In this document: positions 1 to 64,000 of the stretch, piece after piece | How the letters are laid out: the number at the start of each line of letters is the position of its first letter | How positions within the stretch are numbered: position 1 is the stretch's first letter | Source of the DNA: Xanthobacteraceae bacterium | GTDB lineage: Bacteria > Pseudomonadota > Alphaproteobacteria > Rhizobiales > Xanthobacteraceae | Assembly (NCBI GenBank): GCA_019635585.1 | Contig: JAHBZE010000001.1 | Span: 930,001 to 994,000 of the forward strand | Length of the DNA: 64,000 nucleotides | Direction of reading: 5' to 3' | The notes under the pieces: generated by a model | Database searches by the model: none | The model's input: the letters and a program-made list of their open reading frames with translations, nothing else | Told to the model about the DNA's origin: nothing | Program-made: the position numbers and the translations under genes

Positions 1-109
1 CTTGCTCAACCGCGACGGCCGCATGGTCGAGGCGGTGCGCGCGATCGGCAAAGGCGAGTTTGGCAGCGCGTGGATCGAAGAAGCCGAACCTTTCGTCATC
101 AAAATCTGA
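1..109 (+). CDS. C-terminal end of an unidentified protein (5' cut by window)
   Basis: Only the last 35 codons are present, reading from base 2 to a TGA at 107-109. The visible tail is acidic and ends in FVIKI. It lies four bases before the start of the NAD regulator on the same strand, so the two are probably co-transcribed. The fragment is too short for me to assign a family. Confidence 0.6.
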   Translation, partial: LLNRDGRMVEAVRAIGKGEFGSAWIEEAEPFVIKI

Positions 110-113
110 AACA

Positions 114-1082
114 ATGGCGAACGACCTGCATCCGCGAACCGCGATCGAAATCGGTCTGGCGGCTGCGATCGTCGCGATCGACGCGGATACGCCGCTGATC
201 CTCGTCTCCGGCGCGGACGGCAATCTCGGACTTCCTTCCGGCCCGTTCGACGCGCTTGAGCACCGCACGTTCGAAATCGGACTGCGCCGCTTCGTCGCCG
301 AACAGACCGCGCTCGAGGTCGGCTATGTCGAACAACTTTACACCTTCGGCGACCGCGGACGGCAGGCGAGCCCGCGGGATACCGCGCCGCATGTCGTCTC
401 GGTCGGCTATCTGGCGCTGACGCGGGTTGCCACCGCGCGCGCGATGAAATCGCACGGCGCGCGTTTCGAGCCCTGGTATAAATTTTTTCCCTGGGAAGAC
501 TGGCGCGACGGAAGGCCGAAAATTCTCGATACCATCCTGCCCGCGCTGAACGCGTGGGCGAAGTCCGCGAAGCCCGTACCCGGCGCGGAACTCGCGCCGC
601 GCGAGCGCATCCGTCTCACCTTCGGCACCGAGGGAACGCCGTGGGACGAGGAGCGCGTGCTCGAGCGCTACGAACTCCTCTACTCCGCCAGACTGATCGC
701 GGAAGCGCGGCGCGACGGACGCGAGAAGACGCTGCCCGGCGAGAAGGCCGACGTACTCGGCGAGCCGATGCAGTTCGACCACCGCCGGATTCTCGCGACC
801 GCGATCTCGCGGCTGCGCGCGAAGCTGAAGTACCGCCCCGTCGTATTCGAACTGATGCCGGATGAATTCACGCTCACCGAGTTGCAGCGCACGGTCGAAG
901 CGATCGCGGGACGGCATCTGCACAAGCAGAATTTCCGCCGCCTCGTCGAAGGCACGGCACTGGTCGAACCGACAGGCGAAGTCTCGACCCATACCGGCGG
1001 GCGGCCGGCGGCGATGTATCGCTTCCGGCGAGAAGTGCTACGCGAGCGGCCCGCGCCCGGGCTGCGCTTCGGCGGGCGCTAA
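114..1082 (+). CDS. nadQ: NadQ/NrtR-like Nudix-type transcriptional regulator of NAD biosynthesis
   Basis: 322-residue protein. The N-terminal half (about residues 1-150) resembles a Nudix fold used as a ligand sensor; the C-terminal part (about 200-310) looks like a winged helix with a Gly/Arg-rich tail. This matches the COG4111 family, which in alphaproteobacteria is linked to control of nadABC. The ATG at 114 is preferred to an in-frame upstream TTG at 60 because it begins just after the previous stop at 109. Context supports the role: nadC, nadB and nadA follow within 5 kb, and a perfect palindrome precedes nadA. The family is recognised from sequence and context; the ligand (NAD or a precursor) is inferred. 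Confidence 0.75.
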   Translation: MANDLHPRTAIEIGLAAAIVAIDADTPLILVSGADGNLGLPSGPFDALEHRTFEIGLRRFVAEQTALEVGYVEQLYTFGDRGRQASPRDTAPHVVSVGYLALTRVATARAMKSHGARFEPWYKFFPWEDWRDGRPKILDTILPALNAWAKSAKPVPGAELAPRERIRLTFGTEGTPWDEERVLERYELLYSARLIAEARRDGREKTLPGEKADVLGEPMQFDHRRILATAISRLRAKLKYRPVVFELMPDEFTLTELQRTVEAIAGRHLHKQNFRRLVEGTALVEPTGEVSTHTGGRPAAMYRFRREVLRERPAPGLRFGGR

Positions 1083-1145
1083 AGGGCTTTAACGCCTCGT
1101 TAACCACATTCACGCAATGGTTGTGTCCATCCGATGGAGCAACCC

Positions 1146-1496
1146 ATGGCCACATCCGCCAGAGCCGTCCACCTTCCCGAACGGGAATATTCGGAAGAAA
1201 CGCGCAACGCGGTGCGCTCGCTGTGGCGCGTGATCAATAACGAAGCCGCGCCGGAGTCGGCGCGAAGGACGCCCGCGTTCGACCCTGCAGAGTTGCAACG
1301 TACGCTCGAACTGGTGCGCCAGTCGATCCGCGCCGAGCGCATGAAGGTCGCGGAATTGCAGCAGCGCGTCGCCGAACTCGAAGGCTTCGAGCAAGCCTAC
1401 CAGGCGGAGCGGCTGTTTTCTCAGGAGTTGCGCGCCGACCGCGACTGCTGGCGCGGTCAGGCGATGTCCATGATGAGCCATCTGCCGCAACGCTAG
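1146..1496 (+). CDS. Small coiled-coil protein of unknown function
   Basis: About 116 residues, highly charged. A helical stretch near residues 45-100 is rich in Glu, Gln, Arg and Leu and probably forms a coiled coil. There is no signal peptide or membrane segment. The ATG at 1146 has GGAG six bases upstream; an in-frame ATG at 1134 overlaps that Shine-Dalgarno and is less likely. It sits between the NAD regulator and another small gene on the same strand. I do not recognise a family. Confidence 0.6.
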   Translation: MATSARAVHLPEREYSEETRNAVRSLWRVINNEAAPESARRTPAFDPAELQRTLELVRQSIRAERMKVAELQQRVAELEGFEQAYQAERLFSQELRADRDCWRGQAMSMMSHLPQR

Positions 1497-1509
1497 AGCA
1501 CGCGCCGCG

Positions 1510-1731
1510 ATGCCGCTCCTGCGCATGCTTTTCTCCCCGGACCGCGCTTACGTCCCATCGCCCACGGTCGAATACCGGATCGACCGCGAGCCATTCGACC
1601 TCGATGCGCTACACGCGGTACTGGAATTCGTGATCGAGGCGATCCGCGAAGAACGGACACGGCTGGAAATCGCCATCGCTCGTACGCAAAATGAACCGGA
1701 AGCGGAACTGATCTGGCCGGACGCGGCCTAG
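1510..1731 (+). CDS. Small hypothetical protein
   Basis: 73 residues, acidic toward the C-terminus, with a predicted helix around residues 30-60 ([19 protein letters not shown]). It follows the previous small gene by 13 bases and its stop overlaps the convergent nadC stop by four bases. Both small genes share Arg/Glu-rich helical character and may form one transcription unit. No function can be assigned. Confidence 0.5.
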
Positions 1732-2600
1732 GCGATCTCGATGTCGAGCGCGACGTCGAGCGATGGCGCGGAATGCGTGAGCGCACCGGACGAGATGACA
1801 TCGACGCCCGCTTCCGCGATTGCGGCCACTGTCTCCAATGTCACGCCGCCGGAAGCTTCGGTCACAATCCTGCCCTTGCAAAGCGCGGCCGCTTCGCGAA
1901 GCGTCTCGGGCTTCATGTTATCGAGCAGCACGACATCGGCTTTGCCGTTCGCAAGAACTTCTTTCAATTGGTCGAGCGTATCGACTTCAATTTCGACCTT
2001 GACGAGATGGCCGACCGCAGCGCGCGCGGCGTCGAGCGCTTTTGCGACTCCGCCCGCAACCGCGATGTGGTTATCTTTAATCAGCACTGCGTCATCGAGC
2101 CCGAAACGGTGATTGACGCCGCCGCCACAGCGCACGGCATATTTCTCGAGCGCGCGCAGGCCGGGCGTGGTCTTGCGCGTGTCGGTGATTTTAGCCTTCG
2201 TATGCGCGATCTTCGCGGCGTAAGCGGCGGTCATCGTCGCAATGCCGGAAAGATGGCCGAGGAAATTCAACGCGACACGCTCGCCGGATAAAATCGCGAT
2301 CGCCGGACCTTCGATCAGCGCAAGCGTCGTATTCGCCTTCACGGTATCGCCGTCGCGGGCCTTCGCTTCGAAGCCGATGTTCGGCGCGAGCGTGCGAAAA
2401 GTACGTGCGGCGCAAGGAAGACCCGCAATCGTGCCCGCTTTGCGAGCCACCAACTTCGCTTTCGCCCTGATGCCTTCCGGCAAAGTCGCGGAAGACGTGA
2501 CATCGCCCGCGCGGCCGAGGTCTTCGTCGAGCGCGCGCTTCACCGCGTCCTGTATTACGAGCGGCGAGAGAAATGCGCCGGGGGCGACGAGATCGCTCAT
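1728..2600 (-). CDS. nadC: Nicotinate-nucleotide pyrophosphorylase (quinolinate phosphoribosyltransferase)
   Basis: 290 residues, normal for the family. It converts quinolinate and PRPP to nicotinate mononucleotide, CO2 and PPi in the cytoplasm. Recognisable blocks include [11 protein letters not shown] and [15 protein letters not shown], which bind quinolinate and phosphate, and the C-terminal [12 protein letters not shown] phosphate loop. The ATG at 2600 overlaps the nadB stop (TGATG), indicating translational coupling; an in-frame GTG one codon earlier is less likely. It is the last gene of nadA-nadB-nadC and so is probably controlled by the palindrome upstream of nadA. Confidence 0.95.
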
Positions 2601-4201
2601 CACGCGGCCTTCGCGGTCGCGGCGCGCGCGATGCGGCGCGCTTCCTCAAGCGAGGTGAAGGTGCGGTGCGCCTGCGCCGGGTCGGCGCTTGGGAAATCGG
2701 AGCGGAAGTGACCGCCACGGCTTTCGGTGCGCGTGAGCGCGGCGCTTGCCACCAGGAGCGCGGTCGTCGCCATATCTCGCACTGACGGACGCTTCGCGGT
2801 GGACTCGATATTAAGAATTTCGCCGAGCGCATGCACGAGGCCCGCGCGGTCGCGGATCACGCCGACATATTTGCTCATCACGTTACGCAGGCGCTTCGCG
2901 TCTTCGATGCCTTCGGCGGCAAGTGGTGGCGGCACTTCGCAGGAGTCCGCGGGCCACGCCAGCGTCTGCGGCAGCGCGATCAAGCCGCTGATGTCTTCGG
3001 CGATGCGCGCGGCATAGACCACGGCTTCAAGGAGCGAGTTCGAGGCGAGCCGGTTCGCGCCGTGCGCGCCGGTGGAAGCGACCTCGCCCGCTGCCCAAAG
3101 ACCATCGAGTGTCGCGCGGCCCTGCGCGTCCACCAGGACACCCCCCATGTGATAATGCGCGGCCGGCGCAATCGGCACGGGTTGTTTATCGGGATCGAGG
3201 CCCGCGGCCTTGCACGCGGCGAATACAGTGGGGAAACGCTCGGAGAATTTTTCGACCGGACGCAGGTCGAGGAATGCGCCGCGGCCCGCTTGAAGCTCTG
3301 CAAACACCGCACGCGCAACAATGTCGCGCGGCGCAAGCTCGGCGTTTTCGTGAACCGGCAGCATGAAACGCTCGCCGTTTTTATTCACGAGGGTCGCGCC
3401 CTCGCCGCGCAGCGCTTCGGTCGCGAGCGGCGCCGGGTCTTTCCCGACATCGAGCGCGGTCGGATGGAATTGCACGAACTCGGGATCAGCGATTACCGCG
3501 CCTGCACGTGCAGCCGCAGCTAACCCGCGTCCGCGCGCTTCACGCGGATTGGTGGTGATTGCGTAAAGCCCGCCGATGCCGCCTGAGGCGAGGACGACCG
3601 CGCGCGCAGGCAGCGCCATCGGTTTTCCGGCGCGGCCCGCGGGACGCGCGTGAATGCCGGTAACATAGCGGCCGTCGACATAGAGATCGTCGACGACGAG
3701 TCCCTCCAGCACGCGGATGGTCGGCGTGCTGCGCACCGCTGTGACGAGGGCTGCCATGATCGCGGCACCCGCCCGGTCGCCCTGTACGCGCACGATTCTT
3801 TTGTGAGAATGCGCCGCCTCGCGAGACAACATGAGTTTGCCTTCGAGATCGCGGTCGAACGGCACGCCGTACTTCAGAAGATCGTTGATACGCGCGGGCG
3901 CTTCTTCCGCCATCGCACGAATGACTTTTTCGTCCACGGTGCCCGCGCCCGCCGCCAGAGTGTCCGCGACATGGGAGTCGATCGTGTCGCCCTCGCCGAC
4001 CGCTGCCGCGATGCCGCCCTGCGCCCAGGCAGACGACGCACCTTCGCCGATCGGCGCCGCAGTGACGATGGTCACGGGACGCGGAGAAAGTTTCAGCGCG
4101 CAGAACAGGCCAGCAAGGCCGCCGCCGACGATCACGACGTCATCGACGCCGCCCCAGGAGCGCGGTGTCAGGGTATCGGTAGTGCGCGGAGATGACGACA
4201 T
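2600..4201 (-). CDS. nadB: L-aspartate oxidase
   Basis: 533 residues. FAD enzyme oxidising L-aspartate to iminoaspartate, the first step of de novo NAD synthesis. The N-terminal Rossmann motif is GGGLAGLF; the fumarate reductase/succinate dehydrogenase-type fold shows QFHPTALD and [16 protein letters not shown]. The ATG at 4201 is preferred because GGGGG precedes it at good spacing; an in-frame TTG at 4240 would start three bases after nadA but has no clear ribosome-binding site. It is the middle gene of the operon. It supplies iminoaspartate to NadA and presumably uses oxygen or fumarate as acceptor. Confidence 0.95.
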
Positions 4202-4243
4202 TAAAACCCCCGGAGCGGCCGCGCTTAGCGCGGCCGCCAAGGT

Positions 4244-5371
4244 TCAGCTTTTCAGATGGATCATGCGCTCGACCGCGCGGCGCGCCTTTTCCGCGACCGC
4301 CGGATCGATTTCGACTTCCTCGCGCAGATAAACGAGGCTTTCGAGAATCTTCGGCAGCGTGATGCGCTTCATGTGCGGGCAGAGGTTGCAGGGGCGGATG
4401 AATTCCGTATCCGGCGCTTCCTGCTGCACGTTGTCGGCCATCGAGCATTCGGTAACCATAACGACGCGCTTCGGCTTCTTCGTTTTCACGTAGTTCTGCA
4501 GCGCCGAAGTCGAGCCGGTGAAGTCCGCTTCCGCGATCACGTCGGGCGGGCATTCGGGGTGCGCGAGAATCTGCACGCTTGGGTCGGCTTCGCGATAGCG
4601 GCGAAGCTCCTCGCCCGTGAAACGCTCATGCACTTCGCAGTGGCCTTTCCAGGCGATGATCTTCACGGGCGTCTGGGTCGCAACCCAGCGCGCGAGGAAT
4701 TCGTCGGGAATGCAGATCACGCGGTCCACACCGAAGCTCTCTACTACCTGCACCGCGTTCGACGAGGTGCAGCAGATGTCGCTCTCCGCCTTCACGTCGG
4801 CGGAGGTGTTCACATAGGTCACTACCGGCACGCCGGGATAGCGCTCGCGCAAGAGCCGCACGTCCTCGCCGGTGATCGACTGGGCAAGCGAGCAGCCCGC
4901 GCGCAGATCGGGGATCAGCACGGTCTTGTTCGGGTTCAGGAGCTTCGAGGTCTCGGCCATAAAGTGCACGCCGCCCTGAACGATGATGTCGGCCTTCGAC
5001 TTCGCGGCCTCTTTCGCAAGCTGCAAGCTGTCGCCAACGAAGTCGGCGACGCAGTTGTAAATCTCAGGCGTCTGATAGTTGTGCGCCAGGAGCACTGCGT
5101 TGCGCTGCTTCTTCAGCTTGTTGATCGCGTAAACGTAAGGCGCGTGGAACGGCCACTCGACCGGCGGAATGACCTTCTGCACCTTTTCATAGAGATGCGC
5201 GGTCTCGCGCTCGACCTCGGCATTCCACTCGAGCTTCGGCATCGGCAGCACGCCGAATTTCTTGGCGGCGGCACCGGTACCCGGACGCGGCACGACAAAT
5301 TCGCCGCGCGCGACCGGCGGGGTCACGACTTCCACGTCAGGGCGGATGTTGCGGTCGATGATGGTGACCAT
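4244..5371 (-). CDS. nadA: Quinolinate synthase A (4Fe-4S)
   Basis: 375 residues. Condenses iminoaspartate with dihydroxyacetone phosphate to quinolinate. Conserved cysteines for the oxygen-sensitive 4Fe-4S cluster are visible in [18 protein letters not shown] and the C-terminal CNLCPHMKR. An N-terminal extension of about 60 residues precedes the core, as in many alphaproteobacterial NadA proteins. It is the first gene of nadABC. The start lies 29 bases from the inner end of a perfect palindrome that probably covers the promoter, so transcription is likely repressed when NAD or its precursor is abundant. Confidence 0.95.
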
Positions 5372-5399
5372 AAGCGCCTCCCGATTTCTCCTCTGCGGG

Positions 5400-5426
5400 C
5401 CTATATGCTCGTATCGAGCATATAGG
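5400..5426. promoter_or_regulatory. Perfect palindrome upstream of nadA, candidate NAD-regulator operator
   Basis: Two 12-base arms (5400-5411 and 5415-5426) are exact reverse complements around a three-base TAT centre; the half-site core is TATGCTCG. It lies 29-55 bases upstream of the nadA start and contains TATATG, which could be part of the -10 element on the minus strand. The COG4111-type regulator encoded about 4.3 kb away is the obvious candidate ligand-responsive repressor. The palindrome is seen directly; the protein that binds it is inferred. Confidence 0.75.
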
Positions 5427-5457
5427 AGTACAGAAAAGACCGGCTCTTGCCGGGACT

Positions 5458-5476
5458 TATTCTCATTCCGAGCACA
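5458..5476. promoter_or_regulatory. Second, degenerate copy of the nadA palindrome
   Basis: Aligned with the core of the perfect palindrome (5404-5422), this 19-base stretch matches at 14 positions and keeps CTC, five bases, then GAGCA. Centres are 54 bases apart, close to five helical turns, so two dimers could bind the same DNA face. It lies between nadA and the divergent MFS gene. It is a plausible auxiliary operator but too degenerate to be certain. Confidence 0.4.
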
Positions 5477-5654
5477 ATATATAACCCATCCGCGCGCTTT
5501 TCGCTAGTCCCCTTCGTCAAACGCTCCATGCGCCATCTCGATAGCAGCGCAGCGCAAAACGATTTTCGCCTGATAAGCTTCGCGGCTAGGTTTCGCACGC
5601 GCGAAGGCAGCCCGCGCCGCAGAGTAGAGAACCGGCAGCCGGGGAAACGCTTCC

Positions 5655-6917
5655 ATGTCCACCACGCCTGCTGCCGCCGCGCCCGCACCCCTCGTCTCCT
5701 TCTGGAAGAACCCGCTCGTCATCGTTCTGTTCGGCTGTCTGGTCGCAATTGTCACCTTCGGGCCGCGCTCGTCGTTCGGATTTTTCCTCACCCCGATCTC
5801 GAGCGCATACGGCTGGGGGCGCGACGTATTCGCGCTCGCCTTCGCGGTCCAGAACCTTTTGTGGGGACTCGGCTCGCCGTTTGCCGGCGCACTCGCCGAC
5901 CGCTACGGCACCGCCCGGGTGCTTTCGATCGGCGCCCTGCTCTACTGCGCCGGTCTTGCGCTGATGACCTATTCGACGACGCCGGTCACGCTCGACCTCA
6001 CCGCGGGCGTGCTGATCGGCTTCGGTCTCTCGGCCTGCTCCTTCAACATTGTGCTCACCGCTTTCGGCAAGCTGGTGCCGAAGGAATGGCAAGGGCTCGC
6101 CTTCGGCGCAGGCACCGCGGCCGGTTCCTTCGGCCAATTCCTGTTCGCACCTTTCGGTGTCGCGCTGATCCAGAATCATGGCTGGCAGTTCGCGCTGCTC
6201 GTGTTTTCCGCGCTGGTGCTGCTCGTCATTCCGCTCTCGATGGCGCTCAGGACCGCGAGCAACCGGCAGGCCGTTAACTCCGCCAACGCAACACCCGAAC
6301 AGGCGCAGTCGCTGCGCGAAGCGCTCGCGGAGGCCTTCGGCCACAAGTCCTACGTACTGCTCGTCACCGGCTTCTTCACCTGCGGCTTCCAGCTCGCATT
6401 CGTGACGGCACACTTACCGTCCTATCTCCTCGACCGCGGCCTCTCGGCAGAAGTCGGCGGCTGGACGCTTGCGATCATCGGGCTTTGCAACATCGTCGGC
6501 TCGTTCGGCTCGGGGTGGCTCGGCAACCGGATTCCGAAGCGCTACATCCTCTCCGGCATCTATCTCACCCGCGCGATCTCGATTGCGATCTTCATTTCGA
6601 TGCCGCCGAGCGTGGCCGCGACCATGGCGTTCGCGGTCATCACCGGCCTCACCTGGCTCTCGACCGTGCCGCCGACTTCCTCGCTGGTCTCGATCATGTT
6701 CGGAACGCGCTGGTTCGCGATGCTCTATGGCTTCGTGTTCTTCAGTCATCAGGTCGGCAGCTTCCTCGGCGTCTATCTCGGCGGCATCGCCTTCGAGAAG
6801 TTCGGCTCCTACGACATGGTGTGGTGGCTCTCTGTGACGTTCGGCGTGCTTTCCGCGCTCATCAATTTGCCGATCGTCGAGAAACCCGTGGCAAGGCTTC
6901 TGGCGCCGGCGGCTTAG
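5655..6917 (+). CDS. Major facilitator superfamily transporter
   Basis: 420 residues with about twelve hydrophobic segments. A typical MFS loop 2-3 motif, GALADRYGTARV, is near residue 80. The overall look is that of monocarboxylate/oxalate-formate-antiporter-like transporters in the inner membrane; the substrate is unknown. It is transcribed divergently from nadA across a 283-base region, so it could share the NAD-responsive control region, but nothing in the protein points to a pyridine substrate. A quinone reductase-like gene follows by 57 bases on the same strand. Confidence 0.85.
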   Translation: MSTTPAAAAPAPLVSFWKNPLVIVLFGCLVAIVTFGPRSSFGFFLTPISSAYGWGRDVFALAFAVQNLLWGLGSPFAGALADRYGTARVLSIGALLYCAGLALMTYSTTPVTLDLTAGVLIGFGLSACSFNIVLTAFGKLVPKEWQGLAFGAGTAAGSFGQFLFAPFGVALIQNHGWQFALLVFSALVLLVIPLSMALRTASNRQAVNSANATPEQAQSLREALAEAFGHKSYVLLVTGFFTCGFQLAFVTAHLPSYLLDRGLSAEVGGWTLAIIGLCNIVGSFGSGWLGNRIPKRYILSGIYLTRAISIAIFISMPPSVAATMAFAVITGLTWLSTVPPTSSLVSIMFGTRWFAMLYGFVFFSHQVGSFLGVYLGGIAFEKFGSYDMVWWLSVTFGVLSALINLPIVEKPVARLLAPAA

Positions 6918-6974
6918 CCGCCGGTTGCCTCCCTCGCGCGAACCCGTCTAGAAAACGCGCGAAGGGAAATCCAA

Positions 6975-7958
6975 ATGGGAAAATTCAAGGCCATCATCGT
7001 GCCCGAGAAGGGCCAGCCCGCAGCGCTCGGCGAATTCGACGAAGCGGCGCTCATGGACGGCGACGTCACCGTCGCGGTCGAATATTCCACAGTGAACTAC
7101 AAAGATGGCCTTGCGATCACCGGCAAGGCGCCGGTCGTGCGGCGCTTCCCGATGATCCCCGGCATCGATTTCGCCGGCAAAGTCGAAAGCTCGTCGCATC
7201 CGGATTTCAAGGCGGGCGACAGCGTGATCCTGAACGGCTGGGGCACCGGTGAAACGCATCTCGGCGCTTACGGCGCGAAGTCGCGCGTGAAGGGCGACTG
7301 GCTGGTGAAATTACCTTCCGGCATGAGTGCGCGAGACGCTATGGCGATTGGTACCGCCGGCTACACCGCGATGCTCTGCGTGATGGCGCTGGAGCACGCC
7401 GGCGTGAAACCGGCTGACGGCCAGATCGTCGTTACGGGTGCGGCCGGCGGCGTCGGCTCGGTCGCGATCGCCGTACTCTCGAAACTCGGTTATCAGGTTG
7501 CCGCGTCTACTGGCCGCGCATCCGAAGCTGATTACCTGAAATCGCTCGGCGCCTCCGAGATCATCGATCGCGCCGAATTTTCCCAACCTGCAAAACCGCT
7601 TGGCAAGGAACGCTTCGCGGGCGGCGTCGACTCGGTCGGCTCGCACACGCTCGCGAACATCCTCTCGATGACGAAATATGGCGGCGCGGTCGCGGCTTGC
7701 GGTCTGGCGGCCGGCATGGATTTGCCGGCTTCGGTCGCGCCCTTCATCCTGCGCGGCGTGTCGCTGCTCGGCGTGGATTCGGTTATGTGCCCGCTGCCGC
7801 GCCGGCGCGAGGCCTGGAAACGGCTCGCTACCGACCTCGACCGCGGCAAGCTTGCCGCGATGACCACCGAGATTCCGCTCGAAGGCGTGATGGAAATCGC
7901 GCCGAAAATCCTGGCAGGTCAGGTGCGCGGCCGCACGGTCGTAAAGATTGGTGGATAA
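6975..7958 (+). CDS. acuI: Acrylyl-CoA reductase (NADPH), AcuI/YhdH-type MDR oxidoreductase
   Basis: 327 residues. Medium-chain dehydrogenase fold: N-terminal GroES-like domain with [11 protein letters not shown] near residue 41, and an NADPH Rossmann motif [10 protein letters not shown] at about 155-164. It lacks the zinc-binding cysteines, as expected for the quinone oxidoreductase branch. AcuI enzymes reduce toxic acryloyl-CoA to propionyl-CoA; that specificity is assigned by overall similarity. The start has GAAGGGAAA just upstream. A MeaB-type GTPase of propionate metabolism lies 21 kb away, so the two are not obviously linked. Confidence 0.85.
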
Positions 7959-8037
7959 CCGTTTTTACGGTTCGACTTGACAATATGCGGCGGTTCCTGC
8001 GCTACCATATCCGGGGCTGCCAGACGGGTTCTATGCA

Positions 8038-8466
8038 ATGATTCGTACCGGCCTAGTTGCGATTGCTGCGATGCTGTTCGCGTCCTCTGCCTCGGCGGAG
8101 AGCCAGCTCAGTGCCAAGCAGGCGCGCGCTTTCGTTGCCGGAAAGCTGTTTTCCTATCAGTGCTTCGACGGCACCACGGGCGTCGGCCGCATCAACAACG
8201 ACGGCTCGGCGAACGGCACGATCCGGATTTCCGGCAAAGATCCGACACGCTATGTGCGGCTGCCGGTGAACACGCTCTACGAAAGCGGCGAGCAGATCTG
8301 CGCGACGCTGAAGGGACTGCCGTTCACGCCGTGTTTCGTGTTGACGAAGACCAGCGAGTTCAGCTTCCGCGGCGCGATCTCCGGCATGGGCTTTATGTAT
8401 TGCGATTTCGTGCGCGGCGGGCGGCCGGTCGCAACCAAGCGCACGCGCGCGCCGCAAACCGAGTAG
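8038..8466 (+). CDS. Exported protein of unknown function
   Basis: 142 residues with a clear Sec signal peptide (hydrophobic residues 5-15, cleavage probably after ASA near residue 19). The mature part has four cysteines (near residues 41, 98, 108 and 121), consistent with two disulfides in the periplasm, plus a basic tail. It follows acuI by 79 bases and converges on the LysR gene with four bases between stops. I do not recognise a family. Confidence 0.75.
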   Translation: MIRTGLVAIAAMLFASSASAESQLSAKQARAFVAGKLFSYQCFDGTTGVGRINNDGSANGTIRISGKDPTRYVRLPVNTLYESGEQICATLKGLPFTPCFVLTKTSEFSFRGAISGMGFMYCDFVRGGRPVATKRTRAPQTE

Positions 8467-8470
8467 CGTC

Positions 8471-9385
8471 TTATTTTCCGTTCTTCACTATTTCGCTGCT
8501 GCATTCGATGACCGAACGCCGCTTCGCGATTTCGGCCGCGGTGTAATCCATGAAGGCGCGCACGCGCGCGGTGTTTTTCAGATCGGGATGCGTGAGCAGC
8601 CACAGCCCCGCTTCGATTTCCGGTTCGGGAAATCCGACACGCGCAAGACCCGGCGCGGCATCGCCAATGAAACAGGGGATCAGCGCCATACCGCCGCCAG
8701 CCGCGACCGCTTCGGCGAGGCCGAGCACGGTGTTGAGCCTGTAAACAATGCGCTCGGGGCCGGCGTGATCGAGCAGCCATCTTGTCGGTCTCGGACCGCC
8801 GATGCCATCCGACAACCCGATCCAGTTGTAGCGGCGCGCGTCGCCCGCGACGAAATTCTTCGGCGCTTCGCCGCTCGCCGCGTAGATCGCCCAGCGTATT
8901 CCGGCAAGCCTTCGCCCGATGAGATTCTCCGGCGGGCGCTCGGTTGCGCGCACGGCAATGTCGGCGTCGCGCTTGGAGAGATTAAGCGGCTCGTTGCCGA
9001 CTACGATGTCGAGATTGATTTCGGGAAACGCGCGGCGGAAGCCGACAAAAACTTCCGAGAGCAGATGCACGAGCAGCGTGTCGTTGGTGGTGACGCGCAG
9101 GTCGCCCGAGGGGCGAAGATCCTGACCGGTGATCTTGCGCTCAAGCTCGACGATTTCGTCGGCAATACGGTTCGCGAGTTCGACCATTTTCTCGCCGGCC
9201 GCGGTCGGCGCGTAGCCGGTGCGGCTGCGCTCAAACAGGCGCGCGCCCATCGCCTTTTCCAGCGCGCCGAGCCTGCGGAAAACCGTCGAGTGATTGATCC
9301 CGAGCGCGTCAGCGGCGCCCGCCAGCGAGCGGGCTTCGGCGATGGCGCGCACCAGGCGGAATTCGTCCCAAACAATTTCGGCCAT
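8471..9385 (-). CDS. LysR-family transcriptional regulator
   Basis: About 304 residues. The N-terminal winged HTH covers residues 5-62 (ARSLAGAADALGINHSTVFRRL), followed by the periplasmic-binding-protein-like effector domain. The ATG at 9385 is chosen over an in-frame GTG at 9394; both are possible. LysR proteins usually regulate a divergent neighbour, but here the next upstream gene (the TPR protein) points the same way and ends 89 bases off, so the target is not evident. The effector is unknown. Confidence 0.85.
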   Translation of the reverse strand: MAEIVWDEFRLVRAIAEARSLAGAADALGINHSTVFRRLGALEKAMGARLFERSRTGYAPTAAGEKMVELANRIADEIVELERKITGQDLRPSGDLRVTTNDTLLVHLLSEVFVGFRRAFPEINLDIVVGNEPLNLSKRDADIAVRATERPPENLIGRRLAGIRWAIYAASGEAPKNFVAGDARRYNWIGLSDGIGGPRPTRWLLDHAGPERIVYRLNTVLGLAEAVAAGGGMALIPCFIGDAAPGLARVGFPEPEIEAGLWLLTHPDLKNTARVRAFMDYTAAEIAKRRSVIECSSEIVKNGK

Positions 9386-9474
9386 TGCGCTCACGCAACT
9401 GAAATGACGTGAAACGCAGTATGGCTTTGCGAATCCCCAAAGGCTAGGGATCGACGATCACGGAATCGTTATCG

Positions 9475-11223
9475 TCAGCCCTTGTTGGGGTTCTGCTGCT
9501 CGCTGGCGCGCGGCGATGGCGGCTCGTCGATCAGCCCTTCCTTCAGCTTCTGCTGAATGCGCGGCAGATCCTCGGGCTCCGGCTTCATCTCGAGCGCATG
9601 GCTCCACTGGAAATGCGCCTCGAGCTTGCGGTCGGTCTTCCAGTACACGTCGCCCAAGTGATCGTTAATCGTCGGATCGTTCGGCGTGAGTTCGACGGCG
9701 CGCTCAAGTTCGGCAGTCGCCTCCTCGTAGCGACCGAGGCGATAGTAAGCCCAGCCAAGGCTGTCGATGATGTAGCCGTCCTTCGGACGCAAGCTCACCG
9801 CCTTGCGGATCATGTCGAGCGCCTTGTCGAGATTGACGCCCTGATCGACCCAGGAATAGCCGAGATAGTTCAGCACCTGTGGCTGGTCGGGGAACAGCTT
9901 CAGCGCTTCCTGGAAATCCTTTTCCGCGAGCGCCCATTGTTTCGAGCGCTCGTAGCAGATGCCGCGGAAGTAATAGAGCGACCAATGCTCGCGCTTCGGC
10001 TCGCCGAGCAGTTCAAGCACCTTGGAATAGACTTCGCCCGCTTCGGCGAACTTCTTGCCCGCGCGCAGCACATTGGCGAGCGCGAACTGGGCCTCGATGT
10101 CGTCGGGCTTTTCCTTCGCGAGCGTCTGCAACTGCTCGCGCGCCTCGTCTTTTTTCTCGAGCACGTCGAGATTCAGCGCGCGCTGGATCAACGCCTTTCG
10201 CTTCAGCGGCGACGCGTCCGGCACGCGCTCATAGGTGTCGATCGCGGATTCATATTTCTTCAGCGTTTCGAACAGATCGCCGAGTGCCACGACCGCGAGC
10301 GGATGATCGGGATTGAGATAGATCGCGAGCTGCAAATAAAGCATGCCAAGATCTTCGCCGCCTTGCTGGCTGAGCGCGGCACCGAGCCCGTAAAGCGCTT
10401 CAGAGGCGCCGCCCGCGGCGTTCGTCACCAACGGCGCGAGCTTCTTATTGGTTTTCAGTTCTTCGAGAGCCGCCTCGACCAGCGGATGACGCGCGAGCGC
10501 ACGCGAGAAAGTGCCATAGACCTTCTCGGCGTCGTCATCGCGGCCGGCGCGAGAAAGCATTCGCGCATAGGCGTCGATGTTGCGAAGCGAATTCGGATCG
10601 ATCTTGCGGACGCGCTCGAGTCGGCTCAACGCATCGTTGCGCTGGTTCGCGAGATCGAGGATCAGGCCGGCATGCAGGTCCTTGAACAGTGCATACCAGT
10701 CGGGGCCCTGCAGCTTGTCGATGGTGGCGACGGCGGCCTTGTAGTTGTTCGCGCCCTGCCACGACCAGGCGGTCAGGAGCGTCGCGGTAAGGTCAGCGAT
10801 CGGGCCGAGGCTCGACGCTTGCAACTGCGCACGCGCCTGCGCGAACTGATTGTTCTTGATCGCGCGCACCGCGAGCGCGAGACGCGCGATCCGGTGCGAC
10901 TTGTCGAATGCGATCACCCGTTCGGCGAGCGGGAAGGAATCTTCCACCGCGCCGCTGCCGAGCGTCACGAGGAAAGTTAGCTCCACGAGATCGGGATTGG
11001 ACGGGTCGGTGCGCAGCACCGAGCGGTAATAGGCCGAGGCCGCCGACATATCGCGCGCGGCGCGCGCGGTGCGCGCGGCCAGATAACTTCCCGACGGCGA
11101 GGAGAAGGAAAATACCGGAATGCGCGGCAGCTCCGCCTGCGCAGTCGCGGACGCTGAAATGAAAAGAAGTGCTGCGGCACCGAGCCGGATGGCCGTATGC
11201 GAAATGGACCGAGCCTGCTTCAA
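9475..11223 (-). CDS. Exported tetratricopeptide-repeat protein
   Basis: 582 residues. A signal peptide (about residues 8-30, ending ATAQA) is followed by many TPR-type helical repeats. The best are in the C-terminal half, where LGWAYYRLGRYEEATAELE and LGYSWVDQGVNLDKALDMI show TPR consensus spacing. Such periplasmic TPR proteins usually scaffold envelope or secretion complexes. It is transcribed divergently from ispE across 170 bases. The C-terminal tail is Pro/Ser-rich. Function is not assignable beyond protein-protein interaction. Confidence 0.85.
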   Translation of the reverse strand: MKQARSISHTAIRLGAAALLFISASATAQAELPRIPVFSFSSPSGSYLAARTARAARDMSAASAYYRSVLRTDPSNPDLVELTFLVTLGSGAVEDSFPLAERVIAFDKSHRIARLALAVRAIKNNQFAQARAQLQASSLGPIADLTATLLTAWSWQGANNYKAAVATIDKLQGPDWYALFKDLHAGLILDLANQRNDALSRLERVRKIDPNSLRNIDAYARMLSRAGRDDDAEKVYGTFSRALARHPLVEAALEELKTNKKLAPLVTNAAGGASEALYGLGAALSQQGGEDLGMLYLQLAIYLNPDHPLAVVALGDLFETLKKYESAIDTYERVPDASPLKRKALIQRALNLDVLEKKDEAREQLQTLAKEKPDDIEAQFALANVLRAGKKFAEAGEVYSKVLELLGEPKREHWSLYYFRGICYERSKQWALAEKDFQEALKLFPDQPQVLNYLGYSWVDQGVNLDKALDMIRKAVSLRPKDGYIIDSLGWAYYRLGRYEEATAELERAVELTPNDPTINDHLGDVYWKTDRKLEAHFQWSHALEMKPEPEDLPRIQQKLKEGLIDEPPSPRASEQQNPNKG

Positions 11224-11393
11224 CGCCGATCTCCTGATTGCTTAGAAAAACGCGCCGCTTCGGGCCCGTAGCGGGGCACCATGCCCCCGATTCATGGCCA
11301 TCGCAAGGAGACGCAAAGGCGCTTTTTCACGCAGAATCGACCGCGGCACCGGCACTGTTTATACCCCCTGCACCCGTATTTTCCGAATGCATC

Positions 11394-12266
11394 ATGGCAG
11401 TTCCAACACCGGCGCCGGCGAAAGTGAATCTGTTTCTGCATGTCGGTTCCCTGCGTGCCGACGGCTATCACCTTATCGAGAGCCTCGTCGCTTTCGCCGA
11501 TATCGGCGACGAATTGCGTTTCTCGCCGGGCGGCGAAGGGTTTTCGATCCGGGTCGAAGGACGATTCGCAAAAGACGCGGGCGCGCCGGAAAAGAATCTG
11601 GTGCTGAAAGCCGCAGACGCGCTTTCGCGTAAACTTTCCGGAATTAGCGGCGGCGAATTCCTGCTCACGAAAAATCTACCGGCCGGCGCGGGTCTCGGCG
11701 GCGGCTCATCCGATGCCGCGGCGGCGCTGCGCATGCTTGCTGCAGAGAACGGACTCATATCCGCTCATCCGGCCATCCTCGCAGCCGCGCGCGAGACCGG
11801 CGCGGATGTCGCGGTATGTCTTGAAGGCAAGGCGCGGTTCATTACCGGGATTGGCGACATTCTCTCCGCGCCGGTTTCGATTCCGGCGCTACCTGCCGTG
11901 CTGGTCTGGCCCGGCGCGCCAGCTTCGACCCCGGACGTCTATCGCGCCTTCGACGAGGCGGAGATGAAACACTCGACACCGTTCGGCGTTCAGCGTGAAG
12001 ACATTCCAACGGAACGCGATGCCTTCATCGAATTTCTGAAGAAGCGCAGCAACGATCTAACCCGCGCCGCGTGGCGCGTGACGCCATATGTCGCAGAAGC
12101 CGACGCCGTGCTGCGCGCGGTCGACCGGACGCAGCTGATACGCATGAGCGGATCAGGCTCCGCGGTGTTTGCGATCTACGCTTCGCTCGACGAGGCTGAG
12201 GCGGAAGCAAAAGCGGTCCGCGACCGCTATCCAAACTGGTGGGTGAAGGCGACGACGCTGCGTTAG
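11394..12266 (+). CDS. ispE: 4-diphosphocytidyl-2-C-methyl-D-erythritol kinase
   Basis: 290 residues. GHMP kinase that phosphorylates CDP-ME in the MEP isoprenoid pathway. Motifs: PAKVNLFLHV at residues 7-16, the ATP loop LPAGAGLGGGSSDAAAAL near residue 95, and a C-terminal MSGSGSAVFAIY motif 3. The ATG at 11394 fits the family N-terminus; the same frame stays open about 50 codons upstream but carries no family-like sequence. The convergent neighbour is a polyprenyl diphosphate synthase that consumes the pathway products, a metabolically sensible pair. Confidence 0.93.
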   Translation: MAVPTPAPAKVNLFLHVGSLRADGYHLIESLVAFADIGDELRFSPGGEGFSIRVEGRFAKDAGAPEKNLVLKAADALSRKLSGISGGEFLLTKNLPAGAGLGGGSSDAAAALRMLAAENGLISAHPAILAAARETGADVAVCLEGKARFITGIGDILSAPVSIPALPAVLVWPGAPASTPDVYRAFDEAEMKHSTPFGVQREDIPTERDAFIEFLKKRSNDLTRAAWRVTPYVAEADAVLRAVDRTQLIRMSGSGSAVFAIYASLDEAEAEAKAVRDRYPNWWVKATTLR

Positions 12267-12272
12267 CAAGTT

Positions 12273-12360
12273 CGTCATGCCCCGCTTGTCGCGGGCATCT
12301 ACGCCTTAACAGCAGTTCAGCAAGAAAGGCGGGATGGTCGGGACAAGCCCAACCATGACG
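12273..12360. repeat. Palindromic intergenic repeat element
   Basis: An 88-base element in the ispE/polyprenyl synthase intergenic space. Its ends are a 7-base inverted repeat (CGTCATG and CATGACG). Each half contains a hairpin around TTGT or ACAA, including GGTCGGGACAAGCCCAACC. The same GGGACAAGCCC hairpin recurs at 50281-50303. The pattern resembles dispersed palindromic repeats of Bradyrhizobium-like genomes and could also act as a terminator for the two convergent genes. Confidence 0.6.
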
Positions 12361-12371
12361 AAGAAGGAAGT

Positions 12372-13379
12372 CTAGTGCGCTCGCGCTACGCAGAAATCGA
12401 CTACGTCGAGCAACGCCTGCTTGCCGTCCGACTGCGGGAAGATCGCAAGCGCGTCCTTGGCAATCGCGCCATAGTGGCGCGCACGCGCGACGGTGTCTTC
12501 GAGCGCGCGGTGCTTTTTCATAAACTCGATCGCCTGTTCGAGATCGCCGTCGGCGATTTCACCGCTCTGGATGCATTTCTTCCAGAACGCACGCTCGCTT
12601 TCCGATCCACGGCGGAACGCGAGAATGACCGGCAGCGTGATTTTTCCCTCGCGGAAATCGTCGCCGACATTCTTGCCGATCTTGGCGCGGCTGCCGCCAT
12701 AATCGAGCGCGTCATCGACGAGCTGGAAGGCGATGCCGAGATTGTTACCGAAGGAGCGCGACGCTTCCTGTTCCGCTTTCGCGCGCCCCGCAATCACCGG
12801 CCCAACTTCGCAGGCAGCGGCGAACAGCTCGGCGGTCTTCGCCTGAATGACGGCGAGATAGGCGTCCTCAGTCGTATCGAGATTTTTTGCCGCCGCAAGC
12901 TGCATGACTTCGCCTTCGGCGATGACGGCGGCAGCGGTCGAAAGAATTTCGAGCGCGCGGAGGTTTCCGACCTCGACCATCATGCGAAACGCCTGACCAA
13001 GAAGGAAGTCGCCTACCAGCACGCTCGCTTCGTTGCCCCAGACCATGCGCGCGGACGGCTTGCCGCGGCGAAGTTCGCTCTCGTCCACGACGTCGTCGTG
13101 GAGCAGCGTTGCGGTGTGCATGAATTCGACCGCCGCCGCGAGGCTGATGTGGCCGGCGCCGCGATAGCCGGTGAGCGCCGCCGTCGCGAGCGTTAGCATC
13201 GGCCGCAACCGCTTGCCGCCGGAAGAGATGAGGTGGTTCGCGACTTCCGGAATCATGGTCACATCCGAGCCGGTACGGCTCAGAATCAGTTCGTTGACCT
13301 TCTGGAGATCGGAACGAACGAGGGCGCTCAGGCGTTCGATGGAAGGCTCGGGCGCCTCGAAGGGCAGGACGACGGCCAC
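12372..13379 (-). CDS. ispB: Polyprenyl diphosphate synthase (octaprenyl/decaprenyl type)
   Basis: 335 residues from a GTG at 13379, which has GGAG ten bases upstream. The frame stays open another 190 codons, but that part lies over the divergent glycosyltransferase and is not family-like. Trans-prenyltransferase motifs: first Asp-rich motif DDVVDE at residues 95-100 followed by RRGKPSAR, and second motif DDALDY at 222-227. It makes the long-chain prenyl tail of ubiquinone; in alphaproteobacteria this is commonly C50. Chain length cannot be read reliably from the sequence. Confidence 0.92.
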   Translation of the reverse strand: MAVVLPFEAPEPSIERLSALVRSDLQKVNELILSRTGSDVTMIPEVANHLISSGGKRLRPMLTLATAALTGYRGAGHISLAAAVEFMHTATLLHDDVVDESELRRGKPSARMVWGNEASVLVGDFLLGQAFRMMVEVGNLRALEILSTAAAVIAEGEVMQLAAAKNLDTTEDAYLAVIQAKTAELFAAACEVGPVIAGRAKAEQEASRSFGNNLGIAFQLVDDALDYGGSRAKIGKNVGDDFREGKITLPVILAFRRGSESERAFWKKCIQSGEIADGDLEQAIEFMKKHRALEDTVARARHYGAIAKDALAIFPQSDGKQALLDVVDFCVARAH

Positions 13380-13482
13380 GCGATTAATACTCCGTTTGCT
13401 GCACTTTATGAGCGCACCCCACCCCAAGCAACCGCCACGGCGCCGCCGCTTTCCCTCGGCATGCGCTTGCGGCATAGATAAA

Positions 13483-13507
13483 GGCGCCGCCGGGCGCCCA
13501 TTTTTTT
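13483..13507 (+). terminator. Terminator-like hairpin in the leader of the glycosyltransferase gene
   Basis: A six-base stem GGCGCC/GGCGCC (13483-13488 and 13493-13498) with loop GCCG is followed two bases later by seven T residues. It ends immediately before the GGAG ribosome-binding site of the gene at 13518. Reading on the plus strand it has intrinsic-terminator form although no gene ends here, so it may attenuate the downstream gene. Confidence 0.45.
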
Positions 13508-13517
13508 GGAGATCAGG

Positions 13518-14501
13518 ATGCTCACCCGGGTTGCTGCCAAGCCGAAGACGACTGCCCGCGTCCGACTGCCGCAAGGGCTGAAAATTGCGGTTATCGTGCC
13601 CTGCTACAACGAAGAGGCAGCGATCGGCACGGTGGTGAAGCAATTCCGCGCCGCGCTGCCTTCGGCAGACATCTACGTTTACGACAACAACTCGAAGGAC
13701 AACACGATTGCCGCCGCCAAAAAGGCCGGCGCGATCGTCGGTGTCGAGACGCGGCAAGGCAAAGGCCATGTCGTGCGGCGCATGTTCGGCGACATCGACG
13801 CCGACGTTTATGTGATGATCGACGGCGACGCGACCTACGACGCGCCGAGCGCACCCGGCATGATCGCGATGCTGGTCGCGGAAAAGCTCGACATGGTGGT
13901 CGGATCGCGGGTCGATCAGGAGGAAGCCGCCTATCGCCCCGGGCATCGTTTCGGCAACCGGGTGCTGACTGGCTTCGTGAAACGCATCTTCGGCAAGAAC
14001 TTCAACGATATTCTCTCGGGCTATCGCATCTTCTCGCGCCGCTTCGTGAAATCATTCCCCGCGCTTTCGACCGGGTTCGAAATCGAAACCGAGCTGACGG
14101 TGCATTCGCTCGAACTCGACATGCCCGTCGCGGAAGTCGAGACGCCATATTACGCGCGCCCCGAAGGCTCGACCTCGAAACTCAATACGTATCGCGACGG
14201 CATCCGGATTCTGTGGACCATCGGCAAGCTGTTCCGTACCGAACGGCCGATGCAGTTCTTCTCGATCATTTCCATGTTCTTTTTCGTGTTGTCACTCCTG
14301 ATCTCAATTCCGGTGTTCCGCACTTATTTCGAGACCGGGCTGGTGCCGCGGCTGCCGACCGCGTTGCTTTCGACCGCGCTGATGCTTTTGTCGTTCCTGT
14401 CGCTGATGTCGGGTTTGATCCTCGACACCGTCACGCGCGGGCGGCGCGAACTGAAGCGGCTCGCGTATCTTTCCTATCCCGCGCCGGGGAACGACCGCTG
14501 A
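13518..14501 (+). CDS. Family 2 glycosyltransferase, dolichol-phosphate-mannose-synthase-like, membrane anchored
   Basis: 327 residues. The GT-A domain begins at about residue 22 with IAVIVPCYNEEAAIG and has a metal-binding VMIDGDATYD near residue 105. Two hydrophobic helices near residues 245-265 and 275-300 anchor it in the inner membrane. The ATG at 13518 has GGAG six bases upstream. Such enzymes usually transfer a sugar from a nucleotide donor to polyprenyl phosphate; donor and acceptor are unknown. It is the first gene of a tight same-strand run: a DUF2007 gene follows after three bases. Confidence 0.85.
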   Translation: MLTRVAAKPKTTARVRLPQGLKIAVIVPCYNEEAAIGTVVKQFRAALPSADIYVYDNNSKDNTIAAAKKAGAIVGVETRQGKGHVVRRMFGDIDADVYVMIDGDATYDAPSAPGMIAMLVAEKLDMVVGSRVDQEEAAYRPGHRFGNRVLTGFVKRIFGKNFNDILSGYRIFSRRFVKSFPALSTGFEIETELTVHSLELDMPVAEVETPYYARPEGSTSKLNTYRDGIRILWTIGKLFRTERPMQFFSIISMFFFVLSLLISIPVFRTYFETGLVPRLPTALLSTALMLLSFLSLMSGLILDTVTRGRRELKRLAYLSYPAPGNDR

Positions 14502-14504
14502 TTT

Positions 14505-14729
14505 ATGGATGAGATCGTCCGCACCAACGACGTCGTCCTGATTTCCGCGATCGAAGCGCTGTTCAAGTCCGCGAGCATCCCCTACTTCGTTGCCGACCAG
14601 CACATGAGCGTGATGGACGGCTCGCTCGGTTTTTTGCCGCGGCGTGTGCTCGTGGACGAAGATCACTTCGAACGCGCGAAACGATTGCTGACCGAGGCCG
14701 GTCTCGGCAACACGCTGAAATCCGATTGA
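14505..14729 (+). CDS. DUF2007-type small protein
   Basis: 74 residues. VLISAIEALFKSASIPYFVAD and the later RRVLVDEDHFERAKRLL match the DUF2007 fold, a PII-like ferredoxin-type fold thought to bind small ligands. It starts three bases after the glycosyltransferase and ends one base before the methyltransferase. Conserved position next to a tRNA methyltransferase is common in alphaproteobacteria, as I recall. Biochemical role unknown. Confidence 0.8.
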   Translation: MDEIVRTNDVVLISAIEALFKSASIPYFVADQHMSVMDGSLGFLPRRVLVDEDHFERAKRLLTEAGLGNTLKSD

Positions 14730-14730
14730 G

Positions 14731-15459
14731 ATGAAAACCACCGATGACGCGGTGCTCGGCGGCCGCCTGAAACTCCTGCAACCTTCGAGCGGGCATCGCG
14801 CCGGGCACGATGCCATTCTGCTTGCCGCCGCAGCGCCGAAATCCACGCTCGCGCTCGATCTCGGCGCGGGTGTCGGCACTGCGGGACTGGCTCTGCTTTC
14901 CCGCCGCGCAACTACGCATGTGACACTGGTTGAAATCGATCCCGCGCTCTCCGATCTTTCCGCGCAGAATGCCACCCGCAACGGTCTTGCCGATGCCGTG
15001 CGGGTTCTGCGCGGCGACATCACGCAGGATCTGCCGCTGCAGATCGACGCCTACGATCTCGTCGTCATGAATCCGCCGTTCAACAACGGCGTGACGTTGC
15101 AGACGTCTCCCGACGCGTCGCGTGCACGCGCGCATGTAGCCGATCCAGCGACACTCGATCGCTGGATTGCGCGCGCCACGCGCCACTGTGCGTCGGGCGG
15201 CTGCTTAACGATTATTCATCGGCCGGATGCGACATTACCAATCCTTAAGTCGCTCGAAGGGCGCTTCGGTGCTATCGAAATCCTGCCGGTGTTTTCAAAA
15301 CCGGGTACGGCCGCGATCCGCGTGATCGTGCGCGCCATCAAAGGGCGAAAGACGCCGACACAGATGCTTCCCGGCATCACACTCAACGACAATAACGGAC
15401 GCCCGAGCGTGATCGCGGAAAAAATTCTGCGCGACGGCGCGTCTCTATCCGAAGGGTAA
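14731..15459 (+). CDS. SAM-dependent methyltransferase, TrmN6-like
   Basis: 242 residues. Class I fold with SAM motif LDLGAGVGTAGL at residues 43-54, an acidic ribose-binding EID at about 68-70, and the catalytic NPPF at 114-117 typical of N6-adenine methyltransferases. Similar to TrmN6/YfiC enzymes that modify A37 of a valine tRNA; substrate inferred only. It is preceded one base earlier by the DUF2007 gene and followed three bases later by the S49 peptidase. Confidence 0.85.
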   Translation: MKTTDDAVLGGRLKLLQPSSGHRAGHDAILLAAAAPKSTLALDLGAGVGTAGLALLSRRATTHVTLVEIDPALSDLSAQNATRNGLADAVRVLRGDITQDLPLQIDAYDLVVMNPPFNNGVTLQTSPDASRARAHVADPATLDRWIARATRHCASGGCLTIIHRPDATLPILKSLEGRFGAIEILPVFSKPGTAAIRVIVRAIKGRKTPTQMLPGITLNDNNGRPSVIAEKILRDGASLSEG

Positions 15460-15462
15460 GCG

Positions 15463-16314
15463 ATGGCACGCAACGACAAGAATGGATTTTTCTCCCGCCT
15501 CTTTCGCAGGCGCGCAGTGGTGCCGGTGGTCCGGCTCTCCGGGCCGATCGGCATGTCGGTGCCGCTCATGTCCTCGATGTCGCTCGCTTCGGTTTCGAAG
15601 CAGCTCGACAAAGCCTTCGCCTATCGCCGCGCGGCAGCGATCGCGCTCGTCATCAATTCACCGGGCGGCGCGCCGACGCAATCGCATCTCATCCATCAGC
15701 GGATCCGGCAGCTTGCCGAGAAAAACAAAAAGAAGGTGATCGTCTTCGTTGAGGATGTCGCGGCCAGCGGCGGCTACATGATTGCCTGCGCCGGCGACGA
15801 GATCGTCGCCGATACCTATTCCATCGTCGGCTCGATCGGCGTCGTCTCGGCGAGTTTCGGTTTCGAGAAGCTGATCAAGAAGCTCGGCATCGAGCGCCGC
15901 GTCTATACATCCGGCGAAAGCAAGCGGCAGCTGGATGCGTTTCTTCCCGAGAAACCGGAAGACATCCGCCGCCTGAAGGCGCTGCAATCCAAAATCCACG
16001 AGGACTTCATCGCGCTTGTGAAAACGAGCCGCGGCAAACGCCTGAACGCAGCCGACAAGACGCTCTTTAACGGCGAATACTGGCTCGCGGAGCAGGCCAT
16101 GAAATACGGCCTGATCGACGGCATCGGCGACCTGCGCGGAAGCTTGCAAAAGCGCTTCGGCAAGAACGTCGCGACTCCGTTGATCGCACCGCCAGGCGGG
16201 TTTTTCTCCCGTCGCCTTCCCGGCATGTCCGGCGCTATAGTGCCGGACGACTGGGCGCGAACGGCGCTTGCCGCTGCCGAAGAACGCGCGCTCTGGGGCC
16301 GCTACGGACTTTAG
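15463..16314 (+). CDS. S49 family serine peptidase (SppA/SohB-like)
   Basis: 283 residues, the short one-domain form. The candidate catalytic Ser is in VAASGGYMIACAG (about residue 102) and the general-base Lys in GESKRQLDAF (about 154), fitting the Ser-Lys dyad. GSIGVVSASFGF is also typical. There is no strong signal anchor at the N-terminus, which is basic (SRLFRRR), so membrane attachment is uncertain. Likely degrades signal peptides or small peptides. It ends a closely spaced four-gene run. Confidence 0.88.
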   Translation: MARNDKNGFFSRLFRRRAVVPVVRLSGPIGMSVPLMSSMSLASVSKQLDKAFAYRRAAAIALVINSPGGAPTQSHLIHQRIRQLAEKNKKKVIVFVEDVAASGGYMIACAGDEIVADTYSIVGSIGVVSASFGFEKLIKKLGIERRVYTSGESKRQLDAFLPEKPEDIRRLKALQSKIHEDFIALVKTSRGKRLNAADKTLFNGEYWLAEQAMKYGLIDGIGDLRGSLQKRFGKNVATPLIAPPGGFFSRRLPGMSGAIVPDDWARTALAAAEERALWGRYGL

Positions 16315-16338
16315 GTTTTCTTCGAGAGGATAGTTGAG

Positions 16339-16521
16339 ATGCCTCCTGTGCTCGTCTGGCTGATCGGCGCCGCCGGTATCGCGGTCGGCGCGAAGCTCTG
16401 GTCGATAGCTTCCGAGAAGGCTAACGCCGACCTCGATCGCGTGCGCGAGAATGCCGACGGAGAAGTGCGCAAGCTCGAGCGCGATCCGGAGACGGGCACC
16501 TATCGCCCGCGGAAGTCGTAA
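16339..16521 (+). CDS. Small membrane-anchored protein of unknown function
   Basis: 60 residues: one N-terminal transmembrane segment (about residues 4-24) followed by a charged helix rich in Asp, Glu, Arg and Lys. GAGAGGATAGTTGAG precedes the ATG as a ribosome-binding region. It sits 24 bases after the peptidase and six bases before the MacA-like gene, so it may belong with either. No family recognised. Confidence 0.65.
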   Translation: MPPVLVWLIGAAGIAVGAKLWSIASEKANADLDRVRENADGEVRKLERDPETGTYRPRKS

Positions 16522-16527
16522 CGCGCC

Positions 16528-17720
16528 ATGCTGCAAAAGCCCGAGACGCCCGGCATCACCGCGCGCTTCCCGCAACTCAAAGACCGGCGCTGGATAGCAA
16601 GCTTCGTGCTGCTCGGCGTGATCGCGGCTGCGCTCGGCTGGTATTTTCTCGGCGGCGACGGCGACGATATTGCGAGCTATCGCACGCAGCCGGCGATCAA
16701 GGGCGACCTCGAAAAGACGGTGACTGCGCTCGCGCAGGTGAAGCCGAAAACCTATGTCGACGTCGGCACGCAGGTCTCGGGCCAGCTTCGCAAGGTCGCG
16801 GTCGAAATCGGCGACGTCGTGAAACAGGGACAGTTGCTCGCGGAAATCGATCCCACAGTTTACCAGACGCGCGTGCTCGCCGACCGCGCGAAGATCGAAA
16901 ACCTGAAAGCGCAGCTCGAGCAGACCCGCGCACAACTCGTGCTCGACCAGGCGCGCGAAGAGCGCGCACGTTCGCTGTTCGCGACCAACGCGACCAGCAA
17001 AGACGCCTTCGAGCTTGCGACCGCGAACCTCAAGATCAATCAGGCGAAGATTGCGTCGTTCGAAGCGCAGATCAAGGAAATGGAAGCGACACTCGCCGGC
17101 GACGAGGCGAACCTCAATTACACCAAGATTTACGCGCCGCAGGCCGGCACCGTGGTCGATCAGATCGCGTTCGAAGGCCAGACGCTGAACGCGAACCAGA
17201 CCGCGCCGATCATCGTGCGTGTCGCCGATCTCGACGTAATGACGGTGTGGGCGCAGGTCGCCGAAGCCGACGTGCCGCGCATCACCGTCGGTATGCCGGT
17301 CTATTTCACGACGCTCGGCATGCCCGACAAGCGCTACAGCGCAACCGTGCGCCAGGTGTTACCCACGCCGCAGACCGTCAACGACGTCATTCTTTATAAT
17401 GTGCTGGTGGATATTCCGAACAAGGAGCGCGATCTCCTGCCGAGCATGACCGCGCAGGTATTCTTCGTGCTCGGCTCGGTGAAGGACGCGCTGCTCGTTC
17501 CGGTCGCGGCACTTCGTCCGTCGCAACGCGACAAGGACGCTTTCATCGTGCGCGTGCTCGAGAACGGCGCGGTCAAGGTGAAACGTGTGAGTGTCGGGCT
17601 GCAGGACCGCAACCTCGCCGAAATCAAAAGCGGATTGAAGGAAGGCGAACAGGTAATCGTCGGCCAGGTGCAGCGCTCGAACGAGAAGAAAAAAGGCTTC
17701 AGCTTCTCGAAATTCGCCAA

Positions 17721-17724
<4 letters not shown>
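16528..17724 (+). CDS. macA: Periplasmic adaptor subunit of a tripartite efflux system (MacA-like)
   Basis: 398 residues. One N-terminal membrane anchor (about residues 23-45), then a biotinyl-lipoyl-like hairpin (VSGQLRKVAVEIGDVVKQGQ), a long coiled coil (about 110-195), a beta barrel and a membrane-proximal domain. It links an inner-membrane ABC transporter to an outer-membrane channel. Its stop overlaps the start of the MacB-like gene by four bases (ATGA), so the two are translationally coupled. No outer-membrane TolC gene is in the window. Confidence 0.88.
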
Positions 17725-19715
<1,991 letters not shown>

Positions 19716-19772
19716 CTTGCCTTCCCTGCGCCTCCTCCCTAGGGTCCCGCCGATTTCCGAGACCGGCGCAAA

Positions 19773-20693
19773 ATGTCCGATAAAAACGATCCGCTATCGC
19801 CCGCCCGCTCCTTTCAGGGCCTGATCCTCGCGCTCCAGAATTTCTGGGCGAAACAGGGCTGCGTTATCCTGCAGCCCTACGACATGGAGATGGGTGCCGG
19901 CACCTTCCATCCGGCGACGACCTTGCGCGCGCTCGGGCCTAAGCCTTGGAATGTCGCTTACGTGCAGCCGTCGCGCCGCCCGAAAGACGGGCGCTACGGC
20001 GAGAACCCGAACCGGCTCCAGCACTATTATCAGTATCAGGTGATCCTGAAGCCCTCGCCGCCGAACCTGCAGGAGCTTTATCTGCAATCGCTCGCCGCGA
20101 TCGGCATTGACAACAAGATTCACGACATCCGCTTCGCCGAGGACGACTGGGAAAGCCCGACGCTCGGCGCCTGGGGCCTTGGCTGGGAGTGCTGGTGCGA
20201 CGGCATGGAAGTTTCGCAGTTCACTTACTTCCAGCAGGTCGCGGGCTTCGAGTGCTCGCCGGTTTCGGGCGAACTCACTTACGGGCTTGAGCGCTTGGCC
20301 ATGTATGTGCAGGGCGTCGAGAACGTGTACGACCTGAACTTCAACGGACTCGAAGGCGACAAAAAAGTCACCTATGGCGACGTATTCCTGCAGGCCGAGA
20401 AGGAATATTCGCGGCACAATTTCGAATATGCCGACACGGTGATGCTGTTCGAGCAGTTCAAGATGGCGGAGAACGCCTGCAAGAAATATCTCGCCGACGG
20501 CGACCGCGGCGAGGAACATCTGATGGCGCTCCCCGCCTACGACCAGTGCATCAAGGCGAGCCACGTGTTCAATTTGCTCGACGCGCGCGGCGTGATTTCG
20601 GTCACCGAGCGGCAGAGCTACATCCTTCGCGTACGCGAGCTTGCGAAAGCCTGTGGTGCTGCATGGCTGAAAACGGAAGGCGGCAGAGCATGA
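19773..20693 (+). CDS. glyQ: Glycine--tRNA ligase alpha subunit
   Basis: 306 residues, full length for the bacterial alpha2beta2 type. [20 protein letters not shown] and the [20 protein letters not shown] block are characteristic; this subunit carries the aminoacylation active site. The beta subunit gene glyS lies 1.5 kb downstream, with two unrelated genes inserted. The stop overlaps the next ATG by four bases, so glyQ is cotranscribed with the hydrolase. Confidence 0.97.
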
Positions 20694-21289
20694 GTGCGCC
20701 GAAAACACTTCTCCAGATGGCCGGTGCGCCGCTCGAACCGGGGAAATTTTCCGAAAGTGCAGTCGTCATCATCGACGCGCAGAACGAATATGTCAGCGGC
20801 AAGCTGCCGCTGCCCGGCGTCGAAGCCGCGCTCGACAATATTGCGATTCTTTTGAAGGCTGCGCGCGCGGCGAATGCGCCCGTCATTCACGTGCAGCACA
20901 AGGGCCGCGCGGGCGGACTGTTCGATCCCGGCGCGGATGCGTTCGAACTTGCGACGCAGGCTGCCGCACAAAGCGGCGAAACCATCGTCGAAAAGCCGCT
21001 TCCGAATTCGTTCGCGCAGACGAATTTGCAGGACGTACTCGCGAAGACCGGCAGGAAGTCGCTGATTGTCGCGGGCTTCATGACGCATATGTGCGTCTCA
21101 TCCACGGTGCGCGCCGCACTCGATCTTGGGTTTAGAACGACGGTCGTCGCCGATGCAGCGGGCACCCGCGACCTGCCCGATCCGACCGGCGGCCCGGCGC
21201 TTTCCGCGGCCGAGCTTCACCGCGCGGCACTTGCGGGGCTCGCCGACCGTTTTGCCGTCGTGGCGAAGCTCGCAGAACTGAAAGCCTAG
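20690..21289 (+). CDS. Isochorismatase-like cysteine hydrolase
   Basis: 199 residues, starting at the ATG that overlaps the glyQ stop. Catalytic triad is visible: Asp in [10 protein letters not shown] (about residue 27), Lys in VEKPLPNSF (about 104), Cys in [13 protein letters not shown] (about 132). Cytoplasmic alpha/beta hydrolase; family members include isochorismatases, nicotinamidases and ureidoacrylate hydrolases. The substrate cannot be told from the sequence. Its place between glyQ and glyS has no obvious metabolic logic. Confidence 0.88.
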
Positions 21290-21298
21290 CGCCGCCTG

Positions 21299-22177
21299 AT
21301 GGGCATTCTGATCGCCGCCATCCTCACGACGATCGTTGCCATCGTCGTGATCGGCGCGCTGATCCGGCGGCTCTCGGCGCGCGAAGACCGCAGCGTTCTC
21401 ATTCTCGCATTCTTCTTCGCGCTGCCGCTGCAACCGCTCGCGTTCTATTTCATCCGGTTGCCGCTGCATGAACTGCTCACGAAATGGATCGGCGCGGGCG
21501 CGCTGCTCACTGCGATTTCGCTATTCTATGCGCCGGTGACGGAAGAAGCCGCGAAGTGGCTCGCGCTCGGCGTACCGTCGATCAAGAAGGCGCTGAAGCC
21601 CGAGAACGCGATCGCGATTGCGCTCGCGGTTGGCCTCGGCTTCGGCATTGGCGAGTTATGGTTCATCGCGGAACGGCTCACTCATTCGCCGCAACTGCTT
21701 GGTCTGCCATTTTACGCCTTCACCGGCTTTCTCACCGAGCGGCTGATGGTGTGCTTCCTGCACGGCAGCTTCATCGCGCTGTTCTTCAAACACTATGCAG
21801 AGGGAAAAAGCATAGGAGCGGCGGCGCTGTTCGGCGTGGCGCTGCATTTCGCGCTCAACTTCCCGATCTATCTTTCCGGCATCAATCTCTTCGGTCTCGG
21901 CGCGCGGATCTGGGGGCCGTTGCTCGTGATTTATGTTTCGCTCTTTACGCTCGCCATGTTCGCCTTCGTGAACCGACTTTCGAGCGGCAAGGCCCGCTTC
22001 GGTTTCCTCGGGGACGCGACCTGCCCGGAATGTCATCAGGTCTATCTGCGCTCGTTCTTCGCGTTGAACCTGCTGACAAGGCGCTATGAGCGCTGTCCGC
22101 ACTGCCGGCACTGGCATCTTGCGCCGGTGCGCCAGCCCTCGCGTGACGCTACAGGTGACAATGGCGAGAAGGCTTGA
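21299..22177 (+). CDS. PrsW-like intramembrane metalloprotease with C-terminal zinc ribbon
   Basis: 292 residues with about seven or eight membrane segments. The PrsW-type motif TEEAAKW is at residues 81-87, followed by GIGELWFIAE, FLHGSFIALFF and ALHFALNFP, which supply the conserved Glu and His residues of the CPBP/PrsW fold. After the last helix there is a cytosolic-looking zinc ribbon (CPECH about 247-251 and CPHC about 272-275, plus His). PrsW in Bacillus cleaves an anti-sigma factor; the target here is unknown. It sits nine bases after the hydrolase and 30 before glyS. Confidence 0.8.
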   Translation: MGILIAAILTTIVAIVVIGALIRRLSAREDRSVLILAFFFALPLQPLAFYFIRLPLHELLTKWIGAGALLTAISLFYAPVTEEAAKWLALGVPSIKKALKPENAIAIALAVGLGFGIGELWFIAERLTHSPQLLGLPFYAFTGFLTERLMVCFLHGSFIALFFKHYAEGKSIGAAALFGVALHFALNFPIYLSGINLFGLGARIWGPLLVIYVSLFTLAMFAFVNRLSSGKARFGFLGDATCPECHQVYLRSFFALNLLTRRYERCPHCRHWHLAPVRQPSRDATGDNGEKA

Positions 22178-22207
22178 TAGGCACTCGGCGCGAAGCAGAG
22201 CCCGAAC

Positions 22208-24316
22208 ATGCCCGATCTTCTCCTCGAACTTTTTTCCGAAGAAATTCCCGCGCGCATGCAGCGGCAGGCGGCGGAGAACCTGAAAAAGCTCGTCACCGAT
22301 GCGCTGGTGAACGGCGGCCTCGTCTATGAGGGCGCGAAAGCATTTGTCACGCCGCGCCGGCTCGCGCTTTCGATCCACGGCCTGCCTTTGAGACAGCCGG
22401 ACCTGAAGGAAGAAAAGAAAGGCCCGCGCGTCGGCGCACCGGATGGCGCGATTCAGGGCTTCCTGAAAGCCGCGGGTCTCAAATCGATCTCGGACGCGAA
22501 AATCCAGAACGACAAGAAGGGCGACTTTTATATCGCGATCACCGAGAGGAAGGGCCGCGCCACGCAGGACGTGATCGCGGAACTGATCCCTTCCATCGTC
22601 CGCTCCTTCCCCTGGCCGAAGTCGATGCGCTGGGGCTCGGGCTCGCTCACCTGGGTGCGGCCGCTGCATTCGATCATCTGCACCTTCGGACCGGAAACCG
22701 AAGAACCCGAAGTCGTGAAATTCGACATCGACGGAATCAAATCCGGAAACGTGACGCGCGGGCACGGCGTGATGTCGTCGGGCGAGATCACGGTAAAGCG
22801 GCTGGACGACTACGCGAAGAAGCTGGAAGCCGCCCGTGTCGTGCTCGACGCCGACCGGCGCAAGGAAATCATTCTTGCGGACGCGAAGAACATCGCACTC
22901 GCGCACGGCCTTGAACTGGTTGAAGATGAAGCGCTGCTTGAGGAAGTCGCGGGCCTCGTCGAATGGCCGGTCGTGCTGCTCGGCGAATTCGAGAAAGAGT
23001 TTCTCGATATTCCGCCGGAAGTGATCCGCGCCACTATTCGCATCAACCAGAAATGCTTTGTGCTACGCGACCCGAAGACCGGCGGACTTGCGAACCGCTT
23101 CATTCTCGTCGCCAACCTGGAAGCTACCGACAATGGCGACGCAATCAAGGCAGGCAACGCGCGCGTGATCCGCGCACGGCTTTCGGACGCGAAATTTTTC
23201 TGGGACACCGACCGCAAGACCAAGCTGGAAGCGCGATTGCCGAAATTCGCGCAGATCACGTTCCACGAGAAGCTCGGCACGCAAGCCGCGCGCATCGAGC
23301 GCATCGCGAAGCTTGCGAAAGAGCTTGCGCCGATCATTAAAGCAGACGCCACGAAGGCGGAGAAAGCGGCAAAGCTCGCCAAGGCCGATCTGCTCACCGA
23401 AGTCGTCGGCGAGTTTCCGGAAGTGCAAGGTTTGATGGGCAAGTATTATGCGCTTGCCGAAGGTATCGACAAGGAAATCGCCGCGGCCTGCGAGGAACAC
23501 TACAAGCCGCAAGGCCCCAGCGACCGCGTGCCGGATGCGCCGGTTTCCATCGCGGTTGCGCTCGCCGACAAGCTCGATACGCTCGCCGGCTTCTGGGCCA
23601 TCGACGAAAAGCCGACCGGTTCGAAAGACCCTTACGCGTTGCGCCGCGCCGCGCTCGGCGTGATCCGCATCGTTCTCGACAACAAGCTGAGGTTGCCGCT
23701 GCTTGACGGAGCATTCCGCAAGGCGCTCGCGGCTTTGCCGAAAATGACCGAACCCAAGAACGTCAAGGATGCCCCGAGCATCTCGCCGGAAGAGGACCTG
23801 CTCGGTTTCTTCGGCGACCGTCTCAAGGTTTATCTGCGTGACGCCGGCGCGCGGCACGATCTGGTCGATGCCGTGTTTGCGCTCGGCGGGCAGGACGATC
23901 TCGTGCTGATCGTGCGCCGCGTCGAGGCGCTCGGCAAATTCCTCGACACCGAGGACGGCAAGAACCTGCTCGCGGGCTACAAGCGCGCTGCCAATATTCT
24001 TTCGATCGAAGAGAAGAAGGACGGCAAGAAGTATTCCGGCGAGCCGGATGCCACGAAATTATCCGCACCGGAAGAAAAGGCGCTGGCATCCGCGATCAAG
24101 ACCGCGGAAAACGAAGTCGCAGCCGCGTTGAAAGGTGAAGACTTCGAAGCCGCGATGCGCGCCATGGCGAAGCTCCGCGCGCCGGTCGATGCCTTCTTCG
24201 ACAAGGTGATCGTGAACGCCGACGACAAGGCGGTGCGCGAAAATCGCCTGAAGCTCTTGAACCGCATCCGCGAGGCGACGCGCCACGTCGCGGACTTCTC
24301 ACGCATCGAGGGCTGA
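22208..24316 (+). CDS. glyS: Glycine--tRNA ligase beta subunit
   Basis: 702 residues, standard size. It opens with [18 protein letters not shown], diagnostic of GlyS, and ends with the anticodon-binding DALR-like helical region ([10 protein letters not shown]). It provides tRNA recognition to the alpha2beta2 synthetase. Start at the ATG right after AGAGCCCGAAC. The methyltransferase gene follows by four bases. Confidence 0.97.
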
Positions 24317-24320
24317 CGGC

Positions 24321-24905
24321 ATGCCCGACCGCGAAACGCTCGCCGCGTACGACAAGACGCCGGGCGATTTCGCGGAAGGCTGGCATGCGCAGCCAACGCC
24401 AGACGATCTTCAGGAAATCGTCCGGAAATACTTTCGGCCCGGACCGACCGCCGACATCGGCGCAGGCAGCGGCCGCGACGCGGCATGGCTTGCCGAAAGC
24501 GGATTTGAAGTGATCGGCTACGACGCCTCGGAAGGTCTGCTTGCCGAAGCGCGGCGGCGCTATCCGAAGCTGCAATTCGGCTACGCCGCCCTGCCCGCGC
24601 TCGAAGGCATCGGGGACGAAAGCTTCGACAACGTACTGTGCGAGACCGTCATCATGCACCTGCCGCAAGAAGAAATCGTGCCGTCGGTGCGGCGGCTGCT
24701 CGCGATCCTGAAGCCCGGCGGGGTTCTTTATCTGAGCTGGCGCGTGCACAAGGAAGACCGGCGCGACGAGCACGGCCGACGCTACGCGGCGTTCGGGCCG
24801 GACCTGATCCGCGATGCGGTCGCGCCGTACGCAATCCTGCACGATGAAGAATTGATCAGCGCATCCTCCGGTAATGCGATCCACAGGCTTGTCGTCCGGA
24901 AGTGA
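24321..24905 (+). CDS. Class I SAM-dependent methyltransferase
   Basis: 194 residues. SAM-binding motif ADIGAGSGRDAAWLAESG near residues 45-62, acidic GYDAS at about 70, and a post-motif LKPGGVLYLSWRVHKEDRR. It resembles small-molecule methyltransferases of the Methyltransf_11/25 type; substrate unknown. Directly after glyS, probably cotranscribed with it. Confidence 0.82.
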   Translation: MPDRETLAAYDKTPGDFAEGWHAQPTPDDLQEIVRKYFRPGPTADIGAGSGRDAAWLAESGFEVIGYDASEGLLAEARRRYPKLQFGYAALPALEGIGDESFDNVLCETVIMHLPQEEIVPSVRRLLAILKPGGVLYLSWRVHKEDRRDEHGRRYAAFGPDLIRDAVAPYAILHDEELISASSGNAIHRLVVRK

Positions 24906-24976
24906 TTGAAACTTCCCGGGGCTTCCCGCGTTATGCGCTCGCGCCCGATCTAGGGCGCGATTCTCCGGAGGCCTTC

Positions 24977-25114
24977 ATGACTGTCAGTCTCGTTCATCTG
25001 CAGCCGATTATCGCGCTGATCGCCGGCATTCTCATCCTGATCATGCCGCGGCTTTTGAACTTCATCGTTGCGATCTATCTCATCATCGTCGGCATCACCG
25101 GGCTGATCCGGTAG
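24977..25114 (+). CDS. DUF3096-type small membrane protein
   Basis: 45 residues with two hydrophobic helices separated by MPRLLNF. HLQPIIALIAGILILIMP is typical of the DUF3096 family. The ATG at 24977 has GGAG six bases upstream. The same frame is open further upstream but without a better start. It is followed by a strong hairpin terminator. Function unknown. Confidence 0.8.
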   Translation: MTVSLVHLQPIIALIAGILILIMPRLLNFIVAIYLIIVGITGLIR

Positions 25115-25120
25115 AAACGA

Positions 25121-25149
25121 AAACGGGCGGCCGCCCGGGCCGCCCGTTT
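25121..25149. terminator. Bidirectional hairpin terminator
   Basis: A 12-base perfect stem (25121-25132 with 25138-25149) and a five-base loop. A-rich sequence flanks the left side and T residues the right, so it can terminate both the DUF3096 gene and the convergent small membrane gene at 25171-25341. Confidence 0.8.
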
Positions 25150-25170
25150 CGCTGACGATGCAAGACTTCG

Positions 25171-25341
25171 TCAGAGGCCTTTCGTCGTCACGCCGAGCGC
25201 CAGCAAGGCATAGCCGATCACGGCAAGCCAGAACTGATACTGCGTGAGATAGGCGACCGGCTTGAAATGACCGACCAGCGCCAGCACGACGAGGATCAGT
25301 GACAGGACGAAGGTGATGACTTTCGGCGCGCTGATATTCAT
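25171..25341 (-). CDS. Small two-helix membrane protein
   Basis: 56 residues with two hydrophobic segments (about residues 7-24 and 35-50). The ATG at 25341 follows GGGGG at proper spacing; a second in-frame ATG at 25353 lies just upstream. No family recognised with confidence. It converges on the DUF3096 gene and is divergent from ppdK. Confidence 0.65.
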   Translation of the reverse strand: MNISAPKVITFVLSLILVVLALVGHFKPVAYLTQYQFWLAVIGYALLALGVTTKGL

Positions 25342-25507
25342 GGTTGCCCCCATAAAAACGGCCCCGATATCGGAGCCATTTGTAAATCTTGGCGTGATTC
25401 CGGTGATCGCGCCATGACGCCGCTGTGCATTGCGGCGTCGGCTGTTGCGGCGCATCGTCGTAGGCGTTAAGCCTTCCGCCTCGCAAAACAGCCTCCGGTA
25501 ACTCCGC

Positions 25508-28186
25508 ATGACGAAATGGGTTTACAGCTTCGGTGACGCCAAAGCCGAGGGCAAAAGCGGAATGAAGGAGTTACTCGGCGGTAAAGGTGCGAACCTCGCC
25601 GAGATGTCGAATCTCGGGCTGCCGGTGCCGCCGGGCTTCACGATCACCACTGAAGCCTGCGTTTATTATTATTCGAACAAGAACACTTATCCCGCCGGGC
25701 TGAAGGCCGAAGTCGAAGCGGCACTCGCAGGCGTCGAAAAGATTACCGGACGCAAATTCGGCAGCGGCGCCAATCCGCTGCTCGTTTCGGTGCGCTCCGG
25801 CGCGCGCGCCTCGATGCCGGGCATGATGGACACGGTGCTGAACCTCGGCCTCAACGACCAGACTGCCGAAGCGCTCGCGAGATCCGCGAACGACAAACGC
25901 TTCGCTTATGATTCCTACCGCCGCTTTATCCAGATGTATTCGAACGTCGTGCTCGGCGTCGATCATCACAACTTCGAGGACATTCTCGAAGACTACAAGG
26001 ACCAGAAGGGCTTCGTACTCGACACCGATCTTGGCGCCGACGACTGGATCGAGATCGTGAAGCGCTACAAGGTTCGCGTGCAGGAAGAATACGGCAAGCC
26101 GTTTCCGCAGGACCCGCACGAACAGCTATGGGGCGCGATCGGCGCGGTGTTCGGCTCATGGATGAATGCGCGCGCGGTCACCTATCGCCGCCTGCACGGC
26201 ATCCCCGAATCCTGGGGTACGGCCGTTAACGTGCAGGCGATGGTGTTCGGCAACATGGGCGAGGACTCGGCAACCGGCGTTGCGTTCACCCGCAATCCAT
26301 CGACCGGCAAGAAAGAGTTTTACGGCGAGTTTCTCGTCAACGCGCAAGGCGAAGATGTCGTCGCCGGCATCCGCACACCGCAGAATCTCACCAAGATCGC
26401 TCGCGAGGAAGCTCATTCCGACAAGCCCTCGCTCGAAGAAGTCATGCCGCAGACCTTCGGACAGCTCAAAGACATCTTCGCGAAGCTCGAGAAGCACTAC
26501 GCGGACATGCAGGACATCGAGTTTACGGTCGAGAAATCGAAGCTGTGGATGCTGCAGACGCGCTCGGGCAAGCGTACCGCCAAGGCATCGCTGCGCATCG
26601 CCGTCGAAATGGCAAACGAAGGTGTCATTACCAAGGAACAGGCGATCAACCGCATCGAAGCCGGCGCGCTCGACCAGCTCCTGCATCCGACCATCGACCC
26701 GAAGGCCGAGCGCAAGGTAATTGCGACCGGCCTGCCCGCTTCCCCGGGTGCTGCCTCCGGCGAGATCGTGTTTTCCGCCGACGAAGCGGAAAGCGCGAAA
26801 GGTTCCGGGCGCAAGGTCATTCTCGTGCGTGTCGAAACTTCGCCGGAAGACATTCACGGCATGCATGCGGCGGAGGGGATTCTGACCACGCGCGGCGGCA
26901 TGACCTCGCATGCGGCGGTGGTCGCGCGCGGCATGGGCAAGCCCTGCGTCTCCGGCGCGGGTTCGATCCGCATCGACTATGGCGCAAAGACGATGACGGT
27001 CGGCCCGGTCACGCTGAAGGCGGGCGACATCATCACTATCGACGGCGCGCAGGGACAGGTGCTCGCCGGCCGCGTGCCGATGATAGAACCGGAACTGACC
27101 GGCGAATTCGCAACGCTGATGGAATGGGCTGACAAGGTGCGCAAGCTCGGCGTGCGCGCGAACGCTGACACGCCTGCCGATGCGAAAGCCGCGCGGAATT
27201 TCGGCGCGGAAGGCATCGGGCTTTGCCGCACGGAGCATATGTTCTTCGACGACGACCGCATTCTTGCGGTGCGCGAGATGATCCTGGCTGACGACGTGAA
27301 GAGCCGCCGTAAGGCGCTCGACAAGTTGCTGCCCGCGCAGCGTTCGGACTTCATCGCGCTGTTCGAAACGATGAAAGGGTTGCCGGTCACCATTCGCCTG
27401 CTCGACCCGCCGCTGCACGAATTCCTGCCGCATACCGACAAGGACATGGCCGAGGTCGCGGCTTCGCTCGGCACCGACGTGAAGAAACTCGCTGCGCGTA
27501 AGGCCGAGCTATCCGAATTCAATCCGATGCTTGGCTTCCGTGGTTGCCGGCTTGCGATTGCGTTCCCCGAAATCGCGGAGATGCAGGCGCGCGCGATTTT
27601 CGAAGCTGCGGTGCACGCGGGCAAAACCACCGGCGCGCCGGTGGTACCGGAAGTCATGGTGCCGCTGATCACCACCAAGGCCGAGTTCGACATCGTGAAG
27701 GCGCATATCGACGCTATGGCCGAAGCCGTGCAGGCGGAAACGCAAACCAAGATCGAGTATCAGGTCGGCACCATGATCGAGCTGCCGCGTGCGTGCCTGC
27801 GCGCGGAGGAGATCGCGGAGACCGCCGAGTTCTTCTCCTTCGGCACCAACGATCTGACGCAAACCGCGTTCGGCATCTCGCGCGACGACGCGGCGATCTT
27901 TCTCAACACCTATCTGACCAAAGGCATCATCCCGATCGACCCGTTCGTCTCGATCGACCGCGGCGGCGTCGGCGAACTCGTGAAGATCGGCGTCGAGCGC
28001 GGGCGGAAAACGCGCCCCGACATCAAGCTCGGCATCTGCGGCGAGCATGGCGGCGATCCCGCCTCGGTTGCATTCTGCCACGAAACCGGACTGAATTACG
28101 TTTCCTGCTCGCCGTTCCGTGTGCCGATCGCACGGCTCGCGGCGGCGCAGGCAGCCCTCGGCAAGGATCTGGTGAGCGAAGCATGA
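25508..28186 (+). CDS. ppdK: Pyruvate, phosphate dikinase
   Basis: 892 residues, full length. It interconverts pyruvate, ATP and Pi with PEP, AMP and PPi. The N-terminal ATP-grasp domain starts with LLGGKGANLAEM; the swivelling phosphohistidine domain shows TTRGGMTSHAAVVARGMGKP with catalytic His near residue 468; the C-terminal PEP/pyruvate TIM barrel has FFSFGTNDLTQTAFG and a catalytic Cys in KLGICGEHGGDP. Its stop overlaps the next ATG by four bases. In rhizobia PpdK serves gluconeogenesis. Confidence 0.97.
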   Translation: MTKWVYSFGDAKAEGKSGMKELLGGKGANLAEMSNLGLPVPPGFTITTEACVYYYSNKNTYPAGLKAEVEAALAGVEKITGRKFGSGANPLLVSVRSGARASMPGMMDTVLNLGLNDQTAEALARSANDKRFAYDSYRRFIQMYSNVVLGVDHHNFEDILEDYKDQKGFVLDTDLGADDWIEIVKRYKVRVQEEYGKPFPQDPHEQLWGAIGAVFGSWMNARAVTYRRLHGIPESWGTAVNVQAMVFGNMGEDSATGVAFTRNPSTGKKEFYGEFLVNAQGEDVVAGIRTPQNLTKIAREEAHSDKPSLEEVMPQTFGQLKDIFAKLEKHYADMQDIEFTVEKSKLWMLQTRSGKRTAKASLRIAVEMANEGVITKEQAINRIEAGALDQLLHPTIDPKAERKVIATGLPASPGAASGEIVFSADEAESAKGSGRKVILVRVETSPEDIHGMHAAEGILTTRGGMTSHAAVVARGMGKPCVSGAGSIRIDYGAKTMTVGPVTLKAGDIITIDGAQGQVLAGRVPMIEPELTGEFATLMEWADKVRKLGVRANADTPADAKAARNFGAEGIGLCRTEHMFFDDDRILAVREMILADDVKSRRKALDKLLPAQRSDFIALFETMKGLPVTIRLLDPPLHEFLPHTDKDMAEVAASLGTDVKKLAARKAELSEFNPMLGFRGCRLAIAFPEIAEMQARAIFEAAVHAGKTTGAPVVPEVMVPLITTKAEFDIVKAHIDAMAEAVQAETQTKIEYQVGTMIELPRACLRAEEIAETAEFFSFGTNDLTQTAFGISRDDAAIFLNTYLTKGIIPIDPFVSIDRGGVGELVKIGVERGRKTRPDIKLGICGEHGGDPASVAFCHETGLNYVSCSPFRVPIARLAAAQAALGKDLVSEA

Positions 28187-28458
28187 CGAAAAATCCTCAT
28201 TCGCTCTTTCTCGCGATCATGATCGCGGTCGGCTTGATCGTGGCACTCGCGCTATGGGCGCAGCCTTCGCTCAATGCCTTCGATTTCATGCCGTTCATCA
28301 CGATCTTCGCGGCGATGGGATTGGCCGAACTCGCCCTGATGTTCGGTGGCAAGCTGGTCGGACCGATGCCGCTCAACATGCGCCTGATCGGGCTCGCCTT
28401 CGGCGTCGGCGTCTATCTCGTCGTCTCGCAGCTTCTCAAATTCGTGCCCGTGGCGTGA
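28183..28458 (+). CDS. Small membrane protein coupled to ppdK
   Basis: 91 residues with three hydrophobic helices (about residues 7-26, 36-56, 68-86). It begins at the ATG overlapping the ppdK stop (ATGA), so translation is coupled. It ends 20 bases before meaB on the same strand. No family recognised; inner-membrane location is inferred from hydrophobicity. Confidence 0.7.
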   Translation: MTKNPHSLFLAIMIAVGLIVALALWAQPSLNAFDFMPFITIFAAMGLAELALMFGGKLVGPMPLNMRLIGLAFGVGVYLVVSQLLKFVPVA

Positions 28459-28477
28459 TGCGGATGCGCGGGATTCG

Positions 28478-29416
28478 ATGAGCGTTCCTTCGCTCGCTGA
28501 ACTCCGCGGCGGCGGCAAATCCACGCTCGCGCGCGCGCTTGCCGCGATCGAAACCGAAGCGAATTCGCCCGCGCTCGCAGCACTCCTCGACGAGGCCTGC
28601 GCTAATCCGAAAGGCCATGTGCTCGGACTGACCGGCACCCCCGGCGTCGGCAAATCGACGCTCATCAATGCCCTGATCGCACGCGCGCGTACGGCGAACA
28701 AAACCATCGCCGTAATCGCGGTCGATCCCTCTTCCAAGGCGACCGGCGGCGCGTTGCTCGGCGACCGCGCACGCATGACGACAAACCCCGACGACAAGGG
28801 TGTGTTCGTGCGCTCGATGGCGGCGCGCGACCGGCTCGGCGGTATCTCGAACGAAACCATCGCGGCGGCAGTCCTGATGCGCGCGCTCTATGATCGCGTG
28901 ATCGTGGAAACCGTCGGCGTCGGCCAGTCGGAGTCCGACATCGCGGGCATTGCCGACACGGTGCTGCTCTGCATCCAGCCGGGTGCGGGCGACTCGCTCC
29001 AGTTCATGAAGGCGGGTGTGATGGAATTGCCGGACGTGGTTGTTGTCACCAAAGGCGATCTCGGTGCCGCGGCGCGCCGCGCGCGAGCGGATGTCGAAGG
29101 CGCGCTCGGGCTCTCCGCGCCCGGCGAATGGAAAGCGCCGGTCGTGACGATTTCGGCGACTACCGGCGATGGGCTCGATCAGCTCGACGAGGCCATCGAC
29201 CGGCATGTCGCGTTTCTCGGCAAAGGCGGGCGCCGCGCGAAACGCTTGGCAAAGCAGGAAACCGCCTGGGTCGAGGAAGCGGTCAAGGCGCGCTTCGGCA
29301 GCGAGGGTCTCGACGCCGCGCGAGCCATAAAAACAGATGCCCCCGGCCCCTTCTCGCGCGAGGCCGCGATCGCGGAAGTGCTGCGAAAGCGCCTGAAACC
29401 GTTAACCCCAGGGTAA
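28478..29416 (+). CDS. meaB: Methylmalonyl-CoA mutase-associated GTPase MeaB
   Basis: 312 residues. G3E-family GTPase with Walker A GTPGVGKST at 53-61, VIAVDPSSKATGGALLGDR, and VETVGVGQSESDIA, all diagnostic of MeaB/ArgK. It chaperones adenosylcobalamin loading and protection of methylmalonyl-CoA mutase. The mutase genes are not in the window. The N-terminus is slightly short and contains a second GGGKST-like stretch at 11-16 that is not expected to be functional. Confidence 0.93.
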   Translation: MSVPSLAELRGGGKSTLARALAAIETEANSPALAALLDEACANPKGHVLGLTGTPGVGKSTLINALIARARTANKTIAVIAVDPSSKATGGALLGDRARMTTNPDDKGVFVRSMAARDRLGGISNETIAAAVLMRALYDRVIVETVGVGQSESDIAGIADTVLLCIQPGAGDSLQFMKAGVMELPDVVVVTKGDLGAAARRARADVEGALGLSAPGEWKAPVVTISATTGDGLDQLDEAIDRHVAFLGKGGRRAKRLAKQETAWVEEAVKARFGSEGLDAARAIKTDAPGPFSREAAIAEVLRKRLKPLTPG

Positions 29417-29470
29417 CCCTGTCCGCGCGATAAATCCGCGTTGCGTATTGTAAGCGTTGCGTAGGGTATC

Positions 29471-30610
29471 ATGCGTAGCCGGCGAGCGCCGCGAAAGCGG
29501 CCTTCATATTTGCGTTTTGCGCTCGCGCCCGCGCTTTTTCTCCTCGGTACGACCCAGGCTGCCTATCAGGATCTCGGAAGTCTGCTTGCCAAGGAAGCGG
29601 GGCTAACCGAACGCGCCCGCGCGCACCTGATGCAGGGCGCGCTCTCTTCCCTGAAAACCGCAACGCTTTCGCTGCCGACCAATAATTTCTTCGCGCTGCC
29701 GGAAACGCCGCTGCGCACGTTGCCGCCGGCCGACGTCGATATCACCGGTTCGTTGCCGCGCGAGAACGGCGCGCTTGCGCCGAAAGGCTCGATCACGGCC
29801 GCGATCAATCGCGTGAACAAGACCGATAGGCTTCTGAAACCCGTAACCTTTCGGCCGAACGACATTGCGCTTTCGCTCGAACTCAACCCGTCGGCACCGC
29901 AGACGGCCGCCCTGTTCGATACCGACGAGCCGAGCGCGGACCGCGCTGGAAGCCTCGCGCATGCGCCGGACCTTCCGAAGGCCGATCCGACCAAGTCATT
30001 CCAGATGAGCAGCCTGTTGTTCGATGCCGAAGACGGATTCTCGCCGCCCGGCGCGTTCAAACACCGGCAATACGTTCCGCCGGCAGTGGTACCCGACGAT
30101 TCGCCGGACGCGCCGCTGCATGCGACCCGCAAGCTGACGCCGGCGGAGCGGCTAAACCTCACGCCCGTGACGCGCGCCAAGGCGGTCAAATGCCTTGCCG
30201 AAGCGATCTATTTCGAGGCGCGCTCGGAGCCGGAGAAAGGCCAGATGGCGGTCGCGCAGGTCGTCGTAAACCGTGCGTTCTCGGGCTATTACCCGAACGA
30301 CATTTGCGGCGTGGTCTATCAGAACCGCCACCGCCACTTGTCGTGCCAGTTCACTTTCGCCTGTGACGGGATTCCCGACATCGTCAACAGCAAGCCGCAT
30401 TGGGAGCTTGCGCAGCGCCTCGCAAACGAAGCGCTCGACGGCAAAGGCTATCTGAACGATGTCGGCAAGGCGACGCACTATCACGCCTATTACGTGCGGC
30501 CCTATTGGGCGCGAAAGATGCGGAAGATGGCGCGGATCGGCGCGCACACGTTCTACTACCCCTACGAATGGGAAGTGAACGACGCGACCGCCACGGCGGC
30601 TGCACAATAG
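29471..30610 (+). CDS. Cell wall hydrolase, SleB/Hydrolase_2 domain
   Basis: 379 residues. An N-terminal basic region with a hydrophobic segment (about residues 14-32) acts as signal or anchor, then a long Pro/Ala-rich, low-conservation linker, then a C-terminal SleB-like catalytic domain (about residues 235-372). That domain contains CLAEAIYFEARSEPEKGQM, whose Glu residues are the likely lytic transglycosylase/amidase acid, plus CGVVYQN and YYVRPYW. Probably a periplasmic peptidoglycan remodelling enzyme. It follows meaB by 54 bases. Confidence 0.85.
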   Translation: MRSRRAPRKRPSYLRFALAPALFLLGTTQAAYQDLGSLLAKEAGLTERARAHLMQGALSSLKTATLSLPTNNFFALPETPLRTLPPADVDITGSLPRENGALAPKGSITAAINRVNKTDRLLKPVTFRPNDIALSLELNPSAPQTAALFDTDEPSADRAGSLAHAPDLPKADPTKSFQMSSLLFDAEDGFSPPGAFKHRQYVPPAVVPDDSPDAPLHATRKLTPAERLNLTPVTRAKAVKCLAEAIYFEARSEPEKGQMAVAQVVVNRAFSGYYPNDICGVVYQNRHRHLSCQFTFACDGIPDIVNSKPHWELAQRLANEALDGKGYLNDVGKATHYHAYYVRPYWARKMRKMARIGAHTFYYPYEWEVNDATATAAAQ

Positions 30611-30617
30611 GCTTCGT

Positions 30618-30758
30618 TCAGAGCATAAACGGATCGACGCGGCCGAGTGCCGTGACGATCACGATCAGTCCGAACACCAAAAGCATGCCGGTCGCCGCAA
30701 GACCGGCAATCAGCGAGAAATCTACCAGCATTCCGGGGACGGCTTTCATGGGGCGCAT
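30618..30758 (-). CDS. Very small single-helix membrane protein
   Basis: 46 residues, one hydrophobic segment (about residues 11-35). The ATG at 30758 is supported by an excellent AAAGGAG five bases upstream, which argues that the gene is real despite its size. It converges on the cell wall hydrolase gene with seven bases between stops. Function unknown. Confidence 0.6.
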   Translation of the reverse strand: MRPMKAVPGMLVDFSLIAGLAATGMLLVFGLIVIVTALGRVDPFML

Positions 30759-30871
30759 GACGACTCCTTTTTGCGGAGCCGGTCCCGACCGCCCTGCTCC
30801 CGTAACAGCTTCGCCAAGCAACCGCCCTGAAGCCTTTTGGTTCCGCAAGATTTTGGGGATAGAAGCCGTTT

Positions 30872-31141
30872 ATGGCGGTCTATGTGGATGAAGCGATCTG
30901 GAACTGGCAGGGAATGCGCTGGGCGCACCTGATCGCTGACGGCGAGGAGGAACTCCATCGCTTCGCGGCGGAACTCGGCATCCCTCGCCTAGTCTATCAG
31001 GGGCCGCCCAAGACTGCGCATCCGCACTACGACATCACCGCGTTCGAGCGGCGCCGAGCGATCGCGCGAGGCGCAATCCTGTGCACGCGGGAAGAGATCG
31101 TCGTGGTGCTGCGGCGGCTGAAGACGCGACGCGGCATTTAA
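30872..31141 (+). CDS. DUF4031 domain protein
   Basis: 89 residues, almost entirely a DUF4031 domain: AVYVDEAIWNWQGMRWAHL at the start, then HYDITAFERRRAI. The conserved His, Asp and Arg residues suggest a small cytoplasmic enzyme-like fold, but no activity is known to me. It overlaps the 3' end of the convergent M48 protease gene by four bases. Confidence 0.85.
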   Translation: MAVYVDEAIWNWQGMRWAHLIADGEEELHRFAAELGIPRLVYQGPPKTAHPHYDITAFERRRAIARGAILCTREEIVVVLRRLKTRRGI

Positions 31142-32298
31142 GAGCGCCAGGGGTTTGGCTTGGCCGGATCGGGCGCCCAGCCTACTTGGGGCTGCGGTTG
31201 TGGGCTCGGCGATCCCCAGGGACCGGGCACCGGCGTTCCGGTATCGGTCTGGCCACCCTCCGCCTGAGACGCATGCGCGCTTTCGAAATCGTCCGGATCG
31301 GGCAGCGCGATCGGCCCGGGATCGTGCCCACCGGCGGTGCGAATCAGAGCTTCGACGCGCTTCTCGATCGCGGGGTGCGTCGAGAACAGATCGACAAAGC
31401 CGGAATTGGGATTGTCGACGCACATTTCCATTACCGATGAAGTGGCGCTGCGCAATTCGCCGCGGTTCTCGATCTTGCGAAGCGCCGTGATCATGGCGTC
31501 GGGATTCTTCGTCAGTTCCACGGCGCCCGCATCGGCGAGATATTCGCGAGACCGCGAGAGCGCGAAACGGATCACGATGGAAAGAATCCATGCAAGTGCG
31601 ATGATCGCGAGCGCAATCAGGATCGCGACGATCGCGCCACCCCCGCTCTTGCGATTGCTGGACGAACTCGAGCTCCAGCGCGTACCGCTCGAACGCGAAT
31701 TGAACATGATGCGGAAGGTCAGTTCGCCGATGAACGAGATAATGCCCGCCATCACCACCGCCACGACCAGAAGCTTCACGTCGCCGTTCCGGATGTGCGT
31801 CAGCTCATGCGCGAGCACGGCCTCGATCTCGGCGTCATCGAGACGATCGAGCAGGCCGCGCGTGACGGCAATCGTGTATTGGTTCTGGTTCAGTCCGGTG
31901 GCGTAGGCGTTGAGCGCGGTGTCCTCGGTGATCTTCAGCTTCGGCATCGGAATGCCGCGCGAAATGCAGAGATTTTCGAGCAGGTTATAGAGCTTCGGTT
32001 CTTCCTTTCGCGTCACACCATGCGCGCCGGTTTGACTGTCGATCATCGACTGGTGAAACCGGTACGCGATCAGAAGCCAGATCACGGTGATCGCGGTCGA
32101 AACCGGAGCGGCGTATTTCAGGTCGCGAAACGCATAAGCGAGAATATAGTCGAGCGGTGCATCGCCCATCGTGAAAGCGCGGAAGATCAGCGCGCCGGCG
32201 AAGGTCAGCATATAGACGAGGAAGAACAGCCCCACGATCAGAAGCGTGGAGCGAATCCGGTTCGAGCGGATATGCGTATAGAGCCCGTAGGCTGCCAT
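31138..32298 (-). CDS. M48 family membrane zinc metalloprotease (HtpX-like)
   Basis: 386 residues. Two N-terminal membrane helices (about 15-40 and 60-80), the zinc site AVLAHELTHIRNGD near residue 160 with HELTH, two more hydrophobic segments, then the third ligand region ALSRSREYLADAGAVELTKNPD. After residue 320 there is a Pro/Gly/Gln-rich tail not typical of HtpX. It follows the lemA gene by 68 bases on the same strand; LemA plus M48 protease is a recurrent bacterial pair. Likely membrane protein quality control. Confidence 0.88.
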   Translation of the reverse strand: MAAYGLYTHIRSNRIRSTLLIVGLFFLVYMLTFAGALIFRAFTMGDAPLDYILAYAFRDLKYAAPVSTAITVIWLLIAYRFHQSMIDSQTGAHGVTRKEEPKLYNLLENLCISRGIPMPKLKITEDTALNAYATGLNQNQYTIAVTRGLLDRLDDAEIEAVLAHELTHIRNGDVKLLVVAVVMAGIISFIGELTFRIMFNSRSSGTRWSSSSSSNRKSGGGAIVAILIALAIIALAWILSIVIRFALSRSREYLADAGAVELTKNPDAMITALRKIENRGELRSATSSVMEMCVDNPNSGFVDLFSTHPAIEKRVEALIRTAGGHDPGPIALPDPDDFESAHASQAEGGQTDTGTPVPGPWGSPSPQPQPQVGWAPDPAKPNPWRS

Positions 32299-32366
32299 GG
32301 TCGGCGCTCGTCCTCGAGAATGCGAACGGCCCGGCAGGTTACGCCGGGCCGCCGTCTATGTTGCGA

Positions 32367-32930
32367 TCAGAACTTCACGTTCGGCGCGACTTCGAGTTGC
32401 GGGCGCGCGTCGCCCACATCGAAGAACTCGCGGTGACGGAAGCCGAGCGCACCGGCAAAGAGCGCCGCGGGCAACTGCTCGATCGCAGTGTTGTACTCCT
32501 GGACCGCATTGTTGAAGAAGCGGCGCACGGCGGCGAGCTTGTTTTCGATATCCGAAAGCTCGGTCTGCAACTGCTGGAAGTTGGTATTCGCCTTGAGGTC
32601 CGGATAGGCCTCGGCGAGCGCGAACAGACCTCCCAGTGCCTTGGTCAGCACGTTCTCGGCCTGCGCGGCTTGCGCCGGACCCTTGGCGGCGATCGCGCTG
32701 TTACGCGCGGCGATCACGGCCTCAAGCGTGCCGCGCTCGTGGCTTGCATATCCTTTGACGGTCTCGACGAGGTTCGGGATCAGGTCGTGCCGCTGCTTGA
32801 GCTGCACGTCGATGTCGGCATAGGCCTGATTGGCGCGCTGCCGGAGCGCGACAAGGCCGTTATAGACGAATATGACGTATAGAACGAGCACGCCGATAAT
32901 GCCAAGCGTGACCAGCAAGCCAGTGGACAT
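32367..32930 (-). CDS. lemA: LemA family protein
   Basis: 187 residues. N-terminal hydrophobic anchor (about residues 4-24) followed by VYNGLVALRQRANQAYADIDVQLKQRHDLIPNLV-type LemA sequence and a four-helix bundle; NTAIEQLPAALFAGALGF is the usual C-terminal signature. The ATG at 32930 follows GAGGGAG. Probably presents a coiled bundle outside the cytoplasmic membrane. First gene of a lemA-M48 protease unit. Confidence 0.92.
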   Translation of the reverse strand: MSTGLLVTLGIIGVLVLYVIFVYNGLVALRQRANQAYADIDVQLKQRHDLIPNLVETVKGYASHERGTLEAVIAARNSAIAAKGPAQAAQAENVLTKALGGLFALAEAYPDLKANTNFQQLQTELSDIENKLAAVRRFFNNAVQEYNTAIEQLPAALFAGALGFRHREFFDVGDARPQLEVAPNVKF

Positions 32931-33008
32931 CCAGAAACTCCCTCGGGGCGAATTGCCTCTGGCGGAGCCTAGCGCAGATTCGAGCAAAAGTGCGAGGGCT
33001 TAAGCCCT

Positions 33009-34856
33009 TTAGGCGGCGCGGGTTTTCTTATCCGAAGGCGATGGCGCGATCCGGATACAGTTGCGGCCCGCGGATTTCGCGGTGTAAAGCGCCCGGTCGG
33101 CCCGCTCGATCAATTCTTCGACATCGCGGTCGTGGCCGCTGACAGCGGCGCAGCCGATGCTCACCGTGATGCCCAGCTCCTTGCCGTCGAAAGGAATGGC
33201 GCTTTCGGCGATCACGAGGCGGATGCGCTCGGCCAGCACATGCGCATCTTGCTCGCTCACTTCGCGCAACAGCACGACGAATTCCTCGCCACCGAAACGT
33301 GCGACCTTGTCGGTCTCCCGCAGCGTTTGCGCGATCAGTTCGCCCGCCCGGCGAATGACGGCATCACCCGCGGCATGGCCATGCTCATCGTTGACGCGCT
33401 TGAAATGATCGATGTCGATAACCAGCGTCGCGATCGGGCGGTTGTAGCGCTGGAAGTAACGCATGGCGTCGACGCCCGCGTCCATGAAGGCGCGGCGGTT
33501 CAAAAGATTGGTCAAGGGATCGGTTTCGGCGAGCTTGCGCAGACTCGCGATATCGTCGGCGAACTTCCGCGCTTCTTCCGCGGCCTTTTGCTCCGCTTCC
33601 TGCGTAAGGCGCTCGACGAAGCCGATGCGAAGCAGGAGCGAACGCAGCGACGTGGAAAGATGGATCACTTCTGCCGAACCGCGCAAGCGCGGCAAGGTGG
33701 TGGCGCCGTTCTCGCGGCCGATGCGGTCGGCGGCTTTGGTCAGTTGATGAATCGGTCCGGCGACGCGTTTGGCAATCACGCCGGCAAGCAGAATGCCGAA
33801 AATCGCTACCACCGTGCCAATGCCGACAATGGTCCAGAACATCTGCCGTGCCGCCGCGAAGGCGACGTCGCCGCCGCGGCGCGCGATCACGCCCCAGCCC
33901 ATGCCGGGGTAATCGCGGTGACCATCCATCAATGCGTAGCCCGAGAGCGCTTCACCGGAGGGGCCGTGATCGACGAATACCTGATGTTTCACTTTCCGCA
34001 GTTCCGCGATCTGGGCGGAAGGATAGCGCGCGCGATACTCTTTCGAACCAAGCAGAACTTCGCCAGAGCGCGTTACGACAACGAGCTGGTCGCCGTCGCG
34101 CTCCATCGCGTTGCGGATTTCCTCGATCTCGCGCCAGTGGATCGCAGCGACAAGTACGCCGGCCAGTTCGTTGCTGTAGTTGTAAACCGGGAATGCAAAC
34201 TTGATGAAAGAGATCGTCTCGTCGCCCCGGTTGCGCACGGCGCGTTCGAGCGCGGTGAAATCCGGAGCGTCCTCGATCGCCGGTCCCTGCAGGGCCTTCA
34301 GAAACCACGCTTCCTCGACCACGATCTCGTTTTCGCGATAACCGTCGGACGCGACCAGAACCCGGCCTTCCTTCGAGACGAAGGCGAGCCAGGTGTAATC
34401 CGGAAAGCTTGCATTCAGCCGGTCGAACGAAGAGCGCAACACTTTAGGGTCCGACGACGCCGCTGAGCGGATCAGGTCGAACTTGGTATAGGACTGAACG
34501 CGGTGAAATACTTGCTGGAAATGCCGGTCCATTCGATCGGACGCGATTTCCGAAATCTGGATCATCTCGCGGCTGATCAGCCGCGTCGTCTCCTGACGAC
34601 CGACATAGGCGGCGCCAAATGCGATCGCGAAAGACACAAAAAGACAAAGCGCGGTCGTGGCGAGCGCGATCTGCTCGCGGACCGTCAAACGGTCCTCGAA
34701 GGCCCAGACTTTTCCCTGTAGTTTCGCGAGCAAATTCGGCCCCGTGTTTCCGGACTTCGTCGTCCGTATCCCGAACCGTTCTAAGCCAGCGCTACCCAGA
34801 ATCTCGTTACATTCGGCAGTAAAATTGGAGAAAACGGCTAAAGCGCCGTTTACCAA
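33009..34856 (-). CDS. Membrane sensor diguanylate cyclase (dCache-HAMP-GGDEF)
   Basis: 615 residues if read from a TTG at 34856; no ATG exists before the first membrane helix (about residues 62-84), so the start is uncertain and a GTG nearer the helix (VWAFED) is possible. A periplasmic Cache-like sensor (about 95-335) is followed by a second membrane helix, HAMP (about 365-415) and GGDEF (about 445-605). The active site reads GGEEF, and RETD five residues before it matches the product-inhibition I-site. It should make c-di-GMP; the ligand is unknown. Confidence 0.85.
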   Translation of the reverse strand: MVNGALAVFSNFTAECNEILGSAGLERFGIRTTKSGNTGPNLLAKLQGKVWAFEDRLTVREQIALATTALCLFVSFAIAFGAAYVGRQETTRLISREMIQISEIASDRMDRHFQQVFHRVQSYTKFDLIRSAASSDPKVLRSSFDRLNASFPDYTWLAFVSKEGRVLVASDGYRENEIVVEEAWFLKALQGPAIEDAPDFTALERAVRNRGDETISFIKFAFPVYNYSNELAGVLVAAIHWREIEEIRNAMERDGDQLVVVTRSGEVLLGSKEYRARYPSAQIAELRKVKHQVFVDHGPSGEALSGYALMDGHRDYPGMGWGVIARRGGDVAFAAARQMFWTIVGIGTVVAIFGILLAGVIAKRVAGPIHQLTKAADRIGRENGATTLPRLRGSAEVIHLSTSLRSLLLRIGFVERLTQEAEQKAAEEARKFADDIASLRKLAETDPLTNLLNRRAFMDAGVDAMRYFQRYNRPIATLVIDIDHFKRVNDEHGHAAGDAVIRRAGELIAQTLRETDKVARFGGEEFVVLLREVSEQDAHVLAERIRLVIAESAIPFDGKELGITVSIGCAAVSGHDRDVEELIERADRALYTAKSAGRNCIRIAPSPSDKKTRAA

Positions 34857-34972
34857 ACGGAACCTTTGCGCTCGCGCCTTTGTGACCTGAACGCTCCCAT
34901 TAGCGGCTGCGCGCCGGCCGTTGTCGCGTTATCCAGTAATACCGGGTTAGCCATATTGCGGAAGGGAAAGGC

Positions 34973-35368
34973 ATGAATCGCAGGCAGTTCACGGCACTCG
35001 CGCTCGCCGCGCTTGCAACGCCCCTTTCGCTCGATCGCGCGAGCGCGGCCTTTGCCGACTACCAGGCCGAGAGCTTCGTGCGGCTGATTTCGAGCGGAAC
35101 GCCAGTGGTGGTCCATGTTCACGCCGACTGGTGCCCGGTATGCCGCGCACAGATTCCGGTAATGAATAAAGTGCTCGCGCAGCCCGCCTACAAAAACGTT
35201 CGCGCGGTGCGCGTGAACTTCGACACAGAGCGGAAGTTTCTCGCCGACTACAAGGTCGTGCGGCAATCGACCATCCTGATCTTCAAAGGCGGCAAGGAAA
35301 TCGCCCGCCTCTCCTACGACACCGACCCGGCCCGTATCGAGCAGACGCTCGCACGCGCCATTTCATAA
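34973..35368 (+). CDS. Exported thioredoxin-like protein with CPVC active site
   Basis: 131 residues. The N-terminus NRRQF plus a hydrophobic stretch and ASA resembles a Tat or Sec signal peptide cleaved near residue 26. Thioredoxin fold with VHADWCPVCRAQ, Cys at 54 and 57. The usual cis-proline loop before the central strand reads QSTILIF, so proline is absent. It is the first gene of a thioredoxin/thioredoxin/CcdA operon: the next ATG is 13 bases after its stop. Probably a periplasmic thiol carrier fed by the CcdA-like transporter. Confidence 0.88.
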   Translation: MNRRQFTALALAALATPLSLDRASAAFADYQAESFVRLISSGTPVVVHVHADWCPVCRAQIPVMNKVLAQPAYKNVRAVRVNFDTERKFLADYKVVRQSTILIFKGGKEIARLSYDTDPARIEQTLARAIS

Positions 35369-35381
35369 CGGAGCAAAATCC

Positions 35382-35774
35382 ATGCGCCGGATCATCATCG
35401 CTTTCCTCACGCTCGCTATGACCACTTCGTTCGCCATGGCAGCCTTCGTGACGTTCGAGAAAACAAAATTCGATACGCTCGTGAAATCGAACGCTCCGGT
35501 CGTGGTCCACTCCCACGAATGGTGGTGACCCACCTGCCGCGCGCAGGCGAATGTCCTGGAAGGACTTCAGAAAGATCCGAAATTCTCGAAAGTGACTATG
35601 TTCCGCGCGAGCGCAAGCGACGAGCGGGAATTCCTCTCCTCGATCAAGGTGAGCTCGCGTAGCGTGATCGTGGTTTATGCAGGCGGCAAGGAGATTGGCC
35701 GCCTCAACTGGATAACAGACGCCGCGCAAATCCGCGCGTTGCTCGAACAAGCGGTAGCGCAGGCAGGCGAATGA
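35382..35774 (+). CDS. Exported thioredoxin-like protein with in-frame TGA at the first active-site Cys: candidate selenoprotein (U-P-T-C)
   Basis: 130 residues if TGA at 35526-35528 (codon 49) is read through. The ATG has GGAG nine bases upstream. Signal peptide at about residues 4-21. The translation before the TGA (VVVHSHEWW) and after it (PTCRAQANVLEG) aligns without a gap to the neighbour's VVVHVHADW-C-PVCRAQ, so the TGA stands exactly where the nucleophilic Cys belongs. The frame then runs open to a stop that overlaps the CcdA ATG (ATGA). A hairpin at 35549-35568 has SECIS-like form. Alternatives are a TGC-to-TGA nonsense mutation or a sequencing error. Selenocysteine genes (selA, selB, selC, selD) are not in the window. 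Confidence 0.6.
35549..35568 (+). promoter_or_regulatory. SECIS-like hairpin downstream of the in-frame TGA
   Basis: GAA (35549-35551) pairs with TTC (35566-35568). A single T at 35552 is bulged on the 5' side, then GTCCT (35553-35557) pairs with AGGAC (35561-35565), leaving loop GGA. The loop begins 29 bases after the TGA. An apical loop with guanines, a bulged U on the 5' side and this spacing are features described for bacterial SECIS elements bound by SelB. A smaller stem (35533-35537 with 35543-35547) lies closer to the TGA. Confidence 0.5.
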
Positions 35775-36484
35775 CGGCAATTCTTCTCGCGTTCTTCGCA
35801 GGCACGCTCACGGTCATCAATCCCTGCATCCTGCCGCTGTTGCCGGTCGTGGTGGCCGCTGCCTTCGCCAACGGCAAGTTCGGCGCGGCGGCGCTGCTCG
35901 CCGGACTGGTCGCAGGCTTTGCGACGCTCGGCGTGCTCGTGAATGCGACCGGCGCGCTGTTCGGGATCGGCGAAAATACGTTGCGGATTACGGTCGCGAT
36001 TCTGCTTCTGGTTTTTGCGGCGGTATTGCTAGTTCCGCCGCTGGAGCGGCGCTTTTCCAATCTCGTCGCACCGGTCGGCGCGGCGGGTGCTAATCTCGCC
36101 GCGCGCGCCGGAAATTATGGGATCGCAGGGCAGTTCGCGGTCGGTATTTTGTTAGGTGCGATCTGGGCGCCATGTTCCGGCCCTTCGGTCGGTGCGGCGC
36201 TTTCGCTCGCGGCGGAAGCAGGCGGCTATCTCGTTGCCGCCGCGCGCATGACGGCGTTCGCGCTGGGCGCAGCACTCGTGCTTTTTTTGGTTGCGATCGG
36301 TGCGCGTTCGCTTGCGAACCGCAACGGCGGAGTCGCGAAGATCGCGCCCTATGCGAAGAAGATCGCTGGCGGCGCTTTTCTTGTGGTCGGCCTTTTGATG
36401 CTGACGGGCTTCGACCGGCGCATCGAGGCGGTGCTGGTCGATTTGATGCCCGACTGGCTCGTCAACTTCACGACCAGGTTCTAA
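35771..36484 (+). CDS. ccdA: CcdA/DsbD-type thiol electron transporter
   Basis: 237 residues, six or so membrane helices. The two redox cysteines are in VINPCILPLLP (Cys19, first helix) and IWAPCSGPSV (Cys135), both flanked by prolines as in CcdA. It passes electrons from cytoplasmic thioredoxin across the inner membrane to periplasmic thioredoxin-like partners, here presumably the two proteins encoded just upstream. Its ATG overlaps the stop of the TGA-containing gene, so translation should depend on ribosomes finishing that gene. Confidence 0.9.
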   Translation: MTAILLAFFAGTLTVINPCILPLLPVVVAAAFANGKFGAAALLAGLVAGFATLGVLVNATGALFGIGENTLRITVAILLLVFAAVLLVPPLERRFSNLVAPVGAAGANLAARAGNYGIAGQFAVGILLGAIWAPCSGPSVGAALSLAAEAGGYLVAAARMTAFALGAALVLFLVAIGARSLANRNGGVAKIAPYAKKIAGGAFLVVGLLMLTGFDRRIEAVLVDLMPDWLVNFTTRF

Positions 36485-36497
36485 AGCCGCAAAGCGA

Positions 36498-36525
36498 AGC
36501 GGGAGTTGCTTTCGCAACTCCCGCT
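36498..36525. terminator. Hairpin between ccdA and a convergent small gene
   Basis: A perfect 11-base stem AGCGGGAGTTG/CAACTCCCGCT (36498-36508 with 36515-36525), extendable by one more pair, encloses a short CTTTCG loop. It lies 14 bases after the ccdA stop and 11 bases before the end of the convergent gene. There is no long T tract, so it is a weak or factor-assisted terminator for both strands. Confidence 0.6.
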
Positions 36526-36535
36526 ACTGCCGGCG

Positions 36536-36754
36536 TTACTTTGCTTCCGAACGGCTGACGCAGGAGCCGCCCGAGGTCGAATCCTTCGCCTTGTCCTTCA
36601 TGCCCTTCTGACACGCAGCCATCGTGTCAAAGCTGCAATCGATCTTATCGGTGCCTTTCAGACAGAAGTTCTTGCTGCCGACGATCTGCGGCGCTTGCGC
36701 AGATGCGGCGGTGATGGCGAAGGCGAGGATGGTTCCAGCAATAGCGAGGCGCAT
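36536..36754 (-). CDS. Small exported Cys-containing protein, possibly DUF3551-like
   Basis: 72 residues. Signal peptide (residues 1-20, ending ASAQA), then a short mature part with four cysteines: FCLKG, DCSFDT, AACQKG and GSCVSR. The CSFDT...C...GGSC spacing recalls DUF3551 proteins common in Bradyrhizobium, a tentative match. Probably periplasmic with two disulfides, which would suit the neighbouring thiol-redox operon, but that link is speculative. Confidence 0.65.
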   Translation of the reverse strand: MRLAIAGTILAFAITAASAQAPQIVGSKNFCLKGTDKIDCSFDTMAACQKGMKDKAKDSTSGGSCVSRSEAK

Positions 36755-36837
36755 ATTCGTTTCTCCCGTTGACGCCCTCCATGAGGCGGCAACACAAGGA
36801 GACAGGCTTGGTTCCGGATGGAACAGCGTTTTCGCGA

Positions 36838-37416
36838 TCAGCGATACTGGCGGATACCGAACAACTGAAATAGCGGGTTGTCCGATTGCTGCGATTGCGG
36901 CGCCTGACGGCGCACATAGCGCTGTGGCCGCTGGTGTACGACGGCCTTTTTCTTCGGCGCGGTCTTTTCCTCGGCTTCCGTGGACGGCTCCTGTATCGTC
37001 GCGGTCGTTTCAGGTTCCGCTTCAGGAACCGGCGTTTCTGCCGCCTCGGTTTCGGAAGCGTTTTGCTCAGCCGCCTGTTTTTCCAGTTCGGCCTGTGTCG
37101 GCGACGGGATGGCCGCAGGCGGCGGCAGTTCGATCGCTAGGTTGCGCACAGGCTTTTTCTTGGGAGCAGGCGGCGCGACCTCGGTCTGCTGCTGCACGAC
37201 GGGCGGCGTATCGAATTTGCTTGCGAGCGGCTGCTGCGGCGCGCGGGACAGCATCAAGAAGCCGACCGCACCGAAGGCGAAAAGCAGCACGCCGAGCGTG
37301 ATCGCGGTGGCTGTGAGCACGATACGAAGGCCGGAATTCTCGCTCTTTTTGGCACGCCGCCGCTGCTCGCGCCGCACACGCGAAAGCGTGTCTGTGGGGG
37401 GATGGGCCGCCGCCAT
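36838..37416 (-). CDS. Single-pass membrane protein with Pro/Glu/Ala-rich periplasmic tail
   Basis: 192 residues from the ATG at 37416 (a TTG three codons upstream is less likely). A basic N-terminus (RRAKK) precedes one membrane helix (about residues 32-56); the rest is low-complexity Pro, Gln, Glu and Ala sequence ending in a basic patch (HQRPQRYVRRQ). Composition suggests an extended periplasmic spacer like those of envelope-spanning proteins. No recognised domain. Confidence 0.65.
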   Translation of the reverse strand: MAAAHPPTDTLSRVRREQRRRAKKSENSGLRIVLTATAITLGVLLFAFGAVGFLMLSRAPQQPLASKFDTPPVVQQQTEVAPPAPKKKPVRNLAIELPPPAAIPSPTQAELEKQAAEQNASETEAAETPVPEAEPETTATIQEPSTEAEEKTAPKKKAVVHQRPQRYVRRQAPQSQQSDNPLFQLFGIRQYR

Positions 37417-37470
37417 GGGCGGCAATTTAGCTGAGTCGCGAATCCCGCAAGAGCCCGCGGGAAAATTTAA

Positions 37471-38697
37471 TTATTCGGCCGCAAGAATTGTGTTGCGCAC
37501 AATCGGGTAAATCTGGCCGTTCCATTTTTTGCCGGAAAAGACGCCATAGTGGCCGACGCCAGCCTGCATGTGGTGGCGTTTGCGGTAGGGCTTGATGCCA
37601 GAACAGAGATCTTGCGCGGCCAAGGTTTGGCCGAGTGCGCAGATATCGTCGCGTTCGCCTTCGACGGTAAGCAGTGAAGTCTTGCGGATCGCCTTCGGCT
37701 CGACCAGTTCACCCTGGAATTTGAGCTCGCTCTTCGGAAGCCGGAACTCCTGGAACACCCACTGCACGGTTTCGAGATAAAATTCGGCGGTGAGATCGAG
37801 CACCGCGAAATACTCGTCGTAAAACTCTTTAGTTTGTTTCGCCTTGGCAAACTCGCCACGCGCGAGATTTTGATAAAGGTCCATGTGCGCCTTCACGTGG
37901 CGGTCCATGTTCATCGACATGAAGGCCGAAAGCTGCACGAATCCCGGATAGACGTGGCGGCCCGCGCCCTTGTGCTGCGGCGGGACCACCGAAATCAGGT
38001 TCTTCTCGAACCATTCGATCGGCTTGCCGGTGGCGAGATCGTTTACCTTGGTCGGATTGATGCGGCAGTCGATGGGACCGGCCATCAAGGTCAGACTTTT
38101 CGGCTGCGCCTTCATGCCGTTCTTCGCCATGACCGAGGTCGCGACCAGCGCCGCGACACAAGGCTGGCACACTGCGACCACATGCGCGCCGGGACCGAGC
38201 GCTTCGAGGAAGCGGATCATGTGATCGACATATTCGTCGAAGCCGAAGCGGCCCGCGGAAAGCGGGATGTCGCGCGCGTTGTGCCAGTCGGTGATGTAAA
38301 CGTCGTGCTCGGATAGCAGCGTGCGGACGGTTTCGCGCAGCAACGTCGCGAAGTGACCGGATAGCGGCGCCACCACCATCACGCGCGGCTGCGCGCTATC
38401 GATGTCCTTCTTGAAATGCAGGAGCGTACCGAATGGTGTCTGGATCGCCGGCTGCTCGACGACGGCGACTTCGCGGTTGCCGACCATCACGCTGTCGATA
38501 CCGAAGGCGGGCCGGTTATGGGTCAGCCGCGCGCGGGTGACCATTTCGAGCCCCGCGGCGATTGCACCGAATGGGGTTTGCCCGGCATAGCCGTTGAGGC
38601 CGGTAACGACGCCCCGCACATTCGAGAGCGCGGTCTCCGCGAAAGAGCGGATCGTATCGTTCAGATCAGACTGCGCCTGATACGCGGAATAGATCAT
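37471..38697 (-). CDS. phaZ: Intracellular polyhydroxyalkanoate depolymerase
   Basis: 408 residues, usual length for the PhaZ1 intracellular type. It mobilises stored poly-3-hydroxybutyrate. Visible features are VVAPLSGHFATLLRETVRTL, ITDWHNARDIPL, and the lipase-box-like VAVCQPCVAAL, in which Cys takes the nucleophile place as in this family; the C-terminal half carries GERDDICALGQT and MQAGVGHYGVFSG with the catalytic His. Monocistronic by appearance. Confidence 0.93.
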   Translation of the reverse strand: MIYSAYQAQSDLNDTIRSFAETALSNVRGVVTGLNGYAGQTPFGAIAAGLEMVTRARLTHNRPAFGIDSVMVGNREVAVVEQPAIQTPFGTLLHFKKDIDSAQPRVMVVAPLSGHFATLLRETVRTLLSEHDVYITDWHNARDIPLSAGRFGFDEYVDHMIRFLEALGPGAHVVAVCQPCVAALVATSVMAKNGMKAQPKSLTLMAGPIDCRINPTKVNDLATGKPIEWFEKNLISVVPPQHKGAGRHVYPGFVQLSAFMSMNMDRHVKAHMDLYQNLARGEFAKAKQTKEFYDEYFAVLDLTAEFYLETVQWVFQEFRLPKSELKFQGELVEPKAIRKTSLLTVEGERDDICALGQTLAAQDLCSGIKPYRKRHHMQAGVGHYGVFSGKKWNGQIYPIVRNTILAAE

Positions 38698-38829
38698 CCA
38701 GTCCCAGCCTCGTTGCCCCGCCGTTTAGGCGCTGCAACAGGCTAGCGGATTCCTTGCTGCAGTGCGATAGTCTACTTCGGTCTAACGCGATGGCGCGTGG
38801 ACAAGTTCCGCCGCGCCCGAGGGGGTCTT

Positions 38830-39486
38830 ATGGCTGGGGTCACGTTGACGATTGCGAGCAAAAACTATGGCTCCTGGTCGTTGCGAGGCTGGTTATTGTG
38901 CAAAATCGCCGGCATCGAGTTCGACGAGCACGCCGTTTCCGCCGACGACCCCAATGCGCGCGCCGAATTGCTGCTTTTATCGCCATCTTTTCTGGTCCCT
39001 TCGCTCACGAACGGCAGCGTAAAGGTCTGGGACACGCTCGCGATCGCCGAATATCTGAACGAGACCAAGCCGGACGCCGGGCTGCTACCGAAAGACGCGG
39101 CGGCTCGCGCGCATTGCCGCGCAATCGCGGGCGAGATGCATTCCGGATTCTCCAACCTGCGCTCGGCGCTGCCAATGAATATCAAGGCCAGCTATCCAGG
39201 CTTCAAGGTCTGGCAGGGTGCGCAGGCCGACATCGACCGCGTCACCGCGATCTGGCGCGAGTGCATCAAGAAATACGGCGGACCGTATCTGTTCGGAAAA
39301 CAGCTCACGCTCGCGGACGCGATGTATGCGCCGGTATGCTCGCGTTTCACGACCTATAACGTGAAGCTCGACGATGTCAGCGCCGCCTATTGCAAGGCAA
39401 TGCTTGCGACGCCCTTCATGCAGGAATGGATCGAAGCGGCGAAGAAAGAACCGGACGAACTGGAGGAACTGGACGTGGAGTTCTGA
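38830..39486 (+). CDS. Glutathione S-transferase family protein
   Basis: 218 residues. Thioredoxin-like N-terminal domain with SKNYGSWSLRGWLL, where Ser near residue 13 is the likely glutathione activator, then an all-helical C-terminal domain. The ATG at 38830 is preferred because GAGGGGG precedes it; a GTG at 38797 is in frame. The sequence resembles bacterial zeta/maleylacetoacetate-isomerase-like GSTs, but the substrate is not clear. Cytoplasmic. Confidence 0.87.
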   Translation: MAGVTLTIASKNYGSWSLRGWLLCKIAGIEFDEHAVSADDPNARAELLLLSPSFLVPSLTNGSVKVWDTLAIAEYLNETKPDAGLLPKDAAARAHCRAIAGEMHSGFSNLRSALPMNIKASYPGFKVWQGAQADIDRVTAIWRECIKKYGGPYLFGKQLTLADAMYAPVCSRFTTYNVKLDDVSAAYCKAMLATPFMQEWIEAAKKEPDELEELDVEF

Positions 39487-39531
39487 CGCGCTAGTCTCGC
39501 GGCGCCTTCTTCACCGGCCTTCCGATTCGTC

Positions 39532-39987
39532 ATGACCCTGCGCGCGCGGCTCCTGTTTTGCGTCCTGATCTGCTGCCTGCCCGGCGGTTTCGCGCAGGCG
39601 CAAGGTTGGAGAGCCGGCGAATTTGATGCCTCGGTCTCCAACCGCGCAAATACCAGCACGCTTTATGTCGAGTGCATTTCGGACGGTCGCATTTTCATGC
39701 GCATCCAATTCCGCGCCTACACAAATATCTGGTTCAACGAAGGCGCCATCGTCCGCATCGGGAAGCAGGAATTTCCGGTCGAAATCGGCATGGGCAGCGA
39801 ACATATGTACCTGCACAACCTGCCGAAGCTCGGGGTTTCGAAGGAATTGATCGAGGCTCTCAAGAGCGGCGGAACGCTCGTGCTGCAAGGAAAAGCAGTG
39901 CAGCGCTTATCCGAAGCGCAGCGCACGTATCCGCTCGAGGGTGCTGCGAAGTTCATCGAGGAAGTGCAGCGGGATTGCGGGAAGTAA
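39532..39987 (+). CDS. Exported protein of unknown function
   Basis: 151 residues. Signal peptide (residues 1-23, ending FAQAQ). The mature part has a beta-rich look with one Cys in VECISDG and another near the C-terminus (RDCGK), possibly forming one disulfide. It is followed by a GC-rich hairpin (CGGGGGAGG/CCTCCCCCG, 39995-40024) that may terminate it. No family recognised. Confidence 0.7.
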   Translation: MTLRARLLFCVLICCLPGGFAQAQGWRAGEFDASVSNRANTSTLYVECISDGRIFMRIQFRAYTNIWFNEGAIVRIGKQEFPVEIGMGSEHMYLHNLPKLGVSKELIEALKSGGTLVLQGKAVQRLSEAQRTYPLEGAAKFIEEVQRDCGK

Positions 39988-40121
39988 AATAAATCGGGGG
40001 AGGCACTACCGCGCACCTCCCCCGCGACATCGTCCCTATTGGCCCTGGAGACCGACGCCGATCGCTTGCCGCTTTCGCGGCATCGCAATTCCTGTGAGCC
40101 TCAAGAATGACCGAAGAAATT

Positions 40122-40158
40122 CCGGAAGCCCGCGGGGAGGAAGATCGCGGGCTTCCGG
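40122..40158 (-). terminator. Terminator downstream of glnII
   Basis: A 13-base perfect stem (40122-40134 with 40146-40158) with an 11-base loop lies ten bases past the glnII stop. On the minus strand the hairpin is followed by AATTTCTT, a modest U-rich tract. Confidence 0.7.
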
Positions 40159-40167
40159 TTCGCTAAC

Positions 40168-41202
40168 TTAGGCAGCCTTCTTCGCGCCGGTGGGGACTTC
40201 CGAGATCGTCTTCAGAATCTGCGAAGCGATCGCGTAGGGATCGCCCTGCGAGTTCGGACGGCGGTCTTCGAGGTAGCCCTTGTAACCGTTGTTCGCGAAG
40301 GAGTGCGGAACGCGGATCGAAGCGCCGCGGTCGGCCACGCCGTAAGAGAACTTGTTCCAGGGCGCGGTCTCGTGCTTGCCGGTGAGGCGCTTGTCGTTGT
40401 CGGGGCCGTAAACCTTGATGTGGTCCATCAGGTTCTTTTCGAACTGCGCCATCAGCGCCTCGAAATATTCCTTGCCGCCCACTTCGCGCATGTACTTGGT
40501 CGAGAAGTTCGAGTGCATGCCCGAGCCGTTCCAGTCGGTGTCGCCGAGCGGCTTGCAGTGCCACTCGATATCGATCTTGTATTTCTCGGTGAGGCGCATC
40601 ATCAGGTACCGGGCCATCCACATCTGGTCGGCGGCGGTCTTCGAACCCTTGCCGAAGATCTGGAATTCCCACTGGCCCTTCGCGACTTCCGCGTTGATGC
40701 CTTCATGGTTGATGCCGGCCGCGAGGCAAAGATCCAGATGCTCTTCGACGATCTCGCGCGCGACGTCGCCGACATTCTTGTAACCAACGCCGGTGTAATA
40801 GGGACCCTGCGGCGCCGGATAGCCTTCGGTCGGGAAGCCGAGCGGACGGCCGTCCTTATAGAAGAAGTATTCCTGCTCGAAGCCGAACCATGCGTCGGCG
40901 TCGTCAAGAATCGTCGCGCGGGTATTCGACGGGTGCGGGGTCTTGCCGTCCGGCATCATGACTTCGCACATGACCAGCGCGCCGTTTTTGCGTGCGGCGT
41001 CCGGGAAAACAGCGACGGGCTTCAGCACGCAATCCGACGAGTGGCCTTCGGCCTGCATCGTGGACGAGCCGTCGAAGCCCCAGAGCGGAAGCTCTTCGAG
41101 CTTCGGGAAAGACGAATATTCCTTGATCTGCGTTTTGCCGCGCAGGTTCGGCACCGGCGTGTAGCCGTCGAGCCAGATGTACTCGAGACGATACTTGGTC
41201 AT
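40168..41202 (-). CDS. glnII: Glutamine synthetase type II (GSII)
   Basis: 344 residues, the eukaryotic-type size rather than the roughly 470 of GlnA. It makes glutamine from glutamate, ammonium and ATP. Recognisable blocks: EYIWLDGYTPVPNLRGKT, LPLWGFDGSSTMQAEG, FGFEQEYFF, and INHEGINAEVAKGQWEFQ. The ATG at 41202 is chosen; an in-frame codon 12 residues earlier is not family-like. It is divergent from a GstI-like gene, as in Rhizobium leguminosarum, where GstI represses glnII translation. I found no clear sigma-54 promoter in the 297-base spacer. Confidence 0.96.
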   Translation of the reverse strand: MTKYRLEYIWLDGYTPVPNLRGKTQIKEYSSFPKLEELPLWGFDGSSTMQAEGHSSDCVLKPVAVFPDAARKNGALVMCEVMMPDGKTPHPSNTRATILDDADAWFGFEQEYFFYKDGRPLGFPTEGYPAPQGPYYTGVGYKNVGDVAREIVEEHLDLCLAAGINHEGINAEVAKGQWEFQIFGKGSKTAADQMWMARYLMMRLTEKYKIDIEWHCKPLGDTDWNGSGMHSNFSTKYMREVGGKEYFEALMAQFEKNLMDHIKVYGPDNDKRLTGKHETAPWNKFSYGVADRGASIRVPHSFANNGYKGYLEDRRPNSQGDPYAIASQILKTISEVPTGAKKAA

Positions 41203-41499
41203 AGGGATTTCTCTCAGGTTAGTGACTGTCCAGGGCACACCCGAGCCGCATCCGAGGGACCAAAACGGGCTATTTCGACTGCCCGTAAAAAGGCACGCTC
41301 ACGAAAACGGCACGAATGTCAGCCGCCGAGTCATACCGAGCCACCAAAATGTCAGCCACAAAAGCAGCCTGTTATTTGAGCAAATGTTATGCAAACGCTG
41401 CTTTTTCGGCGGGCAAACGTAGACAAAAGCGGGCAAACGGAACGAAATCTCCCCATATTCGCTTGAACAAAGCGAACCGTACTCGAGGAGATTTCGAAG

Positions 41500-41682
41500 A
41501 TGGCTGCACAAAACGAACGCACATCGGCGAAGGTCTACCAGTTTCCCGTCCGCGGCCGCTTCGCCAACCCGAACGGCCTGATGCGGCAGGATAATGCTCT
41601 GCCGACCAATTCGATCGGCGACGCCTGGTATCACGACGATGCGATGAAGGAAGAACAGAAGGCGAAGGCGCGGAAGCACTAA
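41500..41682 (+). CDS. gstI: GstI-like DUF2735 small protein, probable translational inhibitor of glnII
   Basis: 60 residues. SAKVYQFPVRGRF near residue 9 is the DUF2735 signature. In Rhizobium leguminosarum a protein of about 63 residues, GstI, is encoded divergently from glnII and inhibits its translation; size and divergent position match here. A GAGGAG ribosome-binding site precedes the ATG. Acidic-basic tail (MKEEQKAKARKH). Function is inferred from that precedent. Confidence 0.8.
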   Translation: MAAQNERTSAKVYQFPVRGRFANPNGLMRQDNALPTNSIGDAWYHDDAMKEEQKAKARKH

Positions 41683-41704
41683 AAAGCCGCGCCCTCGACT
41701 ACCG

Positions 41705-42589
41705 CTAGACGCCGAACACCGACCAGCCCATTCGGCGGGTCAGTTGTTCGAGCGCAATCCTCCCGAGATGGGAGTTGCCATTCTCATCAAGCCCTGGAGA
41801 CCATACCGCGATCGACGCCTTACCCGGCGCGATCGCGAGTATGCCGCCGCCGACCCCGCTCTTGCCCGGCAAACCCACGCGATAGGCGAACTCGCCGGAG
41901 CCGTCGTAGTGGCCGCACATCATCATGATCGCGTTGATGCGCTTGGCGCGTTCGGGCGTCACCACGCTCATGCCGGTCGAAGGATTGATGCCGTTGTTCG
42001 CAAGAAAGCGCCCGGCCATCGCGAGCTGGCGGCAGCTCATCGCAATCGCGCAATGATGGAAATAGACGCCGAGCGTGTAGTGCACAGGGTTATCGAGCCG
42101 GTCGAATGACTTCATGTAGTTCGCGAGTGCTGCGTTCCTGAAGCCCGTGCGCTGCTCGGAGGCTGCGACTCCATCGTCGATCGCGATCTTCTCGTCGTCG
42201 GCGACAAAATGCATGAAACGTAGAATTTCGCCGAGCGCCTCGCGGGGCTGACCTGAGAGGATCACGTCCGTCACCGCAATCGCGCCGGCATTGATGAAGG
42301 GATTGCGCGGCTTGCCGCGCTCGTACTCGAGCTGCACGATCGAATTGAAGGCGCTGCCCGACGGTTCGCGCCCTACCCGCTGCCAAAGCCTATCGCCGAT
42401 CTTGCCGAGCGCGAGCGTCAGCGTGAACACCTTCGAGATGCTCTGGATCGAGAACGGCACTTCGCTGTCGCCGCCGCTTGCCACCTCGCCGTCGTTCCCG
42501 ACGACGACGATCCCGAACTTTCTCGGATCGACCTTGGCAAGCTCCGGAATATAGGACGCGACCTTGCCGCGCTCCGGCCTTTCGGCCAT
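41705..42589 (-). CDS. glsA: Glutaminase, N-terminus uncertain
   Basis: 294 residues from the only in-frame ATG. It hydrolyses glutamine to glutamate and ammonium. The beta-lactamase-like fold has the SxxK motif SISK at 50-53 ([10 protein letters not shown]), and [11 protein letters not shown] and the C-terminal [11 protein letters not shown] match the family. Family members usually have 15-20 more N-terminal residues. Here 16 plausible codons ([14 protein letters not shown]) lie upstream in frame but have no ATG, GTG or TTG before a stop at 42638-42640; a GTG at 42641 is in another frame. Either initiation is internal or there is a one-base indel. Confidence 0.88.
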
Positions 42590-42717
42590 GTCGGCGGCGA
42601 TTTCCTTTACGACTTCCTTGAGCTCGGGAATGGCGCGTCACCCGCGCAAGCTCGCGCGGCCTCGTTCAAAAACGGCTGGAATTTAGGAAAGCGCCTCGTC
42701 CCTGCCAAGCACGGAAA

Positions 42718-43149
42718 TTACGCAGTCGCGCGCTCCTCTAACGCGGCCTTGATCGCAGGGCCGACGCTCGCCTTCATCGCTTCGCCGAGCGCCATGACGC
42801 CGGTGAGCGGCCGGACCATGACCTCGAAAGCGACGATCCTGCCGTCCGCGCCGAATTTCACGAGATCGATGCCCTTCAACTCTTTATCTCCAACGCGCGC
42901 AGCGAATTCGAGGCAGACGCTGTTCTCGCTATCGTACAGTTCGCGGTGATAGACGAAATCCTGAAACACGTTCGTCGCACCGCGCAGCACGATACAGACA
43001 ACCTTCTTGCCGGGATAAGGCGTGTTCGCGACCGGCGAGCGGAATATGGCTTCTTCAGCGACGATACTCTCGAGATCGGAGAGATCGTTCTTCGCGATCA
43101 TCTCGTGCCATTTTTTCAGCGAAGCCGCGGCGGCGGGCGTAAGACTCAT
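42718..43149 (-). CDS. SnoaL/NTF2-like protein
   Basis: 143 residues. KKWHEMIAKNDLSDLESIVAEEAIFRSP and the later LEFAARVGDKELKGIDLVKF fit a nuclear-transport-factor-2-like cone fold. These are often small ligand-binding or isomerase-like proteins. Its ATG overlaps the stop of the sterol-desaturase-family gene upstream (ATGA), so the two are translationally coupled and perhaps act on the same lipid substrate; that is inference. Confidence 0.8.
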   Translation of the reverse strand: MSLTPAAAASLKKWHEMIAKNDLSDLESIVAEEAIFRSPVANTPYPGKKVVCIVLRGATNVFQDFVYHRELYDSENSVCLEFAARVGDKELKGIDLVKFGADGRIVAFEVMVRPLTGVMALGEAMKASVGPAIKAALEERATA

Positions 43150-44000
43150 AGGGCTTTACTCTCGTTCGAAGGCGCTATCCTTTTAACAATAGGCGATTTC
43201 AGTTGCCAGAAGAGATCCGCCGCACGGCCATCCCGTATTTCCTTCAGACCGATCTGCATCCCGTCATAGCCGTCACGTGGGGCGTCCCGGTAGGTGCGGA
43301 ACATATGATCCCAGATCGAAAAAACATTGCCGTAGTTGCTATCTGTCTCGCGATGCCACGACGAATGGTGGATCGAATGCATGTTGGGGGTTACAAAAAG
43401 GACGCGCAGCACGCGGTCCAATCGCTCGGGAAGTCTCACGTTCATATGGCCGGCGAGATTCACGGACGCATCGATCGTTTCGAAAATTGCAAGCACGACG
43501 GGATTAAAGCCGAGAGCTATTGCGGCCGGCACGACCACGAAAAGAAGCGCGATATATTCGGCGGGATGCGAACGGAGCGCAGTCGAAACATCGACATGAA
43601 GGTCGGAATGATGCACCCGGTGCACGCGCCACAATAGCGGAACCTTGTGCAGCAGCACGTGAAAGCCGTAGCCGATCAAACTTCGCGCGAACACCGTCAC
43701 GGCCGCGCCAACAATCCATGGCAAAGGAAATGCGTTCAGCAAGCCGATTTTTTCGCGGGCAGCCCACTCGGCGGCGATAACCGCAGACACGGGCGTCAAT
43801 GTCGCAAGCGCGATTGTAAACGCACCGATTCCAAAATTCGTGAACCACCGGTCGGTGCGCGACGAAGACCTATCCGAAGCGGGATACCGGCTCTCAAGCC
43901 ACGCGAAGACGACGAGCGCAACAATATACCCCAGCAACCAGAGATCGCGCGCGTCCGGCAGAAAGGCGCTGAAAGCGTTTTTTAGTCCCAGCCAATTCAC
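43146..44000 (-). CDS. Sterol desaturase / fatty acid hydroxylase family protein (copy A)
   Basis: 284 residues, about five membrane segments. Di-iron His clusters: HVLLHK at 114-119, HRVHH at 127-131, and NMHSIHHSSWH near 217-227. An integral membrane oxygenase acting on lipid or sterol-like substrates. It closely resembles the gene at 45469-46323 (same length; long shared runs such as HHSSWHRETDSNYG and GYDGMQIGLKE), so the two are paralogs. Upstream in a two-gene unit with the SnoaL-like gene. Confidence 0.88.
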   Translation of the reverse strand: MNWLGLKNAFSAFLPDARDLWLLGYIVALVVFAWLESRYPASDRSSSRTDRWFTNFGIGAFTIALATLTPVSAVIAAEWAAREKIGLLNAFPLPWIVGAAVTVFARSLIGYGFHVLLHKVPLLWRVHRVHHSDLHVDVSTALRSHPAEYIALLFVVVPAAIALGFNPVVLAIFETIDASVNLAGHMNVRLPERLDRVLRVLFVTPNMHSIHHSSWHRETDSNYGNVFSIWDHMFRTYRDAPRDGYDGMQIGLKEIRDGRAADLFWQLKSPIVKRIAPSNESKAL

Positions 44001-44175
44001 GGAAGGCTCCGAACAAGTCTCGTAACCAGGGACTCAACTTTCCGGCAGACATACATTAGGGGAGCCCGGATGTCGAAATCGCACGTAATTCCTTTCCGTA
44101 GTAAGCGCGACCTTGCATCGGAATACGGACTCCAGAATGATGCTCGGGCGGCAGCACATTTGGGAGGACTTTCCA

Positions 44176-44439
44176 GTGGCAAGACCTAAATTCCCGACTT
44201 TGGCACTAGCAGTGGCGTTGGCGTTCTCGAATACTTCCGTCCAAGCTGGCCCGCTTGCTCTGACCGTTCCGGCGAGTTCGAGTTCGGGCGTGGGTGCTTT
44301 CGGACTAATTGGCTGCGTCTCGAGCATTATCCTCGCTGCGGTCGATGCCGGACGCAAATTCAACCGCGAGCTTACGGCGCAGGAGGCTGCGACGTGCGGC
44401 CTGCTGTACTGGATCAACCTTGCAAACACGCAACGATAA
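44176..44439 (+). CDS. Small secreted protein, paralog 1 of a local family
   Basis: 87 residues from a GTG at 44176, chosen because GGGAGG lies upstream and because it gives the same length and signal-peptide register as paralog 2. Signal peptide to about residue 24 (VQAG), a short Ser/Pro-rich linker, then the shared core: GAFGLIGCV, a small-residue hydrophobic helix, LTAQEAATCGLLYWI. Two cysteines. Followed by a strong intrinsic terminator. No known family recognised. Confidence 0.75.
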   Translation: MARPKFPTLALAVALAFSNTSVQAGPLALTVPASSSSGVGAFGLIGCVSSIILAAVDAGRKFNRELTAQEAATCGLLYWINLANTQR

Positions 44440-44460
44440 GTTCTTTTCTTTCAGGAAAAT

Positions 44461-44489
44461 AAACCCCGGTTCTCGCGCCGGGGTTTTTT
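44461..44489 (+). terminator. Intrinsic terminator after paralog 1
   Basis: AAACCCCGG/CCGGGGTTT stem (44461-44469 with 44478-44486) with an eight-base loop and a run of six T residues. Near-identical hairpins follow paralogs 3 and 4. Confidence 0.88.
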
Positions 44490-44663
44490 GCTTTCGTTCG
44501 CGCCCATAGTGCGCACGAAAATCAGCGCTGGAGATTTTAGCTGCCAGAGCGCACCGCGTAGCCAACCGTTTTCCATCCAAATGCGTGCCCCGAACCGGAT
44601 GGCATACCGGCCGAGAAATGATATGAAATGGCGCGGCGAGATTCAGGGATAGGGGGCAGTTCA

Positions 44664-44927
44664 ATGGCTGCATCGAAACTCGTAACACTTGCACTGGCGG
44701 CTGCGATGACATTTTCCCCGGTTGCGGCCCGAGCCGGCATCGTCATTGTGCCGCCCGTGGTGCAGCCGTCGAGCGGCACGGCCGCTTTCGGGCTGGCGGG
44801 CTGCGTCGGCAGCATCATCCTTGCCGCGATCGATGCGAGCCGCAGATTCAATCGCGAATTGACGGCGGAGGAGGCCGCGACGTGTGGCCTGCTGTACTGG
44901 ATCAACCTCGCAAACATGCAGCGATAA
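44664..44927 (+). CDS. Small secreted protein, paralog 2
   Basis: 87 residues; ATG preceded by AGGGGG. Signal peptide ends near AARAG (about residue 24). The core GAFGL appears as AAFGLAGCV, and the C-terminal half is nearly identical to paralog 1 (RKFNRELTA and RRFNRELTA; EEAATCGLLYWINLAN). Both Cys are kept. A hairpin (about 44951-44971) resembling the sister terminators follows, but its distal arm has changed (CCGGGAG) and there is no T tract, so it looks decayed. Confidence 0.75.
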   Translation: MAASKLVTLALAAAMTFSPVAARAGIVIVPPVVQPSSGTAAFGLAGCVGSIILAAIDASRRFNRELTAEEAATCGLLYWINLANMQR

Positions 44928-45089
44928 GTTCTTTCTTGCGAAACAACGAAACCCCGGTCTCGCGCCGGGAGTTCACGCGCAGCCGCGAATGCTTAATGGT
45001 GCCCGTTAAACTTAACGCGGGCGCGCGTAAGGTTACCAGACGATAAAAGAAGCGTTTACGATTTTAGCCCAATGCGGCGCTGTTAGGTT

Positions 45090-45113
45090 CCCTGTGCACA
45101 AAACGTCACAGGG
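45090..45113 (+). promoter_or_regulatory. Hairpin covering the ribosome-binding site of paralog 3
   Basis: CCCTGTG (45090-45096) pairs perfectly with CACAGGG (45107-45113) around a ten-base loop. The 3' arm contains AGGGG, the only good Shine-Dalgarno, eight bases before the ATG at 45123. If formed in mRNA it would hide the site and could regulate translation. Confidence 0.45.
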
Positions 45114-45122
45114 GATCAGTGC

Positions 45123-45389
45123 ATGATTAAAATGAAACTCGCTGCGACGATCGTCGCCGCAGCGCTGGCATTCTCTTCGACTGCGAATGCGGCATTCGTT
45201 GCGCCGCCGGCGGTCGCGACCAGCGGTGGCGCTTCCACGGCAGGCGCCTTTGGCCTCGTCGGTTGCGTTGCCAGCATCATGCTGGCCGCGGTCGATAAGG
45301 GTAATAAGTACAAGAAGCAGCTGACTACGGCGGAAGCCGCGAGCTGCGGCCTGCTTTACTGGATCAGCGAAGCGAACAAGCGCCGTTAA
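45123..45389 (+). CDS. Small secreted protein, paralog 3
   Basis: 88 residues. Signal peptide to about residue 23 (ANAA), a linker rich in Ala, Gly, Ser and Val, then GAFGLVGCVASIMLAAVDKG and LTTAEAASCGLLYWI; both Cys conserved. The linker between core motifs is Lys-rich (NKYKKQ) rather than Arg-rich as in paralogs 1 and 2. Followed by an intrinsic terminator. Function unknown. Confidence 0.78.
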   Translation: MIKMKLAATIVAAALAFSSTANAAFVAPPAVATSGGASTAGAFGLVGCVASIMLAAVDKGNKYKKQLTTAEAASCGLLYWISEANKRR

Positions 45390-45415
45390 TCCGAGTCTAT
45401 ATTAAAAGAAGTACC

Positions 45416-45448
45416 AAACCCCGGCTCACGCCGGGGTTTTTATTTTTT
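45416..45448 (+). terminator. Intrinsic terminator after paralog 3
   Basis: AAACCCCGG (45416-45424) pairs with CCGGGGTTT (45431-45439) around a six-base loop, followed by TTATTTTTT. It may also stop the convergent desaturase copy B. Confidence 0.88.
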
Positions 45449-45468
45449 CGGCCGCCATCGCGGTATGT

Positions 45469-46323
45469 CTATCCGGCAGCATCGCCCTTTCCGTCAGCGC
45501 GGAAATTTAGCGCCGGCGACTTCAGCTGCCACAGGAAATTATGCACGCGGTCGTCGCGAACCTCTTTCAGGCCGATCTGCATGCCGTCATAGCCGCCGCG
45601 CGGTGCAACGCTATAGGTTCTGAATAGCCGGTCCCAGACCGAAAGCACGCTGCCGTAATTGCTGTCGGTTTCGCGATGCCATGACGAATGATGCAGGCAA
45701 TGCATGTTCGGTGTCACGAACAGGAGCCGCAGCGCGCGGTCGATGCGTTCGGGAATACGGAAATTGGAGTGGCCCGCGAGATTCACGATCGCTTCAATCA
45801 CTTCGTAGAGCGCCAGCGCGACCGGATTCATACCGAGGGCAAAGGCAAGCGGCGCCATGAGCAACAGGAGAAGTGCGAACTCGACCGGGTGCGCGCGAAG
45901 CGAAGTCGAAACGTCTAAATGGGTGTCGGAATGATGCACGCGATGCAGCCGCCATAGGAGCGGCACCTTGTGGGTCAGCACATGGAACAAATATCCCACA
46001 AGACTTCTCGCGAGCACGGTTACCAACACGCTCAGCCAGAGCGGCACCGCAAAGATGTTGAGAAGCCCTCGCCCGCTGTCCAGCGCCCATTGCGCTGCAA
46101 TCACGCCGGTAACCGGCACCACCGCAGCCAGCAAAATATTGACGGCGCCGATGCCGAAATTGAACGGCCAGCGCAGACCCCGGCGCGGATCGGCTTCGGA
46201 CGCGGGCTGCCGCTGCTCGAAATAGGCGAAAAACGCGATCGAGGCCGCATAGACGAGAATCCATGCCGTGTAACGGTCGGGCATAATCCCGATCGCAATA
46301 GCTTCTATGAGCGACCAGTCCAT
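45469..46323 (-). CDS. Sterol desaturase / fatty acid hydroxylase family protein (copy B)
   Basis: 284 residues, same length as copy A and collinear with it. Di-iron His clusters HVLTHK, HRVHH and NMHCLHHSSWH are all present, with about five membrane helices. It lies between paralogs 3 and 4 of the small secreted family and is convergent with paralog 3. Unlike copy A it has no SnoaL-like partner. Substrate unknown; possibly a membrane lipid or hopanoid/sterol-like molecule. Confidence 0.88.
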   Translation of the reverse strand: MDWSLIEAIAIGIMPDRYTAWILVYAASIAFFAYFEQRQPASEADPRRGLRWPFNFGIGAVNILLAAVVPVTGVIAAQWALDSGRGLLNIFAVPLWLSVLVTVLARSLVGYLFHVLTHKVPLLWRLHRVHHSDTHLDVSTSLRAHPVEFALLLLLMAPLAFALGMNPVALALYEVIEAIVNLAGHSNFRIPERIDRALRLLFVTPNMHCLHHSSWHRETDSNYGSVLSVWDRLFRTYSVAPRGGYDGMQIGLKEVRDDRVHNFLWQLKSPALNFRADGKGDAAG

Positions 46324-46499
46324 CGAACGTCATTGCCTCGCAAGATGCGTTGCACAATGAGGCTAGTTTGGCCCGGAGAACGGATCAACCGCCGTATCGC
46401 GTTGTTTACGCGTGCCGGCTTTTTATCCCAATGAGGGAGTTGGCAGCGCGACAGGTTTCTCATATTTTGGCGTGCGGCGTGAATTGTGTGGGGGTGCTC

Positions 46500-46748
46500 A
46501 TGCTTAAATCCAGACTTGCAGTTGCCATACTCGCCGCGTCGATCGCGTTTTCGCCCGGCGTTTCCCAGGCGCTGGTCGCCTTTCCGGCGCCCGCGTCGCC
46601 GACCACAACCGTGGGGGCCTTCGGTCTTGCCGGCTGCGTTGCCAGCATCATGCTCGCGGCCATCGACAAGGGGAACCGGAAGCTCGGCCAGCTCACGACC
46701 GAAGAAGCCGCTACCTGCGGGCTCGCCTACTGGATTCGTCTGCGCTGA
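46500..46748 (+). CDS. Small secreted protein, paralog 4
   Basis: 82 residues from the ATG at 46500, with GGGGG upstream. Signal peptide to about residue 25 (VSQAL), short Pro-rich linker, then GAFGLAGCVASIMLAAIDKG and LTTEEAATCGLAYWI. It is slightly shorter than its paralogs because the C-terminal AN-x-x-R tail is lost. Both Cys are conserved. Separated from paralogs 1-3 by desaturase copy B. Confidence 0.76.
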   Translation: MLKSRLAVAILAASIAFSPGVSQALVAFPAPASPTTTVGAFGLAGCVASIMLAAIDKGNRKLGQLTTEEAATCGLAYWIRLR

Positions 46749-46766
46749 AACTTTTTTACGCGCTCG

Positions 46767-46800
46767 AACCCCGGCCTCGCGCCGGGGTTTTTATTTTTTT
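46767..46800 (+). terminator. Intrinsic terminator after paralog 4
   Basis: AACCCCGGC (46767-46775) pairs with GCCGGGGTT (46781-46789) around a five-base loop, then TTTATTTTTTT. Confidence 0.9.
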
Positions 46801-46816
46801 CATAGCCAGCTATCTG

Positions 46817-47278
46817 ATGGCGATGACGAAGATGAAGAAAGCTGGCTCGCGCAATCCGCGCTCCTTGTGGCGGCGGGCATTCGACATCGAGTTCATTCGC
46901 AAGATGCCGTTCTGGATGCTCGCCTTCGCCTCGATTTTAGTCGCGCACCACGCGCCTTATGGCAGACGGCCGGCGGAATTCGACTGGGACATTAGCTGGC
47001 CTTCGATCGAGTGGTCGCTCCACAAGCCGCTTCATATTCTGGTCAGCGCACTTCTGATGGTGCTCGCGGTGCTCGCCTATAAATGGAGGCACTGGTGGTT
47101 TGCGGCCCTGCTCACCATGCTTGTTGGCTTGAGTTGGGAGATCGCGCAGATGACGGTCGCCGGGCACAACCCGCGGCTTGCAGATCTCGCGCCGGACTTT
47201 CTCGGCGTGGTGCTTGGCTGGCTGATCGTCGAAGGCATCCGGCATGCGATGAAGCCGGAGGACTATCTGTTCGGGTAA
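46817..47278 (+). CDS. VanZ-like membrane protein
   Basis: 153 residues, about four hydrophobic segments. LSWEIAQMTVAGHNPRLADLAPDFLGVVLGW resembles in outline the VanZ-like pattern of a Glu-x-x-Gln helix followed by an Asp-containing loop and glycine-rich helix. Two ATG codons (46817, 46823) are possible starts. Family assignment is tentative; the role is unknown. Confidence 0.65.
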   Translation: MAMTKMKKAGSRNPRSLWRRAFDIEFIRKMPFWMLAFASILVAHHAPYGRRPAEFDWDISWPSIEWSLHKPLHILVSALLMVLAVLAYKWRHWWFAALLTMLVGLSWEIAQMTVAGHNPRLADLAPDFLGVVLGWLIVEGIRHAMKPEDYLFG

Positions 47279-47279
47279 A

Positions 47280-47657
47280 TTACCATACGGCGTAAACAGT
47301 CAAGACGGCAGCGGCGAGAAATATCGAAATCGCCGGATGCCGCCAGCCGCAATAGATACAGGCAAGTGCTGTCAGCAATATCGTCGCGGCGAGCGTCAAT
47401 CCGATTGCGCGCAACGGATTTGCAGGCTGCACTGCCATGATTGCTAGTACGAGCGCGGCACACAACCAGTAGAGACTCGACAAATGCCAGACCGCGCGGA
47501 TGACGCGTTCAGTGAAGCCGCGATCGCCACGGCGGAGCAGAGGCAGGCCGGGCATCGCGAGCAGCCGCGGCAGGAACGCGCGTTCGCCCAGATAAGAATG
47601 CGCGACGCCCGCGACGACCATCAGGATAGCGGCCAGCCAGAGCATCGTTTCCGCCAT
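47280..47657 (-). CDS. Small integral membrane protein coupled to ETF-QO
   Basis: 125 residues with four hydrophobic helices. The ATG at 47657 overlaps the stop of the ETF-ubiquinone oxidoreductase gene (TGATG), so the two are translationally coupled. HSYLGERAFLPRLL in the first loop is the only distinctive stretch. No family is recognised; a link to the membrane-bound oxidoreductase is inferred from the overlap only. Confidence 0.7.
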   Translation of the reverse strand: MAETMLWLAAILMVVAGVAHSYLGERAFLPRLLAMPGLPLLRRGDRGFTERVIRAVWHLSSLYWLCAALVLAIMAVQPANPLRAIGLTLAATILLTALACIYCGWRHPAISIFLAAAVLTVYAVW

Positions 47658-49324
47658 CACATATTCGGATAGTTCGGACCGCCGCCGCCTTCGGGCGTGG
47701 TCCAGTTGATGTTCTGGTTTGGGTCCTTGATGTCGCAGGTTTTGCAGTGGACGCAATTCTGCGCGTTGATCTGGAAGCGCAGGCCGCTCCCCTCGCCTAC
47801 CCACTCGTAGACGCCGGCAGGGCAATAGCGGTTCGACGGGCCCGCATAAACATCGTGCTCCGACTCTTTCTGAAGCTCCATGTTTTTAACGATCAGATGG
47901 ATCGGCTGATTCTCTTCGTGGTTGGTGTTCGAAATGAATACCGAGCCGAGCTTGTCGAACGAGATCACTCCGTCCGGCTTCGGATAATCGATCTTCTGGT
48001 ATTTCGACGCAGGCTCGAGCGCGGCGGCGTCGGTCTTGCCGTGACCGAGCGTGCCGAAGATGGAGAAACCGAACAGCTGGTTTGTCCACATGTCAAAGCC
48101 GCCGAGCATCATGCCGACATAAAGACCGAACTTCGACCACAAGGGTTTCACGTTGCGGACCTTCTTCAGGTCCGCGCCTACTTGCGAAGCGCGCCAGCCT
48201 TCCTCGTAGCCGGTCAACTCGTCGCGCGAGCGGCCCGCGGTGAGCGCATTCGCGATATCTTCGGCTGCCATGATGCCGGTGAGCACCGCATTGTGCGAAC
48301 CCTTGATGCGCGGGACATTGACGAAGCCCGCTGCGCAGCCGACCAGCGCGCCGCCCGGGAACACGAGCTTCGGCACCGACTGGAAGCCGCCTTCGGTAAT
48401 CGCACGCGCGCCGTAGGAGAGACGCTTGCCGCCTTCGAAGGTGCCGCGGATCGCGGGATGCGTCTTGAATCGCTGGAATTCCTCGAACGGCGCGATGTAG
48501 GGATTCTTGTAGTTCAGGTGGACCACGAAGCCGACCATCACCTGCTCGTCTTCCATGTGATAGAGAAACGAGCCGCCGCCGGTTTCATTGTCGAGGGGCC
48601 AGCCGAAGGAATGCTGCACCAAGCCCGGCTGATGCTTTTCAGGCGCTACCTTCCAGAGTTCTTTCAGGCCGATGCCGAATTTCTGCGGCTCGGAATTTTT
48701 ATCCAATCCGAATTTCGCGATCAGTTGCTTGGAAAGGCTCCCGCGCGCGCCTTCGGCGAATAGCGTGTATTTGCCATGCAACTCGATACCGCGTTCGAAA
48801 TGCGAAGTCGGCTTGCCGTCGCGGCCAATGCCTTTGTCGCCGGTCGCAACACCTTTCACCGCGCCGTTCTCGTCGAACAAGACTTCGGCCGCTGCGAAGG
48901 TCGGATAGATTTCGACGCCGAGCGCTTCGGCGCGTGTAGCCAGCCAGCGGCAGACGTTGCCGAGCGAGACGATGTAGTTGCCGTGATTGTTCATCAAGGG
49001 CGGCATGATGAAGTTGGGCAGCCGGAACGCGCCGGTCTTCGTCATGTAATAGAAGCGGTCGTCCTTCACTTTGGTCTTGAGCGGCGCAGTGTCGTCCTCG
49101 CGCCAGTCCGGAAGCAGGCGATCGAGACCGATAGGATCGACCACCGCGCCCGAAAGAATATGTGCGCCGACTTCCGAGCCTTTCTCCAGCACGACCACGG
49201 TTATCTCCGGCGAGAGCTGCTTGAGCCGGATCGCGGCAGCCAAGCCTGAAGGCCCGGCGCCGACGATCACGACGTCGAATTCCATTGCCTCGCGTGCGGG
49301 GAGTTCCTGATTTTCCTCGGCCAT
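47657..49324 (-). CDS. etfQO: Electron transfer flavoprotein-ubiquinone oxidoreductase
   Basis: 555 residues, full length. It moves electrons from ETF (fatty acid and amino acid oxidation) to ubiquinone at the inner membrane. FAD motif VGAGPSGLAAAIRL near 21-34; 4Fe-4S cysteines near the C-terminus (CPAG at about 501 and CVHCKTCDIKDP at about 524-530). The start follows a short leader and is clear. The etfAB genes are not in the window. A small membrane protein gene overlaps its end. Confidence 0.95.
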   Translation of the reverse strand: MAEENQELPAREAMEFDVVIVGAGPSGLAAAIRLKQLSPEITVVVLEKGSEVGAHILSGAVVDPIGLDRLLPDWREDDTAPLKTKVKDDRFYYMTKTGAFRLPNFIMPPLMNNHGNYIVSLGNVCRWLATRAEALGVEIYPTFAAAEVLFDENGAVKGVATGDKGIGRDGKPTSHFERGIELHGKYTLFAEGARGSLSKQLIAKFGLDKNSEPQKFGIGLKELWKVAPEKHQPGLVQHSFGWPLDNETGGGSFLYHMEDEQVMVGFVVHLNYKNPYIAPFEEFQRFKTHPAIRGTFEGGKRLSYGARAITEGGFQSVPKLVFPGGALVGCAAGFVNVPRIKGSHNAVLTGIMAAEDIANALTAGRSRDELTGYEEGWRASQVGADLKKVRNVKPLWSKFGLYVGMMLGGFDMWTNQLFGFSIFGTLGHGKTDAAALEPASKYQKIDYPKPDGVISFDKLGSVFISNTNHEENQPIHLIVKNMELQKESEHDVYAGPSNRYCPAGVYEWVGEGSGLRFQINAQNCVHCKTCDIKDPNQNINWTTPEGGGGPNYPNM

Positions 49325-49425
49325 AGTGCTCTTCCCTGGGATTTCGAGTGTTTTCCCTGTTTTTTGGACCGATTACAACGTGCTTCGCATTGACGTCGCG
49401 GCAGTTTGGATTTCATTTCGAGGCT

Positions 49426-50241
49426 ATGTCCGAAGCTCCTCCGCATCCGATCGACGTCCTGCGCTTCTACGCCGAAAACGGCGTGGACATTGCGCTGGAC
49501 GAAATCGCACCGAACCGGCTGGCGGAACCGGCGGCCATTTTCGAGGCTCCGAAGCGCGAAGCGCCAAAGCCCTTCGGCGCGGCACCCGCGCCCGCTCGCA
49601 CGCAAGCGGCTTCACGAAACATCACGCCGCCCGCCGCGCCGGATGCCGCGATCCGCGATGCGGCACAACTCGCAGCCGGTGCGACGACGCTCGACGAGTT
49701 GCGCATAGCGGTCGAAAGTTTTCAGGGTTGCGCGCTTAAAAACACCGCGATGCGGACGGTGTTCGCCGACGGCAACCCGCAAGCGCGCGTGATGTTCGTA
49801 GGCGAAGGTCCGGGTGCGGAAGAAGACCGCGAGGGGCTACCCTTCGTCGGCCGCTCGGGAAAGTTACTCGACCGCATGATCGCGGCCATCGGACTCGACC
49901 GAACCTCGGCCTATATCGCGAACATCATTCCGTGGCGCCCGCCGGGAAACCGAACGCCGACGCCGCAGGAATCCGCGATCTGCCTGCCCTTCATCAAGCG
50001 GCAGATCGAGCTTGCCGATCCCGACGTTCTGGTCTGCCTCGGCGGACCTTCGGCAACGACGCTACTCGAACTGAAAGAAGGCATCACGCGCACGCGCGGC
50101 CGCTGGTTCGAATACGACACCGGAAAGCGCAAGATCAAAGCCATCGCCCTATTCCACCCGGCCTATCTGTTGCGTTCGCCCGCACACAAGAAACTCGCGT
50201 GGCAGGACCTGCTTTCGATCAAGAAGGCACTGGCAAACTAG
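49426..50241 (+). CDS. Uracil-DNA glycosylase, family 4-like
   Basis: 271 residues. The catalytic domain (about residues 115-270) begins near GCALKNTAMRTVFADG and has the motif 1 loop MFVGEGPGAEEDREGLPFVG, then NIIPWRPPGNRTPTPQE, and ends with LFHPAYLLRSPAHKKLAW. The roughly 100-residue N-terminal region is Pro/Ala-rich and variable. It removes uracil from DNA. The Cys ligands of a 4Fe-4S cluster are only partly evident, so cluster presence is uncertain. The ATG at 49426 fits family starts. Confidence 0.88.
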   Translation: MSEAPPHPIDVLRFYAENGVDIALDEIAPNRLAEPAAIFEAPKREAPKPFGAAPAPARTQAASRNITPPAAPDAAIRDAAQLAAGATTLDELRIAVESFQGCALKNTAMRTVFADGNPQARVMFVGEGPGAEEDREGLPFVGRSGKLLDRMIAAIGLDRTSAYIANIIPWRPPGNRTPTPQESAICLPFIKRQIELADPDVLVCLGGPSATTLLELKEGITRTRGRWFEYDTGKRKIKAIALFHPAYLLRSPAHKKLAWQDLLSIKKALAN

Positions 50242-50280
50242 CCTTCATCGCCGCACTCTAGCCCTGCTTTAAAAGACGAG

Positions 50281-50303
50281 ATGGCCGGGACAAGCCCGGC
50301 CAT
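50281..50303. repeat. Palindromic repeat unit related to the element at 12273-12360
   Basis: A 9-base perfect stem ATGGCCGGG/CCCGGCCAT encloses loop ACAAG, sharing GGGACAAGCCC with the element near ispE. It lies between the convergent uracil-DNA glycosylase and NCS2 permease genes and may also aid termination. Confidence 0.6.
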
Positions 50304-50324
50304 AACGCTTCTTGTATCGATCGA

Positions 50325-51710
50325 TCAGGTAAAGGCGAACTTCACCGCAAACAGGATCGCCAGCACGAACAGCGCGGGCGTCACGTCCTTCTCCTTGCCC
50401 GCGAAGATCTTGATCAGCGCGTAGGTGATGAAGCCCAGGCCAATGCCGGTCGCAATCGAATAGGTGAGCGGCATAGAGACGGCACAAACGATGGCCGGGG
50501 CATATTCGGTGATGTCGTTCCAATCCATCTCCGAAAGCCCGCGCGCCATGATCGCCGCGACGAACAAAAGTGCCGCGGCTGAGGCATAGGCCGGAATGGA
50601 AGCTGCAAGCGGCGAGAAGAATAGCGCAAGCAGGAACATGATCGAGACCACCACGGCGGTAAGTCCCGTCCGGCCACCGGCGGCCACGCCCGCGCTGCTT
50701 TCGATGTAGCTCGTCGTGGTCGAGGTGCCGATCGCCGAGCCGAACATCGCGGCGAAGCTGTCGGAAATCAGCGCCTGACGCATGCGCGGGAGATTGCCCT
50801 TCTTGTCGAGCAGGCCCGAGCGGTGCGTGACGCCGATCAGGGTACCGGCGTTGTCGAAGACGTCGATCAAAAACAGCGTCAGCACCGCGACGATAAAGGA
50901 AAGTTCGAAGGTGCGCGACCAGTCGAACTTGAACAAGGTCGGCTCGAGCGAAGGCGGCAGCGAAACGACGCCATTGAAAGTCGTCAGCCCAAGCGGGATG
51001 CCAACCGCGGCCACGATCAGCATGCCGATGATGGTTGCGCCCGGAATGTTCCGGTAGTTCAGCGCCGCAATCAGGATGAAGCCAAGGATCGCAAGAATCG
51101 CGGGCCAGGATGCGATCAGCCGCGGGTCGAGTTTGCCGAGCGTGACCAGCGTTGCCGGATGGTCGACGATAATGCCTGCGTTTTCGAGTGCGATGATCGC
51201 AAGGAACAGGCCAACCCCCGCCGAAACCGCGAGCTTCAGGTTCATCGGGATCGCGTTGATGATGTATTCGCGAATCCGGAACACCGAGATCAGGAAGAAC
51301 AGGACGCCGGAGAGAAACACCGCCCAGAGCGCCTGCTGCCACGTGTATTTATAAGTGAGCACGATGGTGAAGGCGAAAAAGGCATTCAGGCCCATGCCGG
51401 GCGCCAGCGCGATCGGATACTTCGCATAGAGACCCATCACCAAAGTCGCGACCGCCGCCGCGAGACAAGTCGCGACAAAGACCGCGCCCTGCGGCATGCC
51501 CGCTTTCGCGAGGATCTGCGGATTGACGACGATGATGTAGGCCATCGTCAGGAACGTGGTGATGCCGGCGATAATTTCGGTACGAATGGTCGAGCCGTTC
51601 TCGCCGATGGAAAAATAATTGTTCAGCCAATTCTCAAGGCCCGACGGCTGCGGACGGGACGCCGCCTTGGCCCTCGCCTTTACCTTTGCGGCTTTCTTTG
51701 CCTTTGCCAT
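50325..51710 (-). CDS. NCS2 family purine permease (AzgA-like)
   Basis: 461 residues from the ATG at 51710, which follows AGGGGGG. A basic Lys/Ala-rich N-terminus precedes about twelve to fourteen membrane segments. EIIAGITTFLTMAYIIVVNP and ALAPGMGLNAFFAF are hallmarks of the AzgA/GhxP branch that imports adenine, guanine or hypoxanthine with protons. Exact substrate not determinable. Single-gene unit. Confidence 0.9.
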   Translation of the reverse strand: MAKAKKAAKVKARAKAASRPQPSGLENWLNNYFSIGENGSTIRTEIIAGITTFLTMAYIIVVNPQILAKAGMPQGAVFVATCLAAAVATLVMGLYAKYPIALAPGMGLNAFFAFTIVLTYKYTWQQALWAVFLSGVLFFLISVFRIREYIINAIPMNLKLAVSAGVGLFLAIIALENAGIIVDHPATLVTLGKLDPRLIASWPAILAILGFILIAALNYRNIPGATIIGMLIVAAVGIPLGLTTFNGVVSLPPSLEPTLFKFDWSRTFELSFIVAVLTLFLIDVFDNAGTLIGVTHRSGLLDKKGNLPRMRQALISDSFAAMFGSAIGTSTTTSYIESSAGVAAGGRTGLTAVVVSIMFLLALFFSPLAASIPAYASAAALLFVAAIMARGLSEMDWNDITEYAPAIVCAVSMPLTYSIATGIGLGFITYALIKIFAGKEKDVTPALFVLAILFAVKFAFT

Positions 51711-51936
51711 GAATGCCCCCTGAAGAATACGGATCGAATCCAAATCGCATTGCGCGGCAGAATAGCCCGCCGTTAACAGCGGCGCGGGGCTGCCGCATTA
51801 CTTGTCCACCGCCGGAACTCATCATGCCGCGATGCGGCGGTGCGCCGGAAAAGCCCTTGGGCCGCAGAGACATGGCGCCGAAGCCGGGCTAGAATGACTT
51901 TAACGTAATCAGCAATCGACCGCGGAGTATCGCGTG

Positions 51937-53310
51937 ATGGACATCGATCCGCTGCTGCTTGCACGAATCCAGTTCGCCTTCACGATTACCTTCCACATCA
52001 TCTTCCCGACCTTCACGATCGGGCTCTCGGCCTATATCGCGACGCTCGAGGTGATGTGGCTCTGGTCGGGGCGCGAGCACTATCACCGGCTGGCGCGGTT
52101 CTGGACCAAGATCTTCGCGGTTTCGTTCGCGATGGGCGTCGTTTCCGGCATCGTGCTCTCCTATCAGTTCGGCACCAACTGGAGCCGCTTCTCAGAGTTC
52201 GCCGGTAACATCGTCGGGCCTTTGATGGGCTACGAGGTGCTGACCGCGTTTTTCCTCGAAGCGACCTTCCTCGGCATCATGCTGTTCGGCTGGGACCGGG
52301 TGCCGAAGCCGTTGCATGTGTTCGCCTGCATCGCGGTCGCGGCCGGCACGCTGATGTCGGCATTCTGGATTCTGTCCGCGAATAGCTGGATGCACACGCC
52401 GCAGGGACACGCAATCCAGAACGGCATTGCGGTGCCGGTGGACTGGCTCGCGGTCATCTTCAGCCCGAGCTTCCCCTATCGCTTCGCGCATATGACGACG
52501 GCCGCTTATCTGACGACCTCTTTCGTCGTGCTCGCGGTCGGCGCGCGCTACATGATCGCCGGTAAATTCTCCGACGAAGCAAAGACCATGTTGCGCATGG
52601 GCATCGGTTTCGCCGCGATCGTGGCGCCCCTCCAGCTTCTGATCGGCGACCAGCACGGGCTGAATACGCTCAAGCATCAGCCGATCAAAGTTGCGGCTAT
52701 GGAAGCGCATTGGGACGGCGACCATCCCGCGCCGCTGATCCTGTTCGCTTGGCCGGACGAGAAGAACGAGAAGAACCTGTTCGAGATTTCGATTCCGAAA
52801 GGTGCTTCGCTGATCCTGAAACACGATCCGAACGCACTCCTGCAGGGATTGAAGAGCGTGCCGCCGCAGGACCGCCCGCCGGTGAAGAACGTATTCTTCG
52901 CCTTCCGTGTCATGGTCGGCATCGGCCTGTTCATGATCGCGTCGGCTTTCGCCGGCGTATTTCTGTGGTGGCGGCGAAAACTTTTCGGCACGCGCTGGTA
53001 CCTGTGGCCGATGCAGCACGCATGGTCGTTCGGCTTTATCGCGGTGATCGCGGGATGGTTCGTTACCGAACAGGGCCGCCAGCCGTGGATCGTCTATGGC
53101 CTGCAACGGACCGCGGACGCAATCTCGCCGATCGCGGGCGGTCTCGTGCTCTCGACGCTTCTCCTCTACGTCGCGGTCTATTCGATCGTGTTCTCGATGG
53201 GCATCTATTACATCAACCGGCTGATCGCGAAGGGCCCCGGCGCAAGCGAACTCGCACCCGACAGCGGCGTGCCGAACCGGCCGCTCGCAGCAGGCGTGAA
53301 ACAGCAATGA
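51937..53310 (+). CDS. cydA: Cytochrome bd-type ubiquinol oxidase subunit I (CioA-like)
   Basis: 457 residues. Haem-binding His in TITFHIIFPTFTIGLSAY near residue 19, and GTNWSRFSEFAGNIVGPLMGYEVLTAFFLEATFLG, typical of the b595/d region. The Q loop is short, as in cyanide-insensitive oxidases. ATG at 51937 with GGAG upstream; a GTG one codon earlier is also possible. It reduces O2 with quinol at the inner membrane. Its stop overlaps the next gene by four bases. Confidence 0.94.
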   Translation: MDIDPLLLARIQFAFTITFHIIFPTFTIGLSAYIATLEVMWLWSGREHYHRLARFWTKIFAVSFAMGVVSGIVLSYQFGTNWSRFSEFAGNIVGPLMGYEVLTAFFLEATFLGIMLFGWDRVPKPLHVFACIAVAAGTLMSAFWILSANSWMHTPQGHAIQNGIAVPVDWLAVIFSPSFPYRFAHMTTAAYLTTSFVVLAVGARYMIAGKFSDEAKTMLRMGIGFAAIVAPLQLLIGDQHGLNTLKHQPIKVAAMEAHWDGDHPAPLILFAWPDEKNEKNLFEISIPKGASLILKHDPNALLQGLKSVPPQDRPPVKNVFFAFRVMVGIGLFMIASAFAGVFLWWRRKLFGTRWYLWPMQHAWSFGFIAVIAGWFVTEQGRQPWIVYGLQRTADAISPIAGGLVLSTLLLYVAVYSIVFSMGIYYINRLIAKGPGASELAPDSGVPNRPLAAGVKQQ

Positions 53311-53687
53311 CGATTACCTTCGAACGCACTGTTCCGATCCTGCGGATGTTCTCGCCCGAGAAAACGAAGGAATTCTATTTCGATTTTCTCGGCTTCAAAC
53401 TCGACTGGGAGCACCGCTTCCACGAAGGTGCGCCGCTCTACATGCAAATCTCGCGCGGTGAAGCCGTGCTGCAATTAAGCGAACACTTCGGCGACGGCAC
53501 GCCGGGCAGCGCGGTCTATTTCTACATGAAGGGTATCGAGGAATTTCACCGCGAGGTGCTCGCCAAAAACTATCGTCATGCGCGTCCCGGCATTCATCAT
53601 CAGGACTGGGGTATGATCGAGATGATGATCGGCGACCCTTCCGGAAACAAAATTCGTTTCGGCGAACCGAAATTGCAGGGAGTCTGA
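53307..53687 (+). CDS. Glyoxalase/bleomycin-resistance superfamily protein inside the cyd operon
   Basis: 126 residues, starting at the ATG overlapping the cydA stop and ending one base before cydB. The N-terminal half shows ILRMFSPEKTKEFYFDFLGFKLDWEHRF and the second half WGMIEMMIGDPSGNKIRFGEP, two beta-alpha-beta-beta-beta halves of a vicinal oxygen chelate fold. Similar proteins are often annotated as bleomycin-resistance-like. Perfect coupling to both oxidase genes suggests shared expression. Confidence 0.85.
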   Translation: MTITFERTVPILRMFSPEKTKEFYFDFLGFKLDWEHRFHEGAPLYMQISRGEAVLQLSEHFGDGTPGSAVYFYMKGIEEFHREVLAKNYRHARPGIHHQDWGMIEMMIGDPSGNKIRFGEPKLQGV

Positions 53688-53688
53688 G

Positions 53689-54693
53689 ATGGAATGGTAT
53701 CTGCCATTGATCTGGGCGCTGGTGATCGGTTTCGCGGTCGCGATGTATGTCGTGCTCGATGGCTTCGATCTAGGCATCGGTATCCTGTTTCCGTTCGCGG
53801 ACTCCGATCAGGAGCGCGACCAGATGATGAACACGGTCGCGCCGTTCTGGGACGGCAACGAAACCTGGCTCGTACTCGGCGGCGCGGGACTGCTGGTCGC
53901 ATTTCCGGTCGCTTACGCGATCCTGTTGCCAGCGTTCTACCTGCCGGTAACTTTGATGCTGCTCGGACTCGTGCTGCGCGGCGTGTCGTTCGAATTCCGA
54001 TGGATTGCAAAGACCAGCAAGTATCTCTGGAATTTTGCGTTCGCAAGCGGCTCGACGGTCGCCGCGTTCATGCAGGGCATAATCGTCGGCGGCATGGTGA
54101 GCGGAATCAAAGTGCAAGGCACGCAATATGCGGGCGGCAGCTTCGACTGGTTCACTCCGTTCTCGCTGATGTGCGGCCTTGCGATGGTCGCGGGTTACGC
54201 GTTGCTCGGCGCTACGTGGCTGATTATGAAAACCGAAGGCACGGTCGCGCAACATGCGCGCCGTAACGCGATGGCTGCACTTTATGCCGTGCTTTTTTTC
54301 ATGGCAGTGGTTTCACTGTGGACGCCGCTCGAACATGCACGCATCGCGGAGCGCTGGTTCACGCTGCCGAATTTCCTTTTCTTCTGGCCGGTGCCTTTCG
54401 TGACCGCAGTGCTCTCTTTCCTGTGCTGGCATTGGCTCCGGAAAGGAAACGAGTTCATGCCGTTCTGGTGCGCGATCGCACTTTTCTTCATGGGCTATTC
54501 GGGATTGGTGATTTCTAATTTTCCGTATCTTGTGCCGCCGGTGCTGAACGTCTGGGAAACGGCGGCGGTGCCGGCGAGCCAACTATTCGCGCTGATGGGA
54601 ACGCTCTTCATGTTTCCGATCTTGATCGGCTATACGGTTTTCATCTACTGGATCTTCCGCGGCAAAATCCGTGAAGGCGAAGGCTATCACTAA
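53689..54693 (+). CDS. cydB: Cytochrome bd-type ubiquinol oxidase subunit II (CioB-like)
   Basis: 334 residues, about eight membrane helices. It begins YLPLIWALVIGFAVAMYVVLDGFDLGIGIL and continues with PFWDGNETWLVLGGAGLLVAFP, diagnostic of CydB. It completes the oxidase encoded with cydA. No small CydX-like reading frame is evident in the 216 bases that follow. Confidence 0.94.
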   Translation: MEWYLPLIWALVIGFAVAMYVVLDGFDLGIGILFPFADSDQERDQMMNTVAPFWDGNETWLVLGGAGLLVAFPVAYAILLPAFYLPVTLMLLGLVLRGVSFEFRWIAKTSKYLWNFAFASGSTVAAFMQGIIVGGMVSGIKVQGTQYAGGSFDWFTPFSLMCGLAMVAGYALLGATWLIMKTEGTVAQHARRNAMAALYAVLFFMAVVSLWTPLEHARIAERWFTLPNFLFFWPVPFVTAVLSFLCWHWLRKGNEFMPFWCAIALFFMGYSGLVISNFPYLVPPVLNVWETAAVPASQLFALMGTLFMFPILIGYTVFIYWIFRGKIREGEGYH

Positions 54694-54909
54694 CGCCTTT
54701 GACGTTTTGTTCATGGAATGCGGATAAGGTTTTCCTTAAGTAGCGCTTCGCGTTTCGCATCGCGGCGGGAACTCATCCAACGCTTCAACAATCTGGAAGC
54801 GTCCCGCGCGCTCACAAACCGATTCAGGAGAAAATCGAGTCTTTTCAAGCCGCTGAATCCGCGCTCTGAAAGTGCGATTCCAGGCTTGTTCTTAAAGCAT
54901 CGATTCCGC

Positions 54910-56439
54910 CTAGCGCGGCGGAACAATCGCCCAGCCAAGCCGCACCGGATCGCCGCCGCCACGTCCCCACGGCAGACGTAGTGGCGCTTCGGCGACGAAG
55001 GCGGGAAGTTTCGCGACGTACTCAGCGGGCGGCGAAAGATCAGCGCCGCGAATTTCCCAGAACACGATGCCGCCCTTCTTTGCAAAATCTTCGCTGTCGA
55101 TCCATGGCGAGCTGGAAAGATCGGCGTCGATCACAACATGCGGGCGATCCGCGCTCATCACCGAAATCTGCGACGCTCTTACGCGCGCCCCAATCAGATA
55201 TTCGAGCGGACGGCCGGTGCGCGTGTGGAAAATATCGGTGAGTGTTCTCGCCGCCGGCAGCGCGGGCCAGTTCGGCGCGCGATTGTCGCCGATCCAGCCC
55301 GGAGAGAAGCTCGATGCAATCTGCGCGAGCGGCGGCACGAACAAAAGAATCAACGCGATTAGCCCGACGATCCGTTGCCTACGGATGACGATCCGCTCGC
55401 CGCCAAGCAACACCGCGGCGACGCCGGAAAACAGAAGCAGCGAGGCGAAGAACTGCGGTTTCGCGGCGCGGCCGGTCGCGTAAAGCCAGAGCAGCGCAAA
55501 TAGTGCCGGAACGATCGCAAGTGCGACGACGCTCGACCGCGAGAATGCCGTCGAAGGTTCACGCATAAAGACCGGTGCGTTCTCCTTCGCGGCATAGGCG
55601 GTCGCGAGAAACAGAAGCATCGCGAAACCGAAATGCCCGAGCAAGAGATCGAAGATGAGACGAAGTGGCGGGTGCAATTCGTCAGCAGCAATGCCCGCAC
55701 CCTGCCCGGCGAAAAGGTCCTGCATTCCATTTTGCCAGAGCCAGAGCAGGCGCGGCCCCGCAAAGAATACAAAAACAAAAGTCGCAAGCGCGAAACAAAG
55801 CAGCGCGTCGAAGCGCGCGAGCCCGGCGCGGCCATGCGAAGTTGCGAGTGTGACAACGGCAAACAGCGCTGCGAGCACGATGCCCTGCGGTCCGGCGTGG
55901 AGCATCGCACCGAGTACGATGCCGAGTGCGATCCATCCGTTCGGCTTGTGCTCACCGGCGGCTATCCACCACGCGAGCACCGCGGCGGCGGCAAGCGGCA
56001 TCTGTAACACGTCGCCGATCATGGGATTGCCCGGCAATGCAACCGGGAACACGCCGACCATGAGCATCACCGCGATCGCCGCGTGACGATCGCCCGCGAT
56101 GCGCCGCGCAAAGAGAAACACAAACCATCCTGCAAGCGCGACACAAAGCGTGGACGCAAGCCGCAGCAAAAATAATGAACTCGTTGCACGATAGATCGCA
56201 GCGGAAATCCACGCGGCGAGCGGCGGCAATTCCGTGTAACCCTGCATCCATTCCCGGCCGAGTGCGATCGCGACCGCCATCTGCGGCGGAGGCGCGGGTT
56301 CGGCGAGTTGCATCGCGATCGCCCAGACAAATGCATGCGCGAGCAATACCAGCGCGAGAAATCCCGCGGGGATCGCGCGCAGGCCTTCGACAAAAATGGA
56401 TGCTTCGAGCGGCCCTGCCGCTTCGCGAATGGGGCGCAT
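54910..56439 (-). CDS. GT39-like integral membrane glycosyltransferase
   Basis: 509 residues with about eleven to thirteen hydrophobic segments. An early periplasmic loop (EWMQGYTELPPLAAWISAAIY) sits where the catalytic acidic residue of ArnT/PMT-type enzymes lies, although here the sequence is not canonical. Its ATG overlaps the rnhB stop (TGATG). Likely uses polyprenyl-phosphate sugar donors; acceptor unknown. The GT2 protein at 13518 could supply such a donor, but that is speculative. Confidence 0.75.
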   Translation of the reverse strand: MRPIREAAGPLEASIFVEGLRAIPAGFLALVLLAHAFVWAIAMQLAEPAPPPQMAVAIALGREWMQGYTELPPLAAWISAAIYRATSSLFLLRLASTLCVALAGWFVFLFARRIAGDRHAAIAVMLMVGVFPVALPGNPMIGDVLQMPLAAAAVLAWWIAAGEHKPNGWIALGIVLGAMLHAGPQGIVLAALFAVVTLATSHGRAGLARFDALLCFALATFVFVFFAGPRLLWLWQNGMQDLFAGQGAGIAADELHPPLRLIFDLLLGHFGFAMLLFLATAYAAKENAPVFMREPSTAFSRSSVVALAIVPALFALLWLYATGRAAKPQFFASLLLFSGVAAVLLGGERIVIRRQRIVGLIALILLFVPPLAQIASSFSPGWIGDNRAPNWPALPAARTLTDIFHTRTGRPLEYLIGARVRASQISVMSADRPHVVIDADLSSSPWIDSEDFAKKGGIVFWEIRGADLSPPAEYVAKLPAFVAEAPLRLPWGRGGGDPVRLGWAIVPPR

Positions 56440-57101
56440 CAAACTTCGCCGGTAAGAATGTCTGTTTGCGGTGCCGCCGCGCCGCGCAAGCACTCGCGCA
56501 CGGGAGCGAACGAATTGCGGTGATGGATCGTGGGTCCGTGCGCTTGCAGCCGTTCCCAGTGCAGGCTCGTGCTGTAGCCTTTATGTTTCTCGAAACCGTA
56601 TTCGGGATGCGCGGCGCCGAGTTGCATCATCAGGCGGTCACGCGTGACTTTGGCGACGATGGAGGCGGCGGCAATCGAAGCCACGATGCCGTCGCCGCCG
56701 ATCACGGCCTTGACCTCGCAATGCAGCGGCAACGTATCGCGGCCGTCGACAAAAACGAGCTGCGGCACGCGCGGCAGCGCGCAGACCGCCTGTGCCAAAG
56801 CCCAGAGACTCGCGCGCAGAATATTGTCGCGGTCGATCCGCGCGGGCGGCGCGACTGTGACCGCGACTTCCGCGGTCGCGCAAATCTTCTCGAACAGGAT
56901 TTCGCGCTCCGGCGCGTCCAGCATTTTGGAATCGTCGAGCCCTTTGGGCACGCGCGCCGGGTCAAGAATCACCGCAGCCGCGACCACCGGACCTGCGAGC
57001 GGTCCGCGCCCCGCTTCGTCGCAACCGGCAACCGGCAGAAAGCCTTTGCGCATTGCATTGGCTTCGCGGGCGAAGGTCGGGCCACGGCGCACAAGAATCA
57101 T
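56439..57101 (-). CDS. rnhB: Ribonuclease HII
   Basis: 220 residues from the ATG at 57101. It cleaves RNA in RNA-DNA hybrids at single ribonucleotides. Active-site blocks: [19 protein letters not shown] (Asp and Glu), [19 protein letters not shown] and [13 protein letters not shown]; the tail [14 protein letters not shown] is typical. The frame is open further upstream, but that part is not family-like. First gene of a two-gene unit with the GT39-like gene. Confidence 0.94.
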
Positions 57102-57266
57102 GTCAGGAACTTTACGGGCGCAGGAATGTCCGGATGCGCCGGACCATGCCACGCGGGCCTGGCTCCTGCTACTAATGAGAGCGCCGATTTGCGACAAACT
57201 CACAGGTCGGCCACAATCGCAGCCGCTAGATGACGGCTGAGGCGGCGAGAGCCGCATGCGGAGGCA

Positions 57267-58193
57267 ATGAATATGCGTTGGGACGATTTCCGGCAGAGTG
57301 AAAATGTCGAGGACCGCACCGGTGACGGCCCGCTGGCGGGACCGGGCTTTCCGCTGCCGACCGGACGCGGCGGCTTCGGAATCGGCACCATCATCATCCT
57401 TGGCCTGATCGCCTGGGCTGTCGGCATCGACCCGCGCGTCATTCTTTCCGGCATCGAGATGACGCAAGGGCCCGCCGGTTACGAGCAACGTATTCCGAAC
57501 CAGCCTTCGGTCCAGAAGAAGGGTGCGCCCAACAATGAACTAGGCCGCTTCGTCGCCGGCGTGCTCGGCTCGACCGAAGATCGCTGGGCGGAAATTTTCG
57601 CGGAATCCGGTTCGCGCTATCGTCCGCCCCGGCTCGTCGTATTTAGCCGCGCGACCAATTCGGCGTGCGGCTACGCGCAGTCGGCGATGGGGCCGTTCTA
57701 TTGCCCGCCGGAACAGGCGGTCTATCTCGACACTTCGTTCTTTCAGGATCTCCAGCGCAAGTTGAACGCCTGCCCCGCCGGCTCAAAGACCTGCGAATTT
57801 TCGCAAGCCTATGTGATTGCGCATGAAGTCGGCCATCATGTGCAGAACCTGCTCGGCATCCTGCCGAAAGTGAACCAGGCGCAGCGCGGCATGAGTCCTC
57901 GCGAGCGCAATGCGCTTCAGGTCCGCGTCGAATTGCAGGCGGATTGCTTCGCCGGCGTCTGGGCCAACCGGCAGCAGAAGAAGAAAGAGTTTCTCGATCC
58001 GGGCGATGTCGACGCAGCGCTCCAGACCGCGACCGCAATCGGAGACGATACGCTCCAGCGGCGCTCGCAGGGCGTAGTCGTACCCGATTCCTTCACGCAC
58101 GGCTCGGCGGCGCAGCGCAAGCGCTGGTTCCAGACTGGCTTCCAGTCCGGCGACATCAACCGTTGCAATACGTTCTCGTCCGACGCGATCTAG
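57267..58193 (+). CDS. Neutral zinc metallopeptidase (YpfJ family)
   Basis: 308 residues. An N-terminal cytoplasmic segment [14 protein letters not shown], one membrane helix (about residues 35-55), then a metallopeptidase domain with zinc motif AHEVGHH at about 185-191, and [14 protein letters not shown] supplying further ligands. Four cysteines may form disulfides, consistent with periplasmic exposure. GGAGG precedes the ATG. The physiological substrate is unknown. Confidence 0.9.
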
Positions 58194-58206
58194 AGCCCGA
58201 CCGGCC

Positions 58207-58758
58207 GTGGAAGAAAAGCCGTTCGTTCCGGTCAGTTTCGCAGTCCTGACCGTATCGGACACGCGCAAGCTCGCGGAAGACAAATCCGGCGCGCTGCTCG
58301 CCGAGCGCATCGAGGCGGCGGGGCATAAACTTGCCGCCCGCGCGATCGTCAAGGACGACGTGCGCGCGATCCGCGCCAAGGTTCGCAACTGGATCAAGGA
58401 CAAAAAGATCGACGCAGTCATCACCACCGGCGGTACCGGCTTCACCGGCCGCGACGTGACCCCCGAAGCGGTCGAGCCATTGTTCGAGAAGCGGATGGAC
58501 GGCTTCTCGATCGTGTTCCACCGCGTTTCCTACGAGAAGATAAAGTCCTCGACGATCCAGAGCCGGGCGACCGCGGGAGTCGCGAACGCGACCTATATCT
58601 TCTGCGTGCCCGGCTCGCCTGGCGCCTGCCGCGACGCGTGGGACGAGATTCTCGTCCACCAGTTCGATCTTCGCCACAAGCCCTGCAACTTCGTCGAGAT
58701 CATGCCGCGGCTGGACGAGCATCTGAAACGGACGAAGATAAAGAAGAAGCCGAAGTAA
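58207..58758 (+). CDS. moaB: Molybdenum cofactor biosynthesis protein MoaB-like
   Basis: 183 residues, GTG start. MoaB/MogA fold with VSDTRKLAEDKSGALLAERIE, AVITTGGTGFTGRDVTPEA and the GSPGAC substrate loop. This family adenylates molybdopterin or is related to enzymes that do. It follows the YpfJ-type gene by 13 bases and precedes the NADH dehydrogenase by one base. No other Moco genes are in the window. Confidence 0.9.
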   Translation: MEEKPFVPVSFAVLTVSDTRKLAEDKSGALLAERIEAAGHKLAARAIVKDDVRAIRAKVRNWIKDKKIDAVITTGGTGFTGRDVTPEAVEPLFEKRMDGFSIVFHRVSYEKIKSSTIQSRATAGVANATYIFCVPGSPGACRDAWDEILVHQFDLRHKPCNFVEIMPRLDEHLKRTKIKKKPK

Positions 58759-58759
58759 G

Positions 58760-60022
58760 ATGCATTTGGAGCCGACGGCCGCCGCGAAACCAAAAGTCGT
58801 CATCATCGGCGCAGGGTTCGGCGGGCTGGAGGCGGCGCGGGCATTGCGCAAGGCCGATGCCGCGATCACGGTCATCGACCGGCATAACCACCACACCTTT
58901 CAGCCGCTACTCTATCAAGTCGCAACCGCCACGATTTCTCCGGCTGACATCGCTTGGCCGGTGCGAAGCATCTTGCGCCGCCAAGAAAACGCGAGCGTCA
59001 TGCTTGGCATAGTTCGCGGGATCGATACCAAAGCGCGCGTCGTGGAGGCCGATACGATCAGCCTTCCCTACGACTATCTCGTGATCGCAACCGGGGTCAC
59101 GCATTCTTATTTCGGCCATGAGGACTGGCAGAACGGAGCGCCGGGTTTAAAGACGCTCACCGACGCCACGAAAATCCGGAGCCGCGTGCTCTTGTCTTTC
59201 GAGCGTGCGGAGCTTGCCAAAAACGAAGACGACCGGAAGCGCCTGCTCACATTCGTCATCGTCGGCGGCGGGCCGACCGGCGTGGAAATGGCGGGTGCGA
59301 TCGCGGAAATCGCGCGGCAGACGCTGCGCTTCGACTTCCGCCACATCGACCCGCGGGCGGCGCGCATTCTGCTGATCGAGGCGGGTCCGCGCATCCTGCC
59401 TGCCTTCCCCGAAGATCTATCCGCCTATGCCGAGAAGTCGCTTCGGAAGATGGGCGTCGAGGTAATGACTTCGACCGTCGTGACGGATGTGAAGCGCGAT
59501 CACGTCATGCTGGGAATGCGCAGGATCGATTCCGAGGCGATCATCTGGGCGGCTGGCGTGAAGGCGTCGGCCGCCGCGAACTGGCTCGGCGCGGAAGCAG
59601 ACCGTGCCGGAAGAATAAAGGTCGGCGCGGATCTATCGGTGCCAGGACATCCGGAAATCTTCGCGGTCGGCGACACCGCAACGCTCGCAACTCCGATTCC
59701 GGGAATCGCACCCGCCGCGAAGCAGATGGGAAAATACGCCGGAGAAGTGATCGCCGCGCGGATCGCGGGCAAAACGCCATCCCAACCCTTCGTTTACCGG
59801 CACGCCGGCGATCTTGCGACCATCGGCCGGAAATCGGCTGTGGTGAAATTGAATAAACTGAAACTGACCGGATTCACCGGGTGGTTATTCTGGTCGGTCG
59901 CGCACATTTATTTCCTGATCGGCATCCGTAACCGCCTGATGGTCGCGATGACCTGGCTCTGGAATTACCTCACCTATCAGCGCGGCGCGCGGCTAATTAC
60001 CCGCGACGACCGGCCCGAGTAA
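58760..60022 (+). CDS. ndh: Type II NADH:quinone dehydrogenase
   Basis: 420 residues. FAD motif VVIIGAGFGGLEAARAL near 13-29, NADH motif FVIVGGGPTGVEMAGAIAE near 167-185, and FAVGDTATL for FAD. A C-terminal amphipathic segment GWLFWSVAHIYFLIG anchors it to the membrane. Non-proton-pumping oxidation of NADH to quinone, complementing the cytochrome bd oxidase and ETF-QO in this window. Starts one base after moaB. Confidence 0.93.
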   Translation: MHLEPTAAAKPKVVIIGAGFGGLEAARALRKADAAITVIDRHNHHTFQPLLYQVATATISPADIAWPVRSILRRQENASVMLGIVRGIDTKARVVEADTISLPYDYLVIATGVTHSYFGHEDWQNGAPGLKTLTDATKIRSRVLLSFERAELAKNEDDRKRLLTFVIVGGGPTGVEMAGAIAEIARQTLRFDFRHIDPRAARILLIEAGPRILPAFPEDLSAYAEKSLRKMGVEVMTSTVVTDVKRDHVMLGMRRIDSEAIIWAAGVKASAAANWLGAEADRAGRIKVGADLSVPGHPEIFAVGDTATLATPIPGIAPAAKQMGKYAGEVIAARIAGKTPSQPFVYRHAGDLATIGRKSAVVKLNKLKLTGFTGWLFWSVAHIYFLIGIRNRLMVAMTWLWNYLTYQRGARLITRDDRPE

Positions 60023-60089
60023 AAACACGGAACCAATCTGCTTTTCGCGATTTTACTCCTGCTGGGGTGAAAAAAAGTGGAGCGCAAGA

Positions 60090-60680
60090 ATGCAAGTTCC
60101 CCTCGAGATTTCCTATCACAACATCGATAAGTCGGAGACCGCGGAGGACGCGATCCGCTCGCATGTCGCCGATCTCGAAGAAATCTACGACCGTATTACT
60201 TCATGCCGCGTGCGCGTGGACCAGCGCGCGAAAAATGAAAGCCGCTCGATCCCGCCGGTGGTGCGGATCGAACTGCGCATTCCGGGGCACAAGAACATCG
60301 TTGTCGCGCACGAGCCGGATCATCTGTTGCGCAAGTACCAGTCGCCCGATCTTTACAACGCGATCAATGAAGCATTCCGGATCGCGGAGGAGCGGCTACA
60401 GGAGTTGAAGGAAATGCGCGAGCCGAGCACGCGCGCAACCGCCGCAGCCGGCGAAGTACAGTTTCTCGGTCAGGTCGCCGAAATCTACCCGTTGCAGGAC
60501 TACGGCTACCTGATGAACAAGGACGGCGCGCTCCTTTACTTCCACCGCAATTCGATTTTGGCCGGCAACTTCGATTATCTCGTGCGGGGTGCCGAGGCCT
60601 ATTACGTGGAAGAGAACGGCGACACCGGCCCGCTCGCCAAGAAGGTCTGGGTGAAAGAGACCGGACACAAGGCGGCCTAA
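60090..60680 (+). CDS. HPF/RaiA-like ribosome-associated protein with cold-shock-like C-terminal domain
   Basis: 196 residues. The N-terminal domain (about 1-110) resembles the RaiA/HPF fold (EISYHNIDKSETAEDAIRSHV; later AINEAFRIAEERLQEL). The C-terminal part (about 122-190) reads like a divergent cold-shock/OB domain (GQVAEIYPLQDYGYLMNKDG, LYFHRNSI, GPLAKKVWV). It probably binds the small ribosomal subunit or RNA under stress. A GGAGCGCAAG stretch precedes the ATG. The fusion is different from the classical long HPF. Confidence 0.82.
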   Translation: MQVPLEISYHNIDKSETAEDAIRSHVADLEEIYDRITSCRVRVDQRAKNESRSIPPVVRIELRIPGHKNIVVAHEPDHLLRKYQSPDLYNAINEAFRIAEERLQELKEMREPSTRATAAAGEVQFLGQVAEIYPLQDYGYLMNKDGALLYFHRNSILAGNFDYLVRGAEAYYVEENGDTGPLAKKVWVKETGHKAA

Positions 60681-60749
60681 AATTCCCATCGCGGACAATT
60701 CCGGCGGCGGCTATGCTTTCCAGCATTACCGCCGCCAAAGGATTATCCG

Positions 60750-61262
60750 TTGGAAGAAATTATTGCGCTTCTCAAATCGCCCGGCTGGTGGTTTTCGACC
60801 GTGGTCGTAGGCGTCGCGATGGGGCTGCTCACGAATTATCTCAGCAGCGGAAGGATGATCGCGCATCTACAAAGCGGCAAAGCTGGCCTTGCGCAGCTCG
60901 ATGTCCTGCGGTGGGTTCAGATCGCGGTAGGCATCCATATCCTGCTTTTGTCGCTCGTCGTGCTGGAACGGCTCGTATCTCGCGCCGAATTTTCATTCGG
61001 CTTTTTCAGCGCGGCGGTGCTAATCATCTCAATCCCGCTCCTGCAAATCTATTGGCTCAGGAACCCGGTCCCGGCGATCTTTCTGTTTCCAATTCTTTTT
61101 GTCTGTTTTGTCTGGGTCTATTTATCCGCACCACAGGGAGCGGAAGGCTTCGAGCGTGTGCAAGCAAGCTATCTGTTCGGCTCGCTTTTCGCCTTCATTT
61201 TCACATGGCTTTTTTCAAAAGAGCTTTTGCGGAAAGACGGCGGCAGCGGCGAAAAATCCTGA
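60750..61262 (+). CDS. Integral membrane protein of unknown function
   Basis: 170 residues from a TTG at 60750 (in-frame ATG codons occur only further in). Four hydrophobic segments (about residues 14-32, 58-75, 82-103, 108-128) and a basic C-terminus. Low G+C usage in the middle relative to neighbours. No family recognised; start codon uncertain. Confidence 0.6.
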   Translation: MEEIIALLKSPGWWFSTVVVGVAMGLLTNYLSSGRMIAHLQSGKAGLAQLDVLRWVQIAVGIHILLLSLVVLERLVSRAEFSFGFFSAAVLIISIPLLQIYWLRNPVPAIFLFPILFVCFVWVYLSAPQGAEGFERVQASYLFGSLFAFIFTWLFSKELLRKDGGSGEKS

Positions 61263-61278
61263 ACCTGCTTACCGCGAA

Positions 61279-62199
61279 CTACGGGAGCTTCAATTCCCAA
61301 ATCTCGCCGACGAGTTTCTTCCCGAAATCCGCGTGCGGTTTGGTACCGGTCAAGGTGAAGCCTGCCTTGGCGTATAGTTTTCGCGCGGCGAGAAGTTCGC
61401 TCTGCGTCCAGAGCACGATTTTCTCGTAGCCGCATTTCTTTGCGAACGTCACGCACTCCTGCAAGAGCCTCTGCGCGACACCCTTCCCGCGCGCCCAAGG
61501 CTCCAGAAACATCAGTCTCAGTTTTGCGGTTTTCGCGTCCTCGCGAACCAGGCAGACCGAGCCCGCTGGCACCCCATTCAACTCCGCGATCCAGCAGCGC
61601 TCATATTTCGGCTGATAGTTTTTCAGGAAGTTCGCGCAGATGTCCGCGACCAGCGCCTCGAATTGCCGACCGTAGCCGTATTCCGATTCATAAAGCGCGC
61701 CGTGGCGCATGGTGATCCAGCCCATGTCGCCGGCGCGATGCGTGCGTAGCGAAACTTTGTTTTCGGCTTCCGCGCCGGTAAGCGCCGAAACGATCTTCAT
61801 GCCGTCGAGCAGTTGCGCCTGCGCAGGGACCGGCAAGGATCCGATCATTGCGCCGACACGCACACGCGAGCGGGCCTCGAGCGGCGCATAGGCTGAATAA
61901 CCGAGGCGGGTCAGCGAAACCAGAACGCTTCTGCGATCGCCTGCCGAACTGCTTCGCGAAATCAATTTCGCCTTGGCGAAGCGCTCCAGCATGCGGCTCA
62001 AGTAACCCGCGTCGAGGCCGAGCTTGGACGCGATCTCGCTCGCGGTCTGTTCGCCTTCGGAAAGCTCGTGCAGCACGCGCGCTTCGGTCAGCGAATAAGG
62101 CGTATCCAGAAAGGCTTCGTCGAGCACGCCGAGCGTGCGGGTATAGGCGCGGTTGAAGCGGCGGACTTCGTCGATATTAACGCGGCTGACCTTGGGCAT
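61279..62199 (-). CDS. MarR-type regulator fused to GNAT acetyltransferase
   Basis: 306 residues. N-terminal MarR winged helix (about 1-135) with VLHELSEGEQTASEIASKLGLDAGYLSRMLERF; C-terminal GNAT domain (about 155-306) with the acetyl-CoA loop PWARGKGVAQRLLQECV and KLYAKAGFTLTGT. Such MarR-GNAT fusions are known in many bacteria; the acetylated substrate and regulated genes are unknown. It converges on the preceding membrane protein gene and has a short AT-rich leader upstream. Confidence 0.87.
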   Translation of the reverse strand: MPKVSRVNIDEVRRFNRAYTRTLGVLDEAFLDTPYSLTEARVLHELSEGEQTASEIASKLGLDAGYLSRMLERFAKAKLISRSSSAGDRRSVLVSLTRLGYSAYAPLEARSRVRVGAMIGSLPVPAQAQLLDGMKIVSALTGAEAENKVSLRTHRAGDMGWITMRHGALYESEYGYGRQFEALVADICANFLKNYQPKYERCWIAELNGVPAGSVCLVREDAKTAKLRLMFLEPWARGKGVAQRLLQECVTFAKKCGYEKIVLWTQSELLAARKLYAKAGFTLTGTKPHADFGKKLVGEIWELKLP

Positions 62200-62234
62200 T
62201 TCCCGAGGTTCGGCCAGATATTTGACTAAGTCAA

Positions 62235-62828
62235 CTATTCTTCCGGATCAGCCAGAAGTACCCGCGAGCGCAGCTTCACGATCCGCATGCGGCCGAGTTT
62301 CGCGATCAAACGCCTGTGCGCGTTCTCGCCTTTCTGGTGGCCGCCGAGCTTTTGATACAGGAGCTTGGAAATCAGCAGGCCCTGCTCGGCGCGCGGGCGG
62401 CCGGTGAGCGTGAGCCGAGCCCGCGCTGCGGCTTCGGCGAGCCGCGGCTTCATACCGAAGCCTTCGTAAGCAAGCCGGAAGGTCGCCGCGCGGCGGTCGG
62501 GATGGCCTGCGCGGCCGACGGTATCGAGGAATTTCCGCACCTCGCGGGTCCAGCCTTCCTCGAGAATCCCGCCGGGATCGAGAAAAAGCAGCCACTCGCC
62601 GCGCGCCGCCGCGCGCGCCCCTTCACGCAGCCGCAGCCCGAGATCCTTCTCACCTTTGATGAAGATGCAGCCGGCGGCGTCGGCCACCGCCTCGGTCTCG
62701 TCGCTTGAACCGCCGTCGGCCAGCACTACATCGCGGACGATGCCGGCAGCCGCGCCGGAGACCAGCGCGGCGAGCGTCGGAACGATCTCGCGCTCCGAAT
62801 CAAGCGTGGGAATCACGACGCTGATCAA
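62235..62828 (-). CDS. Family 2 glycosyltransferase-like protein
   Basis: 197 residues, short for GT2. VISVVIPTLDSEREIVPTLAALV opens a GT-A domain and VVLADGGSSDETEAVADAAG follows; the metal-binding acidic motif appears as LFLDPGG. No transmembrane helices. The C-terminal third is basic (LIAKLGRMRIVKLRSR). Donor and acceptor unknown. Confidence 0.8.
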   Translation of the reverse strand: MISVVIPTLDSEREIVPTLAALVSGAAAGIVRDVVLADGGSSDETEAVADAAGCIFIKGEKDLGLRLREGARAAARGEWLLFLDPGGILEEGWTREVRKFLDTVGRAGHPDRRAATFRLAYEGFGMKPRLAEAAARARLTLTGRPRAEQGLLISKLLYQKLGGHQKGENAHRRLIAKLGRMRIVKLRSRVLLADPEE

Positions 62829-62991
62829 ATGAACTTCGCGCCCCCAGCGCGGTTATTCGAGTGACCGCGTTGTTACCGGCGTCCCCCAGTCACCTCAAGA
62901 GTTCGGTTTGGCGGAACTTTCGGCACTATATCTTGTTCTTGTTTTGTTCTCATTTCGGGACTAGGATTTCTTTCCATCCGGAGCACTTGCC

Positions 62992-64000
62992 GTGGACGAC
63001 AGATTCGACACCGAACGCGAATACGAGATTGATCGCAGCGAGGCCGAGTTCGCGCCGGAAAGCGCGGACGGCCTGCTTTCGACGACGGTCGGCAGCGACC
63101 GCCGCCGCGGACGCGGCGCGGTCTCGAATACGAGCGGCCGCTTTGAACCTTCGGCGCGCATCCCCTTCGATGACGGTTGGCAGTCGCTCGACGAGTTGCC
63201 GCCGTTCAAGACGGTGGAGCGCGAGGAGCGCGCGCGCAAGATCATCAGCCGCAACCAGTCGCCCGATCTCGGCTTCGACCGCTCGATCAATCCCTATCGC
63301 GGCTGCGAGCACGGCTGCATCTATTGCTTCGCGCGGCCGACGCACGCCTATCACGGAATGTCGGCGGGGCTCGATTTCGAGAGCCAGTTGTTCGTGAAGC
63401 CCGACGCGCCGGAATTGCTGCGGAAGGAACTGGCGGCGGCGAACTACACTCCGCGCACGATCGCGATGGGCACCAACACCGACCCGTATCAGCCGATCGA
63501 GCGCAAGTGGAAACTCACGCGGCGCATCCTCGAAGTGCTGCGCGACGCGAACCATCCGGTCGGCATCGTCACGAAGTCGATCCTGGTGCTGCGCGATCTC
63601 GATATTCTCTCGGAGATGGCCTCCAAGGGCCTCGCCAAGGTCGCGCTCTCGGTCACGACCCTCGACCCGAAACTCGCGCGCGCGATGGAGCCGCGGGCCT
63701 CGACACCTGCCAAGCGGTTGGAGGCGATCCGCGCGCTTTCGCGCGCCGGCGTGCCGACCGCGATCATGACCGCGCCGATCGTGCCCGCGATCAACGATTC
63801 CGAAATCGAGCGGCTCCTGGACGCGGGTGCTGCGAACGGTGCTGTCGAAGCGGGCTTCGTGATGCTGAAGATGCCGTTCGAGATCAAGGATCTGTTTCGC
63901 GAATGGCTGCGCGAGCATTTCCCCGACAAAGAAAAGCACGTGATCTCCCTGATACGCGACATCCACGGCGGCAAGGATTACGACTCGACCTGGGGCGTGC
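62992..64000 (+). CDS. PA0069-like radical SAM protein (3' end cut by window)
   Basis: 336 codons visible from a GTG at 62992 preceded by GGAG; it continues past the window. Radical SAM cluster motif GCEHGCIYCFARP with Cys at about 105, 109 and 112, after a disordered acidic N-terminus. TIAMGTNTDPYQPIER and KVALSVTTLDPKLARAMEPR match the COG1533/SplB-like group of DNA-repair-related or uncharacterised radical SAM proteins. The exact reaction is unknown. Confidence 0.88.
   Translation, partial: MDDRFDTEREYEIDRSEAEFAPESADGLLSTTVGSDRRRGRGAVSNTSGRFEPSARIPFDDGWQSLDELPPFKTVEREERARKIISRNQSPDLGFDRSINPYRGCEHGCIYCFARPTHAYHGMSAGLDFESQLFVKPDAPELLRKELAAANYTPRTIAMGTNTDPYQPIERKWKLTRRILEVLRDANHPVGIVTKSILVLRDLDILSEMASKGLAKVALSVTTLDPKLARAMEPRASTPAKRLEAIRALSRAGVPTAIMTAPIVPAINDSEIERLLDAGAANGAVEAGFVMLKMPFEIKDLFREWLREHFPDKEKHVISLIRDIHGGKDYDSTWGV

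Follow-up and report, generated by a model that had tools for sequence, protein, structure and literature searches.

A probable UxxC thioredoxin with an in-frame UGA at its first catalytic codon, encoded beside a ccdA-like gene in an alphaproteobacterium

Within the 64,000-nt stretch of Xanthobacteraceae DNA analysed as a whole (the window), the gene trxU most probably encodes a UxxC thioredoxin with selenocysteine (Sec) at codon 49. We assign this reading a probability of roughly 0.9. An earlier note, made from the letters of the window, had proposed it, and the proposal is supported by the Sec machinery of the genome, the conservation of the TGA, purifying selection and a hairpin past the TGA. 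G000 denotes the genome holding the window, while other G numbers denote the relatives compared. The features are as follows.

34973..35368, plus strand: trx1, upstream thioredoxin paralogue with WCPVC and an N-terminal RRQF signal-like segment; dN/dS 0.084 vs G023
35382..35774, plus strand: trxU, in-frame UGA in a thioredoxin-fold gene whose product would span M1-E130, with putative U49 (WUPTC)
35526..35528, plus strand: UGA codon 49, putative Sec, aligned with the first catalytic Cys of homologues
35549..35568, plus strand: SECIS-like hairpin with 3-bp lower stem, bulged U, 5-bp upper stem and GGA loop
35771..36484, plus strand: ccdA-like gene, DsbD/CcdA-type membrane electron transporter; Pfam DsbD_TM 37.2 bits, cut-off 27.1
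L062 / G000:C1:205445-208477, minus strand: formate dehydrogenase alpha (fdh) with Sec UGA at codon 199 and an in-frame TAG at codon 141

The earlier note had described a ribosome-binding site, one TGA on the nucleophilic Cys and an intact downstream frame whose stop overlaps the ccdA start, and all three were found again. A Shine-Dalgarno-like GGAG lies about 10 nt ahead of the ATG at 35382. Codon 49 is the single in-frame TGA before the terminal stop and takes the position of the first Cys in the WCPVC motif of trx1. Past this codon, the frame is open until its own TGA (35772-35774), and the ATG of the ccdA-like gene (35771) overlaps this stop. With C put for U, the product matches Pfam Thioredoxin (PF00085) with 31.6 bits (cut-off 23.5); it stays below both NCBIfam thioredoxin equivalog cut-offs (35.6 vs 96.8 bits, 38.7 vs 125 bits). 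An AlphaFold2 model with Cys at 49, based on an 18-sequence alignment, has a mean pLDDT of 88.4 and a pTM of 0.79; in it, residue 49 follows strand 40-45 and precedes helix 50-63, as is usual for thioredoxins. Foldseek ranks thioredoxins first among its PDB matches (lowest E 1.2e-08), of which 375 have E up to 0.001. That is, Pfam, model and Foldseek agree on a thioredoxin fold with the Sec position at the first motif residue, ahead of the second helix. Among the homologues with a readable stretch (L083 has none), the first Cys of WCxxC aligns with the TGA of trxU; such an in-frame UGA at an otherwise conserved redox Cys is a mark of selenoproteins.

With regard to its location, the trxU product is probably exported and periplasmic, given an N-terminal signal peptide that was judged by eye. 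The ccdA-like gene adjoins the thioredoxin gene(s) in 7/7 genus loci compared, and trxU has the DsbD/CcdA-type neighbour that marks a CcdA-served periplasmic thioredoxin. The cis-Pro before the fourth strand was not found in trxU, where by eye a Ser stands (SSRSVIV) at what we take to be this position, judged against the canonical thioredoxin sequence. The paralogue trx1 likewise apparently has Ser there (RQSTILI, again by eye), and so do the Cys relatives. As far as the sequences tell, Ser at this position is a trait of the subfamily and no loss specific to trxU.

An orthologue of trxU is present in 6 of the 8 genus genomes. The catalytic codon is TGA in G000 and G023 and Cys (TGC or TGT) in G104, G063, G121 and G152, as the alignment of close homologues suggested by the earlier note reveals. 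Scattered disruptions in relatives, which that note had named as a sign against its proposal, were not observed, i.e., the TGA copy of G023 and the four Cys copies are otherwise open frames. G085 has trx1 and ccdA and no second thioredoxin, and no trxU match was found in G137 (72% complete). G023, a MAG labelled Xanthobacteraceae bacterium ACE_PRO33, represents another species of the genus; its trxU keeps the TGA, with 93% identity at the protein level. Its contig JAHBZB010000002.1 belongs to a separate assembly in which trxU shows 33 other differences. Our data being assemblies, a wrong base would be conceivable; a sequencing or assembly error at 35526-35528 is rejected because the second assembly carries the same TGA, and we consider its chance close to nil.

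The comparison of G000 and G023 also bears on the question of whether trxU is decaying. Of its 390 nt, 33 differ, namely 7, 1 and 25 at codon positions 1, 2 and 3, respectively. Codons 1-48 show 8 synonymous and 6 nonsynonymous codon differences, and the 81 codons past the TGA (50-130) show 16 synonymous changes and 2 others. The resulting dN/dS of 0.083 (dN 0.027, dS 0.332) resembles that of both neighbours (trx1, see above; ccdA-like gene 0.046). Thus, there is purifying selection on both sides of the TGA, and given the ratio of 16 to 2 changes and the low dN/dS, the second half of the gene does not look dead. A UGA kept in relatives and followed by constrained sequence, as seen in selenoproteins, is here observed on G023 only. 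One could still suppose that codon 49 was hit by a nonsense mutation before the two species split and that the rest of the gene has drifted since, and the intact paralogue upstream could render such a loss tolerable. On the other hand, there is no indel, the operon overlap is kept, and the TGA sits on the only codon at which Sec would be chemically meaningful. We thus reject decay on the dN/dS and the pattern of change and regard it as very unlikely. The earlier argument that the TGA is more than a chance mutation holds, since it is kept despite the observed nucleotide differences.

To see how far TGA-bearing copies extend, larger sets of genomes are informative. The family search covered 198 genomes and matched 66 of them (E up to 1e-8). 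A TGA is reported in 21 match rows, all of which were read; it lies at the catalytic codon in 2 rows and, as terminal stop, at the match end in the other 19. The order search covered 397 genomes, of which 35 matched (E up to 1e-18); a TGA occurs in 7 rows, 6 times at the match end and once, in trxU of G000 itself, at the catalytic codon. A pattern search of genome contigs gave 22 stretches with 6 relatives, one being the G023 record, and no additional TGA copy. In viral contigs, 38 stretches matched a pattern, and none of them encodes a relative. A Pfam thioredoxin search of G000 has 4 matches, trxU not among them, and is hence uninformative on further TGA-bearing copies. At the catalytic codon, TGA was found in two close relatives only, G000 and G023. 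In an unrooted tree of trx1, trx2 and ccdA (G085 without trx2; inner nodes 70-99), these two are set apart from the other five with support 81. The simplest reading of these sequences would be that an ancestor shared by G000 and G023 switched from Cys to Sec, because all other relatives read have Cys. The sulfur-to-selenium switch in trxU looks recent.

The Sec apparatus that the earlier note had asked to look for is complete, so the absence that would have spoken against its proposal did not occur. The genome of G000 (3.2 Mb, 2 contigs, completeness 100) encodes selA (596.6 bits), selB (446.6) and selD (422.6), all above the curated cut-offs, as well as tRNA-Sec (80 bits, gathering 47), which ARAGORN also reports as tRNA-SeC with anticodon tca. 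With selA, selB, selC and selD, the full set typical of a selenoprotein producer is present. Compared to G023, for which selA stems from the family-wide search and selB and selD are known from aligned frames, dN/dS is 0.082 for selA, 0.062 for the selB-bearing frame and 0.064 for selD. The tRNA-Sec gene (L052 8555-8650) lies wholly nested in the selB open frame (L052:8516-10843, minus strand), a trait published for Alphaproteobacteria in the accessible part of PMC8124441. Among the 8 genus genomes, selA is present in G000, G023, G085 and G152, whereas the search for it gave no hit in G063, G104, G121 and G137. That is, both TGA genomes have selA and 3 of the 4 Cys genomes have none that was found. 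This co-occurrence lends the Sec reading mild support; taken alone it is weak, since selA is common in the family (above cut-off in 79/198 genomes).

The hairpin past the UGA reads GAA-U-GUCCU-GGA-AGGAC-UUC and covers nt 24-43 counted from the U of UGA; its loop begins 29 nt past UGA, and it is unchanged in G023. The hairpin of fdh from the same genome reads GG-U-GUCCA-GUU-UGGGC-CC with the loop 19 nt past UGA. According to a figure legend of PMC13188914, from which we took the layout, bacterial SECIS elements have a loop of 3-9 nt that starts 16-37 nt past UGA, an upper stem of 4-16 bp and a G in the first two loop positions. Both hairpins fit this layout, the one of trxU with a 3-nt GGA loop, 5 bp and 29 nt. 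We also assessed how often such elements follow TGA triplets in general. A loose element (4 bp or more, with a lower stem of 2 or more) is found after 53 of the 1494 TGA triplets of the window, and the strict form shared with fdh (bulged U, 5 bp, 3-nt G-first loop, lower stem of at least 2 bp) after 3/1494, trxU included. Without demand for a lower stem, the core follows 58/5188 TGA triplets of the window and 12 loci. The 14-nt pattern TGTCCWGNNWGGRC has 4 sites in the 3.2-Mb genome, its reversed control one. Two of these sites are those of fdh and trxU (16 and 26 nt after the TGA, respectively, in frame); for the remaining two, no TGA lies up to 45 nt upstream. Since TGTCCWGNNWGGRC was built from both elements, its match to them is circular, and the informative part is solely how rare it is at other places and how it is spaced from the TGA.

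With respect to stability, the picture is less distinct. The 61-nt stretch past the UGA is not unusually stable compared to shuffles (z -0.54; 50/200 fold as well). The trxU element has -5.7 kcal/mol as bare 20 nt and -7.2 kcal/mol with short flanks (fdh: -6.3 and -7.8 kcal/mol), such that the flanked trxU form narrowly misses a published threshold of -7.5; a 45-nt stretch that comprises the trxU hairpin and a second one reaches -14.6 kcal/mol. The 56-nt unchanged run past the UGA is matched by 631 of 5000 codon shuffles, i.e., the nucleotide conservation of the hairpin is not significant alone. Rfam shows no family at gathering score on the window, which was to be expected, as to our knowledge there is no general bacterial SECIS model that would fit. 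Within the genus, the hairpin is absent in G063, G121 and G152, while the Cys gene of G104 (L024; no selA found) has it past WCPTC, where a single C-to-T change leaves a G-U pair. The hairpin of G104 could predate the switch, be left over from former Sec use, or simply reflect conservation of the protein. Because G104 has nearly the same hairpin, the protein sequence alone may account for much of the hairpin in trxU.

These observations also leave some room for a UGA that is read otherwise, i.e., by near-cognate read-through or re-initiation with a low-level product, given the unremarkable stability of the hairpin and its partial presence in a Cys species in which selA was not detected. Yet the full Sec apparatus exists, and read-through as Trp, Arg or Cys would be odd to keep at the nucleophile. 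Re-initiation would lose the active site, since the first in-frame start codons past UGA-49 are codons 71 and 73. We hence consider a non-Sec reading improbable and retain Sec insertion at codon 49 as the preferred explanation.

As to fdh, where G000 has the TAG at codon 141, G023, G085 and G152 encode Lys, and G000 has Thr and Leu where the others carry Cys 172 and Trp 230. Between G000 and G023, 239 fdh codons differ, 182 of them synonymously and 57 not (TAG included), such that the gene otherwise looks constrained; the fdh of G152 is one codon longer, and its change counts, obtained in an ungapped comparison that loses register towards the end, were left out. Codons 197-229 of fdh, i.e., 33 codons around and past its UGA, show no nucleotide change between G000 and G023, a run longer than the hairpin needs. 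The fdh of G000 may be freshly interrupted, or the TAG is an assembly fault. Taken at face value, the TAG would leave trxU as the only intact selenoprotein gene found in G000. A more speculative scenario, which we deem rather unlikely, is that Sec was captured recently by the exported thioredoxin because a SECIS-like hairpin already lay past the Cys codon. It draws on the Cys gene of G104, with almost the same hairpin. With fdh, the usual keeper of the Sec machinery in the class, interrupted by TAG, trxU may then be the only intact selenoprotein gene found and the reason why the machinery was kept.

For the preferred reading, i.e., a UxxC thioredoxin with Sec at codon 49, we envisage the following course. 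The switch from Cys would have happened in an ancestor of the two sister species that already held the Sec machinery for formate dehydrogenase. SelB carrying Sec-tRNA-Sec would bind the hairpin and insert Sec at UGA-49, and the N-terminal signal would direct the protein to the periplasm. There, the U49/C52 pair would exchange electrons with substrate disulfides (or oxidants) and would be re-reduced by the CcdA-type membrane protein encoded alongside, next to the Cys paralogue trx1. As a nucleophile in thiol chemistry, the Sec would be the faster one. Annotation will mark trxU as broken or split it. If real, the gene extends UxxC thioredoxins to an alphaproteobacterial, probably periplasmic and CcdA-linked setting. 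Furthermore, with sister species that have Sec, have Cys or lack the gene, the genus provides a small, dated set for tracing how a Sec codon and its SECIS are gained and for examining what advantage Sec brings to an exported thioredoxin.

The available part of PMC1794560 counts, for 2006, three selenoproteins of one family (formate dehydrogenase only) in the Alphaproteobacteria whose genomes had been sequenced by then; there, no Cys-to-Sec event is given for thioredoxin, and the thioredoxin selenoproteins named come from Deltaproteobacteria, Clostridia and a spirochaete. Having more than one selenoprotein is no longer unique in an alphaproteobacterium, because three selenoprotein genes, which the accessible text does not name, were counted in Afipia carboxidovorans in 2025 (PMC12013277). 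Among the literature matches listed, as far as their text is accessible, there is no report of a CcdA-linked or alphaproteobacterial thioredoxin selenoprotein.

UxxC selenoproteins of the Trx family (PF00085) are listed as experimentally verified in the accessible parts of PMC13188914 and PMC9312934. trxU shares with them the fold, the (putative) Sec at the first CxxC residue and a hairpin after the UGA, and differs by its N-terminal signal, its CcdA-type partner gene and its alphaproteobacterial host. Excerpts of PMC1088965 and PMC2398784 report Trx-like and thiol:disulfide interchange UxxC selenoproteins from marine metagenomes. Compared by description only, these resemble trxU in being thiol oxidoreductases of the thioredoxin fold that carry UxxC and have numerous Cys homologues, while most belong to COG/Pfam groups other than PF00085 and their hosts are unassigned. 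In Alphaproteobacteria, an fdoG-type formate dehydrogenase alpha selenoprotein with a selA-selB-selC cluster is described in the portions at hand of PMC1794560 and PMC8124441. The fdh of G000 shares with trxU the genome, SelB and a very similar hairpin core (bulged U, G-first three-base loop), whereas it is an unrelated molybdoenzyme and has its loop at 19 instead of 29 nt past UGA. Periplasmic Cys thioredoxins served by CcdA/DsbD are exemplified by TlpA and CcmG. Like these, trxU encodes a (predicted) exported thioredoxin beside a DsbD_TM-type gene; unlike these, it would have Sec for the nucleophilic Cys. UxxC thioredoxins as such are thus already known, and what is of interest here is the alphaproteobacterial host, the probable export, the CcdA-type partner and the apparently recent switch from Cys to Sec.
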